Source: a virus. Taken from it: a stretch of 45,992 nucleotides of DNA. Positions 1 to 45,992 of the stretch are shown one piece after another (position 1 is the stretch's first letter; each line of letters opens with the position of its first letter). The notes under the pieces were generated by a model. It did no database searches. It saw only the letters and a program-made list of their open reading frames with translations, and was not told the DNA's origin. The position numbers were made by a program, and so were the translations under genes. The stretch covers positions 1 through 45,992 of IMG/VR virus record IMGVR_UViG_3300038441_002108, one strand, 5' to 3'.

Positions 1-395
1 TCCAGCACTACAACACGCGCCGCACAGCCCATCTTTTAAAACTTTGTATGATCGCCTGCGCGAGCACCGGGGACTCCCTCGTCATCACCCTCGAGCACTA
101 CGCCGAAGCCCTCGACTGGCTCATGGAAGTGGAACGTGTTATGCCGGATATCTTCCGGGCCATGCGGAGTGGTGGGGACGGGAAGGTGATGGAGGAGTGC
201 TGGCACTACCTCTACGAGATGTACGTGAAGGACAAAAAGCCGATACTTGAGCACCGGCTTTTCGCTTACCTCCAGGAGCGTACCCCGGCCCACAACGTGG
301 AGCGGATCATCAACGTGATGGAGAAATCAGGTTTGATTGAAAAGAAGTTCGCGGACGTGGGGATGGCGTATGTGCCGCGAACCAAGGCCGCCTAG
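1..395 (+). CDS. C-terminal part of replication helicase/ATPase (gene wraps from 45215)
   Basis: This is the 3' portion of the gene that starts at 45215. Codons continue in frame across the window ends: the last base 45992 plus bases 1-2 make CTC (Leu), followed by QHYNTRRTAHLLKLCMIA, a typical C-terminal stretch of phage DUF3987-like P-loop ATPases. ATG48 is an internal methionine, not a start. The joined protein would be 390 aa. The tail part is helical and probably ends in a winged-helix-like segment (ERTPAHNVERIINVMEKSGLI). The stop TAG at 393-395 overlaps the stop codon of the convergent spanin-like gene at 392-394. If the window is not circular, this is simply a 5'-truncated gene. Confidence 0.85.
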   Translation, partial: QHYNTRRTAHLLKLCMIACASTGDSLVITLEHYAEALDWLMEVERVMPDIFRAMRSGGDGKVMEECWHYLYEMYVKDKKPILEHRLFAYLQERTPAHNVERIINVMEKSGLIEKKFADVGMAYVPRTKAA

Positions 396-859
396 GACCG
401 AGGACGCTGAGTCCGGGGAACATCGAGAGAGTCAATCTTCGAACTCAGCGTATCCGTCTTTTGTGTTCCCAGTTTCACTTCTGTGGAAAGTGTACCAAGA
501 TCCCGTTTGATAGACTCAACGGCGGTAAGCACGGTATCGGCGATCCTGTCCATTCGCTTACTTGCGGCCTCGATCCCCGCTTCATTTTGTCCCATTCGGT
601 AGTTGAGGTTGGAAGTCTCGGCATTTTGTTTAGCAATATTGTTTTGCATTGCTTGAATGGCCGCGGTGAGCTGGACGAAGTTCTGATCGGTCTGAGCGGT
701 TCGAGAGGCCCGAAAGCTCTCCGTCTGGTTAAGCCGGGCCTCCAAACTCGTGAGTTGCGTGTTTATGTAAATGGCCCCCGCGAAAAGGGCCATGCCGATC
801 GGGATCAGCGTTCCAAAGTTAATATCCCATTTCACTGCCACAGCCGCACCTTTTTCCAT
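392..859 (-). CDS. putative inner-membrane spanin-like protein (TM plus coiled coil)
   Basis: A 155 aa protein with one N-terminal membrane segment (about residues 14-32) followed by a long heptad-rich Gln/Asn/Lys helix, which is the topology of an Rz-type inner-membrane spanin with a periplasmic coiled coil. It is the last gene of the lysis cassette, after endolysin, lipoprotein and holin, which fits a role in outer-membrane disruption, with the lipoprotein at 1218-1535 as a possible outer-membrane partner. The function is inferred from topology and position; I see no diagnostic motif. The start is uncertain: ATG859 has a weak upstream Shine-Dalgarno and a GTG lies a few codons in. Its stop overlaps the stop of the convergent helicase gene. 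Confidence 0.65.
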   Translation of the reverse strand: MEKGAAVAVKWDINFGTLIPIGMALFAGAIYINTQLTSLEARLNQTESFRASRTAQTDQNFVQLTAAIQAMQNNIAKQNAETSNLNYRMGQNEAGIEAASKRMDRIADTVLTAVESIKRDLGTLSTEVKLGTQKTDTLSSKIDSLDVPRTQRPRS

Positions 860-862
860 ATA

Positions 863-1228
863 CTAATTTCCGAGGGGCTTCTTCGCCACCCAACGGCCGT
901 AGAGCGTCACCACCCCGCCCACAACCGTACCCAGGGCCATGCCCAAGGCAACCAATTGATCTGCGTTGATCACGTCCGTGGACACTCCCAAGATCCCTAG
1001 CAACGGCAATACGATCGATGCGATCGCCCCCCACGTCACCCGCGACTGATACCACGGCTCTTGGTTCGAGGCGTTCACCACGATCGGAGCCACCTCCGTC
1101 AGCACCTTCGCAGTGATAGTCGATACATCCCCCGGACTTGTCGTCGTGACGGGGCTAGCCGCCGCCGCGGAAACCGCCCGCACCACTGCACTACGGATGA
1201 GGTCTTTTGCATCTTCGCTACTGGACAT
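863..1228 (-). CDS. holin-like protein, two membrane segments
   Basis: A 121 aa protein with a polar Ala/Ser-rich N-terminal half and two hydrophobic segments near residues 64-82 and 90-112, ending in a short basic tail (GRWVAKKPLGN). Size, two-TM layout and position between endolysin/lipoprotein and the spanin-like gene match phage holins, which permeabilise the inner membrane at the time of lysis. A very strong Shine-Dalgarno (AAGGAGG) precedes the ATG, and the gene overlaps the end of the lipoprotein gene by 11 nt, indicating translational coupling. Holin is an assignment from topology and context; a membrane-anchored virion protein is the alternative. Confidence 0.75.
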   Translation of the reverse strand: MSSSEDAKDLIRSAVVRAVSAAAASPVTTTSPGDVSTITAKVLTEVAPIVVNASNQEPWYQSRVTWGAIASIVLPLLGILGVSTDVINADQLVALGMALGTVVGGVVTLYGRWVAKKPLGN

Positions 1229-1535
1229 TGCGGGCCTCCTTCAGGGCGACGGCGATGACGGCATATGCAGTTGCCGCGCTGATCAACGTGCTTGCCAGCG
1301 TAGCGGTATCTTTATTATCACAGTAAATCACGAGTTGCGAATACGCCGCGGCTTCCTTTGCCACAGTGCGTTCTTTGATTTTCCCGCTCGCCGCGATCGC
1401 AACGAATACAGCATGACCCGTGTCAGCCGCTGCGCAAATCTGCGGAAGGCTTTGGCGGATCGCAGTGTCGATTGACCCCGTCGTGGTACAAGACGTAAGT
1501 CCGAGAGCTATCAAACAGGCAAGTATTTTTCGCAT
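1218..1535 (-). CDS. lysis-cassette lipoprotein
   Basis: A 105 aa protein with a short lipoprotein signal peptide: basic start (MRK), hydrophobic core and lipobox LTSC with the acylated Cys at residue 16. The mature part is alanine-rich, with two further cysteines (C34 and C72). The lipoprotein should be exported and lipidated, probably reaching the outer membrane. Its place between endolysin and holin suggests a role in lysis, possibly as the outer-membrane partner of the coiled-coil protein at 392-859, although it is longer than classical Rz1. A GAGGA ribosome site precedes the ATG, 3 nt after the endolysin gene. Confidence 0.75.
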   Translation of the reverse strand: MRKILACLIALGLTSCTTTGSIDTAIRQSLPQICAAADTGHAVFVAIAASGKIKERTVAKEAAAYSQLVIYCDNKDTATLASTLISAATAYAVIAVALKEARNVQ

Positions 1536-1538
1536 CGC

Positions 1539-1967
1539 TTAGTCCTCATAAAGCTTCGATTTCTTAGCCCAGTCTTTCCACGGGTGGAGTTCGTAGTGCG
1601 GCATATCCCAACCATCACTCAAATTCCCATCCATGTTCCAGTCCCCGCCCCATCGGATCGGGATACCTCTTTTCTTCGCAATTCGCAGGATCACCTTCGA
1701 CAGATTGATAAACGCCTGTCGATTATCCCAGTCATACGGAGCCGGGAATAAATCCATAGCAATAGCCGGGACGTAGTTATGCGCGGAGTTCCCGAAATGG
1801 ACTTTCGAATGTCCCCGCCGGAAAGCCTTTTCCTGCGCCGCCCTTCCTCGTGTGGCGTCAAGGATTTTAAAATCAATCTCCTTGATCGCCTCATCCACGA
1901 GTTCACGCAGCTTCGGATGTAACTTGACCCGAGACGCCTTGGAGGCGGAGCTGAACGTGAACGTCAT
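1539..1967 (-). CDS. endolysin, M15-type zinc D,D-/L,D-peptidase
   Basis: A 142 aa peptidoglycan peptidase of the VanY/M15 superfamily, like phage L-alanyl-D-glutamate peptidases. The zinc-site pattern is visible: SAHNYVPAIAMD (H63, D72), followed by an RWGGDW segment and PHYEL with the third ligand H124. The length is the family's usual one and there is no separate cell-wall-binding domain. No signal peptide is seen, so release to the periplasm would depend on the neighbouring holin. Preceded by a GAGGGAG ribosome site, it is the first gene of the lysis cassette, directly downstream of the tail fibre gene. Confidence 0.9.
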   Translation of the reverse strand: MTFTFSSASKASRVKLHPKLRELVDEAIKEIDFKILDATRGRAAQEKAFRRGHSKVHFGNSAHNYVPAIAMDLFPAPYDWDNRQAFINLSKVILRIAKKRGIPIRWGGDWNMDGNLSDGWDMPHYELHPWKDWAKKSKLYED

Positions 1968-1980
1968 AGCTCACTCCCTC

Positions 1981-3384
1981 TCAATCATACTGCCAGTTCG
2001 AGCCGTCGCAGAACACTTTCCGCGTGGTCGAGCCCGTGGTGGAAACTGTTTGCAGGTACGTCGGAGAAGCGATGCCGTTACTGATCACGGTCATCTTCCC
2101 AGCGTTGCCACCATTACAAGCCGGAAGCGTGGCCACCGTCAAACGGTCCATCGACACGGTTCCATCGCCGTTGATGCTGAAGCTGGTGGCGAACGAAGAG
2201 ATAAAATTATCCGTCGTGCCTTGGAAGATAAGACTTCCGAGCGTCGTGCCGCTCGATGTGTTAAACGCCCGAAAGCCTCGATTGTCCGCCGTCAGCATGT
2301 TGATGCGGGTGTTATCCCCCACCGTGGCAAGCGTGCCACCCGTGCTGGTAATCGCCCCGCCCGAGGTCACGGCCCCGCTGGGAGCGACTTGGAAATTATT
2401 CCCCTGTATCTGCGCGTTAGAATACGTGCCGTTCAGATACAAACCGTTCTGGCTCGACGCCTGCAACCACACATCATGCGTCTTCGTGGCGAAGCTGGCT
2501 GTGTGCAGCGCGGAGACAGAGTTGGACCAATCCTCGAAGCACGTCTGTCCTGCGGCGAGTGCGTTGTTGCAGTGGAACGCCCAGTACCACGCGGGCTTTC
2601 CGGAGATCGAGTTCTGCGAGCCGACCGAAACCGCCGTCCCGCTGGTGTTGTCGGTCGCGCCTCCGATCCACAAAGCTAGCGGGCCGGGAACCGCGCTGCC
2701 AGGAGACCAATCGAAACCAGAGTGGTTGCCCACGTCGAGTTCGATGCAGTAAAGCTGCGATTTGAACCCGGCTTCAATCTTGCAGTTCGGGTTGAACAGC
2801 CAGTGATTACCACCGTTGGCCCCGCTTGAAGAAGACGCGGTGATGCCGGATTTCGCGTTGTGCTGGCCGTCGTTCTGGTAGGTCCAGGTCACAGTGCCGT
2901 CAACGACGGTTCCGCTCGCCGGCCATGTCGGCTCGCTTGCCCCCGACGTTCCGGCAGTCGTGACCTTGTAGACCTTGCCGCCGTTGACCTGCGTGAACGA
3001 GTCAAGCGGGTATGCCGTGCTGGCCGTCCAAGGCGGGGCCGCCCCGGTATTGTTCAACATTTCTACGCCGAAGCAACTTTGGTAAGTATTCGCGGTCTCG
3101 GTCCCCGCGCATTTGAGCAAGCCCTGCGTGTAGACTGGCGTGGTACTGCCGAAATCAGGGAGGCCGTAATACCGGACATTCCACGTCGGGGCGAACCACG
3201 CGCCGTTCGGCGTTGCCCAGGGAACCGTCGTCGGAGAGCCAGAAAGGGCATTCGGCGCGGTCATGCCGAGCCGTCCCATAACATTCGGGTTAGCGAAGCT
3301 CGGAGAAGGCAGGGATTGTGCGATCGCGGGGAATGTCGAAAGGAAATAAAGCGCCGCGAAAGCGAGTGTAGCTAGTTTCTTCAT
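1981..3384 (-). CDS. tail fibre/receptor-binding protein with N-terminal signal peptide
   Basis: A 467 aa protein. Residues 1-22 form a textbook Sec signal peptide (MKKLATL, hydrophobic core, AIA before Q23), which is odd for a virion protein. Residues about 120-170 hold a module (TAYPLDSFTQVNGGKVYKV then SEPTWP...GTVTW) seen in many phage fibre and carbohydrate-binding regions. The rest is Gly/Ser/Thr-rich beta repeat, ending in GKMTVISNG and FCDGSNWQYD, a common fibre C-terminus. It follows the fibre-adaptor gene at 3395-4039 and probably forms the distal, receptor-binding part of the fibre. The adaptor function is known for the family; the assembly with this gene is inferred. Confidence 0.75.
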   Translation of the reverse strand: MKKLATLAFAALYFLSTFPAIAQSLPSPSFANPNVMGRLGMTAPNALSGSPTTVPWATPNGAWFAPTWNVRYYGLPDFGSTTPVYTQGLLKCAGTETANTYQSCFGVEMLNNTGAAPPWTASTAYPLDSFTQVNGGKVYKVTTAGTSGASEPTWPASGTVVDGTVTWTYQNDGQHNAKSGITASSSSGANGGNHWLFNPNCKIEAGFKSQLYCIELDVGNHSGFDWSPGSAVPGPLALWIGGATDNTSGTAVSVGSQNSISGKPAWYWAFHCNNALAAGQTCFEDWSNSVSALHTASFATKTHDVWLQASSQNGLYLNGTYSNAQIQGNNFQVAPSGAVTSGGAITSTGGTLATVGDNTRINMLTADNRGFRAFNTSSGTTLGSLIFQGTTDNFISSFATSFSINGDGTVSMDRLTVATLPACNGGNAGKMTVISNGIASPTYLQTVSTTGSTTRKVFCDGSNWQYD

Positions 3385-3394
3385 ATGTGTATCC

Positions 3395-4039
3395 TCAACT
3401 AATGGCGAAGAGCCCGCCGTTGTTCCAAAGTTTTCCTGGCGTGGCCGGGAGATCCGTAGGGAGTAACGCTATAATGTTTTCAAGGGCAGCCACAAGCGCG
3501 GCATCGGGCTGAACCGCCGTATCGGCCTTAGCACCTTGCGCTGCCGTGGCAAAGTACTCCACGTCTTTCGTCGAGGCGGTTCCGAGATTTTCCGCTAGGG
3601 CCAAAAACTCTTGCAGTTCCTCAGGCGTAAGTGGGTCCTGTCCCACCTCCACCATCAGGGCCCGGCCGAGTCCCTCCGCCAATTGCTGTGTTTGCATTAC
3701 GATATGATCCAGCTGTCGCATAAGCGTTACTGGATTAAATCCCCCGTAGGTAGGTATATTAAGCTCTTGCTTATACTCAACGATCCGCTCTATGACAATA
3801 TTCAGCGTATCATCCAAGGGGCTTCCGGCCACGGGATAGGTAACTGTGCCCCCGTCTGGTTCATCCAGCCCGATAACATCGTAAGACCCCGAGGCCAAAA
3901 CTTCCGTGATAACTCCCGTGGCCACGTCTTGCAGGCTTACCTGCAGAGTGCCCGATGGAATTATGAAGTTAAACCCGAAGTCCGTTGCAGCCCCGTTACC
4001 TTGGTATATAACAAGCCGGTCAGTAGTTTCGAGTGTCAT
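3395..4039 (-). CDS. T7 gp17-like tail fibre N-terminal adaptor protein
   Basis: A 214 aa protein whose first about 140 residues match the N-terminal domain of T7-type tail fibres: YQGNGAATDFGFNFIIPSG, GSYDVIGLDEPDGGTVTYP, then a helical LMRQLDHIVMQTQQLAEGLGRAL segment. This domain anchors fibres at the adaptor/nozzle interface of short tails. The protein lacks a long distal shaft, so it probably serves as a branching adaptor to which the fibre at 1981-3384 docks. Its ATG overlaps the upstream stop (TAATG), so it is translationally coupled to the giant internal virion gene. Confidence in the domain is high; the docking partner is inferred. Confidence 0.85.
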   Translation of the reverse strand: MTLETTDRLVIYQGNGAATDFGFNFIIPSGTLQVSLQDVATGVITEVLASGSYDVIGLDEPDGGTVTYPVAGSPLDDTLNIVIERIVEYKQELNIPTYGGFNPVTLMRQLDHIVMQTQQLAEGLGRALMVEVGQDPLTPEELQEFLALAENLGTASTKDVEYFATAAQGAKADTAVQPDAALVAALENIIALLPTDLPATPGKLWNNGGLFAIS

Positions 4040-7000
4040 TATCGTCTCCTTTCAGGAAGATGACTACCAACGGCGGCTTCAGCTGCGTCGACTGTGCTAC
4101 GAAGTATAACCGTGTTCTGATACGGAAGCAAGCGCCTGAAATCACGCAGGGTGCTTTGCGTCGGCTGGTCAAGGCCGGTTACGACGTTAGAGGCACTTTG
4201 AAGGAAACCTAAACTTGGCCCCCCTAGCGCCTCAACGAGATCATCCCCAGGCCGCCGAGTCTGTCGACTGCCGCTGAAGCTCGCGATGGGTTCGAGGAGG
4301 GGAATGGTCTGGGCGATGCGCTGAACTTCCGACACGGTGCCGAGAAGGCCCGACCGATTAATCGCCTCGTCCGCCCACTTATCCAAATCCGCCTTCATCA
4401 TGTCTTCATAGGCCTTCCCGCCCGTGGCCACAGCCCACAGGTAGTACGACATCGCGCCGAGCCCTAGGCTCGCCATACTTCCCGCGAGGATACTTGCATC
4501 ACGCTGTTGCAGCCCAGCCATCGTAATCTTCGGCATCGAGGCCATCCCGAAGGATTTAAACTGATAGAGCATCCGGCCCAGCATGTTCACATCCGAAAGG
4601 AGCGGGCGTTCAACTCCGGGGCGAATGATTGTATTTGTTACCTCACGAGCGAGCGCGGCTCGGTAGGCACGAAGAGCGATCGGGTCCGTCCAGGACTCAG
4701 TGTTAGGCCACCAGACCCCGTCGACCTTTCCACCCCCACCGTCGGCAACCTGCTTCCAGATCCGTTCCGCCAGCACTCCATCGATCCCGTTTTCCGCCAG
4801 AAACGTGGTGGCCGCCTTGTCCGTCATCGTCCCGCTTGCGGTATTGATCCGGGCGAGGGAGTCCATCAACTTCGCGTTAGCAATCGAACTCGTAACAAGT
4901 TCTCCGGCCTGCGTCCAATAGTCAAACAGCGCCACGATACCCATTCGATTCGTGGCATACTCGATCCCTTTTTCTACCGCCGAGCCGTGGTGGAGTTCGT
5001 CCGTGATATCCCGATACGCCATCGAGCGCTGATGCGCCGATATATCCGTGCCCACGCCCGCGAGGTGGGCTTCCCGGGCGTTCAGCTTCATCGTCTTTAA
5101 ATTCGTGACCAACGGCGCGAACCCGTCGCGGAACGTCCGCGTTAGCCCATACCGCATGACCGGACGGCCCAAATCAGGGAACGACGACGTGAGCACCATA
5201 CCCATCTGACGAAGCACGTTCAGGTTCATAATCGTGCGGGCGGCGCGGTAGGCGAACCCGTCCGGATCGCTGGGCAAGCCCCGCGTACCACGAAGTCGAT
5301 CCACGATTGCAAGGAAGTTTTTCTTGTTCTGGTCGAACGCGTTGTTGAGCTTCAGCTGCCGCGTCGATTGACGTGCTTCGAACCCGCGGGGGTCCGCGCC
5401 CTCGGGAGGTGCAGTCTCCCCTACGGCTTTGATTTTCGCGTTCAATTCATCGATGGCGGGCTGGAGTATTTCCGAGCCGTTGATCGTCCCGAACTTATTC
5501 ATCAGCTCAATGTCCGGACCGAGGGTCCGAGTGTACACGCGGGTCAAGCGGCGGATGTCCTTGTCGAGGAATTTGTCGATCTCCTTTGAGGAAATGTGAA
5601 GGACGCGTCGGAGTTCGCTCCCGCGCTTCTCGGCCATCACCTCCATATACGGAAGCCTCAGGTAGGTCCCCATGATCTTGTCCTTCACCTGCTCCGCCGC
5701 GGCCCGGGAAGTCTCCTTAAAATTCGCAATCCCCGTCTCAGGATTCACATCGTCGGCGCGGAAGTCCCGAACCCAGCGATTGACGAAATCGTTCTCCGCG
5801 CGCTGGGGAGCGGCATTCGCCTCGGCCAGTCTCGCGCGTGCGACCTCGGGGTCCAACTTCGCGGCCTGTTCGCGCAGTCGCTGATTGCGGAGCACGCGGC
5901 GGGCGTTGATCGACTGAACCTTTTCCAGGGTCTTGTTGAGTCCCTCGTTGATGGTTGCGCGGATCGCGGTGCGGTCGAGGTTCTCGGCGTTTTCCAAACG
6001 CTCCGCAACTGCGTCGAGCCGTTCCGCCCGCCCCTGCTGTACATCTTCCAGGGCTCCGAGTCGATGGACGTCCTCGTCATTCTCCGCCAGTTTCACAAGG
6101 CGTTCCTCGCCCCGATCGTACACCTCCCCTGCTCGGGCAAACTGATCTTTCAGCTTCGCCACTTCGGCATCGAGCTTTTTATCGCCCCACTTGTCCAACT
6201 GGCGTAGCGTGGTCTGAGCCTTCGAAACCAGACGCGACAGCGTCGTGAGCGACAGCTCTTCAGTCCGATCAATGCGGTCGAGCTTGGCCGCCCGCCGCGC
6301 ATCCACCGCAACCACGGCCTTGTTCAGGTTCCCGATCCGCCTACGCAGCCGGGCCCGCTCGCCCTTCACCTTTTCGTACGGCTCGCCCGCTGTCTTCTCC
6401 ATATCCCGGGCATCTTTCAGCAGCCGCTTATACGTCGCTTCCTCCCCTGGAGACAGGGTGCCGTTGAGTCGCATGGCCCGAGCGGTAGCCCGGTTCGTCG
6501 CTACGGCCTCCTCGAGCATCTGGATTTCCTCGGGCAGCCCTTCCTCAACTCCTTTGAGTTCTTCTCGGAACTTCTCGAGCAGTTCGTCCACCTCGCTTTC
6601 CGGCCGGGCCAGGTCCTCCGCGAGTTCCCTGCGGTTCTGCTGCTTTCCTTTGAACCCTTCGAGTTCATCCGCGAACCGTTGATTCAGATCCTTCTCATAA
6701 TTTGTGGCGAGGATCCGGACGAATTCGTCAGTGTTCGCTCGGATCGCCTGCCGGTTATACTCACGGTTCACATACGCGGCGTCCCCCACTACCTGTACGT
6801 CTTCGGGAAGAAGCTTCGCTTCTTGCGCGGCTTTCAGTATCGGCTCATAAACGTTCTTGGCTACTGCCTGCGCCGCCTTGGCCACCTCCGGAACATCGTG
6901 TTGGAAGCCGTTCCAGATCGCGCGAGTGACTTCATCCGAGAACTGACTTGCCGAGAGTTTTCCGTTTGCGTTAAACGTGCCGGCGAGGTTCGCTCTAAGG

Positions 7001-7989
7001 TTCGGGGCGAAAGAAGGGACAGTACCATCAAAGAAATAGGTCCGGTAGGCCTCGGCAAACGCATCATCGCCTCGAACAAGAAGGCCAGTATAATAGTGAA
7101 GTCGGTTCTCAATCGTACCTCCAACAGCTGCAGGAATACCTTCCTCGTTCCGGGCCATCCGAAGGCCCGAGTCAGAAAGCTGTTGCACTAGAACCCGAAA
7201 GCTTTCGAATTCTTCTTGGTTAATTGACTGGGTTACGGGATTGGTTAGGAGCACGGTTTTGTCATTCGCACGAGCGAGGGTCTGCGCGCCCGAGGCCAAG
7301 CCCCCCGCGTTCACAAACTGTTCATTCGGGGCCGCACCCACACCCTGCGGGCGAGCCACACGTTCCAGTTCCGCTTCGTAAAGCGCCCGTTCACCAGGGC
7401 GCAGGGCGGCGATGGTTCCACCAAGGATACCTCCCAGGGCCGTCGAAGCGGCGAGAGCCAACGCCACCTCCCCGCCTGTCCGGGTCTCTTGGTTCGCGGC
7501 CAGGGCCAATTCCGTCGGCACCGCCGAGACGCCCCCGATAGCTGCCCCGCGAACCACAGCACTGAGACCTCTGCCACCCCCGACGAAGGGAAGGAACACA
7601 GTCGGCGACACGAGTCCCGCGCCCACCCCGGCCACAACACCGAGCCAGCCCGCCCGTTCCAGCGTATCCCGCTGCACGTTCTGGTCATTAATCCGCTTGA
7701 TGACGTAGGTCATCTCATCTTCCGACTGCACCCCAATGAACCGATCGCGGTACTGCTCGAACATGTTCGTGCGATTTTTGACGTCGTAGTCGCGGAGGGC
7801 CGGGCCGACCGTGAACCCGTCCTGTGGAAGGAACGCGGGGCGGGAGAGTAGGTCCACAATGTTCGCAACATCGTTCTCCAGATGCCACGCCGCGCCGAAC
7901 GTATCACCGGGCGTCGGCTGCGTCGGTTCCTCGACAGCCCGCTCGAACTGATTAAATTCCCTACCAAGTTTATGTTCTACGAGTGGCAT
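4039..7989 (-). CDS. giant internal virion (ejection) protein, T7 gp16-like in position and size
   Basis: A 1316 aa protein starting at the ATG preceded by GGAGGTCTTTG; the longer open frame upstream has no ribosome site. A hydrophobic Gly/Ala stretch (about residues 110-200) could insert in membranes, followed by a very long charged, coiled-coil-rich centre (about 400-800) and a mixed C-terminal third with more hydrophobic segments. Size, position after the transglycosylase and coupling by a TGATG overlap match the largest ejection protein of T7-like and BPP-1-like podoviruses, which enters the host envelope with the DNA. No enzymatic motif is recognised. Confidence 0.75.
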   Translation of the reverse strand: MPLVEHKLGREFNQFERAVEEPTQPTPGDTFGAAWHLENDVANIVDLLSRPAFLPQDGFTVGPALRDYDVKNRTNMFEQYRDRFIGVQSEDEMTYVIKRINDQNVQRDTLERAGWLGVVAGVGAGLVSPTVFLPFVGGGRGLSAVVRGAAIGGVSAVPTELALAANQETRTGGEVALALAASTALGGILGGTIAALRPGERALYEAELERVARPQGVGAAPNEQFVNAGGLASGAQTLARANDKTVLLTNPVTQSINQEEFESFRVLVQQLSDSGLRMARNEEGIPAAVGGTIENRLHYYTGLLVRGDDAFAEAYRTYFFDGTVPSFAPNLRANLAGTFNANGKLSASQFSDEVTRAIWNGFQHDVPEVAKAAQAVAKNVYEPILKAAQEAKLLPEDVQVVGDAAYVNREYNRQAIRANTDEFVRILATNYEKDLNQRFADELEGFKGKQQNRRELAEDLARPESEVDELLEKFREELKGVEEGLPEEIQMLEEAVATNRATARAMRLNGTLSPGEEATYKRLLKDARDMEKTAGEPYEKVKGERARLRRRIGNLNKAVVAVDARRAAKLDRIDRTEELSLTTLSRLVSKAQTTLRQLDKWGDKKLDAEVAKLKDQFARAGEVYDRGEERLVKLAENDEDVHRLGALEDVQQGRAERLDAVAERLENAENLDRTAIRATINEGLNKTLEKVQSINARRVLRNQRLREQAAKLDPEVARARLAEANAAPQRAENDFVNRWVRDFRADDVNPETGIANFKETSRAAAEQVKDKIMGTYLRLPYMEVMAEKRGSELRRVLHISSKEIDKFLDKDIRRLTRVYTRTLGPDIELMNKFGTINGSEILQPAIDELNAKIKAVGETAPPEGADPRGFEARQSTRQLKLNNAFDQNKKNFLAIVDRLRGTRGLPSDPDGFAYRAARTIMNLNVLRQMGMVLTSSFPDLGRPVMRYGLTRTFRDGFAPLVTNLKTMKLNAREAHLAGVGTDISAHQRSMAYRDITDELHHGSAVEKGIEYATNRMGIVALFDYWTQAGELVTSSIANAKLMDSLARINTASGTMTDKAATTFLAENGIDGVLAERIWKQVADGGGGKVDGVWWPNTESWTDPIALRAYRAALAREVTNTIIRPGVERPLLSDVNMLGRMLYQFKSFGMASMPKITMAGLQQRDASILAGSMASLGLGAMSYYLWAVATGGKAYEDMMKADLDKWADEAINRSGLLGTVSEVQRIAQTIPLLEPIASFSGSRQTRRPGDDLVEALGGPSLGFLQSASNVVTGLDQPTQSTLRDFRRLLPYQNTVILRSTVDAAEAAVGSHLPERRR

Positions 7990-10979
7990 CAAAGACCTCC
8001 GGGGGTCAGGTTGTAGAATGCGTCGTCCGGGCCCTGGAACCTGCCGGGCTCCATTGCGCGGGAGTTTTGCAGTTGATCGAGTTCGCTTTGCGCCGCATTG
8101 AAGTCTTCGGTGTCCTCGGGAGAGACCTCTTGCCCCATCGTCTGCGCGGCTTCGCGAATGCGATAGTAGTTGTCGAGGGTTTCCTGCAGTTGCCAAATAC
8201 GATCACGGCGGTCAAATGCTCGGGCCTCGGCATCGAGGGTTGCCTGATCGGGCTTGAAATTCATCCGCAGCGGGAGCCCGTTCGCGTCGGTGCGCTCGCG
8301 GTAGACACCGGAGGCGTCCTTCAGAAACACGCGATAGGAGGGCGGCGCGGAATTCACATCTTTCTGATAGGCTTGGAACTCCTGCCGGGTCTGCTCATCC
8401 GAGAACAAATCATAGTCGGCAAACGCATCTCGGGACTGTCGCAGCATCGCGATGTCCTTGTCGATGAACCTGTGAACTTTCTCTGCGGCCCGATCCGCCT
8501 CCGTCCCCGTCGCATACGAGGGATACTTGTCGAGGCCCGCAGCATTCGCCCTCACAAGAGCCTCCTCATCTGTGAGCATCTTCCCATCCGCATACCCCGG
8601 CACGTTGTAGATCCGACCATCCGGACCCGTCACGCCAGTGATGTAAACGGAAGTCAAATCCCCGTCCTTCTCAATCACATTTCCCGAGAGCATGTTGTCA
8701 CGGGAATACTGAAGAAGGGCTGTTTCCTGTGGCGAAAGTCCGGCGGGCTCGGGGAATTGCGGCTGCCCAAGCTCCTTCCGCACTTGCCGGTCGATCCAGT
8801 TATACGAGCCATTGATCGCCCGATACCCCACCTTCTCGGGCGGATATTTCATCAGGTCCTTTCCACCGCCAACAGAAGTCACTCCCCAGTTCCGCTCCAG
8901 TGACTTAACCGCCAACTCGCTCGCCTTCGTCTCATCCCCCGTCTTCGAGTACGCGTCGATGAAAAGGGCATTGAACTCTTTCGCAAGGGACTGACGGGCG
9001 ACTGGCGCCGCCACCTGCGCGGACCAGAACGTCCCTCCGAACTTGCCGATGGCGTCCGCCAGGAGCGTTTCGCCCTTAGCTACGCCGTCCTCCGTTCGCG
9101 TGAGGATGTTCTGACCTTCCTTCCGGAGCACCTCGCGTTGCTGGCGCTCAGCCTGAGTCGTGCCCCCACGAACGGTACTCAAGATTTCATCCCGGTTCCC
9201 AAAGTCCTTCATCGTGTCCCACAGGTCCACCTGCTTCGCCACGTCCTCCGAAACCCGCTGATTGAATCCGATCCCGGTAGCGTCGCGAAGCTGGGCGAGA
9301 GCGTCGAGGGCAAACATCGCCTTGTTGTTGTCGGCGCCCCGGACCATGCCCATGAGGGTGCCCGCCACATCCGTGGGAATATCACCTACTTGATTCGCAA
9401 GAGGAACGAGGCTGTCTGAAACGTAGTTCGTATCTCCCGCGGCGAGGCGCTGCAGCCCGTTCCCCTGCTTCACAACCGCGTTCAGGCCCTTCTTATCATC
9501 GGGGTCGGTGGGATCAAACGGTGCGCCAGAGGCAAGTTTAGCATAAGTGCCGAGAGTTAAGTTTTGTTCTTCGTCCCGCTTCCGAAGAATTTCCTGCGCC
9601 TTATGAACGCTATCGTAATCGTCAAGTACACCCCGGAGACGCGCCTCATCGATATCCATCTGGCCCGACTTACCGTCGAGGAGGCCGAGGTAAAGTTGGT
9701 TCTGTTGAGCGTCCCGTTGGGCCTTAGCCAAGGCGGCCTGTTGCGCGGCCTCCCGTGATACGTCCCGTTCGGCGTCCTCATAAAGGGCTACTTTATCTTC
9801 ATAGGGAATGTTTGCGAAGCGGGGGTCAGTCGCAAGTGTGGCGCTGCCCATCTTCTTATTCGCCCACGAGCGGACCTCTCCCGCGGTTTTACCCGCGAGA
9901 ACACTGCGGTTCGCGGCCACACTATCCGAGTTGACCATACCCTCTACGGGTGTATCGGGCGAGGCACGAAGTACCTTGATCGCATCGGCAGGACCAAGAA
10001 AATGCGCGAGGTAAACATTGCCGTTGCTCGGAGTGATACCCGCGCGGGAAAGCGCGTCCGAGTTCTCTTCCACGTACCGCGTCGTCATTTCGCGGCTAAG
10101 TGCCGGATCAGTCTTCAGCGCAAGGAGTTCTTCCCGAGTTCCTTGAATATCCGGGCGATACTTAGCCAGCATGTTAAGCCAAGTACTGTTGATAAACTGC
10201 CCGAGGCCCGCCGCGGAGGAAAGAAGTTTTCCGCTCTTATCTCGCGGAACTGCGCTCGGATCGCCCGAGGACTCCACCCCAATAATCCGGTCCACAACCG
10301 ATATGGGATCCCCAACTCCGAGTGATGCTCGGACCGAAGGGTCCTTTCGGACCTCCGCTTTATACGTCACCTTCTCGAGGGAGATCGTGGCTTGCCGGGC
10401 CAGCTCTTGCTTCTGATTTTCGGGCAGGTCCGTTGCCTGAATTATCTCATAAATCCGGGCCTGCTCGTTCTTCAGCGCCGCCGGGTTCTGATCGAGAACG
10501 CCCTTGGATTTCGTAAGTTCGTCCGCCACACCCTGCTTGAACCAGGCGTCGCCGGCTTGGTACTGGAACGAGAGGGAGTCGCCGACGATCCCGCGCCGGG
10601 CCTCCTGCGAACGGTAACGGAACTCGGCCTGGAAATCCTCGGGTACGGTCTCGAGCCATTTGGACTCCATTTCCCCATATACGTCCTCGGCGGTCTTGGC
10701 GTAGCCCTTCCCGTCGGCGGAATAATTCCGTTTCAACTCCGTCAGACGTTCCGCGGTCTGCGTCTGGAATTCCGAAAAGCTTTTCAGCGTATTGAACTTG
10801 TCAGTTTGTTCCGCCCGCTGCTCGAAACGCGCTTCGATCGCCGACACGCTGCTCGCGAGCGAGTTCATCCCTTTCCCGATATACGCCAGCCCGGCACCGG
10901 GATTCGAGGCGCTCTGCGTATAGGCTTGCTGCGACTGCGCAACCCGTGTCCGCCCCTGGGTCGGTGATGGAACCTTCAT
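7989..10979 (-). CDS. internal virion protein with lytic transglycosylase domain
   Basis: A 996 aa protein. Residues about 1-200 are helical. An SLT-type transglycosylase domain follows at about 225-345: IIGVESSGDPSAV with catalytic Glu236, SAAGLGQFINSTW, and NVYLAHFLGPADAIKVL. The remainder is long and helical. This is the peptidoglycan-cutting ejection protein that opens the cell wall for DNA entry, equivalent in role to the T7 gp16 transglycosylase, although here that domain sits on a separate protein from the giant 1316 aa one. Its start overlaps the upstream gene by 4 nt and its stop overlaps the next start (TGATG), so the ejection genes are tightly coupled. Confidence 0.85.
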   Translation of the reverse strand: MKVPSPTQGRTRVAQSQQAYTQSASNPGAGLAYIGKGMNSLASSVSAIEARFEQRAEQTDKFNTLKSFSEFQTQTAERLTELKRNYSADGKGYAKTAEDVYGEMESKWLETVPEDFQAEFRYRSQEARRGIVGDSLSFQYQAGDAWFKQGVADELTKSKGVLDQNPAALKNEQARIYEIIQATDLPENQKQELARQATISLEKVTYKAEVRKDPSVRASLGVGDPISVVDRIIGVESSGDPSAVPRDKSGKLLSSAAGLGQFINSTWLNMLAKYRPDIQGTREELLALKTDPALSREMTTRYVEENSDALSRAGITPSNGNVYLAHFLGPADAIKVLRASPDTPVEGMVNSDSVAANRSVLAGKTAGEVRSWANKKMGSATLATDPRFANIPYEDKVALYEDAERDVSREAAQQAALAKAQRDAQQNQLYLGLLDGKSGQMDIDEARLRGVLDDYDSVHKAQEILRKRDEEQNLTLGTYAKLASGAPFDPTDPDDKKGLNAVVKQGNGLQRLAAGDTNYVSDSLVPLANQVGDIPTDVAGTLMGMVRGADNNKAMFALDALAQLRDATGIGFNQRVSEDVAKQVDLWDTMKDFGNRDEILSTVRGGTTQAERQQREVLRKEGQNILTRTEDGVAKGETLLADAIGKFGGTFWSAQVAAPVARQSLAKEFNALFIDAYSKTGDETKASELAVKSLERNWGVTSVGGGKDLMKYPPEKVGYRAINGSYNWIDRQVRKELGQPQFPEPAGLSPQETALLQYSRDNMLSGNVIEKDGDLTSVYITGVTGPDGRIYNVPGYADGKMLTDEEALVRANAAGLDKYPSYATGTEADRAAEKVHRFIDKDIAMLRQSRDAFADYDLFSDEQTRQEFQAYQKDVNSAPPSYRVFLKDASGVYRERTDANGLPLRMNFKPDQATLDAEARAFDRRDRIWQLQETLDNYYRIREAAQTMGQEVSPEDTEDFNAAQSELDQLQNSRAMEPGRFQGPDDAFYNLTPGGL

Positions 10980-11554
10980 ACCCGCGCACTCCTCAAATCA
11001 TTCCGGAGGCGAATTTGCGCCCCGCCAGTTATACGATTGGCACTCTTGGTGCTCTTCGCACCGCCGATCAGCGAGCTGCCGAAATCCAGGGCCCCGCCGA
11101 TCATCGCGCCGGTAGCCGCGGCCTTCTGTGAACGGGCCTCACCCCGGAAGTTCTCGGCCTGCTGGAGGAACTGCCCTATCTCATTATCGCCCGAGGTGCG
11201 GATGTTGAGGGCGTCCTGACGGCCAAGGCGTTGCGCCGTTCGCCGTGTTCGCAACTGTGACGCCCCCGTGAGGGCCAGACCACTCCCGCCCTGGATCGCT
11301 TCCTGTTCCCCGATCAGCGCAGCGGTCTGCTGGTCACTTTGAATCTGCTCATTCTGCGCCGCATCACTAGCCTGCGCGGCGTTGCGTTCCGCGATGGCGG
11401 CGTTGTTCTTCGCCACCTGCGCTTGGTAGTTCGCGGCACCCACCGCTCCAATGGTGCTGAAGATAGTACCAACGCCGCCGAGAAGGGAGCCGATCCCGGC
11501 TGACCCGCCGAGGGCCCCGCTTACGGCGGTAAAGAGTGGAGCAACAAAGGCCAT
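10976..11554 (-). CDS. small internal virion protein (gp14-like)
   Basis: A 192 aa protein with a hydrophobic, Gly-rich N-terminus (residues 1-45), an Ala/Gln-rich helix (NYQAQVAKNNAAIAERNA) and a Gly-rich hydrophobic patch near residue 150. This is the usual look of the small ejection protein gene that sits just before the transglycosylase in T7-like and BPP-1-like podoviruses, whose products form the pore or channel in the cell envelope. It is coupled to both neighbours: TGATG at its start and a 4 nt overlap at its end. The role is inferred from context and composition. Confidence 0.75.
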   Translation of the reverse strand: MAFVAPLFTAVSGALGGSAGIGSLLGGVGTIFSTIGAVGAANYQAQVAKNNAAIAERNAAQASDAAQNEQIQSDQQTAALIGEQEAIQGGSGLALTGASQLRTRRTAQRLGRQDALNIRTSGDNEIGQFLQQAENFRGEARSQKAAATGAMIGGALDFGSSLIGGAKSTKSANRITGGAQIRLRNDLRSARV

Positions 11555-11967
11555 CAGCCCCTCCTATAAAGACGATATTCGAGATCCCCGATCAAGGCGG
11601 TTCCCGCGGTGGGTTCGAAGGCGAAGAGTTTTGCAAGCCGTTCGGCTCGCGCATTACCGATTTCCACCAGGGTTTCGGCCTGGGGGGCGAGTGTGCCTAC
11701 GGCACGAACGAGGGCGCGAAGGACCGCGGGCGAGGCGGTTTTAAAATCTTCCGTGAGGAGTACCCAAAGGTATGGAACCGCGAAGAAACTCCGGCGAAAT
11801 AATCCAGCGACCAACAACGGTGTGTCATCCCCGGAGATGAGTTTAACCGGCGTGGAAAGGTCCAAAAGCCCCCGGCGGGACTCGTAAGGGACATGGGAAA
11901 ACTCCTTCGAAGAGGTCTCGTTCCAAAGCAGCCGAGGAATTTCCTCGATATCTTCAATTCGGATCAT
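11554..11967 (-). CDS. GNAT-like phage protein (gp13-like position)
   Basis: A 137 aa protein starting at the ATG after GAGGTGGGCG; it overlaps the end of the nozzle gene by 14 nt. The C-terminal half (VGTLAPQAETLVEIGNARAERLAKLFAFEPT) resembles the GNAT-fold proteins many podoviruses encode between nozzle and ejection genes, where the Asn-Ala...GF motif of acetyltransferases is recognisable in altered form. In related phages such proteins are annotated as internal virion protein A or acetyltransferase. Whether it acetylates anything cannot be told from sequence. Confidence 0.6.
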   Translation of the reverse strand: MIRIEDIEEIPRLLWNETSSKEFSHVPYESRRGLLDLSTPVKLISGDDTPLLVAGLFRRSFFAVPYLWVLLTEDFKTASPAVLRALVRAVGTLAPQAETLVEIGNARAERLAKLFAFEPTAGTALIGDLEYRLYRRG

Positions 11968-14746
11968 CGCCCACCTCAATATCGAGCACGAGGCCCAACA
12001 ACGTTGCGGGGAGGGGATTGCTCTGCACGAAGTACGTCTGGCCGCTCTCGTCCCAAACGGGCTCGATAAGTTGCACCCGAACGCCCGAGAAGAGTTCAAT
12101 GGGCTCCCCGTAAAGCTCCGTGCTACGCTCCTTCGCGTCGTAAAGGTTGTCGAGGCTCTCGCCAGTGGACAAGCCCACAGTGTCATTCACGCGGGCAGCC
12201 ACCCCAACTACGCGCTTGCGCCGCGCCTCGATAACGGCGTCCGAGACAACCGGGGAGAGGGTCCGGGCCACGCAGGTGAATGGGATCCCGACAACAAGGC
12301 GAGTTACGGCATGCTCAAGGACGATGCTTCCGTTGACCACGGTCTGCTCGGGCATGACATTTCCGTCGCCAAGAAGGGTTACAGTTTCACCCTCAAGGTG
12401 CCACAGACCGCCGACATTCGTCACGGGCGTGTCGAGGGTCCAGGTACCTGCAAGCTGCGTATTCACCGTCTCCTCGGGATCCTCAAAGACCACATCAGTA
12501 ATCGGGCGAATGACTTGGGCTTTAATCTGCGTGGCGGAAAGGTACTCAGTCACATGGGCTTTTCCGCCACCCATCCGAAGTATTCGATCTACGTCCCCCG
12601 AGACGAACACGGCGGAACTCGCAGTGAAGGTGACTTCGCCCTCCGTTGAGGACGCATCAAGGTTCGCCGCCGGGGCATTGACCGGGAGGGCGAGGCCACA
12701 ATCCACGCAGAAAGCGTTCTCCGTAAAGTCGAACTCCCGAGGGGCGGCGCGTTCAATGAACTTCGTCTGCCGCCCGTCAATCTTTCGTGAGGTCGCCACG
12801 TAGAGCGTGTCGAGATCGTTCTCCTGCACAACCCGGCAGTCCACAAACTTACCCTTCGTAGCGGAAGAAGTCCAGGCGGCAACCTTCTCCTCCTTCACCA
12901 CGGTGAAATTCAACAGGGCTCCATCGGATCGAACACCGTAGACGACCTTGTATGGACTTTCCGCGAAGGCCCACGAAGTAAGCCGCTTTCCCGCGGAGAA
13001 GAAATGATTGCTCAGGATAGACTTGTCTTCCCCGGCGTAGACCTTGGCGTATTCGTTGTAGGAAAGTAGCCGGACGGTGTAACCCTTCCCCTCGATATAA
13101 AGAATGTCGGGCCCGATCTTCAGGGGCACGACCGCACTCACCCCGCTGTAGGTCTGTGGGTCCGCAAGAGCGTTCGTCGGCGTCACAACTCCGCCGTTGC
13201 CCCCGGTCAACTGCCACACTCCTGTTTGCGACATCAGCACCAGCCCGCCTCTCATCGGAACCATGTGCCGTAGGGGTGCGACTTCGCTCGAATCCACTTC
13301 AAATTCATATGCGTCGTTGTCGAGAGTTACGTCGGAATACGAGAAATCTCCGTACTTCCCCGGACGGCTCGCCCACAGCGTGAGAGGTTCGTTGATTGTA
13401 GCGGCGTAAAGTTGGCGCTGCTGGAATACCGAAGAGATCGCGGGGTAAACCCCGGTGGCTTCCGAAAGCGTAGCTGTCGCGGTCGCGCCAGTTCCCGTAC
13501 CTGTCACAGTGATAGTCGGGGCGGTGTAATTCTTGCCCGGAAAGAGAACGTTTACCGCAATGAGCTTTCCCGCGGAGTCCACGACAGCCTCGAGTAGTGC
13601 CTCGGTGCCGGTCGAGTCCGTCACTACTATCCCAGTTGTGTCATCGTATCCTGTGCCCTGGGCCGTGATTGTCACGCTTATAATCTGGCGGGGCATAAAG
13701 GGATCGGACGGGACCGGGGGAGTTTTGGTAAAGTCCGGGATAATATTGCTGTCGACAAATTGAGTGCCCACAACCTTGCCGATAAAGCCCAATTCAAAAC
13801 CTCGAGTCAAGCTCGCGCCCGAACTCGCCACGATTGAACGATACACGTTGTAGGCGACGGCTCCTGGGAAGATGTCCCAGTTCAACTTTACCGAACCTTC
13901 GGTCACGGTGTAGTTTACGATGTTACGAAGGATTGCGGAGGGGGATTTGACGCTTTCCGTACCGTCCTCAAAGAGGGCCGTAACAACGAACAGGGTGCCT
14001 GCAGCCCCCGCGGCAGAGGCCGTTGCGGTGAGATTCTGGATGTAGGCGAAGCCGGAAGACCGGACGTCCTCAGTGAGGTCCCAATCCGTTGCGTCGTTCC
14101 GGGTAAGATTGTAGATGGGGAACTCATCGTGGGTGAGTCGGAGAAGGTCTCGTCGCTGGTTTGCCGAAAGGCCCTCGAGATCTTCCGCGGCATAGGGCGT
14201 GGTCACGGTGTAAATGCGAGAGGCGGTGCCGCCCGAGACGTAGGCACCAACGGGAACCGTGGCGGCGAGGCTCGGAACGGTTTTGAGCGTAAACGTGTCC
14301 GTCGTAACGGAAGCGATCTCGAAGGTACGCCCATTCAAATTCGTCGGACCCACGAGACCGGAAAGCTTTATCCAGTCTCCGACGGCAAAACCGTGGGCGA
14401 CGGACGTGAATGTGCCAGAGGCAAGGGCCGTTATGATTTTTGCGGCCTCGAGCACATACGCACCATCCTGGAGGAACCGGACGTAATGATCGCCAAAGAG
14501 GAGGAGATATATGTTGGACAAATCCGGGGAGAACCGAAAATCGAAATATTTCGTCGGCTTGTCATCGTCCATGATAAATTCACAAAATGCGAACCCGGCT
14601 CTGGTGGACAGTCCCCCACGGTAATCTACGAACCAGTTACGCGCCAGAGCCAGGCCGAGATCGTATTGCTCAAGATCCGACCTGCCATAAAGCGTCGGGG
14701 AGATTTCTCCCGCGGTGAATGCGTACTTGATTAGTTCATTAGACAC
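11954..14746 (-). CDS. tail nozzle protein (tail tubular protein B, T7 gp12-like)
   Basis: A 930 aa protein with the characteristic N-terminus of podoviral nozzles: FTAGEISPTLYGRSDLEQYD, then ARNWFVDYRGGLSTRAGF, a YLLLFGDHYVRF strand and a QRQLYAATINEPLTLWASR region near the middle. Six copies would form the tube below the adaptor through which DNA leaves the capsid. The extra central part, with Ig-like Gly/Thr repeats near residues 330-420, is longer than in T7. The start overlaps the adaptor gene end by 8 nt. Confidence 0.9.
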   Translation of the reverse strand: MSNELIKYAFTAGEISPTLYGRSDLEQYDLGLALARNWFVDYRGGLSTRAGFAFCEFIMDDDKPTKYFDFRFSPDLSNIYLLLFGDHYVRFLQDGAYVLEAAKIITALASGTFTSVAHGFAVGDWIKLSGLVGPTNLNGRTFEIASVTTDTFTLKTVPSLAATVPVGAYVSGGTASRIYTVTTPYAAEDLEGLSANQRRDLLRLTHDEFPIYNLTRNDATDWDLTEDVRSSGFAYIQNLTATASAAGAAGTLFVVTALFEDGTESVKSPSAILRNIVNYTVTEGSVKLNWDIFPGAVAYNVYRSIVASSGASLTRGFELGFIGKVVGTQFVDSNIIPDFTKTPPVPSDPFMPRQIISVTITAQGTGYDDTTGIVVTDSTGTEALLEAVVDSAGKLIAVNVLFPGKNYTAPTITVTGTGTGATATATLSEATGVYPAISSVFQQRQLYAATINEPLTLWASRPGKYGDFSYSDVTLDNDAYEFEVDSSEVAPLRHMVPMRGGLVLMSQTGVWQLTGGNGGVVTPTNALADPQTYSGVSAVVPLKIGPDILYIEGKGYTVRLLSYNEYAKVYAGEDKSILSNHFFSAGKRLTSWAFAESPYKVVYGVRSDGALLNFTVVKEEKVAAWTSSATKGKFVDCRVVQENDLDTLYVATSRKIDGRQTKFIERAAPREFDFTENAFCVDCGLALPVNAPAANLDASSTEGEVTFTASSAVFVSGDVDRILRMGGGKAHVTEYLSATQIKAQVIRPITDVVFEDPEETVNTQLAGTWTLDTPVTNVGGLWHLEGETVTLLGDGNVMPEQTVVNGSIVLEHAVTRLVVGIPFTCVARTLSPVVSDAVIEARRKRVVGVAARVNDTVGLSTGESLDNLYDAKERSTELYGEPIELFSGVRVQLIEPVWDESGQTYFVQSNPLPATLLGLVLDIEVGDDPN

Positions 14747-15419
14747 CGATTTCTCCCGCGGTGAAGAGGGCGCCCAAGGGATGATAGAAGCGAGTGGACT
14801 CGATCACTCCGGTGAAACCCCGAGCCGTGATCCACGAAGGAGTGCTATCCACTACGGACATGTCCACATTCGCATCCTCTTCCCGGGCGGAAAGAATGAA
14901 ATTGTTGGCCTGCTCCATGGCATTTTTAGCCCGAGCGGGCTTGCCGGTGAGGGGCATAGTGATATGGGCGGCCAGGCCGTATACAATCGCCATCTGAAGG
15001 CCCACATCCCACAGGCCGATCACTTCCTGGCGCTTCGTGTAGGTAAGCAGCGCGTCGGTGACGTTAGTCATGATCGCGAGCTTGTTACCGGGATAAGAAG
15101 ACATGCTGAAGCGCTGGTATCCTGCGAGATATCGTGGGGCGAGCATATCACTCGGGACGCCGTAGGCGTACTGGTAGCCCGGCTCGGGATCAGTCGCGAC
15201 CCACGTAGCTTGGTCATCGCGCTGTTTGAGCAAAGGAAGGCGTGCCCATGCACGAGTGCTGGCCCAAGGGGCCGCGCGAAGCACCCGGTCTCGGACGGGA
15301 CCGAACCATAACCGGCAGACCTCAGCTTCGCGCGACTTTTCAGTGGGTAACGCCACGGTACTGCGAGTCCCAACCGCATTCAAAGCAAGATTGTAGATTG
15401 AGACTTCATCAGTAATCAT
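14739..15419 (-). CDS. head-to-tail adaptor (tail tubular protein A, T7 gp11-like)
   Basis: A 226 aa protein with the family signature YNLALNAVGTRSTVALPTEK, then EVCRLWFGPVRDRVLRAAPW, followed by a beta core and a helical C-terminus. Twelve copies normally sit between portal and nozzle in short-tailed phages. The ribosome site is AAGGTG just before the ATG. It is followed at once by the nozzle gene, the usual order in BPP-1-like and T7-like phages. Confidence 0.9.
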   Translation of the reverse strand: MITDEVSIYNLALNAVGTRSTVALPTEKSREAEVCRLWFGPVRDRVLRAAPWASTRAWARLPLLKQRDDQATWVATDPEPGYQYAYGVPSDMLAPRYLAGYQRFSMSSYPGNKLAIMTNVTDALLTYTKRQEVIGLWDVGLQMAIVYGLAAHITMPLTGKPARAKNAMEQANNFILSAREEDANVDMSVVDSTPSWITARGFTGVIESTRFYHPLGALFTAGEIGV

Positions 15420-15428
15420 GGCGGCACC

Positions 15429-15644
15429 TTAGATTTTGAGGTCCTTCGCGGCGTCGGGTTTAGCCGCTTTCGTCTCCGAGACGGCCTCTTCCTGCTTCGT
15501 ATCACTCACCGGCTCGCCGTCCTTATCCAAGATCACGGCGGAGGTGGGGAGGATTGGGAGGAGTTTCTCGGGCACCTCCTGGCGCCCGGGCTCCCAAAGC
15601 TTCGCACCGTCGAACCAATGGTTTTTGAACTCAACCTGGGTCAC
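15429..15644 (-). CDS. small virion-region protein, function unknown
   Basis: A 71 aa protein with a GTG start embedded in the stop of the cement gene (GTGA). The N-terminal half holds a compact motif (FKNHWFDGAKLWEPG...EVPEKLLPILP), the C-terminal half is a charged Lys/Glu/Ala tail ending DLKI. Small genes at this place between cement protein and adaptor are common in related podoviruses; no function is known to me. Confidence 0.7.
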   Translation of the reverse strand: MTQVEFKNHWFDGAKLWEPGRQEVPEKLLPILPTSAVILDKDGEPVSDTKQEEAVSETKAAKPDAAKDLKI

Positions 15645-16117
15645 TGGCTAGCCCTCGGATAGGCCAGGTATCCGCGCGGATCCTTCGTGAGGAATGCGTG
15701 AATAGCGCCGGCAGTGGTGGTGGTGGTGGCAGTGATTGCAAGGACACCGAGGTATCGCTCGTAAACCTTACCTTCCCGCGGAAGTGCAACTGCGCAAAGG
15801 ATCGCCCCTGCGTTCAGCGCGTTGTCGTTAGCCGCGGCATCGTCGGTGACGAAGGTGCCCGTGTCGTAATGGACGGTGGCAGAACCATCGGTTGCGATCG
15901 CGGCCTGAGCATCGGAAACGAGCTGGAACTTCAGGGTTCCGGCCGTACCTCCGGTGATGATCTCGGTGGAGACAGTGATGACGAGGTAGATCTCATCGCC
16001 ATTGCCCACATCCCGATGGACAGAGCTCAGATCGATAACATCACCGATCAGGGCTGTGCCCGCTGCTGCCGCTACGGAGACCGCATCGGCAAATTCAAGG
16101 TAGTCATCCTTAATCAT
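15641..16117 (-). CDS. capsid cement/decoration protein (Bbp16-like)
   Basis: A 158 aa beta-rich protein with the pattern of the Bordetella phage BPP-1 Bbp16 cement protein: DAVSVAAAAGTALIGDVIDL near the start, EIYLVITVST, LKFQLVSDAQAAIATDG, and a C-terminal GAIHAFLTKDP. It lies directly after the major capsid gene with an AAGGAGCCCCC ribosome site. Cement proteins clamp the capsomers of the mature shell. Confidence 0.8.
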   Translation of the reverse strand: MIKDDYLEFADAVSVAAAAGTALIGDVIDLSSVHRDVGNGDEIYLVITVSTEIITGGTAGTLKFQLVSDAQAAIATDGSATVHYDTGTFVTDDAAANDNALNAGAILCAVALPREGKVYERYLGVLAITATTTTTAGAIHAFLTKDPRGYLAYPRASQ

Positions 16118-16129
16118 GGTGGGGGCTCC

Positions 16130-17146
16130 TTACGAGGATGCTGGGACGTAGGCTTCGTCCGCGGCGAGAGCATCGACGCGCTTGATCGGAACGCCGTTGA
16201 AGGACTGGACCATCACGCCACCGACGTTTTCGATGACGAGGGTCGAGGTCTTCACAGCAGCGGCCGACTGTTGACGAAGCTTGGTGATCAAGCCGCGCGA
16301 CATGTAGAAGACCGGACGAACGCCAGAGAGGCTCTGGATCTGTTCGAGGGCCTGAAACATGAGGTTTGGCAGGTTCGGGCCGGTCGCCGCATCAACGGTG
16401 AGAAGGGCCTTGGAGATATTGCAGATACGAACGGCGTAGCGCCAGTCACGAACGGCAAGACCTGCATCCCAACGGTAGTGCGTGCGGTAGCCTTCCATAC
16501 GACCGCCAGCGCCATCGGCGTTTTCGATCGTAACCTGTCCCTTGTCGGTGATCTGCAGGCCGGCATTGGATCCTTTCGGGATAATGCCGTGGATGGTGTT
16601 CTCGCCCCAACCCACGAGCCAGATGGACTGATTGTCCGTCGGGGTAGTGGCGTCGTTGGCGGAGATGATGTTCGCGCCCGAAGCGGAGGTGGTGCGGGCG
16701 TTGTAATACGGGGTCAAGCCCGTAAAGGCTTCCGGCTGAGTTCCTTCGTTACCGTAGAGGATGGTCCGCGCCATCGTCTGGTTCATGCCCTCGATGTGGC
16801 CGAACTCTTCCGACATACGCCAGGAGGCAGTGTTGCCGTTGAGGTCTGCGAGGGCCTTGTCGACTTCGGCGTATGCTTCCAGCATACCTGTGCCGAAGGT
16901 AATCTGAGCGGTTGTCGATTTCGTCGGCTGGACGCCGCCGTTGATCTTACGCCAGGTCGGGGTGGGAATGCCAGTACGAAGAGTCGTGCGGTGGCCGGTC
17001 GGGAGGTTGCCCTCCTGAAAGACCATGTCCTGCAGGATGAGATTTTCCTGCTGCAGCATCTCCACGATCTGTGCGATTGAGCCGTCCGGGTCCGTTCGCT
17101 TTGACAGATCGAGGAGCGTCGGACGGGTTACTGGTAGTACCGCCAT
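16130..17146 (-). CDS. major capsid protein (BPP-1-like)
   Basis: A 338 aa capsid protein of the HK97-fold type found in BPP-1-like podoviruses: N-terminal helical arm (LLDLSKRTDPDGSIAQIVEML), QEGNLPTGHRTTLRTGIPTP, LADLNGNTASWRMSEEFGHI, GLTPYYNARTT, and C-terminal strands ending in KRVDALAADEAYV. It is preceded by AAGGAGCAACACCA and flanked by scaffold and cement genes, as expected. Confidence 0.9.
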   Translation of the reverse strand: MAVLPVTRPTLLDLSKRTDPDGSIAQIVEMLQQENLILQDMVFQEGNLPTGHRTTLRTGIPTPTWRKINGGVQPTKSTTAQITFGTGMLEAYAEVDKALADLNGNTASWRMSEEFGHIEGMNQTMARTILYGNEGTQPEAFTGLTPYYNARTTSASGANIISANDATTPTDNQSIWLVGWGENTIHGIIPKGSNAGLQITDKGQVTIENADGAGGRMEGYRTHYRWDAGLAVRDWRYAVRICNISKALLTVDAATGPNLPNLMFQALEQIQSLSGVRPVFYMSRGLITKLRQQSAAAVKTSTLVIENVGGVMVQSFNGVPIKRVDALAADEAYVPASS

Positions 17147-17158
17147 TGGTGTTGCTCC

Positions 17159-17779
17159 TTAAGCTTTCATGGAGGGGTAGAGTTTGGTAGCAAGCGGAAC
17201 CTGTTCGGCGGGAGGTGCCCCTGAAACCGGCCCCCCTTCTCCGAGATCCTTTGCGATGTTGTGAAGGAAACGAACGACGTGGATGTTGTTACCAGCACCC
17301 GTGGCGTTCATCACCTCCCTTAGCTCCGCGGAGCCGTACTTATCAACGACCTTCGAGATCTCGCCCAGGACTGGTGCGAGCTTTTCGCCGCCGATTTCTT
17401 TGTCCGCGCGGACTTCATCCTGCCACGCCGTCTGCTGCGTGGTCCAGGCCTCAGTACTTGCCGCGGCATTCTTTTCCATAAGACTCGTCTGGAGGTCAAG
17501 GAGTTTCTGCGCCCGCTCCGCCGGGGAAAGCTTCACGTCGTTCATGGTTTCCAGGAACGAATCGCGGGTGGTGTCGTCGACGGTGAAGCCCTCGGGGAGC
17601 TTGAGGGCTTCCCAAGCGAGCGGCTCGGGCGCAGGCGCAGGCGCTTCAACGGGCTTGGCCTCTTCAACCTTCGGTTCTTCCGCTGCGGGAGGGGTCTCCG
17701 TCGGAGGGGTGGAAATCAAGCTCGGCGGGTCACTCGTCGGCGGTGTTGGCGAGGCGGGCTGTTCTGGTTCGGTGCTCAT
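17159..17779 (-). CDS. capsid scaffolding protein
   Basis: A 206 aa protein. Residues 1-55 are low-complexity Pro/Glu/Thr; the rest is acidic and helical (LKLPEGFTVDDTTRDSFLETM, LSPAERAQKLLDLQ), ending in a short basic tip (LYPSMKA). Composition and position directly before the major capsid gene are typical of podoviral scaffolds, which organise procapsid assembly and are then removed. The start (AAAAGGAAG ribosome site) overlaps the upstream gene by 50 nt in another frame. Confidence 0.8.
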   Translation of the reverse strand: MSTEPEQPASPTPPTSDPPSLISTPPTETPPAAEEPKVEEAKPVEAPAPAPEPLAWEALKLPEGFTVDDTTRDSFLETMNDVKLSPAERAQKLLDLQTSLMEKNAAASTEAWTTQQTAWQDEVRADKEIGGEKLAPVLGEISKVVDKYGSAELREVMNATGAGNNIHVVRFLHNIAKDLGEGGPVSGAPPAEQVPLATKLYPSMKA

Positions 17780-18059
17780 CGTTTGCTTCCTTTTGCATCA
17801 GGGCCCAAGCATCCGGGGCTACGGAGAGAATGTCGAAGAGAATGCGCTGCCCCACGTTGAGTTCGCCACAGGCGAAAGACATTGCGAGGGCGTTCGTGGT
17901 AAAAGGGTTCTGCCCGATCTTCCCAAGGGAAAGCTGGTAGTAAAGGAACTTGCGTCCTCCGGGCGTGGAAAGGAGGGAGGAAAGAATTTGCTCGGTGTTG
18001 AGTCGATCCGCTTCTTCCCACTGACGTTTCAGCTCCTCGGCTTGTGGATTGTTGCTCAT
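17730..18059 (-). CDS. Bbp19-like conserved virion-region protein
   Basis: A 109 aa helical protein with the Bbp19-family pattern: LLSTPGGRKFLYYQLSLGKI, then MSFACGELNVGQRILFDIL, PDAWALMQKEAND. Genes of this family usually sit between portal and scaffold in BPP-1-like phages; the function is not established. The ATG overlaps the GIY-YIG gene stop (ATGA). Confidence 0.75.
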   Translation of the reverse strand: MSNNPQAEELKRQWEEADRLNTEQILSSLLSTPGGRKFLYYQLSLGKIGQNPFTTNALAMSFACGELNVGQRILFDILSVAPDAWALMQKEANDEHRTRTARLANTADE

Positions 18060-18661
18060 TCATACACCAGATCTAAGGGTTTGGCAAGGCCCCTCGCGGG
18101 GTATGGCTCGGGCTCGAAGGCGGCCGGCTCGTCCGAGTCGGGGCCCGAAAAAAGTGGGTTGACAGTCCATGGGGCCCCAAATTCGGTGAGGGAGGCGGCG
18201 GGCCCTTTCAGGGCCGCGCCGCTTTCCCCGTCACCTGGAATTTTTGGGGATACCCCATAGCCAGTAAACCCGACTTGTTTTCTGCCCAACATCGTACTTC
18301 CAGCGCGACACTCGTCGCTTGGACCGACTCGCCTCCTAACACCGACGATGTCTTTATAGTTAAGGACCTCGACTTCCGTTGGAGGGGGCGTGAACCCACA
18401 CACTGGACACCAGGTTCGAAACTGCCAGTCCTTATTACCCCGGGCTAAAAGCTTGGCTCGTTTCTCGTGAGTGTAACCCCAGCTCGGTTGCCAGAAAGCT
18501 AGTCGGGGAACTAACCCTTTTGCCTTAAGCCCCTTGGTGAAAGCACCACCATTTCCCGAGGCGTGCTGTTTTAGTCGCGCCGACGGGTCTTTGTCAGTGC
18601 AGCCGAGATAGTGGGCCCGGGCTTTGTTGGGCCCCTCAAAGTGCAAAAGATAGACTCCCAT
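18056..18661 (-). CDS. GIY-YIG-like endonuclease-fold protein inserted in the structural cluster
   Basis: A 201 aa protein. Residues 2-50 resemble a GIY-YIG/Uri-type nuclease core: GVYLLHF at the start (in place of GIY), HYLGCTDKDPSARLKQHASG with YLG in place of YIG and the conserved Arg and His. A WCPVCGF knuckle-like pair of cysteines follows near residue 85. The C-terminal third is Pro/Gly/Glu-rich and of unclear value. It separates portal from the Bbp19-like gene, a place with no nuclease in most relatives. Copies of the dispersed GGTATGG repeat lie at both its ends (18100 and 18707). It may be a homing-type endonuclease or a small nuclease used in DNA processing. Confidence 0.6.
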   Translation of the reverse strand: MGVYLLHFEGPNKARAHYLGCTDKDPSARLKQHASGNGGAFTKGLKAKGLVPRLAFWQPSWGYTHEKRAKLLARGNKDWQFRTWCPVCGFTPPPTEVEVLNYKDIVGVRRRVGPSDECRAGSTMLGRKQVGFTGYGVSPKIPGDGESGAALKGPAASLTEFGAPWTVNPLFSGPDSDEPAAFEPEPYPARGLAKPLDLVYE

Positions 18662-18674
18662 TATTGAGGCCCTC

Positions 18675-18701
18675 CTAACAGGCCGCGAGCTAACAGGCCG
18701 C
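18675..18701. repeat. 12-bp direct repeat in the portal/GIY-YIG gap
   Basis: The 12-mer CTAACAGGCCGC occurs at 18675-18686 and 18690-18701, a 15 bp period. On the minus strand this lies between the portal stop and the start of the GIY-YIG-like gene, next to the dispersed repeat at 18707-18739. Its role is unknown. Confidence 0.7.
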
Positions 18702-18706
18702 AGCTC

Positions 18707-18739
18707 GGTATGGTTCGGCCCATTTCGTTACGGACCATA
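18707..18739 (-). repeat. dispersed GGTATGG...TTACGG repeat, copy A
   Basis: On the plus strand this reads GGTATGGTTCG then GCCCATTTCGTTACGGACCATA. In the direction of transcription it begins right after the portal stop codon (TGA at 18742-18740). It matches copy C at 27250-27276 at 23 of 27 positions and copy F at 41509-41540 at 22 of 27, counted by hand. Confidence 0.8.
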
Positions 18740-20398
18740 TCAACCTCCCAAGATCTGTTGCAGCGCATTGGCCCCGCCGCCCACGTCTGTGGCGGAAAGC
18801 TGCTGCGCGGCGCCCGTGAGCGCCTGCGTCTGCTCGAGCGCTTGGGTGGTGTTCGCGGCCTGGTTCTGTTGCTGCGTGGCCCCGATCGACACCGCGGGAG
18901 GCACCATATCCTTGGCCCGCACCCCGAGGTCCCTGCCGTAGTTCCGGACCAGCTCTTCCCAGTTCGGGATATTCAACACCTCCGGTTTCACCGCGGCGAG
19001 GTTCCCGATGAACTGCACCCAGCGTTCGGTTGGGGCGACACCCACGGCCCGCTGCGCGGTGGACAGGATCGACACATATTGGATCTCAATATCCATTTCC
19101 GAAATGGCCTCGGGCGCATCGGGGAGCAGGCCCGCCCGTTCCATAATCGAGTAGACACGTTTGATGGTCGGGTCGAGGGCCTCGTTCTCAAACCGCTCCA
19201 GCACGGGACCCAGGAGCACTAGCTTCTCCTCCCGCCGGGCGTCAATTTCCGTCGCGCTCCGCACGGTATCGAGCTGGGAGATCATCTGGAAGAGGGGGTT
19301 GTGGAAGGTCTCCCGGATCCGCATCTGAATCTGCTGGATGTCGGCGGTCATTTCACCCAGGGGCGGGGCAATTTGGTACAGGGGTTTAGCCCCGACGTTA
19401 TTCGCCCCCGCGATGAACGTGAGGCCGCCGGGCACGAGGGCCATCGGCTTGTGCTGGAGTTGCACGTCCGCGACGATAGGCGGGTTCACCACCTTGTCAA
19501 TCCCCTGCGCTTTTCGCAGCGTTTCCTGCTGGAGCTGCTTCACATCCCCGATCGACTCCATCGCGGGGCAGGAACCGTACGCATCGTTGCCGGTGAGTTC
19601 CCAGCGCACGAATAACCCCGGCATCTCGTTGAAGCCCTTCTGGGCCAGGACCTGCCCGGCCGGGGCGTCCGCTTCCCAGTACGTTTCGCGCCAGGGGAAC
19701 TTCTTCGGTACCTTCCCCTTCCCGTCCACGTTCGGCTCAATCAGGTGATAAACGCGACGGGGCTCCTGGCACGAGGCACCCCCCGTCTTATAGAGGTTCC
19801 TGGTGGAGTCCGTTACGTTCTCCTCGCCCCACCGTTCGACGAGCTGATCCACCGTATATTCGAATTTTCTGGCAAACGTGTTCACGGCGAGGCGATCGTC
19901 CTGGGCGAAGTAAAATTCACCGAGGGCCGGGTTGTAGCACCGGATCACCGACTCGAAATCCTCGTAAATGAGCATGGCCGCGGTGCCGAAGACCACAAGG
20001 TCCAGATACATGACGGCCATCGCATTGTAGAAATTCGACTCGGCGAGGACCAGGGCCATCCGGCGGGTCACTTCATCGAGCCAGACCCGGACGTCATTGT
20101 TCGCCACGGTATCATCCTGGCCCGCAATTCGCAGGCTGAACCACGGCCGGGCGGGTGAGGTGATGCCGTTCATCATCCCGCTTGCCAGGATCCGGGCCGC
20201 AATTGTGCCCGTGCTATCAAGCACCTTCGGGTTTTGCATGGACTGCACCCGCTGGGTCGCGTTCTCCAGCCAAATATATCGCCGGGGGAGGTAGTAATCC
20301 GCGAGCTCGCGCCAGAAGAGGAAGTAGGGCTGGCGGACCTGCTCGAGTTTCACCAGCTTCCCCTTCAGCTTTTCGTGGAGAGTGATGTTAATTTGCAC
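18740..20398 (-). CDS. portal protein (head-to-tail connector)
   Basis: A 552 aa portal of the T7-like/BPP-1-like connector family: EQVRQPYFLFWRELADYYLP near the start, LASGMMNGITSPARPWFSL, NFYNAMAVMYLDLVVFGTAA, YLPRRY, and a C-terminal barrel-and-crown region rich in Gln/Ala/Thr. Twelve copies form the DNA gate at one capsid vertex. I chose the GTG at 20398 because GGAGAG lies 6 nt upstream; an in-frame TTG at 20410 has no ribosome site. The gene overlaps the end of the small upstream gene. Confidence 0.9.
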   Translation of the reverse strand: MQINITLHEKLKGKLVKLEQVRQPYFLFWRELADYYLPRRYIWLENATQRVQSMQNPKVLDSTGTIAARILASGMMNGITSPARPWFSLRIAGQDDTVANNDVRVWLDEVTRRMALVLAESNFYNAMAVMYLDLVVFGTAAMLIYEDFESVIRCYNPALGEFYFAQDDRLAVNTFARKFEYTVDQLVERWGEENVTDSTRNLYKTGGASCQEPRRVYHLIEPNVDGKGKVPKKFPWRETYWEADAPAGQVLAQKGFNEMPGLFVRWELTGNDAYGSCPAMESIGDVKQLQQETLRKAQGIDKVVNPPIVADVQLQHKPMALVPGGLTFIAGANNVGAKPLYQIAPPLGEMTADIQQIQMRIRETFHNPLFQMISQLDTVRSATEIDARREEKLVLLGPVLERFENEALDPTIKRVYSIMERAGLLPDAPEAISEMDIEIQYVSILSTAQRAVGVAPTERWVQFIGNLAAVKPEVLNIPNWEELVRNYGRDLGVRAKDMVPPAVSIGATQQQNQAANTTQALEQTQALTGAAQQLSATDVGGGANALQQILGG

Positions 20399-20588
20399 TG
20401 GACTCTCCAATCAGCGAGGGCTTCTGCGTCCGGGCCTTGCGGGTGAGGCCCTGAGACGACGTGGAAATGAACGAGCCCGGGAGGGTCGTATTCGTCCCGA
20501 CCGAGGCGTCCGCCGCGTTGGCCTGTTGCGGGGGAGTGGCCGCAGGCGTTTGGACAACCTTGGGCGGCTTGGGCATGAGGAAACTCAT
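20388..20588 (-). CDS. small protein between terminase and portal
   Basis: A 66 aa Pro/Thr/Ala/Ser-rich protein (MSFLMPKPPKVVQ start) with no hydrophobic segment and little predicted fold. A short disordered protein of this kind (MSFLMPKPPK...) is encoded between large terminase and portal in many podoviruses; its role is unknown. The ribosome site is AAAGGAGCACCCCCG. The end overlaps the portal start. Confidence 0.75.
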   Translation of the reverse strand: MSFLMPKPPKVVQTPAATPPQQANAADASVGTNTTLPGSFISTSSQGLTRKARTQKPSLIGESSAN

Positions 20589-20601
20589 CGGGGGTGCTCC
20601 T

Positions 20602-22104
20602 TTAAACCCAGAGGGCTTCGTTGGTGAAGGGATTGTAGTCTCGAGCGACGGTTTCGATTTTCATCTCGTCCGCCGTGTTGATGTCATAGGCGATGTGGGG
20701 CATGGCGAAAGTACACGCGAGTGCGTCGGCGACGTTCGGCGAGGCCACTTTCCGTTTGCGCATGTCGAGCTTCGATTCCAGCTGGATCGCCTCGGCCTTG
20801 TTGAGGCCGTAGTTCGGGGCGGTGAGTTCGCTCGCGAGCGTGACGTTCTCCCCCGTGGAGAGTTCGGGGATGGAGCCGTGGCGGAGCCAGTCGCGGAGGG
20901 CGCCCCAAATTTCCGCCCGCTTGTTCGCGTACTTCGCGCCGTCGTCCGGGTTCACGCCGTCAGGGCCCGAGCCGAAATCGACCTCGAAGACGGGGATGCG
21001 GAGCTGGCGCAGCCTGTCCACAACGCCGCCCCCAACGCCGCCTGAGTCGACGAACACAGCCGTGGCGTGGTAGCGGAGGGTGGCCGCGGCCACTTTGCCC
21101 GCGAGGGTCATGGTGTCGATACCCTGATAGATCTCGACCGGGCGCGTCCGGGCGTCCCTTCCGCAGCGGGGATAGATGACAGAGGCGTCATCGCCGAACC
21201 GGGCCACGTCAACCCCGAGCACGACGGCTCCGCGCTGGGGTTCGACGAGACGGTTCGTCGCCTTCATGACGAGGTCGAAGGAAATAAAGGACTCGGAGTC
21301 GACCCGGGGGAAGATCCCTCGAACGCGAACGCGAACGAAGTCGGAGTCCTCACCGTAATCGGCGATCCACTTCCCGATGAGTTCCTTGTCCGTGATGGAC
21401 ACCTCGCGGGAGTCGATCGCGGCGGAGGACCAGCGATGCGCAAAGCGCCCGAGGGCAAAGCACTCGCGGAAGCGGCCCTTGTTTCTGGTGGGGTTCCCGA
21501 ATACGCACCAGATGATCTGCGTGTCCCGGTCCGTCAGGGCGCCCTCCGTGGTTTCCCAGATCACATCGGGAATGGCGGATGCCTCGTCGAAAATTATCAA
21601 TATGCGCTTGCCCTGGTTGTGCAGGCCCGCAAATGCTTCAGTGTTCCGCTCGGACCACGGCACCATGTCGATGCGCCAGGTGCGCTCGTGCGCTGGGTCC
21701 GCCGAGAAGAGCGCGGTGGCGGTCATCTTGAAGAAGTCTCGGGCCAGGCAAAGCCTGTACCACTTCGCGAGCTCGACCCACGTCTTGGTTTTGAGCTGGT
21801 TCTCCGTGTTCGCGGTGACAACGCCCTTGGTGTCGGGGAAGGTGGAGATGGCCCAAAGGATGATCCAGCTCACGCAGGCGGACTTCCCGATGCCGTGCCC
21901 GGAGGTCCGGGCCATCTGAATGGCTTGGGCGAGGCCAATCTCCCCCGCCCGGAGCTTCGTCCCGATTTCGTCGAGAAGGGTGACCTGCCAGGGTTCGGGC
22001 CCGGACCGATGCTCGAGTTCACCCGGCTCGCCCCAGGGGAACGCGAAGAACACGAACCCCAGGGGGTCGGAGGAGAATTCGGCGAGGTCTTCGATTAGGT
22101 CCAT
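20602..22104 (-). CDS. terL: terminase large subunit
   Basis: A 500 aa DNA-packaging motor. The ATPase part shows a Walker A loop SGHGIGKS (68-75) and a Walker B strand ILIIFDE (168-174) with the catalytic Glu. The nuclease part shows VVLGVDVARFGDD with metal ligand Asp near 299, and AVFVDSGGVGGG near 350, the RNase H-fold pattern. It cuts and pumps DNA into the procapsid with the small subunit and portal. It is separated from the small subunit gene by five genes, including a tailspike, which is unusual because the two are normally adjacent. Confidence 0.95.
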   Translation of the reverse strand: MDLIEDLAEFSSDPLGFVFFAFPWGEPGELEHRSGPEPWQVTLLDEIGTKLRAGEIGLAQAIQMARTSGHGIGKSACVSWIILWAISTFPDTKGVVTANTENQLKTKTWVELAKWYRLCLARDFFKMTATALFSADPAHERTWRIDMVPWSERNTEAFAGLHNQGKRILIIFDEASAIPDVIWETTEGALTDRDTQIIWCVFGNPTRNKGRFRECFALGRFAHRWSSAAIDSREVSITDKELIGKWIADYGEDSDFVRVRVRGIFPRVDSESFISFDLVMKATNRLVEPQRGAVVLGVDVARFGDDASVIYPRCGRDARTRPVEIYQGIDTMTLAGKVAAATLRYHATAVFVDSGGVGGGVVDRLRQLRIPVFEVDFGSGPDGVNPDDGAKYANKRAEIWGALRDWLRHGSIPELSTGENVTLASELTAPNYGLNKAEAIQLESKLDMRKRKVASPNVADALACTFAMPHIAYDINTADEMKIETVARDYNPFTNEALWV

Positions 22105-22171
22105 GCTTTTAATTTTCCGAGTTCCGACATGATATTCTTGGTTAGGGTAGCGGCTCGATTGCGTATGATTT

Positions 22172-23830
22172 TTAGGTCAACGCGATAGACCCCGAACGTA
22201 TCACCCCATCCGAGCCTTTGTATTTTAGAGTCAACGACGTGTTGCTCGTGGCCTGAATGACGAGTTCCGTGTTATTCTCGGGGTTGGTGCTCGACAGAAG
22301 CTTCTGAACGACGCCGATGCCATTCTTCCATCGCAGCGGCGCGGTAGAAAGAGTGCCGGCAATAGCAAGCTCTGTCAGTACGTTGGCTGCCCGGTCCCAC
22401 ACCATCACACCCGTTGCGCCGGTATGGTTATCGTTCTCGATTGAGATAGACCCGAATCCGCCACTGCCCTGACCTAAGAACATCGATTTCTCGTTGGTGG
22501 CCGCCCCTTCTTCCCAGAAATACACGCGCGGGAAGGCGGCCTTGATTTCTAGTGCTCGCAGGAAGCCCCCAAGGGGCGTCATATAATTTCCGGATGCATA
22601 ATCGCTCGAGATATTGAGCGTGGACATATTATTGCAAAGTGCAGTACCGAACGTTTCCCCAACCGTCGCTCCGTAGTGCGGAGCGACCAGAGAAACGCGC
22701 CCGCTGCCCAAGTTTTCGATATGATATTTTGGCAAGACTGCAAGACCGTCACTATTCCCGCCGAAGACTGGAGCAATGAATTGTGAGTTTGGATCGTAGT
22801 TGATGACATCCGAGTAAGTATTGTGAGCAGAACGGCTATTTGACAGAAAACGGTTTCCGACAAATACACGGCCAGGTCGATAATTAGCAGGGTTAGATGC
22901 CGCCGCGATACGCAAGGCAAACTCGTCGTGGCGGTCCCACACCATACCGTAAAAGCCAATCTCACCGGCATCCGACACGATTTCGCACCCAGTTTTCGAA
23001 TAGAAAATACCGCCGCCATAGTGCACGACGCCGCTAACGGCCCCTACGTAGTACGCGAGGCCATCCCCATTACTGAACGCTGGCTGCAGGAACAGCCAGT
23101 CACCAGCCCGCTGGTTGACGGCTGGCTCTGTGAGGCTCCCGCAGTTAAGCACCCAGATGCTTATTGCCGTTGATCGGCATCTGTGAACACCGATAAAAAG
23201 GCCGGTGCCTGTGAACCCCTGAATGCCGACGTTTGTAAGGTCTGCGCCGTCACCATACGTCGCCTGATCTTCAAGGACGAGGCCTTTTTTGGGGCCGCTT
23301 TGAGTGAGGTCTTGATACAGGGCGATGTTCTCCATCACAAGCCGACCTGAGCCCGCAGGGGATTTTACGACGCAATCGCCTGTTGCATTCGCCTTCAGTT
23401 TGAGTGATGCGCCTGTATTATAGTCTCCGTTTTGTCCCCACGCGCGGTTAGCAGACCCTTCACCGATAATATTCATTACCGACGGCGCGGAGTTACCGCC
23501 GCGAACATCAATCGTATCCGTAAGGTATCCGCCGACATTCGTAGCCGGGAGATACAGGCACGCACCATAAGGGGCAAGCTTGGCAGCCGCCTCTGCGAAC
23601 TGCGTCGTATTGTCGTGCCCGGGGCCTATCTCAATGCCGAAATCAGACGCCTGTGCGAAGTGCTTGAAACGGTCCTTAATGCTCACCGGGACAATGCCAG
23701 TACCCGACCCTCCGATAGGGTTGGCATAAGGTAGAGAAACGACTTCAGTAGCAACCTCTTCTTGCTCTACGCCGTCAATAGCAGCGATATAGTTGGCAAG
23801 ATAGCCGTCTGGTCCAGTGTATTTACCCAT
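22172..23830 (-). CDS. tailspike, right-handed beta-helix (probable depolymerase)
   Basis: A 552 aa protein. Residues 1-60 are a short head (SLPYANPIGGSGTGIVP is the typical linker), then SIKDRFKHFAQASDFG...NTTQFAEAAAKLA, the pectate-lyase-like beta-helix entry, followed by parallel beta-helix repeats (MNIIGEGS, LVMENIALYQDL, LTNVGIQGFTGTGLFIG) and a C-terminal LTLKYKGSDGVIRSG strand region. Such spikes bind and often cleave surface polysaccharide. No catalytic residues can be named with confidence. By eye the gene is more AT-rich than its neighbours and sits between the two terminase genes, suggesting acquisition by transfer. Confidence 0.85.
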   Translation of the reverse strand: MGKYTGPDGYLANYIAAIDGVEQEEVATEVVSLPYANPIGGSGTGIVPVSIKDRFKHFAQASDFGIEIGPGHDNTTQFAEAAAKLAPYGACLYLPATNVGGYLTDTIDVRGGNSAPSVMNIIGEGSANRAWGQNGDYNTGASLKLKANATGDCVVKSPAGSGRLVMENIALYQDLTQSGPKKGLVLEDQATYGDGADLTNVGIQGFTGTGLFIGVHRCRSTAISIWVLNCGSLTEPAVNQRAGDWLFLQPAFSNGDGLAYYVGAVSGVVHYGGGIFYSKTGCEIVSDAGEIGFYGMVWDRHDEFALRIAAASNPANYRPGRVFVGNRFLSNSRSAHNTYSDVINYDPNSQFIAPVFGGNSDGLAVLPKYHIENLGSGRVSLVAPHYGATVGETFGTALCNNMSTLNISSDYASGNYMTPLGGFLRALEIKAAFPRVYFWEEGAATNEKSMFLGQGSGGFGSISIENDNHTGATGVMVWDRAANVLTELAIAGTLSTAPLRWKNGIGVVQKLLSSTNPENNTELVIQATSNTSLTLKYKGSDGVIRSGSIALT

Positions 23831-23832
23831 GA

Positions 23833-23988
23833 TTAAGCAGCCTTTCTAGTAAGAGTAAGCGCTCCGGCTTTGTCGGCCAGGACTGTCCCTCCGGCTTTAC
23901 TCGTGAGGGCGCTCGCGGACACCCCCGCGCCTATGATTTGAGGAAAAGGCAATCCTATACCAATACCGAGCGTAAGAGATCCCCTCAT
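23833..23988 (-). CDS. 51 aa protein of the tailspike module
   Basis: A 51 aa frame whose ATG overlaps the stop of the upstream gene (TAATG) and whose stop lies 2 nt before the tailspike ATG. It is Gly/Ala/Leu-rich (MRGSLTLGIGIGLPFPQ start) with a basic end (LTLTRKAA). Tight coupling on both sides supports it as real. Function unknown. Confidence 0.6.
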   Translation of the reverse strand: MRGSLTLGIGIGLPFPQIIGAGVSASALTSKAGGTVLADKAGALTLTRKAA

Positions 23989-24218
23989 TAAAGCAGCCCC
24001 ACGATATCTGTCGCGGTGGTGCCGGTGGCGTAAACACGGGAGGTGGATACCGGGAGAATGCTTCCCCCCGGAACGTTCTTGAAGGTGACCGAGGTACTGT
24101 CGTCGAGAGCGAGAATAACGATGTCGCCCCCGGTCCCGACGTAGAGGGCTCGGAAGGTATTCGAAGTGGTGTCGGAAGGAACCACGGCGTCGGCATTGAC
24201 TGCGGGCTTATCTTGCAT
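23988..24218 (-). CDS. small conserved phage virion-type protein
   Basis: A 76 aa beta-rich protein (RALYVGTGGDIVILALDD, TVTFKNVPGGSILPVSTSR style, ATGTTATDIVGLL). The pattern is common in phage structural operons next to fibre and spike genes; the function is not established. The ribosome site is GAAAGGCACC. Confidence 0.7.
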   Translation of the reverse strand: MQDKPAVNADAVVPSDTTSNTFRALYVGTGGDIVILALDDSTSVTFKNVPGGSILPVSTSRVYATGTTATDIVGLL

Positions 24219-24230
24219 CGGGGTGCCTTT

Positions 24231-24869
24231 CTATGGGCGTTCTTCCCACCGAGCCCGGAAAGTTCCGGTTATCACGTCGGAGGCGGAGAGGTTGGTGAAA
24301 CGGAAGTAGTAAGTGTTCGCGGCGACGCCTCGTTCATCGCCCTCCACGTTGCCGACGGAGGAGGCCTGGCCCGAGATGTTGTTGGTTTTCAACCGAAGGA
24401 CATCAATGACGGTCCCGCCCGTGTGAGTGCCGCCTGCGGTGAGGACCACCTGCCCGGTGTACGCGGGGGCCGTAGACATGTTGTTGCGTTTGAAGATGGG
24501 GAGGGTCTCGGAGAAGCTTCCGCCCTCCGTTCCGCCCACCACAGTTTCCATCCGGAGGTGCCCGGCCTCGATATCCGCGATCAGCCCGAAGAGGATCACG
24601 TTGATCGGGGCGACTACCTTAACCACGTAGGAGCCCGAGCCGGGGATGTTGAGTTCCTTGAACGTGCGGAACTCCCGCCCGTCGAAGAAGCCAGTCTGTC
24701 CGACGTCGACCCGGACCCGAGGGTTGTCCCCGGCGATTCCGCCATCGGTTATGAGCTTGTCCGGGAGGACCACGCGGAGTTCCCCGTCCCCCGTGGACGC
24801 CAGGGGACCCCCGGACAGGCCGCCGAGGCGATCGAGGATGCGACGAAGCCAGAAGGGTTCGTTGGCCAC
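24231..24869 (-). CDS. conserved podoviral virion-type protein
   Basis: A 212 aa protein starting with GTG after GGAGTAAT. The N-terminal part reads ILDRLGG...LRVVLPDKLITDGG; the rest is a beta-sandwich-like region (EFRTFKELNIPGSGSYVVK, GGTEGGSFSETLPIFKRNN, GGTHTGGTVIDVLRLKT, AANTYYFRFTNLS...WEERP). This layout is seen in a family of structural proteins of podoviruses. I cannot assign it to a defined virion part. Confidence 0.7.
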   Translation of the reverse strand: MANEPFWLRRILDRLGGLSGGPLASTGDGELRVVLPDKLITDGGIAGDNPRVRVDVGQTGFFDGREFRTFKELNIPGSGSYVVKVVAPINVILFGLIADIEAGHLRMETVVGGTEGGSFSETLPIFKRNNMSTAPAYTGQVVLTAGGTHTGGTVIDVLRLKTNNISGQASSVGNVEGDERGVAANTYYFRFTNLSASDVITGTFRARWEERP

Positions 24870-24874
24870 GGGGA

Positions 24875-25435
24875 TTACTCCGCTTGGATGGTGACGTTAC
24901 GGCCCTTAACGCGGCGACGGGCGGCCTCCAGCCGGTCCGCCAATCCCACGTTCACATTCAGGTTCGTCGTCGAGGAGGCGGGCCCATTCCCGGACCGGTC
25001 CGCGGCGAACGAGGCGAGCTGGATCAATTGCGAGGTGGTGAGCTTTTCGGGCTCTTCCTCGATCCGAAGTTGGATTTCATCCAGCACGTCCGAGGCCATG
25101 CCCGCGAGTTTGTCCTGCACGCTCCGGAACGCGCGGTCCTTTTCCTCGCGGTAGAAGGCCAGAAGTTCCTGGAACGCGGGGTCATCACAGAGGATGCTTA
25201 CCCGGGACAGGACGTAGCCGCACATGAGAGCGGCCTCGCCCGGAGGGATACCCGAAGAGATCGCGCGAGCGAGTGCGTGGTGGCGGTCGGAGAGGCGCTT
25301 GAGCGCGGGAGCCTTCGACCCCTTCTCGAGGCCGAGGGCCGCCACGTCCGCCTCATCCACATCGCGAACGTAGGTGGCCGAGATCGTGATCGGGGCCCTC
25401 CCCCGCGTGCGAAGTGTGTCGAGTTCTAAATCCAT
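24875..25435 (-). CDS. terminase small subunit
   Basis: A 186 aa protein starting at the ATG preceded by AAGGAG; the longer open frame upstream passes through the promoter. Residues about 50-82 form a helix-turn-helix-like region (RHHALARAISSGIPPGEAALMCGYVLSRVSIL), followed by DDPAFQELLAFYREEKD and a helical oligomerisation part, the layout of small terminases that recognise packaging DNA. It is the first gene of the late operon, about 20 nt downstream of the predicted transcription start. Confidence 0.8.
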   Translation of the reverse strand: MDLELDTLRTRGRAPITISATYVRDVDEADVAALGLEKGSKAPALKRLSDRHHALARAISSGIPPGEAALMCGYVLSRVSILCDDPAFQELLAFYREEKDRAFRSVQDKLAGMASDVLDEIQLRIEEEPEKLTTSQLIQLASFAADRSGNGPASSTTNLNVNVGLADRLEAARRRVKGRNVTIQAE

Positions 25436-25463
25436 GGGTCCGGGCTCCTTCAAGCTTTCGTGC

Positions 25464-25492
25464 ACCATAACACAAGCGCCTCGGCGCGTCAA
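25464..25492 (-). promoter_or_regulatory. late-arm sigma-70-like promoter with palindrome in its spacer
   Basis: On the minus strand TTGACG (25492-25487) and TATGGT (25469-25464) are separated by exactly 17 nt, pointing at the small terminase gene. The spacer contains the perfect dyad GCGCC-TC-GGCGC (25476-25487), a plausible operator for early/late control. The promoter is recognised by consensus only. Confidence 0.7.
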
Positions 25493-25505
25493 CGGGACTG
25501 GTGGG

Positions 25506-25526
25506 GGTATGGCAAAGAGCCATACC
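25506..25526. repeat. inverted repeat GGTATGGC-aaaga-GCCATACC
   Basis: Perfect 8-bp arms with a 5-nt centre in the divergent intergenic region. The arm shares the GAGCCATACCG core of the dispersed repeat family found after several genes. Could be an operator; there is no T tract, so it is not a terminator. Confidence 0.75.
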
Positions 25527-25795
25527 GGCTCAAAACCCCACAAAATATGGTGACCTCGTTGTCCCGGGGGAAGCCGGGGGTATCCAGCGAAGGCGCCTAG
25601 GCTGCGCATGCGTGAGACGGGGGGTGGGGTAGCGCATTCGCGCATGGCTCGCGGGCACAGCCGTGTGAAATGAGCATGGCGGAATGAGGTGGTTTGCTCA
25701 TTTAATTGTACGAATACAACTCAAAGACGATTGACAGGCTGCAGGTTGTATCGCCAAGGTGGAACTCCAAGCAACACAACGGAACGGAGCCTAAC
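25527..25795. promoter_or_regulatory. divergent control region between the two arms
   Basis: No convincing gene here. A TTGACA box at 25731-25736 on the plus strand lacks a good -10 at normal spacing. Around it lie related half sites: TTGTA-cgaa-TACAA at 25706-25719 and GTTGTATCG at 25745-25753, the latter nearly inverted to CGAATACAAC at 25711-25720. This suggests regulator binding at an early promoter whose exact boxes I cannot fix. Confidence 0.45.
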
Positions 25796-26053
25796 ATGCG
25801 GATCAAACAAGCCCACGAGATGTATCGGGTTATCCCGATGAAGAGCGCGACTGTGCTGCCCGACGCGGGGTTCGAAGTCCGGCTGGTAGACGTGGCTAGT
25901 AAGTGGAACGGGCATGCGTATGAGCTGCCCGTGTATTGCACGCCTAAGACTGGTGCGTACGCGAAACACAGAGTCTTTGCCGTTTGCAACTGCGGACGAC
26001 ATGTTCCGTTCGGAAGACTCGGGCAACATTTCAAGGCGTGTGAGTCCGTGTAA
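25796..26053 (+). CDS. first early protein, putative C-terminal zinc knuckle
   Basis: An 85 aa protein starting at the ATG after CGGAGCC. No family recognised. The last third holds CNCGRHVPFGRLGQHFKAC, in which Cys/His spacing (CxC...H...C) could bind zinc. As the first gene after the divergent control region, it may be an immediate-early host-takeover protein, by position only. Confidence 0.6.
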   Translation: MRIKQAHEMYRVIPMKSATVLPDAGFEVRLVDVASKWNGHAYELPVYCTPKTGAYAKHRVFAVCNCGRHVPFGRLGQHFKACESV

Positions 26054-26143
26054 AGGCATTGCATCATGGGCCCAGTCGCATGGCTGGTCTCATGGGGCAA
26101 TCCCGCCCCCGAGCGATGGCTCGGCAATTGATGGAGAACTAAA
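26054..26143 (+). ncRNA. structured 5' leader, unclassified
   Basis: The 90 nt gap can fold: ATTGC near 26059 pairs with GCAAT near 26097, CCAG/CTGG make an inner stem, CCGAGC-GATG-GCTCGG forms a 6-bp hairpin at 26108-26123, and CATCA/TGATG could close a pseudoknot. The nested layout recalls self-cleaving RNAs, but I could not match a known class. Confidence 0.35.
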
Positions 26144-26659
26144 ATGCAAGTTGTACGCGAATACGCCAAGCGCGAAACCCAAAAGAGCGACTGGTCCGGC
26201 GACATTGGCCGGATTGTTCTGGAAACGGATGCGACGGTTATGAAGCTGAACGGGCAAGTCATCCCATTGGGCTCGATGGAGTACCTGCTTACGTTTGCCC
26301 TGCAAGCCTTTCAGGATGCATACGCAGGAGCGCAGAGCCTCGGCGACGCAAAAGGGAGCTTTAACAAGAAGCTCGACGCGGTTATCGCCGGTACGATCGG
26401 CGTGCGGAGCGGGGGCGGAACCTCGGTTTCGGATGAAACGCGCATTTCACGGCAGGTTGTGCGGGAAATCTTGCGCAAGAAGCTCAATAAAGCCGTGTAC
26501 GATCGCGACTATAAGGACAATGACGAGGCGGTCGACGCGGCGTTCGCGAAGAACGCGGAAAAGTTGCAGCCATTTGTGGATGAACGTTTGGCGGAACTGC
26601 GCAAGGAGCGGGCGCGGAAGGCTGCGTTGGCTCAGAAGGGTGGCGATTTGGAATTGTAA
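26144..26659 (+). CDS. early protein with C-terminal DLEL tail
   Basis: A 171 aa protein, mainly helical and charged, with a central low-complexity spot (GVRSGGGTSVSDETR) and a C-terminal long helix (FVDERLAELRKERARKAA) ending KGGDLEL. No family recognised; the charge pattern and size would suit a DNA- or RNA-binding protein. The stop codon is one base before the hammerhead ribozyme, so self-cleavage would trim its mRNA just past the stop. Confidence 0.7.
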   Translation: MQVVREYAKRETQKSDWSGDIGRIVLETDATVMKLNGQVIPLGSMEYLLTFALQAFQDAYAGAQSLGDAKGSFNKKLDAVIAGTIGVRSGGGTSVSDETRISRQVVREILRKKLNKAVYDRDYKDNDEAVDAAFAKNAEKLQPFVDERLAELRKERARKAALAQKGGDLEL

Positions 26660-26713
26660 GGCCGAAACGGGCGCGAATGCCCGTCCACACGTAAGGCGTG
26701 TGCTGATGAGGCC
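26660..26713 (+). ncRNA. type II hammerhead self-cleaving ribozyme
   Basis: All conserved parts are present in permuted (open stem II) order. GGCC (26660-26663) pairs with GGCC (26710-26713) as stem II. GAAA occupies 26664-26667. Stem III is ACGGGC/GCCCGT with loop GCGAAT. The cleavage triplet GTC ends at C26685. Stem I is CACACG/CGTGTG with loop TAAGG, then the core CTGATGA at 26703-26709. Every helix is perfectly paired. The predicted cut is between 26685 and 26686, which leaves a 47-nt 5' leader with AAGGAGG for the next gene. Confidence 0.93.
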
Positions 26714-26732
26714 GATAAGGAGGGCCGATCCT

Positions 26733-26927
26733 ATGGACAAGAAACTCGCAAAGCAACTCGTGGACGCACACAGGAAGACCGCGGAACTGTATAATGAGGC
26801 CGCAAATCGTGCCTGTGAAAGCGGCGGACCGTTCGAGGTGTATCATTTGATGAAGCTTATGATCGCGGAGGAAGGAAAAATCCGGGCACTCGAGAACCGC
26901 TATCTGCGTGGGGAGCTGGGCGCATGA
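26733..26927 (+). CDS. small helical early protein downstream of the ribozyme
   Basis: A 64 aa, fully helical, charged protein (MDKKLAKQLVDAHRKTAELY start). AAGGAGG sits 9 nt before the ATG, inside the sequence left downstream of ribozyme cleavage. No family recognised. Its stop overlaps the next small start (ATGA). Confidence 0.7.
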   Translation: MDKKLAKQLVDAHRKTAELYNEAANRACESGGPFEVYHLMKLMIAEEGKIRALENRYLRGELGA

Positions 26928-27022
26928 GCGGTTTTATCGCCTCCGTCCTCGCGCGGCTCGCAGCCGGGACCATATCACGCCGTGACGCCGAACGGTTGAT
27001 TGCGTGGGCCACGCGGCCATAA
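26924..27022 (+). CDS. 32 aa microprotein, putative
   Basis: Starts in the stop of the preceding gene (ATGA) and reads MSGFIASVLARLAAGTISRR then a short basic end. It is followed by a strong terminator at 27045. Coupling and the downstream terminator support translation, but it is too short for composition tests. Confidence 0.45.
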   Translation: MSGFIASVLARLAAGTISRRDAERLIAWATRP

Positions 27023-27044
27023 CCATACCGATTGCTGACACGGG

Positions 27045-27076
27045 AACCCACCGTCCATCGCGACGGTGGGTTTTTT
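27045..27076 (+). terminator. rho-independent terminator
   Basis: An 11-bp stem AACCCACCGTC/GACGGTGGGTT with 6-nt loop CATCGC, followed by a run of T (27071-27076). It closes the first early transcription unit (25796-27022). Confidence 0.9.
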
Positions 27077-27222
27077 GGTACATGGGTGGCCCGGCAACGC
27101 CACGCCCGCCACGCGCCAACGTCGCGTGTTTGTACTGGAGCAATGCTCCGCATGGCGCTGGGTGCGGGCGCTGGTTCCGCCTGTGGCGGCTGTTTTTCGC
27201 CGCGACACACATTGCGTTGAAT

Positions 27223-27405
27223 GGGTTACGGTATGGCTCGGGGGAGGTGGATATGGCTCGTACCATTTCGTTACGGTACGTACCCACCTCCTTTGCACTC
27301 TTTTGGGGGGAGGTGGCAAATTTTTTTTTTTGGAAACTTTTTTCAGAAAAATGGGGGCCCATACCCAAACTCCCCCCACACGGAGGGGGAGCCATACCGT
27401 AACCC
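27223..27405. repeat. 183-bp element bounded by 17-bp perfect inverted repeats
   Basis: GGGTTACGGTATGGCTC (27223-27239) and its exact reverse complement GAGCCATACCGTAACCC (27389-27405) bracket the T tract and copy C of the dispersed repeat. The TATGGCTCG part recurs at 27252-27260. It resembles a non-coding palindromic unit or origin-like structure. Confidence 0.75.
27250..27276 (-). repeat. dispersed GGTATGG...TTACGG repeat, copy C
   Basis: Reads GATATGGCTCG then TACCATTTCGTTACGG on the plus strand; 23 of 27 positions equal copy A at 18707-18733. It lies in the opposite orientation to early transcription, inside the 183-bp inverted-repeat element. Confidence 0.8.
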
Positions 27406-27531
27406 AAAAACACCAACCGGTGTCAACCACCCATTTTCGACCCCCCAGACGACCCAGCACATTGCACCAGCACCCCGCGCAGCACATTTCCAGCGCCACG
27501 CGGGACCGCTGTGGACGTCTGCATATGGGGC

Positions 27532-27564
27532 TTTACATATGGCCCAGTTTTGGGTAAAATACCC
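27532..27564 (+). promoter_or_regulatory. early sigma-70 promoter with operator-like dyad on the -10
   Basis: TTTACA (27532-27537) and TAAAAT (27555-27560) are spaced by exactly 17 nt. The -10 box lies in the perfect dyad GGGTA-AAA-TACCC (27552-27564), a likely repressor site. It should drive the small early genes from 27632 onward. Confidence 0.8.
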
Positions 27565-27631
27565 GGATCGTGTCGGGAATGGTCCCGCGCGATCGATTGG
27601 CGGGAGCCAATGTTCTTTGAAAGGAACGAAA

Positions 27632-27928
27632 ATGACTGAAGAAAACACATTCGCGCAAGCCGTTCAAATGTTGCGTGACGCGCGCAAGGCCATCATGGAT
27701 GCGGCCCGACTTGTTGACGGGGACCTTCCCGAACTTTTCCACGAGGCGGAGTTCACACTTTCCCCCGCCTTGTTCGGACAATTGCTCATGTCACATCTCC
27801 CCAACATGGGGCGCATGACACAAGCCGATAAGTTGTTTTGGCTCGAAGTCGAAAACGCGATCGGCCCGGATCACGTCGGGGAGTTACGTCGCGTTGGCGG
27901 ATTCATGAACAAACTCGGCGAATTTTAA
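27632..27928 (+). CDS. early protein, unknown
   Basis: A 98 aa helical protein (MTEENTFAQAVQMLRDARKA start) following the promoter at 27532. The leader contains a hairpin ATTGGC-GGGA-GCCAAT and an AAAGGAAC ribosome site. No family recognised. Confidence 0.7.
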   Translation: MTEENTFAQAVQMLRDARKAIMDAARLVDGDLPELFHEAEFTLSPALFGQLLMSHLPNMGRMTQADKLFWLEVENAIGPDHVGELRRVGGFMNKLGEF

Positions 27929-27979
27929 TCCACAAACCTCGGGGCGCGCAAATGCGCCCCACATTTCACGGGGGCGAAA

Positions 27980-28279
27980 TTGCCAATCGTCGAACATCTC
28001 CTTCCCCCGCACATGCAGCGTGTCAAAGGCGCAGACCCTGAATGCCTTCGGGCATACGTCAAGCAAATCACGGAAGAGCCCCAACTAGTCCACGAGTCGG
28101 CTGCCCGCCGCATGGCCCGGATGGACGCACTCCCGCGTGAGGTTCGCCTACTCATCCATGAGTACGGCAAGAAGGCTCAAGCCCTCTACACTGGGGGCGT
28201 CCCTCCGCATAAGATAGAGGCCCGGATCCTCGCGGACAGGCGGGACCGGGACATTGCTTGTCTTGATCTCGATCTTTGA
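27980..28279 (+). CDS. early protein with C-terminal LDLDL tail
   Basis: A 99 aa protein with a TTG start behind GGGGGCG; an ATG 11 codons in lacks a ribosome site. Helical and basic in the middle (RRMARMDALPREVRLLIHEYG), ending IACLDLDL, one of six early proteins with this acidic-leucine tail. The leader before it carries a GGGGCGC-GCAAAT-GCGCCCC hairpin. Confidence 0.6.
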   Translation: MPIVEHLLPPHMQRVKGADPECLRAYVKQITEEPQLVHESAARRMARMDALPREVRLLIHEYGKKAQALYTGGVPPHKIEARILADRRDRDIACLDLDL

Positions 28280-28340
28280 TGGTTTCTCCGTGGGGCGCCG
28301 GACAGCGCCCCAGTCAGAAATCAACGGAGGGGCATTGCCC

Positions 28341-28568
28341 ATGACCAAACAGGAAGCCATCGACAAAATCATCCTCGCCGCGAACCGCTTGCGCGCTCGG
28401 GGCCTCATCCACTACGCCGCGGCGTATGCCAAGGCGGACGCGACCATGACCGGGCGCGACTGGGAAGTTCAGTGCCTTTACATCCTCAACAACCTCTCGG
28501 GATGGCGCGGCGATGAGGCCAAGGCCGTGAAGGCATTCCTCAAAGGGGAGGCCGCCCGTGCAAATTGA
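28341..28568 (+). CDS. small early protein, unknown
   Basis: A 75 aa protein starting MTKQEAIDKIILAANRLRAR, chosen at the ATG after ACGGAGGGGC. The 61-nt leader includes a hairpin GGGGCGC-CGGACA-GCGCCCC closed by CTCCGT/ACGGAG. Overlaps the next gene by 11 nt. Confidence 0.65.
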   Translation: MTKQEAIDKIILAANRLRARGLIHYAAAYAKADATMTGRDWEVQCLYILNNLSGWRGDEAKAVKAFLKGEAARAN

Positions 28569-28755
28569 TCCCCTCGTCTACCAGCGCCTCGTCATCGCCA
28601 AGGCCCTCGAGTTCTACGCCCGAACCGGCCGCAAGGTCAACACGGCGTACACGCCCAGGGCCATGATGGCCACGGCCGCTCACCTCACGGGCAAAACCTT
28701 CCGCCCCCGCGATTACCTCGGCGCGGCGCAAGCGCTCAGGGAGACACTCAAGTGA
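28558..28755 (+). CDS. small early protein, unknown
   Basis: A 65 aa protein with a GTG start after AAGGGGAGG, helical with a basic centre (MMATAAHLTGKTFRPRDY). Coupled on both sides: it overlaps the preceding stop and its own stop overlaps the next GTG (GTGA). Confidence 0.65.
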   Translation: MQIDPLVYQRLVIAKALEFYARTGRKVNTAYTPRAMMATAAHLTGKTFRPRDYLGAAQALRETLK

Positions 28756-28913
28756 TCGAGGATCGTTCAATCACCCGGGCCCGGGAGGAGATCTACAACG
28801 CCCTCCGCTTCCTCGCCCCACACGTTGCCGAGGAAATCCTCCGCGAACTCCACGCCGACATGAAGAAACTCGCTGACAAGTATGACCGGCTTTTGCAGGA
28901 GATGGTATTGTGA
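28752..28913 (+). CDS. 53 aa helical early protein
   Basis: GTG start in the GTGA overlap with the preceding gene; stop overlaps the next GTG. An almost entirely charged helix (ITRAREEIYNALRFLAPHV, then ELHADMKKLADKYDRL), possibly a short coiled coil. No family recognised. Confidence 0.6.
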   Translation: MIEDRSITRAREEIYNALRFLAPHVAEEILRELHADMKKLADKYDRLLQEMVL

Positions 28914-29254
28914 CCGAACAGGAACTTTTTTCAAAAGCATACACTGTCCTCCGCGACCGCGGCTTCACCCGGGCAGGTGTGGAACACGAAGACGGCTACT
29001 TCCAGTGCCTCTACCGCTCCCCAGTCGGTCCCTGCGCAATCGGCGCCCTCGTGACCGACGCGGAATACGAAGCCTTCATCAAGGAAAACGATGTCCCGGT
29101 CAACTTCCACGAAGACATCCCCGCCTTCGCAAGCATCTCCGTCGTGTTCCTCGACAACCTGCAGGTCGCCCACGACAAGGGTTACACGCCCGAGCGCCTG
29201 CAGCATCTCCTCAACGATTTCGCAACCGAATACTCCTCGGAGATCCCCTCGTGA
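28910..29254 (+). CDS. early protein, possible DUF6197-like
   Basis: A 114 aa protein with a GTG start in a GTGA overlap and GGAGA upstream. It contains the segment SPVGPCAIGALVTDAEYEAF, resembling a small phage and bacterial family in which a C-x-I-G-A-L motif follows a helical start. The family link is tentative and its function is unknown. Confidence 0.6.
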   Translation: MTEQELFSKAYTVLRDRGFTRAGVEHEDGYFQCLYRSPVGPCAIGALVTDAEYEAFIKENDVPVNFHEDIPAFASISVVFLDNLQVAHDKGYTPERLQHLLNDFATEYSSEIPS

Positions 29255-29469
29255 ACATAACCGTACTCCGCACTCGCAACGTCCCCGGGCGCGCCTTCAC
29301 CCACCAGCAGCTCAACCTCGCCCGGAAACTCCAGATCGCCACGACGGGCGGCTGCCGCGGTTTCCCACTGCATGTTTTCCTCGCACAGGCCGAGCGCCTC
29401 ACGGCTTCGCCCCTCGCCCACTCCGTCGCGGCGAGCTTGCTTGAACTCAACAAGGAGTCCCGGGCATGA
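29251..29469 (+). CDS. small early protein, unknown
   Basis: A 72 aa protein with a GTG start (GTGA overlap). Basic N-terminal half (LRTRNVPGRAFTHQQLNLAR) and an alanine-rich end. It is the last gene of this run; the next 326 nt are noncoding leader and promoter. No family recognised. Confidence 0.6.
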   Translation: MNITVLRTRNVPGRAFTHQQLNLARKLQIATTGGCRGFPLHVFLAQAERLTASPLAHSVAASLLELNKESRA

Positions 29470-29545
29470 GCGGCTCGCGGCCTGTCAGGAGGCCCGCTTC
29501 CGCCATCGCGGACTCGCACATTTTTTCGGGGCAGTCCCGCGTGTT

Positions 29546-29598
29546 ACCCCAACGGGGTTGACAGTTTCGGATCGCCCCCATCATACCCCAGGTGGGGT
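29546..29598 (+). promoter_or_regulatory. TTGACA promoter candidate between CCCC/GGGG dyads
   Basis: TTGACA at 29558-29563 overlaps the dyad ACCCC-AAC-GGGGT (29546-29558). A weak -10 (CATACC, 18 nt away) overlaps a second dyad ACCCCA-GG-TGGGGT (29585-29598). A third CCCC-AAC-GGGG is at 29633-29643. Repeated dyads on both boxes suggest a repressor. The -10 match is poor. Confidence 0.5.
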
Positions 29599-29720
29599 CA
29601 AGCCGAGCGGGCCGTAAGGCCCGCCGGCGCTCCCCCAACGGGGATGGGCGATTGAAACCTGTCACCGCGAGGACAGGGCCCCCGGAACAAATTGGCGGGC
29701 CGAGTTCGCAGCCCGCCCGA
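29599..29720 (+). ncRNA. hairpin-rich leader upstream of second ribozyme
   Basis: Three clear hairpins: GCGGGCC-GTAA-GGCCCGC (29607-29624, GNRA loop), CCTGTC/GACAGG (29658-29677) and GGCGGGC/GCCCGCC (29694-29717). No gene is seen. It runs straight into the hammerhead candidate, so the whole leader may be one structured regulatory RNA. Confidence 0.6.
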
Positions 29721-29722
29721 GA

Positions 29723-29777
29723 GACGAAACGGGCGCAAGCCGGTCCAGCGCACATGGCCCCGCGCTGCTGAAGAGTC
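29723..29777 (+). ncRNA. second hammerhead ribozyme candidate (type II)
   Basis: Same permuted order as 26660-26713: GAC (29723-29725) pairs with GTC (29775-29777) as stem II. GAAA is at 29726-29729. Stem III ACGGGC/GCCGGT is closed by a GCAA tetraloop with one G-G mismatch. GTC ends at C29745. Stem I CAGCGC/GCGCTG is perfect (loop 10 nt), followed by core CTGAAGA at 29768-29774. Position 7 of the core tolerates any base, so A is allowed. Weaker than the first because of the mismatch and 3-bp stem II. Confidence 0.75.
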
Positions 29778-29795
29778 AGGCCAAAGGAGATCCAA

Positions 29796-30059
29796 ATGAC
29801 TTTCGAAGAACTCAACTTCATCCCCCATCCCGCGGCAAAGCTTCCTTCGGATATCCGCGCCCGCGTAGATTTCGCCAACGGCTACGGTGCTTCAGTTATC
29901 CGAACTTCATTCAGTTATGGCAATGAAGAGGGCCTCTTCGAACTCGCCCTCATGAAAGACGGCCACCTCCATTACGATGAGCGCATCACCACTGACGTCC
30001 TCGGCCACCTTTCCTCCGAGGAAGTTACCCAAATCCTCCAACAGATCGAGGCACTCTAA
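29796..30059 (+). CDS. early protein downstream of second ribozyme
   Basis: An 87 aa protein (MTFEELNFIPHPAAKLPSDI start) with an AAAGGAG ribosome site placed 18 nt after the hammerhead. Beta strands in the centre, helical end (SSEEVTQILQQIEAL). No family recognised. Its stop overlaps the next start (TAATG). Confidence 0.7.
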   Translation: MTFEELNFIPHPAAKLPSDIRARVDFANGYGASVIRTSFSYGNEEGLFELALMKDGHLHYDERITTDVLGHLSSEEVTQILQQIEAL

Positions 30060-30169
30060 TGCACCTTCGCACCATCGAACTCGCCCTCTTGGGCCTCATC
30101 GTCTTCCTCGCCTCATGGTTCGGGATGATCGAGGTGGCCCGGGTCCTTGCCGAGCGGATCCCCGTATGA
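30059..30169 (+). CDS. 36 aa single-pass membrane microprotein
   Basis: Coupled by TAATG to the gene before and by ATGA to the gene after. One membrane segment (LALLGLIVFLASWFGMI) with a short charged tail. One of three tiny TM proteins in the early arm. Confidence 0.6.
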   Translation: MHLRTIELALLGLIVFLASWFGMIEVARVLAERIPV

Positions 30170-30345
30170 CAGGACCCCAACTCCGCGAAGCACAAGCCCT
30201 GCGCGAGCAGGGTTTCACCATGAGGGAGATATCCCGATCACTCGGGATCCCCTACACCACTGTCCTCTACTGGCTCTCACCCGGTCGCCGCGAGGCCGAA
30301 ATCATAAGGAAACGGAAGCATGGAAAAGATAAACCAGTACATTGA
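30166..30345 (+). CDS. small helix-turn-helix DNA-binding protein
   Basis: A 59 aa protein whose residues 4-40 form a homeodomain/transposase-type helix-turn-helix (EAQALREQGFTMREISRSLG then IPYTTVLYWL), followed by a basic tail (RRE...RKRKHGKDK). Probably a transcriptional regulator of the phage; possible targets are the dyads at 27552, 29546 or the dispersed repeats, but this is inference. Confidence 0.65.
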   Translation: MTGPQLREAQALREQGFTMREISRSLGIPYTTVLYWLSPGRREAEIIRKRKHGKDKPVH

Positions 30346-30565
30346 TCTTTGTGAGGAAATCCTCCGCGACGGCATGGCGGCGAAGGACGATCCAGACGAG
30401 GTCCTTTCCGCCCTCTTCTCCGCGCCCTTCATCGGCGTGGCACTCCTAACCCGAGGGCTCCCCCACGACCGCCGCGAGCGCGTTTTTAACATCGTCGCAA
30501 GGATCGCCGCCCAGACCGTCCGGGCCAACCTCGCAAACCTTCGCGAGGGCGCCTATGACGCCTAA
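30320..30565 (+). CDS. small early protein, unknown
   Basis: An 81 aa helical protein (MEKINQYIDLCEEILRDGMA start) with AAGGAAACGG upstream; overlaps the HTH gene by 26 nt and the next gene by 11 nt. No family recognised. Confidence 0.65.
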   Translation: MEKINQYIDLCEEILRDGMAAKDDPDEVLSALFSAPFIGVALLTRGLPHDRRERVFNIVARIAAQTVRANLANLREGAYDA

Positions 30566-30872
30566 CCCCACCGTCTTCCTTTCCGCCTCCGGCGGCATCG
30601 CCCTCGAGATCCCCAGTGTCCTCGCCGAGGGCCGGAGCCATGTCGTTGACATCCCCCTCACCTTCGCGGGGCTTTCGCTGCTCAAGAAGATCCTCCAGGA
30701 TCGCCAAAAGGCCGAGGGCCGAAAGTCCATCGGCACCATGTCCTCCCCCGTCGCCGCCGACGTCCAGAAATACCTGGCCCGGCGGGATACCGAAGACCGA
30801 GCCGCTTCGAAGAAGTCCGCCAGCGAGCTGGTGAAGAAGTATGAACTCGAAGATATAGAATTGGAGCTTTAA
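30555..30872 (+). CDS. early protein with C-terminal DIELEL tail
   Basis: A 105 aa protein: beta-type N-terminus (TVFLSASGGIALEIPSVL), a helical region with LSLLKKILQDRQKAEGR, then a charged linker and the end YELEDIELEL. It shares the acidic-leucine tail with five otherwise unrelated early proteins. Function unknown. ATG overlaps on both sides. Confidence 0.65.
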   Translation: MTPNPTVFLSASGGIALEIPSVLAEGRSHVVDIPLTFAGLSLLKKILQDRQKAEGRKSIGTMSSPVAADVQKYLARRDTEDRAASKKSASELVKKYELEDIELEL

Positions 30873-31243
30873 TGTCCACTCCTCAACAAGTTTCCGCTCA
30901 GTACCACGACGTCAAGCCCGTCCTCGACCAGTGCCTCGCCCACGGCGGCGGCACCTACGAGGCGCCCTCCGCGGGTTCCGCGGTTCAGTTCCGCCATCGT
31001 TGCTATTCCTTCCGCAAGGCATACCGCGACGCCATCGCGCCCGGCGCCTCGCCGTATGACAAGCTCATCCTGCGCAAGCTCGCGAAGGGCGAGACCCGCG
31101 TCGTCATCGAGCCCAACACCCTCCCGGGCACCTTCACCCCAGCCTCGGGTGCCCGCGTCGATGAACCGGAGGTCGCCCCCGACGACCCGCTCCTCGAAGA
31201 GGCCCGTGCGCTGCGCGAAAGCTTGGGGCTGGATCTCGAATGA
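30872..31243 (+). CDS. early protein with C-terminal GLDLE tail
   Basis: A 123 aa protein. The centre (FRHRCYSFRKAYRDAIAPG...SPYDKLILRKLAKGETRVVI) looks like a small basic alpha/beta domain; the C-terminus is acidic (PEVAPDDPLLEEARAL) and ends SLGLDLE. Starts on the stop of the previous gene (TAATG). Function unknown. Confidence 0.65.
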   Translation: MSTPQQVSAQYHDVKPVLDQCLAHGGGTYEAPSAGSAVQFRHRCYSFRKAYRDAIAPGASPYDKLILRKLAKGETRVVIEPNTLPGTFTPASGARVDEPEVAPDDPLLEEARALRESLGLDLE

Positions 31244-31488
31244 CCAAGCTTACGCTTGAAATTCCGGACGAGCTTTCCATGCTCTACCTCACCGGCTATC
31301 CGGCGCAAAACGCCTTCCGCGTGGAGTACTGCTGCGGCGAGATCCGTCCCTGGTATCGGGGGCAGGGCGCCACCCCGCAAGAGGCCCTCGACAACGCCCG
31401 CCCCATCGGCGAGTCCCGGACACAGCCCACGGGCTCCGTCGCACCCAAAACCCTTCGGGCCCTGCCCGATCTCGACCTCGACCTCTAG
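31240..31488 (+). CDS. early protein with C-terminal DLDLDL tail
   Basis: An 82 aa protein (ATGA overlap) with a small beta domain (FRVEYCCGEIRPWYRGQG, then TPQEALDNA), a flexible Ser/Pro linker and the ending ALPDLDLDL. The strongest example of the shared tail. Function unknown. Confidence 0.65.
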   Translation: MTKLTLEIPDELSMLYLTGYPAQNAFRVEYCCGEIRPWYRGQGATPQEALDNARPIGESRTQPTGSVAPKTLRALPDLDLDL

Positions 31489-31498
31489 GAGAACCTCA

Positions 31499-31903
31499 GT
31501 GACCGAACAAGAAATCCAAGCTGCTCTCAACGCCGTATCCGCCCGCGTCCTTGCCCTCGGCATGTCCCGGCCTTCAGCGGAACTTCACTTCAGTGCCAAC
31601 GGCACGCAGTACGCCAAAGTATCCTACTACGACGAGCAGGATGTCTACCAGAGCGAAAGCTACTGGGGCAACAGCGCCCGGGAGATGATCGCGCTGCTCA
31701 ACGAATACCTCGCCACCATCCCACCCCGCGAAGACCGCGAACGCACCGAATACCTCCGGAAGCTCGCCGCGACAATCGAGTACGGAAAGAAGATCGGCAT
31801 CGACGAGGAGTTCATCAACCCCCTTGCGCTGCAAATGAAGAAGCTTTCTTCGAACATCATCGAGCACAAGCCCGCCCTCGTAGACGACGATGTGCCGTTC
31901 TGA
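31499..31903 (+). CDS. early protein with SSB-like acidic tip DDDVPF
   Basis: A 134 aa protein with a GTG start after AGGAG. An N-terminal beta part (ELHFSANGTQYAKVSYYDEQ) is followed by helices and the last residues VDDDVPF. This tip closely resembles the DDDIPF end by which bacterial SSB binds its partner proteins, but no OB fold is recognisable. It may mimic or replace SSB in recruiting repair and replication factors. Confidence 0.6.
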   Translation: MTEQEIQAALNAVSARVLALGMSRPSAELHFSANGTQYAKVSYYDEQDVYQSESYWGNSAREMIALLNEYLATIPPREDRERTEYLRKLAATIEYGKKIGIDEEFINPLALQMKKLSSNIIEHKPALVDDDVPF

Positions 31904-31925
31904 TGAACTCGAAAGGACCCCTCCA

Positions 31926-32126
31926 ATGACCACCATCTACCACCTCGAATGGCTCGACGAGCGCAATCGCCCATTCTACTTCATGAATAACGGGATGTGG
32001 AGTTCCCGTCGGGACGACGCCCTCGAGTTCACTTCCCTCACCCAGGCGGAGCACGCTCGCACCGCTTCCATCTTTTCCTCCGAAATCCACATCGTCGAAA
32101 GCATCGGCCATGTCAAAAAAGACTGA
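31926..32126 (+). CDS. small early protein, unknown
   Basis: A 66 aa protein (TTIYHLEWLDERNRPFYFM) with a strand-rich start and an EFTSLTQAEHARTASIF helix; AAAGGA upstream. The last 17 nt overlap the next gene. Confidence 0.6.
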   Translation: MTTIYHLEWLDERNRPFYFMNNGMWSSRRDDALEFTSLTQAEHARTASIFSSEIHIVESIGHVKKD

Positions 32127-32316
32127 CTCCGAGGACCTACACCGCAAGGTGTGGCGCCACAATTCCTTCTTCGGCTTCTCCCGACTCGCCGAGTCGAACA
32201 TGGAAACCATCATCCACTCCCCCACCACGACCGCGGCGGCGAAGGAGATCGCCCGCCGCATTTCCAACGAGTGCAAACAACTAACCCGAGCGCTGAAGGA
32301 GCGCGTTGATCAGTGA
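32110..32316 (+). CDS. small early protein, unknown
   Basis: A 68 aa basic helical protein (KVWRHNSFFGFSRLAESNM, then AAAKEIARRISNECKQL). Overlaps both neighbours; the stop sits in the GTGA of the next gene. No family recognised. Confidence 0.6.
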   Translation: MSKKTDSEDLHRKVWRHNSFFGFSRLAESNMETIIHSPTTTAAAKEIARRISNECKQLTRALKERVDQ

Positions 32317-32627
32317 AACTCTTCTTCATCCGCCACATCCCCTCGGGCAAATATCTTCCCGAACCCCTCGGTCGAGAAGGTCGGGGCGGTTCCCACGTCG
32401 AGCCCGACGAGCCCGACCACGCCCGACTCTTCCGTTCCCATCGCAGTGCCAAGATCGCCCTCAATGCCTGGCTCAAGGGCAAGTGGGTAGCCGATCGTGG
32501 CGTATCCCCCGGCTACCCGGGCAATGACTGGACGGACGACTACTACGAAGAAATCAGCATAGTCCCGCAACCTTCCCGCATCGCCTCCGACATGGAGATA
32601 ATCGAAAAGGAAATCCTCCTTGACTGA
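32313..32627 (+). CDS. early protein, unknown
   Basis: A 104 aa protein with a GTG start. The N-terminus (KLFFIRHIPSGKYLPEPLG) resembles short phage proteins found near replication genes; a WLKGKW motif and an acidic aromatic stretch (NDWTDDYYEEI) follow. Function unknown. Confidence 0.65.
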   Translation: MKLFFIRHIPSGKYLPEPLGREGRGGSHVEPDEPDHARLFRSHRSAKIALNAWLKGKWVADRGVSPGYPGNDWTDDYYEEISIVPQPSRIASDMEIIEKEILLD

Positions 32628-32727
32628 GAACCAACAAATCTGGGCCTTCTTCGCCGTCGCCATCATCATCGGCGTCCTCTTCAACGCCGGCTACCTCCCT
32701 TACATCATTTTCGGAGCACCCCAATGA
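32620..32727 (+). CDS. 35 aa single-pass membrane microprotein
   Basis: TTG start with AAGGAAA upstream, overlapping the preceding gene end by 8 nt and the next start by 4 nt. One membrane span (IWAFFAVAIIIGVLFNAGY). The second of three tiny TM proteins in the early arm. Confidence 0.55.
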   Translation: MTENQQIWAFFAVAIIIGVLFNAGYLPYIIFGAPQ

Positions 32728-32924
32728 GAACTTTCTTCGCCGAGCTTCGCTCGGGCAACACCGACACCCTCCGCCACGTCTTCTTCGACGCCCCGGACCT
32801 GGCCGAGGCCATGCAGTACCTCCGCTTCTATTGCCTCGGCCACGAGGAGAACAACGTGAAGTGGGAAGTCCAGAACATCGGGGCATATAAGGTCAAGGGC
32901 CGGAAGTATGTCCGGCTCGGATAA
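32724..32924 (+). CDS. small early protein, unknown
   Basis: A 66 aa protein (ATGA overlap) with FFDAPDLAEAMQYLRFYCLG and a strand VKWEVQNIGAYKVKGRKYV, a small alpha/beta fold. No family recognised. Confidence 0.6.
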   Translation: MRTFFAELRSGNTDTLRHVFFDAPDLAEAMQYLRFYCLGHEENNVKWEVQNIGAYKVKGRKYVRLG

Positions 32925-33126
32925 ATTCGCCCGCGTCACCCCGCGGCAACTCCAGATCTGGGAGGGCGTGGCCCGGGGCAAGATGAACAAGGAGATCGCC
33001 CGCGACCTGGGCATCTCCGACCTCACCATCAAACTCCACACTTACGCCCTGTTCAGGAAACTCAACGTCAACTCCCGTACCCAACTCGCGCTCGAGTGGT
33101 ACTCAATTGATTGGAGACCCAAGTGA
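32908..33126 (+). CDS. stand-alone LuxR/GerE-type helix-turn-helix protein
   Basis: A 72 aa protein that is little more than a GerE domain (residues 10-65): VTPRQLQIWEGVARGKMNKE, IARDLGISDLTIKLHTY, LFRKLNVNSRTQLAL. It lacks a receiver or ligand domain. Likely a phage transcription factor. It overlaps both neighbours; the stop lies in the GTGA of the next gene. Confidence 0.8.
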   Translation: MSGSDKFARVTPRQLQIWEGVARGKMNKEIARDLGISDLTIKLHTYALFRKLNVNSRTQLALEWYSIDWRPK

Positions 33127-33419
33127 CCTGTGTTAAAACCGGCTGCCACATCTACATCATCCCCTACGGAACCTACGCCTACGGCGACGCCCATCAAGTC
33201 GGCGACGTGTTCTTCTTCCGCCTCGTCCTGACAACCGACGATCCGCCCCCGCACGTGCTCCATTACGAAGTAAACGGCTTCGACTCGTGGTGGGATCGCG
33301 GACAGGAGTCCGGCGCCCACCCCTCCACCCTAATCGCCCACGTCGCCGACGTCATCCCTTACGGCTACGACGGCCGCGACATCAATGAGTTTGCTTATGC
33401 GGGGGGCCCCAATGTATAA
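33123..33419 (+). CDS. early protein, unknown
   Basis: A 98 aa protein; I chose GTG33123 because GGAG lies 6 nt upstream, over a TTG four codons earlier. Strand-rich and aromatic (GCHIYIIPYGTYAYGDAHQVG, YEVNGFDSWWD, DVIPYGYDGRDI). No family recognised. Confidence 0.6.
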   Translation: MTCVKTGCHIYIIPYGTYAYGDAHQVGDVFFFRLVLTTDDPPPHVLHYEVNGFDSWWDRGQESGAHPSTLIAHVADVIPYGYDGRDINEFAYAGGPNV

Positions 33420-33675
33420 AGGCCCTCCCAACTCCTGCCCGCACCTCGACAACGCTATCGACGAGTTCGACAACCTCGCCGAGGAAATCAAACACCTAGT
33501 CCAGCAACGCTCCCGCACTCACGAAAGTGAAATCGAGGCGGCCCGGGACATCAACGCCAAACTCCGCGACGACAACATCGAACTAGTCACTGAAAACGAA
33601 CTTCTTCGTGGTCAAATCTCCGATCTCGAAGAAGAAATCAAAAACCTGAAGCACGTCCTAGAAAGGGACTATTGA
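33412..33675 (+). CDS. coiled-coil early protein
   Basis: An 87 aa protein: a short start with CPH (KGPPNSCPHLDNAIDEF), then an uninterrupted coiled coil from about residue 20 to the end (LRDDNIELVTENELLRG then QISDLEEEIKNLKHVL). Probably dimeric. It overlaps the neighbours slightly and precedes the helicase. Confidence 0.65.
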   Translation: MYKGPPNSCPHLDNAIDEFDNLAEEIKHLVQQRSRTHESEIEAARDINAKLRDDNIELVTENELLRGQISDLEEEIKNLKHVLERDY

Positions 33676-33677
33676 GC

Positions 33678-35144
33678 ATGACCCACACCCCAACTCCCGA
33701 ACAGCTCGCAATCATCACTGCCGGGGCGGAAACCCAGGACAACCTCATCATCTCCGCCCTCGCCGGCGCGGCAAAGACCAGCACGCTGGTCATGCTCGCC
33801 GAGGCCGTCCCTGTCCGAACCCTTTGCCTTGCCTTCAACGTTAAGATCGCGAAGGAGATGAAGGAGCGCCTTCCGGCCCACTGCGAGGCCATGACACTTA
33901 ACAGCCTGGGCCACCGCGTTTGGGGCGAGACTCTCGGCCGCCGCCTCAGTATCGAGTCCGGCAAAGTCGGCGACATCATCAAGCCCATGATCGACGAACT
34001 CGACGACCAAGATATGAAGAAAGCCGCGTGGGCAGCATTCTCCGACCTCATCCGTGCCGTCTCCTTCGGGAAGCAGTGCGGTTACATCCCTGACGGCTAT
34101 TTCAACCCAGACATCCGCTCCCGCAAGTTCAACGCCCTAATGGACGACCAGACCTTCCTCGATCACTACGAGACCAAACTCGAAGACTGGGAGTGGGCGA
34201 TCATCCGCGAGGCCACCACCCGATCCCTCGACATGGCGTGGAAGGGCCAGTGCGATTACGACGATCAGGTCCTCATGCCCACCGTCTTTCAATCCTCATT
34301 TCCTCGGTATCCCTTGGTCTTGGTGGACGAGGCCCAGGACCTCTCGGCGCTCAACCACGCCACCCTCAAGAAACTCGTCATCAAACGCCTCGTCGCGGTG
34401 GGCGATCCGTGCCAGGCCATCTATGGCTTCCGCGGCGCCCACGAGGAATCGATGGCGCTGCTCGAAGAGACCTTCAAGATGAAGAAGTTCATGCTCTCAG
34501 TCTCCTTCCGTTGCCCGATCAAGGTGGTCGAGCATGCCCGATGGCGAGCCCCGCACATGCAGTATCCTGAGTGGGCAAAGCCCGGCGAAGTGCGCCACCT
34601 CGGCCACTGGGGCGCGGACGACATCCCCGCTCACGCCGCGATCATCTGCCGCAACAACGCCCCCTTGTTTTCCCTCGCGATCAAGTTGTTGCAACGGGGG
34701 AGGTATGCGCAACTGGTGGGGAATGACATCGGCAAGGGCCTCCTCCGAGTCATGATCAAGTTCGGCCCCTCGTCGATGAAGCAGAAGGAAGTTCTCGAGC
34801 GCATCGATGCGTGGTCCGAGGAAAAGAAGGCGAAGGCGAAACAGAAGGGCTCCATCGAGGACCGGGCCGAGTGCATGCGGATCTTCGCTCGGCAGGGCAA
34901 GAACCTGGGCGAGGCCATAGCCTACGCCGAGCATGTCTTCTCCGCGGACGGGCCCGTCAAGTTGATGACGGGGCATAAATCCAAAGGCCTCGAGTTCGAG
35001 CACGTCTTCATCCTCGACCGGGAGTTGCTAGGTACGGAGGGTCAAGAAAAGAACCTCCGCTACGTCATGATCACTCGGAGCCAGTCGACGTTGACATATA
35101 TCAACACGAAGGATCTTGAGGAACTCGATACGCCCGAGGCGTAG
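33678..35144 (+). CDS. SF1 DNA helicase, UvrD/Rep-like
   Basis: A 488 aa helicase. Visible motifs: Q-motif/TPEQLAII at the N-terminus, Walker A variant ALAGAAKTSTL (about 29-39), LVLVDEAQDLSAL (motif II, DEAQ), VGDPCQAIYGFRGA (motif III), SFRCP (motif IV), TGHKSKGLEFEHVFIL (motif V) and RYVMITRSQ (motif VI). It unwinds DNA 3' to 5' in family members. I take ATG33678 (AAAGGGA 9 nt upstream) over TTG33672. The dispersed repeat starts directly at its stop codon. Confidence 0.9.
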   Translation: MTHTPTPEQLAIITAGAETQDNLIISALAGAAKTSTLVMLAEAVPVRTLCLAFNVKIAKEMKERLPAHCEAMTLNSLGHRVWGETLGRRLSIESGKVGDIIKPMIDELDDQDMKKAAWAAFSDLIRAVSFGKQCGYIPDGYFNPDIRSRKFNALMDDQTFLDHYETKLEDWEWAIIREATTRSLDMAWKGQCDYDDQVLMPTVFQSSFPRYPLVLVDEAQDLSALNHATLKKLVIKRLVAVGDPCQAIYGFRGAHEESMALLEETFKMKKFMLSVSFRCPIKVVEHARWRAPHMQYPEWAKPGEVRHLGHWGADDIPAHAAIICRNNAPLFSLAIKLLQRGRYAQLVGNDIGKGLLRVMIKFGPSSMKQKEVLERIDAWSEEKKAKAKQKGSIEDRAECMRIFARQGKNLGEAIAYAEHVFSADGPVKLMTGHKSKGLEFEHVFILDRELLGTEGQEKNLRYVMITRSQSTLTYINTKDLEELDTPEA

Positions 35145-35176
35145 CCATACCGTAACACGTCGTTACGAACCATACC
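35145..35176 (+). repeat. dispersed GGTATGG...TTACGG repeat, copy E
   Basis: Begins at the base after the helicase TAG: CCATACCGTAAC, then ACGTCGTTACGAA, then CCATACC. It contains its own dyad CGTAAC-ACGTC-GTTACG. The two CCATACC blocks are 25 bp apart, exactly as in copy F at 41509. Confidence 0.8.
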
Positions 35177-35183
35177 AAGCACC

Positions 35184-35213
35184 GTATGGTCAGACCCCAC
35201 ACCCTGACCATAC
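35184..35213. repeat. inverted repeat GTATGGT/ACCATAC
   Basis: 7-bp arms (35184-35190 and 35207-35213) with a 16-nt centre, made of the same word as the dispersed repeat. No T tract follows. Confidence 0.65.
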
Positions 35214-35237
35214 TTTCCTCCGCCTGCATTTTGTGTA

Positions 35238-35265
35238 TTGACACCCCCGCACCATGTGTTAGTGT
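35238..35265 (+). promoter_or_regulatory. sigma-70-like promoter for the middle gene block
   Basis: TTGACA (35238-35243), 16-nt spacer, TAGTGT (35260-35265). A TTCCAAAC direct repeat (35273-35280, 35284-35291) lies in the leader just before the ribosome site AAGGAAACC of the gene at 35305. Confidence 0.6.
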
Positions 35266-35304
35266 GGCGATGTTCCAAACACATTCCAAACCAAGGAAAC
35301 CCCA

Positions 35305-35799
35305 ATGCCCGAAATGAAGAACAAAGTCATCGCCGGCGAGTCGTTCCAGCTCTCGCAGCCCTACGCGGCCGGTCACACCCTGACCGAGGCGGAAGCCAAG
35401 ACCCTCAACCAGGTCCGTTCCGAGAACATCGGCAACAACCTGCGCGATAAGATCAAGGAGTTGATCGAGGCTGGTAAGCTCGCCGACGCCCAGGCCCTGG
35501 TCGCCGAACGTGACGCCTCCTACGAATTTACTCTGGCTCAGGTCGGCGCCTCCCGCGTCCTCGATCCGGTCGAGAAGGAAGCCCGCTCGCTGGCGAAGGA
35601 AATCGTCAAGGCGAAGTTGGCCGAGAAGGGCCTCAAGTTCACCGTCGCCCCGGACGGCGAGACCAAGGAGTCCTGGGCCGAGAAGATGGAAGCGAACGTC
35701 GAAAAGTTCGCCGCCTCCGAACAGGTCCTGGCCGAGGCCAAGAAGGCGGTCGCCGCAAAGCAAAAGCGCATGGCGAACCTCGCCTCGCTCGAAGTCTAA
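35305..35799 (+). CDS. abundant-type early/middle protein, unknown
   Basis: A 164 aa, highly charged helical protein (LTEAEAKTLNQVRSENIGNN, then EARSLAKEIVKAKLAEKGL), with a short strand KFTVAPDGETKESW and a lysine/alanine-rich C-terminus. Related proteins of this look occur near replication genes of many podoviruses and siphoviruses. It has its own promoter, clean ribosome site and strong codon bias, suggesting high expression. Function unknown. Confidence 0.7.
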   Translation: MPEMKNKVIAGESFQLSQPYAAGHTLTEAEAKTLNQVRSENIGNNLRDKIKELIEAGKLADAQALVAERDASYEFTLAQVGASRVLDPVEKEARSLAKEIVKAKLAEKGLKFTVAPDGETKESWAEKMEANVEKFAASEQVLAEAKKAVAAKQKRMANLASLEV

Positions 35800-35986
35800 G
35801 GCGCCTAGCGCCTGCCCCGCACGTAATTCCCCTCCCTACGACGTGCGGGGCACCTCATCCCCGAGGGGATCCCGGTTTGGCGGGACAAGACGATAGGCGT
35901 CGCTATCGTAATCCAAACAGAGAGCGCCCGCTTGGTTCGTCCTGAGCTGGGCGCTCTCACCTTCCCTCAACCAAGGAACCGAACCT
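35800..35986 (+). ncRNA. 187-nt intergenic region packed with hairpins
   Basis: Successive perfect dyads: GGCGC-CTA-GCGCC (35800-35812), GCCCCGCACGT/ACGTGCGGGGC (35814-35851, 11 bp), ATCCCC-GA-GGGGAT (35857-35870), ACGATAG/CTATCGT (35890-35909) and GAGAGCGCCC/GGGCGCTCTC (35920-35958). No T tracts follow, so they are poor terminators. It looks like a structured leader of the gene at 35987, or an RNA in its own right. Confidence 0.65.
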
Positions 35987-36304
35987 ATGCAGAACATCGT
36001 CTTCGCCCTGGCGGGTCTTTCCTTCCGCCCCGCCTCGGCTAAAGCCGCAGTGGCCGAACTCGAAGTCGGCGCCGAAGTCTTCCTCGAGCGCGACCCGGAA
36101 AACCAGTACGATTACAACGCCGTGAAGGTCCTCGTCGGCGAAGAGTTCGTCGGCTTCGTCCCCAAGGTGGATAACCAGGAACTCGCTTCCCACCTCGACG
36201 CCGACAAGCCGTACACGGCGAGCGTGACGGGCTGGGCCGCGACGAACAAACCCATGATCCGCGTCGACCTCTTCGAAACTGAAGAAGAACGGGACGCAGG
36301 GTGA
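35987..36304 (+). CDS. HIRAN-domain protein
   Basis: A 105 aa protein consisting of a HIRAN domain: GLSFRPASAKAAVAELEVGA, VFLERDPENQYDYNAVKVLV, EFVGFVPKVDNQELASHL. HIRAN domains bind DNA, often 3' ends at stalled forks, and are usually fused to helicases; phages also encode them alone. Here it sits with helicase and nuclease genes, so a repair or replication role is likely. Preceded by the hairpin-rich leader and AAGGAACC. Confidence 0.85.
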   Translation: MQNIVFALAGLSFRPASAKAAVAELEVGAEVFLERDPENQYDYNAVKVLVGEEFVGFVPKVDNQELASHLDADKPYTASVTGWAATNKPMIRVDLFETEEERDAG

Positions 36305-36531
36305 AACCTCACCTCGACCTCCTCGAGCGCATGTACGATGCCCTTCGCACCCCGTTGGGCATCGTACTCGAGACCGAGGACCCGGACCGCCTCCGTCAGC
36401 GCCTCTACGCCCTCCGAAGAGAGCGCGAGGCCAGCGATCCCCAGCTTCGAACCCTGGCCTTCGTCCTCTCCCCCACCAACCCGAACCACCTTCTAGTCCT
36501 CCGCAGGAGCGCCTCGAATGAAGAAGACTGA
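36301..36531 (+). CDS. small protein, unknown
   Basis: A 76 aa protein with a GTG start overlapping the HIRAN gene (GTGA). Arginine-rich helix (DRLRQRLYALRREREAS) followed by a strand LRTLAFVLSPTNPNHLLVL. It overlaps the next gene by 14 nt. No family recognised. Confidence 0.65.
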   Translation: MKPHLDLLERMYDALRTPLGIVLETEDPDRLRQRLYALRREREASDPQLRTLAFVLSPTNPNHLLVLRRSASNEED

Positions 36532-36700
36532 ACCCCTTACCAAACACACCCTGAACCTTCGTGAGGGCGACGTCGACCGACTCAAGTCCCTCTTCCCGGA
36601 GGTCGGAGCGGCATACGTCATTCGCAAACTCGTGAGTGATTATCTGGACCGCGACACCAAGGATCGCAAGATCGAATTCCATCAGGAGATTGACGTATGA
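36518..36700 (+). CDS. possible ribbon-helix-helix DNA-binding protein
   Basis: A 60 aa protein with a strand-like start (KHTLNLREGDVDRLKSLF) and a helix VGAAYVIRKLVSDYLDRDT, the outline of Arc/MetJ-type small repressors. Likely a DNA-binding regulator; the assignment rests on pattern only. Confidence 0.55.
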   Translation: MKKTEPLTKHTLNLREGDVDRLKSLFPEVGAAYVIRKLVSDYLDRDTKDRKIEFHQEIDV

Positions 36701-36900
36701 GTGACATCGCCGAACTCTTCGCCCGCGATCCCCTGAAGCTTTCCGATCAGGACCTCCTCTCCATCGTCGAGCGGTTCCGCGCCGCCCGTGGGCAGTTCAA
36801 TCTCGGAAACAAGATGGCCGGGACCACGAAACCGCCTACGGCGAAGCAAGCCAAGACCGCCGAGGTCGCCGCGAAACTGAACTTCGATCTGGAGCTTTAA
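36697..36900 (+). CDS. small protein with C-terminal NFDLEL tail
   Basis: A 67 aa helical protein (LKLSDQDLLSIVERFRAARG, then a Lys/Thr/Ala linker) ending LNFDLEL, the sixth early protein with the acidic-leucine tail. ATGA overlap with the gene before. Function unknown. Confidence 0.65.
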   Translation: MSDIAELFARDPLKLSDQDLLSIVERFRAARGQFNLGNKMAGTTKPPTAKQAKTAEVAAKLNFDLEL

Positions 36901-36901
36901 G

Positions 36902-37378
36902 ATGGGATACCGGGCAAGATCCGCAGAACAGATACTCACGGAGCTTTTTGCTAAAGGTACTCGCACGGAGACCGGGTGTCTTATATGTCATCTTACTCCT
37001 AACGCTAAAGGCTATATCCCAGTTCAAGTCGGGGGTCGTGGGGGAAAGAAGTGGCGCGCAAACCGCTTTGTTCTTCATATGACTAAGGGATCTATCCCCG
37101 ACGCACTTGGTGCGTTGCATACTTGCGATAATCGCCAATGCATAGAGCCCGAGCATCTTTATGCGGGAACTCCGCTGCAAAATTCCTCGGATATGGTAGA
37201 TCGTAATAGACAAGCGCGTTTAGGTAGGCCTCCTATACACGAAGCAACCCTACTTGAAACAACGGAATTGTATAAGTCTGGAATGTCTTATGCGCAGATC
37301 GCCCATTATCAAGGTTTAGCCGGACCTTCTTCCGTGGCTGACCGTTTAAGGAGAGCTCGTAATGCTGGCATTAACTGA
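36902..37378 (+). CDS. HNH endonuclease (homing type)
   Basis: A 158 aa protein with an HNH_3-type core at residues 26-100: GCLICHLTP, RFVLHMTKGSIP, ALHTCDNRQCIEPEHLYAGT, PLQNSSDM; a C-terminal helix-turn-helix-like DNA-binding region (LYKSGMSYAQIAHYQGLAG) follows. By eye it is clearly more AT-rich than its neighbours, typical of mobile free-standing homing endonucleases. It overlaps the start of the nuclease gene by 17 nt. Confidence 0.85.
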   Translation: MGYRARSAEQILTELFAKGTRTETGCLICHLTPNAKGYIPVQVGGRGGKKWRANRFVLHMTKGSIPDALGALHTCDNRQCIEPEHLYAGTPLQNSSDMVDRNRQARLGRPPIHEATLLETTELYKSGMSYAQIAHYQGLAGPSSVADRLRRARNAGIN

Positions 37379-38324
37379 ACCTAAAGCTTTTAAAGACGGG
37401 GTGCAGTTCGCCTTCGACAGCACCTCGATTAAAGTAGCTGAAGAGTGCCTGCGTAAATATTACTATACTATGATCGAAGGGTGGAAGTCCACCTCCGAGT
37501 CGGTCCACCTCCGCTTCGGTGGCCACTACGCCTCCGCCATTGAACACTTTTACAAGTGGAAGGCCGAGGGCATGACCCACGACGAGGCGCTGCTTTGTGC
37601 GGTCAAGGAGTTGATGGTTGAGACCTGGGACCACGACCTCGACGCCGAAGGCAATCGTGTCCTCGACACGGGCAAGCCGTACGAGCCCCCGATCGACGCA
37701 CCGGGCTCGGCCCGCATGAAGACCCGGGAGAATCTCCTCCGCACGTTCATCTGGTACATCGAGCAGTTCGCCAGCGATCCGGCCGAGCCCATCATCCTCG
37801 CGAACGGCAAGCCCGCCGTCGAACTTTCCTTCGCCCTTCCGGTCGACGACGGCATCATTTTCACCGGCCACATGGACCGCCTCACCGAGTACGCCGGAAA
37901 CATCATGGGCCTGGACAACAAGACCACCGGCTCCACCATCACCGCGCGGTACTTCGAGGGCTTCAAGCCGGACATCCAAATGTCCATGTACACCTTCGCG
38001 GGCAAGATGATCTACCAGATCCCAGTCCGGGGCATGATCATCGACGCGGCTCAGATCGCCGTCGGCTTCTCCCGGTTCGAGCGCGGCATCACTATGCGGA
38101 CGGACTCGGAACTCCAGGAGTTCTACGACACCACGATGGCGACCATCGCTCGCGCCCGCCACGCTACGGAGATGGAATACTTTCCGATGAACCGCACGGC
38201 CTGTTCGAACTACGGCGGCTGCCCTTTCCGCCGGGTGTGTTCGAAGAGCCCCGAAGTCCGCACCCAGTTTCTTAAGGCCGATTTCGTGCAGGCCGAAAGA
38301 TGGGATCCACTCCGCGCACGATAA
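37362..38324 (+). CDS. Cas4/RecB-like PD-(D/E)XK nuclease with Fe-S cysteines
   Basis: A 320 aa nuclease. Active-site elements: E154 in AVELSFALP, D172 in FTGHMDRL, and DNK (185-187) in MGLDNKTTG. Four cysteines at 29, 281, 287 and 293 (CSNYGGCPFRRVC) match the iron-sulfur cluster of Cas4/AddB-type exonucleases. With the Sak4-like ATPase and its partner downstream it would form a recombination set that resects DNA ends. The first about 30 codons share the AT-rich look of the HNH gene that overlaps its start. Confidence 0.85.
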   Translation: MLALTEPKAFKDGVQFAFDSTSIKVAEECLRKYYYTMIEGWKSTSESVHLRFGGHYASAIEHFYKWKAEGMTHDEALLCAVKELMVETWDHDLDAEGNRVLDTGKPYEPPIDAPGSARMKTRENLLRTFIWYIEQFASDPAEPIILANGKPAVELSFALPVDDGIIFTGHMDRLTEYAGNIMGLDNKTTGSTITARYFEGFKPDIQMSMYTFAGKMIYQIPVRGMIIDAAQIAVGFSRFERGITMRTDSELQEFYDTTMATIARARHATEMEYFPMNRTACSNYGGCPFRRVCSKSPEVRTQFLKADFVQAERWDPLRAR

Positions 38325-38334
38325 GGAGACTACC

Positions 38335-38427
38335 ATGAACTTCCACTGGGAGTTTGACGGCTGGAAAGCTTGGGCTTTCATGGTCGCCGTATTTCTCGCG
38401 GGCTTTGCCCTCGGCCTAATCCGTTAA
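38335..38427 (+). CDS. 30 aa single-pass membrane microprotein
   Basis: ATG preceded by AAGGAG. One membrane span (WAFMVAVFLAGFALGLI) after a short aromatic N-terminus. The third tiny TM protein of the early arm, here between the nuclease and recombination genes. Confidence 0.65.
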   Translation: MNFHWEFDGWKAWAFMVAVFLAGFALGLIR

Positions 38428-38445
38428 CCCGAAGGACCGAACCCC

Positions 38446-38733
38446 ATGCACCTCTTCATCAACCGCACTAGCGCAATTCGTCAGAACGTCAATGACGCTA
38501 TCGCCCGTCTCCGCAACATCAATGACAATCTGAGCGGCCCGATACCGGAAGACCCCCCGAAGTCCTGTCTCGCCGCGATGCCTTCCGCTCTCCTCCCCCA
38601 GCTTTCCACTGAGCTACAGGACGCCAGCGAGTCTACCGAGCGTCTCCACGCAGAGATCGATCGCCTCAGCCGCGTCTTGGATCTCGAGAACGCGAAGCTC
38701 TCGAGCGGCCCGGCCACGAAGGAACGCTACTGA
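38446..38733 (+). CDS. small helical protein, unknown
   Basis: A 95 aa protein: two helices (QNVNDAIARLRNINDNL and LSTELQDASESTERLHAEID) around a Pro-rich turn. AAGGA upstream. Its stop overlaps the ATG of the Sak4-like gene, so it is co-translated with the recombination ATPase and may assist it. Confidence 0.6.
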   Translation: MHLFINRTSAIRQNVNDAIARLRNINDNLSGPIPEDPPKSCLAAMPSALLPQLSTELQDASESTERLHAEIDRLSRVLDLENAKLSSGPATKERY

Positions 38734-39509
38734 TGCCCACCCTCGACACACACCAGTCCGGCAAGTTCGTCAAGATGATCTACATCGGCGACTCGGGCAC
38801 CGGCAAAACCGGCTCCCTTGTCAGCCTGCTCGCCGACGGCTACCGCTTCAAGATCATCGACATGGACAACGGCCTGGACTTCTTCGTCCAGATGGCGCAG
38901 AAGCAGGGCCTCACGCAATACTTCTCCGGCGTCGAGTTCGAAACCATCCGCGACACCTACGGCCTCAACCCGGGCCAGGGTGCCGGCGTAAAGGGTCAGC
39001 CCAAAGCGTTCACCGAGTCCCTCAAGAAGATGACCGAGTGGTCAGCCATCGAAGACGACAAAACTATCTTCGTTCTGGACTCGCTGAGTGCCTTTGGCAA
39101 GGCCTGCTTCGAGTGGGCCCGGTTCATGAACCCGACCTCCAAGGACCCTCGCCAGTGGTACTTCACTGCGCAGCAGGCAGTCGAGAACGTCATCGCCCTC
39201 GTCACGGGCGCGGACTTCAAGATGAACGTGATCGTCATCTCCCACGTCAACTACAAGGAAGTATCCGAGGGCGTGCAAAAGGGCTATGCCAACGCGGTCG
39301 GCTCGGCCCTCGGCCCGACTATCTCAAAATACTTCAACACACTAATCCTCGCCGAGTCCATCGGCGCTGGTAAGAACGTGAAGCGTAGGATTAAAACTAT
39401 GCCAACGGGCGTCATCGATCTGAAGATCTCGATCCCAGACTTCGACGCAGAACTACCCCTGGAGACAGGGCTTTCAACCATCTTCGCAAAACTCAAGGAC
39501 ACCAAGTGA
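38733..39509 (+). CDS. Sak4-like RecA-fold recombination ATPase
   Basis: A 258 aa ATPase with Walker A GDSGTGKT (19-26), Walker B TIFVLDSLSAFG, and a C-terminal VIVISHVNY motif, the AAA_24/Sak4 pattern. Sak4 proteins are phage single-strand annealing or recombinase-like factors working with a phage SSB. The next gene is very probably that partner. Together with the Cas4-like nuclease upstream they form a recombination module. Confidence 0.8.
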   Translation: MPTLDTHQSGKFVKMIYIGDSGTGKTGSLVSLLADGYRFKIIDMDNGLDFFVQMAQKQGLTQYFSGVEFETIRDTYGLNPGQGAGVKGQPKAFTESLKKMTEWSAIEDDKTIFVLDSLSAFGKACFEWARFMNPTSKDPRQWYFTAQQAVENVIALVTGADFKMNVIVISHVNYKEVSEGVQKGYANAVGSALGPTISKYFNTLILAESIGAGKNVKRRIKTMPTGVIDLKISIPDFDAELPLETGLSTIFAKLKDTK

Positions 39510-39510
39510 T

Positions 39511-39978
39511 ATGACTCTCAACTTCAACGATATCGCAAACACCAAGGTCGCCGACGTCGAAGCTGTTCCGCTCCCCCCGCAGGGCACATACCGCTGGCGC
39601 ATCACGAAGCTGCCCAGCATCCGCGACTTCAAGGGCGGCGACGGTACGGAATATCAGTCGGTCGAGTTCCCGATCCAGGTCGTCGCTCCGATGGAGGATG
39701 TTGATCCTTCGGACTACAAGGGCAATCTCGCGGACATCCGCCAGAACCTCTCCTTCATGTTCAACAAGGCCGATGAGGTCGCGTTCGTTCAGATGCAGAA
39801 CCGCCTGAAGAAGTTCCTTTCTTCGCATCTGAAGGTGGGGAACGAGGACATGTCCTTCAAGGAACTCTTCAACGAGTCCGTGAACCAGCAGTTCCTCGCC
39901 CCGATCACCTGGGCTCCGGACAAGAACGACCCCGAGGTCATGCGCGTCCGCGTCGGCAACACCGCGCCGCTGGATTAA
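39511..39978 (+). CDS. single-stranded DNA-binding-type partner of Sak4
   Basis: A 155 aa beta-rich protein (PPQGTYRWRITKLPSIRDFKG, YQSVEFPIQVVAPME, then a helix RLKKFLSSHLKVG) of the kind regularly encoded right after Sak4-like ATPases. OB-like SSB function is inferred from position and strand pattern. A strong terminator follows. Confidence 0.6.
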   Translation: MTLNFNDIANTKVADVEAVPLPPQGTYRWRITKLPSIRDFKGGDGTEYQSVEFPIQVVAPMEDVDPSDYKGNLADIRQNLSFMFNKADEVAFVQMQNRLKKFLSSHLKVGNEDMSFKELFNESVNQQFLAPITWAPDKNDPEVMRVRVGNTAPLD

Positions 39979-39997
39979 TCCAGAGCAACGCCAAAGA

Positions 39998-40022
39998 CGA
40001 GGGGGCTTCGGCCCCCTTTATT
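39998..40022 (+). terminator. rho-independent terminator with UUCG loop
   Basis: GGGGGC-TTCG-GCCCCC (40001-40016) followed by TTTATT. The very stable UUCG loop and the T-rich run make this a strong terminator after the recombination genes. Confidence 0.9.
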
Positions 40023-40041
40023 CCTCAATCCGGAGACACCC

Positions 40042-40230
40042 ATGCAGTACATCCTCTTCAACATCCACGGCGGCTGGCAAACCAACGGGGGCGCCCGCCA
40101 CAGTGACTACCGTCAGGCGGCGATCTTCGACGAGGCCGAGGCCCTCGACATGTGCAAACTTCACACTGGCCGCCTCGTCCCCGTCGACCGCGCGTTGTAC
40201 GAGCGCGCAATTGGGGGGCCTTCCAAGTGA
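40042..40230 (+). CDS. small protein, unknown
   Basis: A 62 aa protein (MQYILFNIHGGWQTNGGARH start) with a helix DEAEALDMCKLHTG. The stop lies in the GTGA start of the ParB-methyltransferase gene, so the two are translationally coupled. No family recognised. Confidence 0.6.
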   Translation: MQYILFNIHGGWQTNGGARHSDYRQAAIFDEAEALDMCKLHTGRLVPVDRALYERAIGGPSK

Positions 40231-41507
40231 CCTCGGGCCTCTTCACCTCCACCCCTATCGAGACCATCACCATCAACCGGGCCGATCGCCAGCGCCGGGA
40301 ACTCCGCGGCATCGATGAACTCGCCGAGTCCATCCACCGCCTCGGCCTCATCCATCCCATCGTCATAGACACGGATGGGGTGCTGGTCGCTGGTGAGCGC
40401 CGCCTCACGGCGGTGAAGTCCCTGGGCTGGACCCACATCCCTACCCAACTTTCCACCGACCTCGATCCGCGCACTCACCACGCGATCGAACTCGAGGAGA
40501 ACGTGAAGCGTCAGGACATCACCTGGCAGGAGCGGGCCCTCGCCATGGATAAATACCTGGAGATCCGCCGGGAACAAGAGGGCTCCATGTCCCAGGCGGC
40601 GGTCGCCACGGAACTCGGCCTCAGCAAGATGGACGTTGGGCGGAACCTCGCCGTCGCGGAAGCGCTGAAGTCCGGGGATGAACGAGTCGCCAAGGCGGAT
40701 AAATTCTCCACCGCCGTGAACATCGTCGAGCGCACGAACTCGCGCAAGGCGGCGAACGCGATCGATGCGGTGGAGGCCAGGGTCGCCCAGGTCATCGCCC
40801 TCCCGGACGAGGCCCCGACGTCTACCTCGAAGGTGGTGCCGCTTCTGAACGAGGACTTCCACGAGTGGGCCGCGGCGTACACCGGGCAGCCCTTCAACTT
40901 CCTCCACTGCGATTTCCCCTACGGCGTGGGGATGCACAAGTCGGACCAGGGGGCGGGCCAGGAGTTCGGCGAGTACGCCGACGACCCGGACGTCTTCTGG
41001 AAACTCCTCAACACCCTCGACATGAGCATGTCCAATGTGGTCGCCGAGTCCGCCCACCTCATGTTCTGGTTTTCAATGGATTACTACAGTGAAACGAAAA
41101 AGATCCTCGAAAAAATGGGTTGGAAAATCAACCCCTTCCCGCTCATCTGGCTCAAGTCTGATAACACCGGAATTATTCCGGATGCTAATCGCGGCCCGCG
41201 CCGCATATACGAGACGGCGTTCTTCGGCTCACGCGGGGACCGGAAGATAGTCCAGGCCAAGTCCAACGCCTTCGCATACCCAGGGAGAGAAAAGTCTATT
41301 CATATGAATGAAAAGCCCGTGGCAATGCTGAAGCATTTCATGGAGATGTTCACGGATGAATACTCGTTTGTTCTTGACCCCACTGCCGGCAGCGCCAACG
41401 CCCTCAAAGCAGCAACTGTTCTTGGCGCAGGCAGGGTCCTGGGCCTTGAGCGGGACCCCGAGTTCTTCCAACGCAGCTCCGAGGCCTACTTCGCAGACGA
41501 GTTGTGA
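40227..41507 (+). CDS. ParB-like domain fused to DNA methyltransferase
   Basis: A 426 aa protein starting with GTG. Residues about 10-110 form a ParB/Srx-type domain (GIDELAESIHRLGLIHPIV, GERRLTAVKSLGW at 56-68), followed by a helix-turn-helix (AAVATELGLSKMDVGRNL). The C-terminal half is a class I DNA methyltransferase: motif IV LHCDFPYG (DFPY in place of the usual DPPY), then motif I VLDPTAGSANALKAA near the end, so the order is IV before I (beta-like). It probably protects phage DNA from host restriction or marks it. A dispersed-repeat copy follows the stop. Confidence 0.85.
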   Translation: MTSGLFTSTPIETITINRADRQRRELRGIDELAESIHRLGLIHPIVIDTDGVLVAGERRLTAVKSLGWTHIPTQLSTDLDPRTHHAIELEENVKRQDITWQERALAMDKYLEIRREQEGSMSQAAVATELGLSKMDVGRNLAVAEALKSGDERVAKADKFSTAVNIVERTNSRKAANAIDAVEARVAQVIALPDEAPTSTSKVVPLLNEDFHEWAAAYTGQPFNFLHCDFPYGVGMHKSDQGAGQEFGEYADDPDVFWKLLNTLDMSMSNVVAESAHLMFWFSMDYYSETKKILEKMGWKINPFPLIWLKSDNTGIIPDANRGPRRIYETAFFGSRGDRKIVQAKSNAFAYPGREKSIHMNEKPVAMLKHFMEMFTDEYSFVLDPTAGSANALKAATVLGAGRVLGLERDPEFFQRSSEAYFADEL

Positions 41508-41508
41508 A

Positions 41509-41540
41509 CCATACCGTAACGAAACGATACCAACCATACC
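41509..41540 (+). repeat. dispersed GGTATGG...TTACGG repeat, copy F
   Basis: Begins two bases after the methyltransferase TGA: CCATACCGTAACGAAACG, then ATACCAACCATACC. The CCATACC blocks are 25 bp apart, as in copy E. It ends about 10 nt before the ribosome site of the gene at 41563. Confidence 0.8.
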
Positions 41541-41562
41541 CACCTCAACGGAGACCGAACCC

Positions 41563-41883
41563 ATGCCAGACGTAACACTCGAAGATGCCGTAAAGGAAAT
41601 CCAGAGCTTCCGCCCGACCGAAGATCTCATCTCGGAGCGCGGCACCACCCACGGCAACTATGATAACACCGCCCGCTATATCCAGCAGTTGAAATACGTG
41701 ATCGCCACCGCCTGCGTCGAGCGCAAGCGTCGGGGTCAGGACCAGCTCACGAACCAAGAACGTGAGTCGCTCGAGATGATTATGCACAAGGCCGGCCGGA
41801 TCCTCTCCGGCGACAGCCACTTCCGAGACCACTGGGATGACATCGCGGGGTATGCCAAGATCGCAACGCAGAAGGAGTTCTGA
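41563..41883 (+). CDS. DUF6378-like protein
   Basis: A 106 aa protein with the family's SERGTTHGNYDNTARYIQQL motif, a helix with ESLEMIMHKAGRILSGD and HWDDIAGYAKIA. Proteins of this family occur in many phages near replication genes; an NTP-metabolic role has been suggested for relatives but is not shown. ACGGAGACC upstream; 1 nt before the next start. Confidence 0.75.
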   Translation: MPDVTLEDAVKEIQSFRPTEDLISERGTTHGNYDNTARYIQQLKYVIATACVERKRRGQDQLTNQERESLEMIMHKAGRILSGDSHFRDHWDDIAGYAKIATQKEF

Positions 41884-41884
41884 G

Positions 41885-42928
41885 ATGTCCGGCAACGGCA
41901 TCATGCTCGTTGGCGAAGCGTGGGGGGAGGCCGAAGCGGAAGCTCGGCAGCCCTTCATCGGCAAGAGCGGCTGGCTCATCAAGCAACTCCTTTCCCAGGT
42001 CGGGATCGAGTACCGCGACTGCGCCGTCACCACCGTCTTCAACCTCCGTCCGCCCGGCTCAAACGACGTCATCAATCTCTGCGGGGCTAAGCCCGAAGGC
42101 ATAAAGGGAATGCCGGCGCTGGTGAAGGGCAAGTTCGCCCGGGCTGAATACACCCCGGAACTGGCCCGGCTCTACGGAGAGATCAACGATGAAAATCCTA
42201 ACCTCATCATCGCGCTGGGTGCGACGGCTGCGTGGGCGCTCCTCGGCACATCGGGTATCCGAGCTATACGTGGCGCACCTATTGGAACTACTTCGCCAGC
42301 TTCAGCCGCAACCGGAGTCAGTCTATCTCGTACCTTCAAAGTACTACCAACATATCATCCTGCGGCTGTCCTCCGAGAATGGTCCCTTCGCCCCATTGTC
42401 CTGGCCGACCTTGATAAGGCCCGCCGCCAGTCCCAAGATCCAAGTATTGTCCGTCCCTCTCGCGAAATATGGGTCGAGCCCACACTCGAGGACCTTCAAG
42501 CCTACGAACAGGAATACATCCTCCCCGCCCGGCGATTGAGCATCGACATCGAAACCAAGGGCGACCAGATCACTTGCATTGGTTTCGCCCCCAGCATCTC
42601 CTCGGCGATCGTAATTCCCTTCTGGAGCAAAGCGCAAAAGGACGGGAACTACTGGCGGACCGCCGCCGAGGAGATGCGCGCTTGGGCATACGTCAAGCGG
42701 TGGTGTAAGATGAAACCGTCAGTGTTCCAAAACGGTTTATACGACATCCACCGCCTGTGGCGCACCTACGGCATAGCCTGCACCCTCGCCGATGCCGACA
42801 CCATGCTCTGCCACCACGCCCTGCAGCCCGAGATGGAAAAGGGACTGGGGTTCATGGGCACGGTGTACACGGAGGAGGCATCATGGAAGTTCATGTCCCG
42901 AATGGAAACTCTTAAAAAGGAAGATTGA
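41885..42928 (+). CDS. uracil-DNA glycosylase fused to the front half of a 3'-5' exonuclease
   Basis: A 347 aa protein. Residues 7-165 form a family 4-type UDG fold (LVGEAWGEAEAEARQPFIG, LIIALGATAAWALLG, motif YHPAAVLR at 157-164). From about 215 a DnaQ-type exonuclease begins: ExoI LSIDIETKG (D221, E223) and ExoII FQNGLYDIHRL (D288), then LADADTMLCHHALQ and YTEEASWKF, where a DNA polymerase A would continue into ExoIII. The protein ends there (KKED); the ExoIII motif is found in the polymerase gene at 43683. It probably works together with the separate polymerase protein. Confidence 0.85.
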   Translation: MSGNGIMLVGEAWGEAEAEARQPFIGKSGWLIKQLLSQVGIEYRDCAVTTVFNLRPPGSNDVINLCGAKPEGIKGMPALVKGKFARAEYTPELARLYGEINDENPNLIIALGATAAWALLGTSGIRAIRGAPIGTTSPASAATGVSLSRTFKVLPTYHPAAVLREWSLRPIVLADLDKARRQSQDPSIVRPSREIWVEPTLEDLQAYEQEYILPARRLSIDIETKGDQITCIGFAPSISSAIVIPFWSKAQKDGNYWRTAAEEMRAWAYVKRWCKMKPSVFQNGLYDIHRLWRTYGIACTLADADTMLCHHALQPEMEKGLGFMGTVYTEEASWKFMSRMETLKKED

Positions 42929-42929
42929 G

Positions 42930-43175
42930 ATGCTCGTCGCCATGATTCACTCCCGCGAGACCGCCAAAGGTTTCTTCGAACAGCCCGTCCACATCCCCGA
43001 TATCCAACTTAACCTGTCGACCGACCCCCTCGGTCTCCTCGGGTTCACCATCCAGGCCCATCTCGCAGTCTGCGTCAAGACCACCGGCATCCCCCTGAAC
43101 GTCGGGACCTGGATGATTGAGTTCAACCCCGAAATTTCCAAACGCTTCAACCTTCCGGAAGGAGTCATCGCATGA
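42930..43175 (+). CDS. small protein lying inside the split polymerase
   Basis: An 81 aa protein starting 2 nt after the UDG-exonuclease stop; strand-rich (VHIPDIQLNLSTDPLGLLG, TGIPLNVGTWMIEFNP). No family recognised. Its presence between the two halves of the exonuclease domain is notable. Confidence 0.6.
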   Translation: MLVAMIHSRETAKGFFEQPVHIPDIQLNLSTDPLGLLGFTIQAHLAVCVKTTGIPLNVGTWMIEFNPEISKRFNLPEGVIA

Positions 43176-43351
43176 CCGAAGATTTCCTATGTGAATGCTG
43201 CGGCGAGACCTTCGAGAAGGGCTGCACCGACGAAGAGGCTCTCGACCAGTCCCGCGAGACGTTCGGGGAGTTTCCCCCGGAAGAGCTTGCAATCGTATGC
43301 GAGGATTGTTACCTTAAGTTTATGCAAAAGACAGGAAGGACCGTTCAGTGA
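43172..43351 (+). CDS. small zinc-finger-like protein
   Basis: A 59 aa acidic protein (ATGA overlap) with CECCGETFEKGC near the start and CEDC near residue 43, a CxxC...CxxC layout fit for one zinc ion. The stop overlaps the GTG of the next gene. Function unknown. Confidence 0.65.
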   Translation: MTEDFLCECCGETFEKGCTDEEALDQSRETFGEFPPEELAIVCEDCYLKFMQKTGRTVQ

Positions 43352-43695
43352 TTTATCTCGCCTCGCCGTATTCCCACGAGGACCCGCTGATTATGAAGAC
43401 CCGGTTCCTCTTGGCCGAGCAGGCCACCGCCATCCTTCTTCAGCGCAAGGCCTGGGTATATTCCCCCGTCGTCCACTGCCACGAACTCGCCGCGAAGCAT
43501 TCCCTTCCCACCAACTTTGCCTATTGGCAGGAATACAACATCGACATGCTTCGCCGCTGTGATGCTTTCTATATCCTCGCGGTCTCCGGGTGGAAGGAAA
43601 GTAAAGGCGTCACCGCCGAACTTACTGTGGCCCAGATGCTCGGGCTCAAGATCGCACACATGAATGAACTGGGAGAAGTAGTGTGGCCCGCATAA
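43348..43695 (+). CDS. DUF1937 protein (nucleoside deoxyribosyltransferase-like)
   Basis: A 115 aa protein with the DUF1937 pattern: IYLASPYSHEDPLIMKTR, YSPVVHCHELAAKHSLP, AFYILAVSGWKESKGVTAE, AQMLGLKIAHM. The fold is that of nucleoside 2-deoxyribosyltransferases, but the substrate of phage members is unknown; a role in nucleotide metabolism or modification is plausible given the nearby UDG. GTG start in a GTGA overlap; it overlaps the polymerase start by 13 nt. Confidence 0.8.
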   Translation: MIYLASPYSHEDPLIMKTRFLLAEQATAILLQRKAWVYSPVVHCHELAAKHSLPTNFAYWQEYNIDMLRRCDAFYILAVSGWKESKGVTAELTVAQMLGLKIAHMNELGEVVWPA

Positions 43696-45215
43696 TCAAC
43701 ACTTCTGACCTCTCCCCCGAGTACATGGCCTGCATGTCCGGCGACGATGCCTACTGGGTTTACAACGGCCTCGACGTTTGCGTCACCGAGGAGATCCGCG
43801 GCGTGATCGAGCCCATGCTCGACAACACCACGCGATCCACCTACGAATTCTCCAAGGCCCTCCAGGCCCCGGTCCTTGAAATGATGATGCGGGGGCTGCT
43901 CGTCAACCAGACCCGTCGGGCCACCGTCATCCGAGAGTTCGAAACCAAGCTTTCCCAACTCGAACATCAGCTGAAGCTCATCCTCGTGGAGGGCGTGGGC
44001 GTGGACCCGGGCTTCAACTGGCGTTCGCCCAAGCAGATGGCAACGCTGCTTTACGACATCCTTCAGCTCCCTGTTCAGAGGAAACGCAATGCAAATGGAG
44101 TTTTCGCACCTTCAACGGATCGCACAGCTTTGGAAAAACTTTCCGGGTACTTTATTGCTGAGCCAATCATTGCCCATATGCTCGCACTTCGAGACCTGGG
44201 AAAGTCTTTGGGCTTTCTTAGAACAGGCATCGATCCCGATGGACGGATGCGAACTAATATTAATATCGCTGGAACCAACACAGGACGATGGGCTTCGTCT
44301 GAGTCTGACTATGGAACTGGTACGAACCTCCAGAACGTAACCTCTTCCCTCCGTTCCGTTTTCGTCGCCGATCCCGGAATGAAGTTCTGCAACATGGACC
44401 TCGAGCAGGCCGACTCCCGCAACCTGGGCGCCCTGATCTGGGATCAGTTCCTTGACGAGTACGGGCCCGAGGCGGCCGGGAAGTATCTCGACGCGTGTGA
44501 GTCGGGCGACCTTCACACCCAGGTCTGCAAGATGTGCAACCCGCATCTTCCCTGGGGCGACGGGCGCACAGATCGCGAGATCGCCAACATGCTTTTCTAC
44601 CGGGACAAGTCCTACCGCGACGGGAGCAAAGTCCTCGGTCACGGGAGCAACTATCTGGGCCAGCCCCGCACTATGGCCAAGCACACCAAGTTCCCCGAGG
44701 GCGATGTGGCCCTCTTCCAGTCCAACTACTTCCGCGCCTTCCCCCTCATCCCGCAGTATCACAAACATATCCGCTCCCAAATCAAATCCTTCTCCCACCT
44801 CACGACCCTCTTCGGCCGCCGCAGGTATTTCTTCGGTCGCCCCGACGACGACTCAACCATCCGTGAAGCCGTAGCATACTCCCCGCAAAGCATGACCGCC
44901 GACGAGATCAACACAGGTATCCTCAACATCTGGCGCGCCAACAAGGTCCAGCTTCTCATCCAAGTCCACGACTCAATCCTCTTCCAGTACCCCGAGCATC
45001 TTGAAAACGAAATCGTACCGTGGGCCCTCGAGGCGCTCAAAGCGCCTTTGGAACTTCGCGGTGGGAGACCCTTCGTCGTCCCCACCGAAGCCATGACCGG
45101 CTGGAATTGGGGCTACCACAGCGAGCGCAACCCCGATGGGTTAAAGAAATGGAAGGGCTCGGACCCTCGCACGAGGGAAGATACCGAGTTCAAATTGTCA
45201 ATCCGAGGAATGTGA
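43683..45215 (+). CDS. family A DNA polymerase (starts at ExoIII; exonuclease front half in another gene)
   Basis: A 510 aa polymerase. Residues 24-37 (YWVYNGLDVCVTEE) are an ExoIII (YxxxD) motif, so the N-terminus begins in the middle of an exonuclease domain; ExoI and ExoII are in the UDG gene at 41885. Polymerase motifs: TGRWASS (200-206), motif A CNMDLEQADSR with D239, motif B SKVLGHGSNYLG (315-326), motif C QVHDS (427-431, where S replaces the usual E). GTG start behind GGGAG. A functional polymerase could assemble from both proteins. Confidence 0.9.
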   Translation: MARIINTSDLSPEYMACMSGDDAYWVYNGLDVCVTEEIRGVIEPMLDNTTRSTYEFSKALQAPVLEMMMRGLLVNQTRRATVIREFETKLSQLEHQLKLILVEGVGVDPGFNWRSPKQMATLLYDILQLPVQRKRNANGVFAPSTDRTALEKLSGYFIAEPIIAHMLALRDLGKSLGFLRTGIDPDGRMRTNINIAGTNTGRWASSESDYGTGTNLQNVTSSLRSVFVADPGMKFCNMDLEQADSRNLGALIWDQFLDEYGPEAAGKYLDACESGDLHTQVCKMCNPHLPWGDGRTDREIANMLFYRDKSYRDGSKVLGHGSNYLGQPRTMAKHTKFPEGDVALFQSNYFRAFPLIPQYHKHIRSQIKSFSHLTTLFGRRRYFFGRPDDDSTIREAVAYSPQSMTADEINTGILNIWRANKVQLLIQVHDSILFQYPEHLENEIVPWALEALKAPLELRGGRPFVVPTEAMTGWNWGYHSERNPDGLKKWKGSDPRTREDTEFKLSIRGM

Positions 45216-45992
45216 TGGCACGTCAATTGGGGAGTTGGACTGATGGTTTCAACGAGTACATGGCTAATAAAGGGTCGCCGAAACTCTTTACTCGATGGGC
45301 GGGTATCTTTGCCATTGCCGCCGCTCTCGAGCGAAAGGTTTGGATACGCAATAACAAGGGGCTACTCTATCCGAACCTATACGTTATCACCGTCGGACCC
45401 CCTGGCGCGGGTAAAACTCTTTCCACCGCAGTCGTCTACGATTTCCTCAATGACCTTGATGATCACCACATAGCACCCACGTCAGTGACAAAGGCGTCGT
45501 TGATTGATGCGCTCTCCCAGGCCGAACGCCGTGTGATCCGTCCGATGGACACACCTGCGATAACCTCCTTCAACTCCCTCACCGTCGCGTCCGACGAGTT
45601 GGGTGTCTTCCTTCCGGCCTATGAGAACGATTTCATGAACGTCCTCACGAACATCTACGATTGCCGGATATACTCGGAGACCCGACGGACCGCGAAGATC
45701 AACATCAAGATGGAGGCGCCACAGTTGAACTTCACGGCGGCTACGACCCCGTCGTACCTCACCAGTATTTTGCCCGAGGGCGCTTGGGACCAGGGCTTCC
45801 TCTCCCGCACCATCCTCGTCTACTCTGGAGGCGAAGGTCCCCAGGACCTCTTCAACGGCACATCGTACGATACGAAACTCGAAGAGGCGCTGAAGCAGGA
45901 TCTCCATCTGATCGGGGATCTCTTCGGGAAGATGGTCTTCGAGGAAGACGTGAAGGAGGCCCTGACCGCGTGGCATATGCAGGGCGGGCCCC
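45215..45992 (+). CDS. replication helicase/ATPase (continues at base 1)
   Basis: The first 259 codons of a protein that continues at 1-395 when the ends are joined (390 aa in total). ATG overlaps the polymerase stop (TGATG). Walker A GPPGAGKT (61-68), Walker B-like LTVASDELG (123-131) and the downstream segments FTAATTPSYLTSILP and GFLSRTILVY follow the pattern of phage DUF3987-type P-loop ATPases, used as replicative helicase or primase-helicase. Adjacent to the polymerase, as expected. Confidence 0.85.
   Translation, partial: MARQLGSWTDGFNEYMANKGSPKLFTRWAGIFAIAAALERKVWIRNNKGLLYPNLYVITVGPPGAGKTLSTAVVYDFLNDLDDHHIAPTSVTKASLIDALSQAERRVIRPMDTPAITSFNSLTVASDELGVFLPAYENDFMNVLTNIYDCRIYSETRRTAKINIKMEAPQLNFTAATTPSYLTSILPEGAWDQGFLSRTILVYSGGEGPQDLFNGTSYDTKLEEALKQDLHLIGDLFGKMVFEEDVKEALTAWHMQGGP

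Follow-up and report, generated by a model that had tools for sequence, protein, structure and literature searches.

The window analysed here, that is, the whole 45,992-nucleotide stretch of the virus record IMGVR_UViG_3300038441_002108, contains two predicted type II hammerhead ribozymes, denoted A and B, that share a strand and lie between co-directional genes. The first base of ribozyme A is the base directly 3' of the TAA stop codon of a gene for a 171-amino-acid (aa) protein, and behind it come a Shine-Dalgarno sequence, two small open reading frames (ORFs), the first of which we call the cargo ORF, and an intrinsic terminator. The features, all on the plus strand, are as follows:

26144–26659, plus strand: upstream gene, 171 aa, with homologues in relatives; its TAA stop (26657–26659) adjoins ribozyme A
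26660–26713, plus strand: type II hammerhead ribozyme A, compact class (RF02276, 37.7 bits; R1, 64.3 bits; class covariation)
26660–26663, plus strand: 5' strand of stem II, GGCC, partner of 26710–26713 (from sequence)
26664–26667, plus strand: core GAAA (G12 A13 A14 A15.1; from sequence)
26667–26684, plus strand: stem III, A26667–U26684 plus CGGGC/GCCCG, with loop GCGAAU (from sequence)
26685, plus strand: C17, predicted cleavage 26685/26686 (from the Rfam alignment)
26686–26702, plus strand: stem I, CACACG/CGUGUG, with loop UAAGG (from sequence)
26703–26709, plus strand: core CUGAUGA (from sequence)
26710–26713, plus strand: 3' strand of stem II, GGCC (from sequence)
26717–26723, plus strand: Shine-Dalgarno sequence AAGGAGG of the downstream gene (from sequence)
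26733–26927, plus strand: downstream cargo ORF, 64 aa, without detectable relation to the ORF at the same place in relatives
26924–27022, plus strand: 32-aa microprotein ORF, with weak similarity (E 0.013) to an ORF in the same position in L094
27047–27076, plus strand: intrinsic terminator, end of the transcription unit of ribozyme A
27532–27560, plus strand: sigma-70-like promoter between A and B, TTTACA-17-TAAAAT (consensus match only)
29722–29785, plus strand: type II hammerhead ribozyme B, pseudoknot class (RF02276, 28.1 bits; R1, 32.3 bits)
29755–29759, plus strand: UGGCC, the loop I side of the pseudoknot of B, pairing with GGCCA at 29779–29783 (5-bp pairing)
29796–30059, plus strand: 87-aa gene following ribozyme B, phrog_4074 (PHROG match)

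Protein look-ups of the flanking genes gave no family over the cut-off except phrog_4074 downstream of B. The 171-aa protein had no Pfam or PHROG match over the cut-off, and its AlphaFold model, which is of modest confidence (pLDDT 71, pTM 0.40), had no match in a fold comparison with the PDB. Elsewhere in the window, the DNA polymerase (phrog_17) is present as two plus-strand ORFs (41837–42925 and 43683–45212) that are about 750 bases apart; an insertion, intron or natural split might account for this. By PHROG matches, a further plus-strand ORF (40152–41507) fuses a DNA methyltransferase domain with a ParB-like nuclease domain.

All available tests of sequence and structure identify 26660–26713 as a type II hammerhead. 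The first-pass annotation had proposed a complete element here, cleaved after C26685, and the letters listed above, which were read directly from the sequence, bear this out: the core is full, with GAAA, GUC and CUGAUGA where RF02276 requires GAAA, UH before the cut and CUGANGA, the three stems form without a mismatch, C17 falls on C26685 in the Rfam alignment as well, and the element sits directly after the stop codon and 19 nt before the ATG at 26733. The topology is also that of RF02276, with loops closing stems I and III, an open stem II and an A15.1–U16.1 pair. The same annotation had named the lack of a covariance model hit as one of two findings that would count against its proposal, an objection that falls away given that Rfam cmscan matches RF02276 to 26660–26720 with 37.7 bits (E 3.3e-4) against a gathering threshold of 37. 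R1, a covariance model made from 17 compact elements of other, unrelated viral contigs (the compact class is described below), scores ribozyme A at 64.3 bits (E 1.5e-16).

A relaxed descriptor run on both strands of the window matched ribozymes A and B and nothing else; on 200 dinucleotide shuffles, it gave 11 matches, one of them comparable in quality to ribozyme A. The whole-sequence fold of the native stretch is no more stable than those of shuffles (z 0.2), so that free energy by itself is no evidence for a ribozyme. In the minimum-energy folds of this stretch, 26710–26713 pairs with a second GGCC at 26723–26726, a pairing that is favoured by about 1 kcal/mol and would break stem II. Conserved sequestration of the Shine-Dalgarno sequence was dropped as a candidate because it arises solely through the GGCC palindrome of the window. 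The site of ribozyme A has no DNA similarity to sequenced phages.

Ribozyme B is absent from the first-pass annotation; it was found by a family search of the record and again in a permissive scan, scoring 28.1 bits with RF02276, that is, under the threshold of 37, and 32.3 bits (E 3.6e-7) with R1. The core of B consists of GAAA, GUC and CUGAAGA, with predicted cleavage at 29745/29746; position 7 of the hammerhead core is free. Stem II is GAC/GUC, stem I has 6 bp and a 10-nt loop, and stem III includes one G-G mismatch. The counterparts of the UGGCC/GGCCA pseudoknot are UAGCC/GGCUA in the relative L009 and UGCCC/GGGCA in L005, such that the pseudoknot is preserved by compensation. The ATG of the 87-aa gene follows 10 nt after the ribozyme. 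Directly upstream of B, there is a strong hairpin, GGCGGGC...GCCCGCC (29694–29717, plus strand), which is located in a region of 250 bases where no gene is evident, with a TTGACA near 29560.

Among viral contigs, 276 stretches are related to the window by their terminase; 80 of these were kept. Type II hammerheads are present in only 8 of the 44 larger terminase relatives and are thus dispensable over evolution, and pairs of ribozymes like that of the window occur in these relatives, with two each in G002, G004 and G016 (Rfam) and in G001 (R1). Homologues of the 171-aa gene were identified in L094, L095, L099, L103, L102, L083/L097, L096, L098, L100 and L101 as well as in Mesorhizobium and Brucella loci. 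Ribozyme A has counterparts behind the stop codon of the homologue in five relatives (L005/L095, L009/L094, L014/L099, L076/L103 and L102), where the homologues that were aligned are 35–62% identical to the window protein. Among these five, base changes in the stems are compensated, the behaviour expected of a type II hammerhead in related sequences, and across the relatives the ribozyme starts on the stop codon or within a few bases of it (TAAGGAC, TAGGAC, TGAGGAC, TAAGGTC and TAAAGGAC). In L083 (record G002), the ribozyme lies upstream of the 171-aa homologue and not downstream.

In the window and all five relatives, at least one small ORF lies 3' of the ribozyme, and a terminator lies behind the small ORFs in all of these except one relative; in that relative, L102, no terminator was detected in the 1.3 kb examined, and two small ORFs follow in succession, each with its own ribozyme. 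The first cargo ORFs are mutually without detectable relation (best E about 0.01 to 0.03). At the junctions that lack a ribozyme (L096, L098, L100 and L101), the terminator comes 12–50 nt past the stop codon, with no small ORF before it. The simplest reading of this comparison, a small sample of 6 junctions with and 4 without a ribozyme, is that, owing to the ribozyme, cargo can be accommodated between the gene and its terminator with the messages kept apart. Microprotein ORFs of 32–33 aa are found near ribozymes in the window (26924–27022, plus strand), L094 (6916–7017) and L083 (1198–1287), the copies of L094 and L083 being 50% identical and that of the window weakly similar. Past the 171-aa homologue of L101, positions 6505–6550 hold TGAGGCGAAAC and then a hairpin and a T-run; the sequence at this ribozyme-less junction, TGAGGCGAAACGCGGGACGG...CCGTCCCGTTTTC, resembles the first half of a hammerhead and is perhaps one in which stem III turned into a terminator, a single case that might be due to chance.

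The homologues in Mesorhizobium and Brucella suggest a host among the Hyphomicrobiales; against this, the ribozyme scan pattern described below is absent from all 347 genomes searched in this order. R1 gave no matches in four host genomes among the 150 candidates scored per genome.

For a survey of viral contigs, we used the pattern GACGAAACN{8,38}GTCN{17,25}CTGATGAGTC, which does not require pairing in stems I and III. Both stems are present in 129 of the 137 distinct matches listed, compared to 0 of 650 sequences with the middle shuffled, and the absence of the pattern from the 347 genomes points to a very low chance background. The scan and the relatives together comprise at least 206 distinct ribozymes in at least 158 clusters. 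Among the matches listed, 117 of 158 clusters (74%) start from −15 to +6 nt relative to an upstream stop codon (7.9% for random positions), 93 are at most 3 nt from the stop codon, and 99 have a Shine-Dalgarno sequence and a start codon within 40 nt downstream (8.3% for random positions). As a rule, type II hammerheads in viral contigs lie between two co-directional genes, as ribozyme A does, and relatives conserve this position. At least 44 loci carry two or more ribozymes on the same strand, many of them 210–500 nt apart, and ribozymes on both strands were found in none of 111 loci among the matches listed; L212, with 7 ribozymes, and L220, with at least 7, have about one per gene. The downstream genes belong to many families, the largest of which accounts for at most 3 of 69.

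The length of stem I plus its loop is bimodal among the type II hammerheads found. The compact class (112 clusters listed) has 16–18 nt of stem I plus loop and a 4-bp stem II, whereas the other class (38 clusters listed) mostly combines a 3-bp stem II with a pseudoknot; the requirement of the scan pattern for GAC/GTC in stem II biases the ratio between the classes. GGAC is stem II in 79 of 103 compact elements, loop I is U-N-A-N-G (U in 78, A in 61 and G in 50 of 80) or its 6-nt variant, and an A precedes stem II in 61 of the 63 elements that abut a stop codon and 35 of the 37 that do not. Every position of the compact stem I is Watson-Crick paired in at least 94% of elements (75–80 of 80), compared to 24–49 of 80 with the partners dealt anew, and both sides have changed in 13 of 16 pairs; the covariation score is 0.82 versus 0.17 after shuffling, with strong covariation in the columns of stems I and III. 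Pairing of at least 5 bp in the pseudoknot is found in 89% of the pseudoknot class, versus 50% with tails exchanged. For the compact class, a pseudoknot, also considered for ribozyme A, is ruled out by the mean pairing of 3.56 versus 3.68 with tails exchanged; what is conserved are the UNANG letters of the loop, together with the A that precedes stem II. Ribozyme A displays the compact features, with a 4-bp stem II, a 5-nt loop I and no pseudoknot, and its UAAGG is the commonest loop in the class. At 20 loci, by our own count, the Rfam threshold recovers 8 of 12 pseudoknot elements and 1 of 49 compact ones; most compact members are thus missed, and phage genomes are under-annotated.

In the Streptomyces phages R4, Paedore and Yara, type II hammerheads form arrays that keep to one strand and occupy the gaps between successive small genes. 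Over the Rfam cut-off, R4 has 9 elements and Paedore 11 (with 1 more below it), L218 being identical to cultured Paedore over the stretch compared; in Yara, R1 detects 8 elements and Rfam 2, both under the cut-off. The array of Paedore is of the pseudoknot class and that of the Yara-like contig L220 is compact. Several annotated starts in R4 overlap ribozymes, and gp75.1 (3755–3856), gp67.1 (6712–6804) and gp60.1 (9084–9167 of L242, the R4 sequence), of 27–33 codons, each overlie a type II hammerhead, which is why we regard them as probable annotation artefacts; by extension, some tiny annotated phage 'genes' are probably ribozymes. In the open literature, we found no paper linking Streptomyces phages with hammerheads in this sense.

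The identity of the element, its covariation, gene position and conservation, and the match between ribozymes and extra ORFs are direct observations. Judging from the sequence, ribozyme A probably cleaves itself and thereby separates the 171-aa gene from the cargo cistrons of an early message; its conserved position between co-directional genes fits inter-cistronic cutting, and the same stop-codon placement in relatives and many phages suggests that phages cut long messages into single-gene messages with such ribozymes. We infer that, in the cell, A would cut the early message after C26685, probably during transcription, between the stop codon of the 171-aa gene and the small cargo gene. The upstream message would end 26 nt past the stop codon with the stable stem III hairpin and a 2',3'-cyclic phosphate, and the downstream message would start with a 5'-OH and the stem I hairpin, followed by the Shine-Dalgarno sequence. 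Neither a terminator nor a second promoter would be needed to separate the cistrons, such that a cargo gene could be placed between the conserved gene and its terminator, and ribozyme B would play the same role upstream of a second gene block. Hairpins at the 3' end hinder exonucleases in the decay of bacterial RNA, and a 5' end formed by a hairpin with a 5'-OH presents no 5' monophosphate to RNase E. Both new ends would be expected to shield the pieces, with effects on stability and translation that would uncouple the fates of the two messages. Against this explanation stand the alternative pairing favoured by about 1 kcal/mol, the G-G mismatch of B, the presence of ribozymes in only 8 of 44 relatives and the 4 inactive ones among 18 consensus hammerheads tested by Perreault et al. 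(PMC3088659).

The placement and the alternative hairpin could also indicate that cleavage is regulated, with translation acting as the switch, either because a terminating ribosome covers stem II and GAAA or because the GGCC-GGCC hairpin competes with the ribozyme. This is compatible with the 93 of 158 clusters at most 3 nt from a stop codon (among the matches listed) and with the similar energy of the window hairpin around the Shine-Dalgarno sequence, but that hairpin needs a window-specific palindrome, whereas 79 of the 103 compact elements have GGAC as stem II, and the stop register may partly reuse an A that is present before stem II in 35 of 37 non-abutting elements as well; we consider such a switch rather unlikely. 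A circular or joined RNA, formed when a pair of ribozymes frees a fragment with a 5'-OH and a cyclic phosphate that is then ligated into a circular message, appears highly improbable: the pairs 210–500 nt apart do flank single genes in many loci, but A and B of the window are separated by a terminator and a promoter-like site, and a search by Perreault et al. for spliced or circular products was negative (PMC3088659).

We give just as little credence to the idea that the conserved letters act in DNA, as a recombination seed for gene-cassette swaps, with RNA cleavage incidental. Unrelated cargo after the ribozyme among relatives and downstream genes from many different families would fit swapping; the covariation of stems at the RNA level and the conserved loop positions would not, given that a DNA seed needs identity and not compensation. 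That A is a chance match or a functionless, dead relic is hardly credible at all: its Rfam score is barely over the cut-off, but its position is conserved, its stems covary, R1 assigns it 64.3 bits, and the DNA pattern occurs in 0 of 347 bacterial genomes.

Returning to self-cleavage between cistrons, we lean, by a modest degree, toward a broader interpretation under which a large, mostly un-annotated compact subclass, characterized by a stem II of 4 bp, a loop I of the form UNANG or UNRNUG and, before stem II, an A that is usually supplied by the stop codon, would serve as stop-registered gene separators, interchangeable with terminators and permitting the addition of cargo with messages kept separate; in some genomes, there would be one such ribozyme after each gene. 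The locus offers a natural comparison, ribozyme plus cargo versus bare terminator at one conserved gene, that bears on the purpose of the phage type II hammerheads reported in 2011. Any functional model is now faced with a placement rule, flush with the stop codon and with a Shine-Dalgarno sequence just after, and laboratory phages with 8–12 copies, namely, R4 (Streptomyces coelicolor) and Paedore (S. lividans), allow tests.

Ribozyme A belongs to a known kind, the type II hammerheads that Perreault et al. described in phages in 2011 (PMC3088659). Four aspects are, we believe, new: the register relative to stop codons, the interchange of ribozymes with terminators, the size that arrays reach in culturable phages and the compact subclass, most of which escapes the Rfam model; this subclass may be partly known already because non-pseudoknot contacts were mentioned in 2011 (PMC3088659). 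For the stop-codon register, no description was found in the open literature, subscription papers being outside the search.

Compared with known systems, ribozyme A shares with RF02276 the permuted topology, the core, the cleavage site and the location between phage or prophage genes, often in clusters (PMC3088659), and clustered or tandem prophage hammerheads cleave in vitro (PMC3088659). Unlike the published type II consensus, in which loop I and the 3' tail form a pseudoknot, with at least 4 bp in the majority (PMC3088659), A is devoid of a pseudoknot; most of the survey set is like A, with a 4-bp stem II and a 5–6-nt loop I. The triple hammerhead around ardA of Agrobacterium tumefaciens, which is reported to be active in vitro and also upon expression in E. 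coli (PMC3088659), likewise has several ribozymes cutting between phage-type genes, as is predicted here, but the genes in the window are different. In the haloviruses HF1 and HF2, 13 nt separate a hammerhead from an early helicase gene downstream of it, so that it lies just upstream of an early viral gene as in the window, and the 5' end of a halovirus early mRNA lies at most 3 nt from the hammerhead cut (PMC3088659); the RF02276 match in HF2 scores 41.1 bits. Unlike the window phage, these are archaeal viruses, with a variant core as reported. A further close arrangement is that of R4, Paedore and Yara, where, as in the window, type II hammerheads lie between consecutive genes on one strand, but these genomes carry many copies, compared to A and B in the window.
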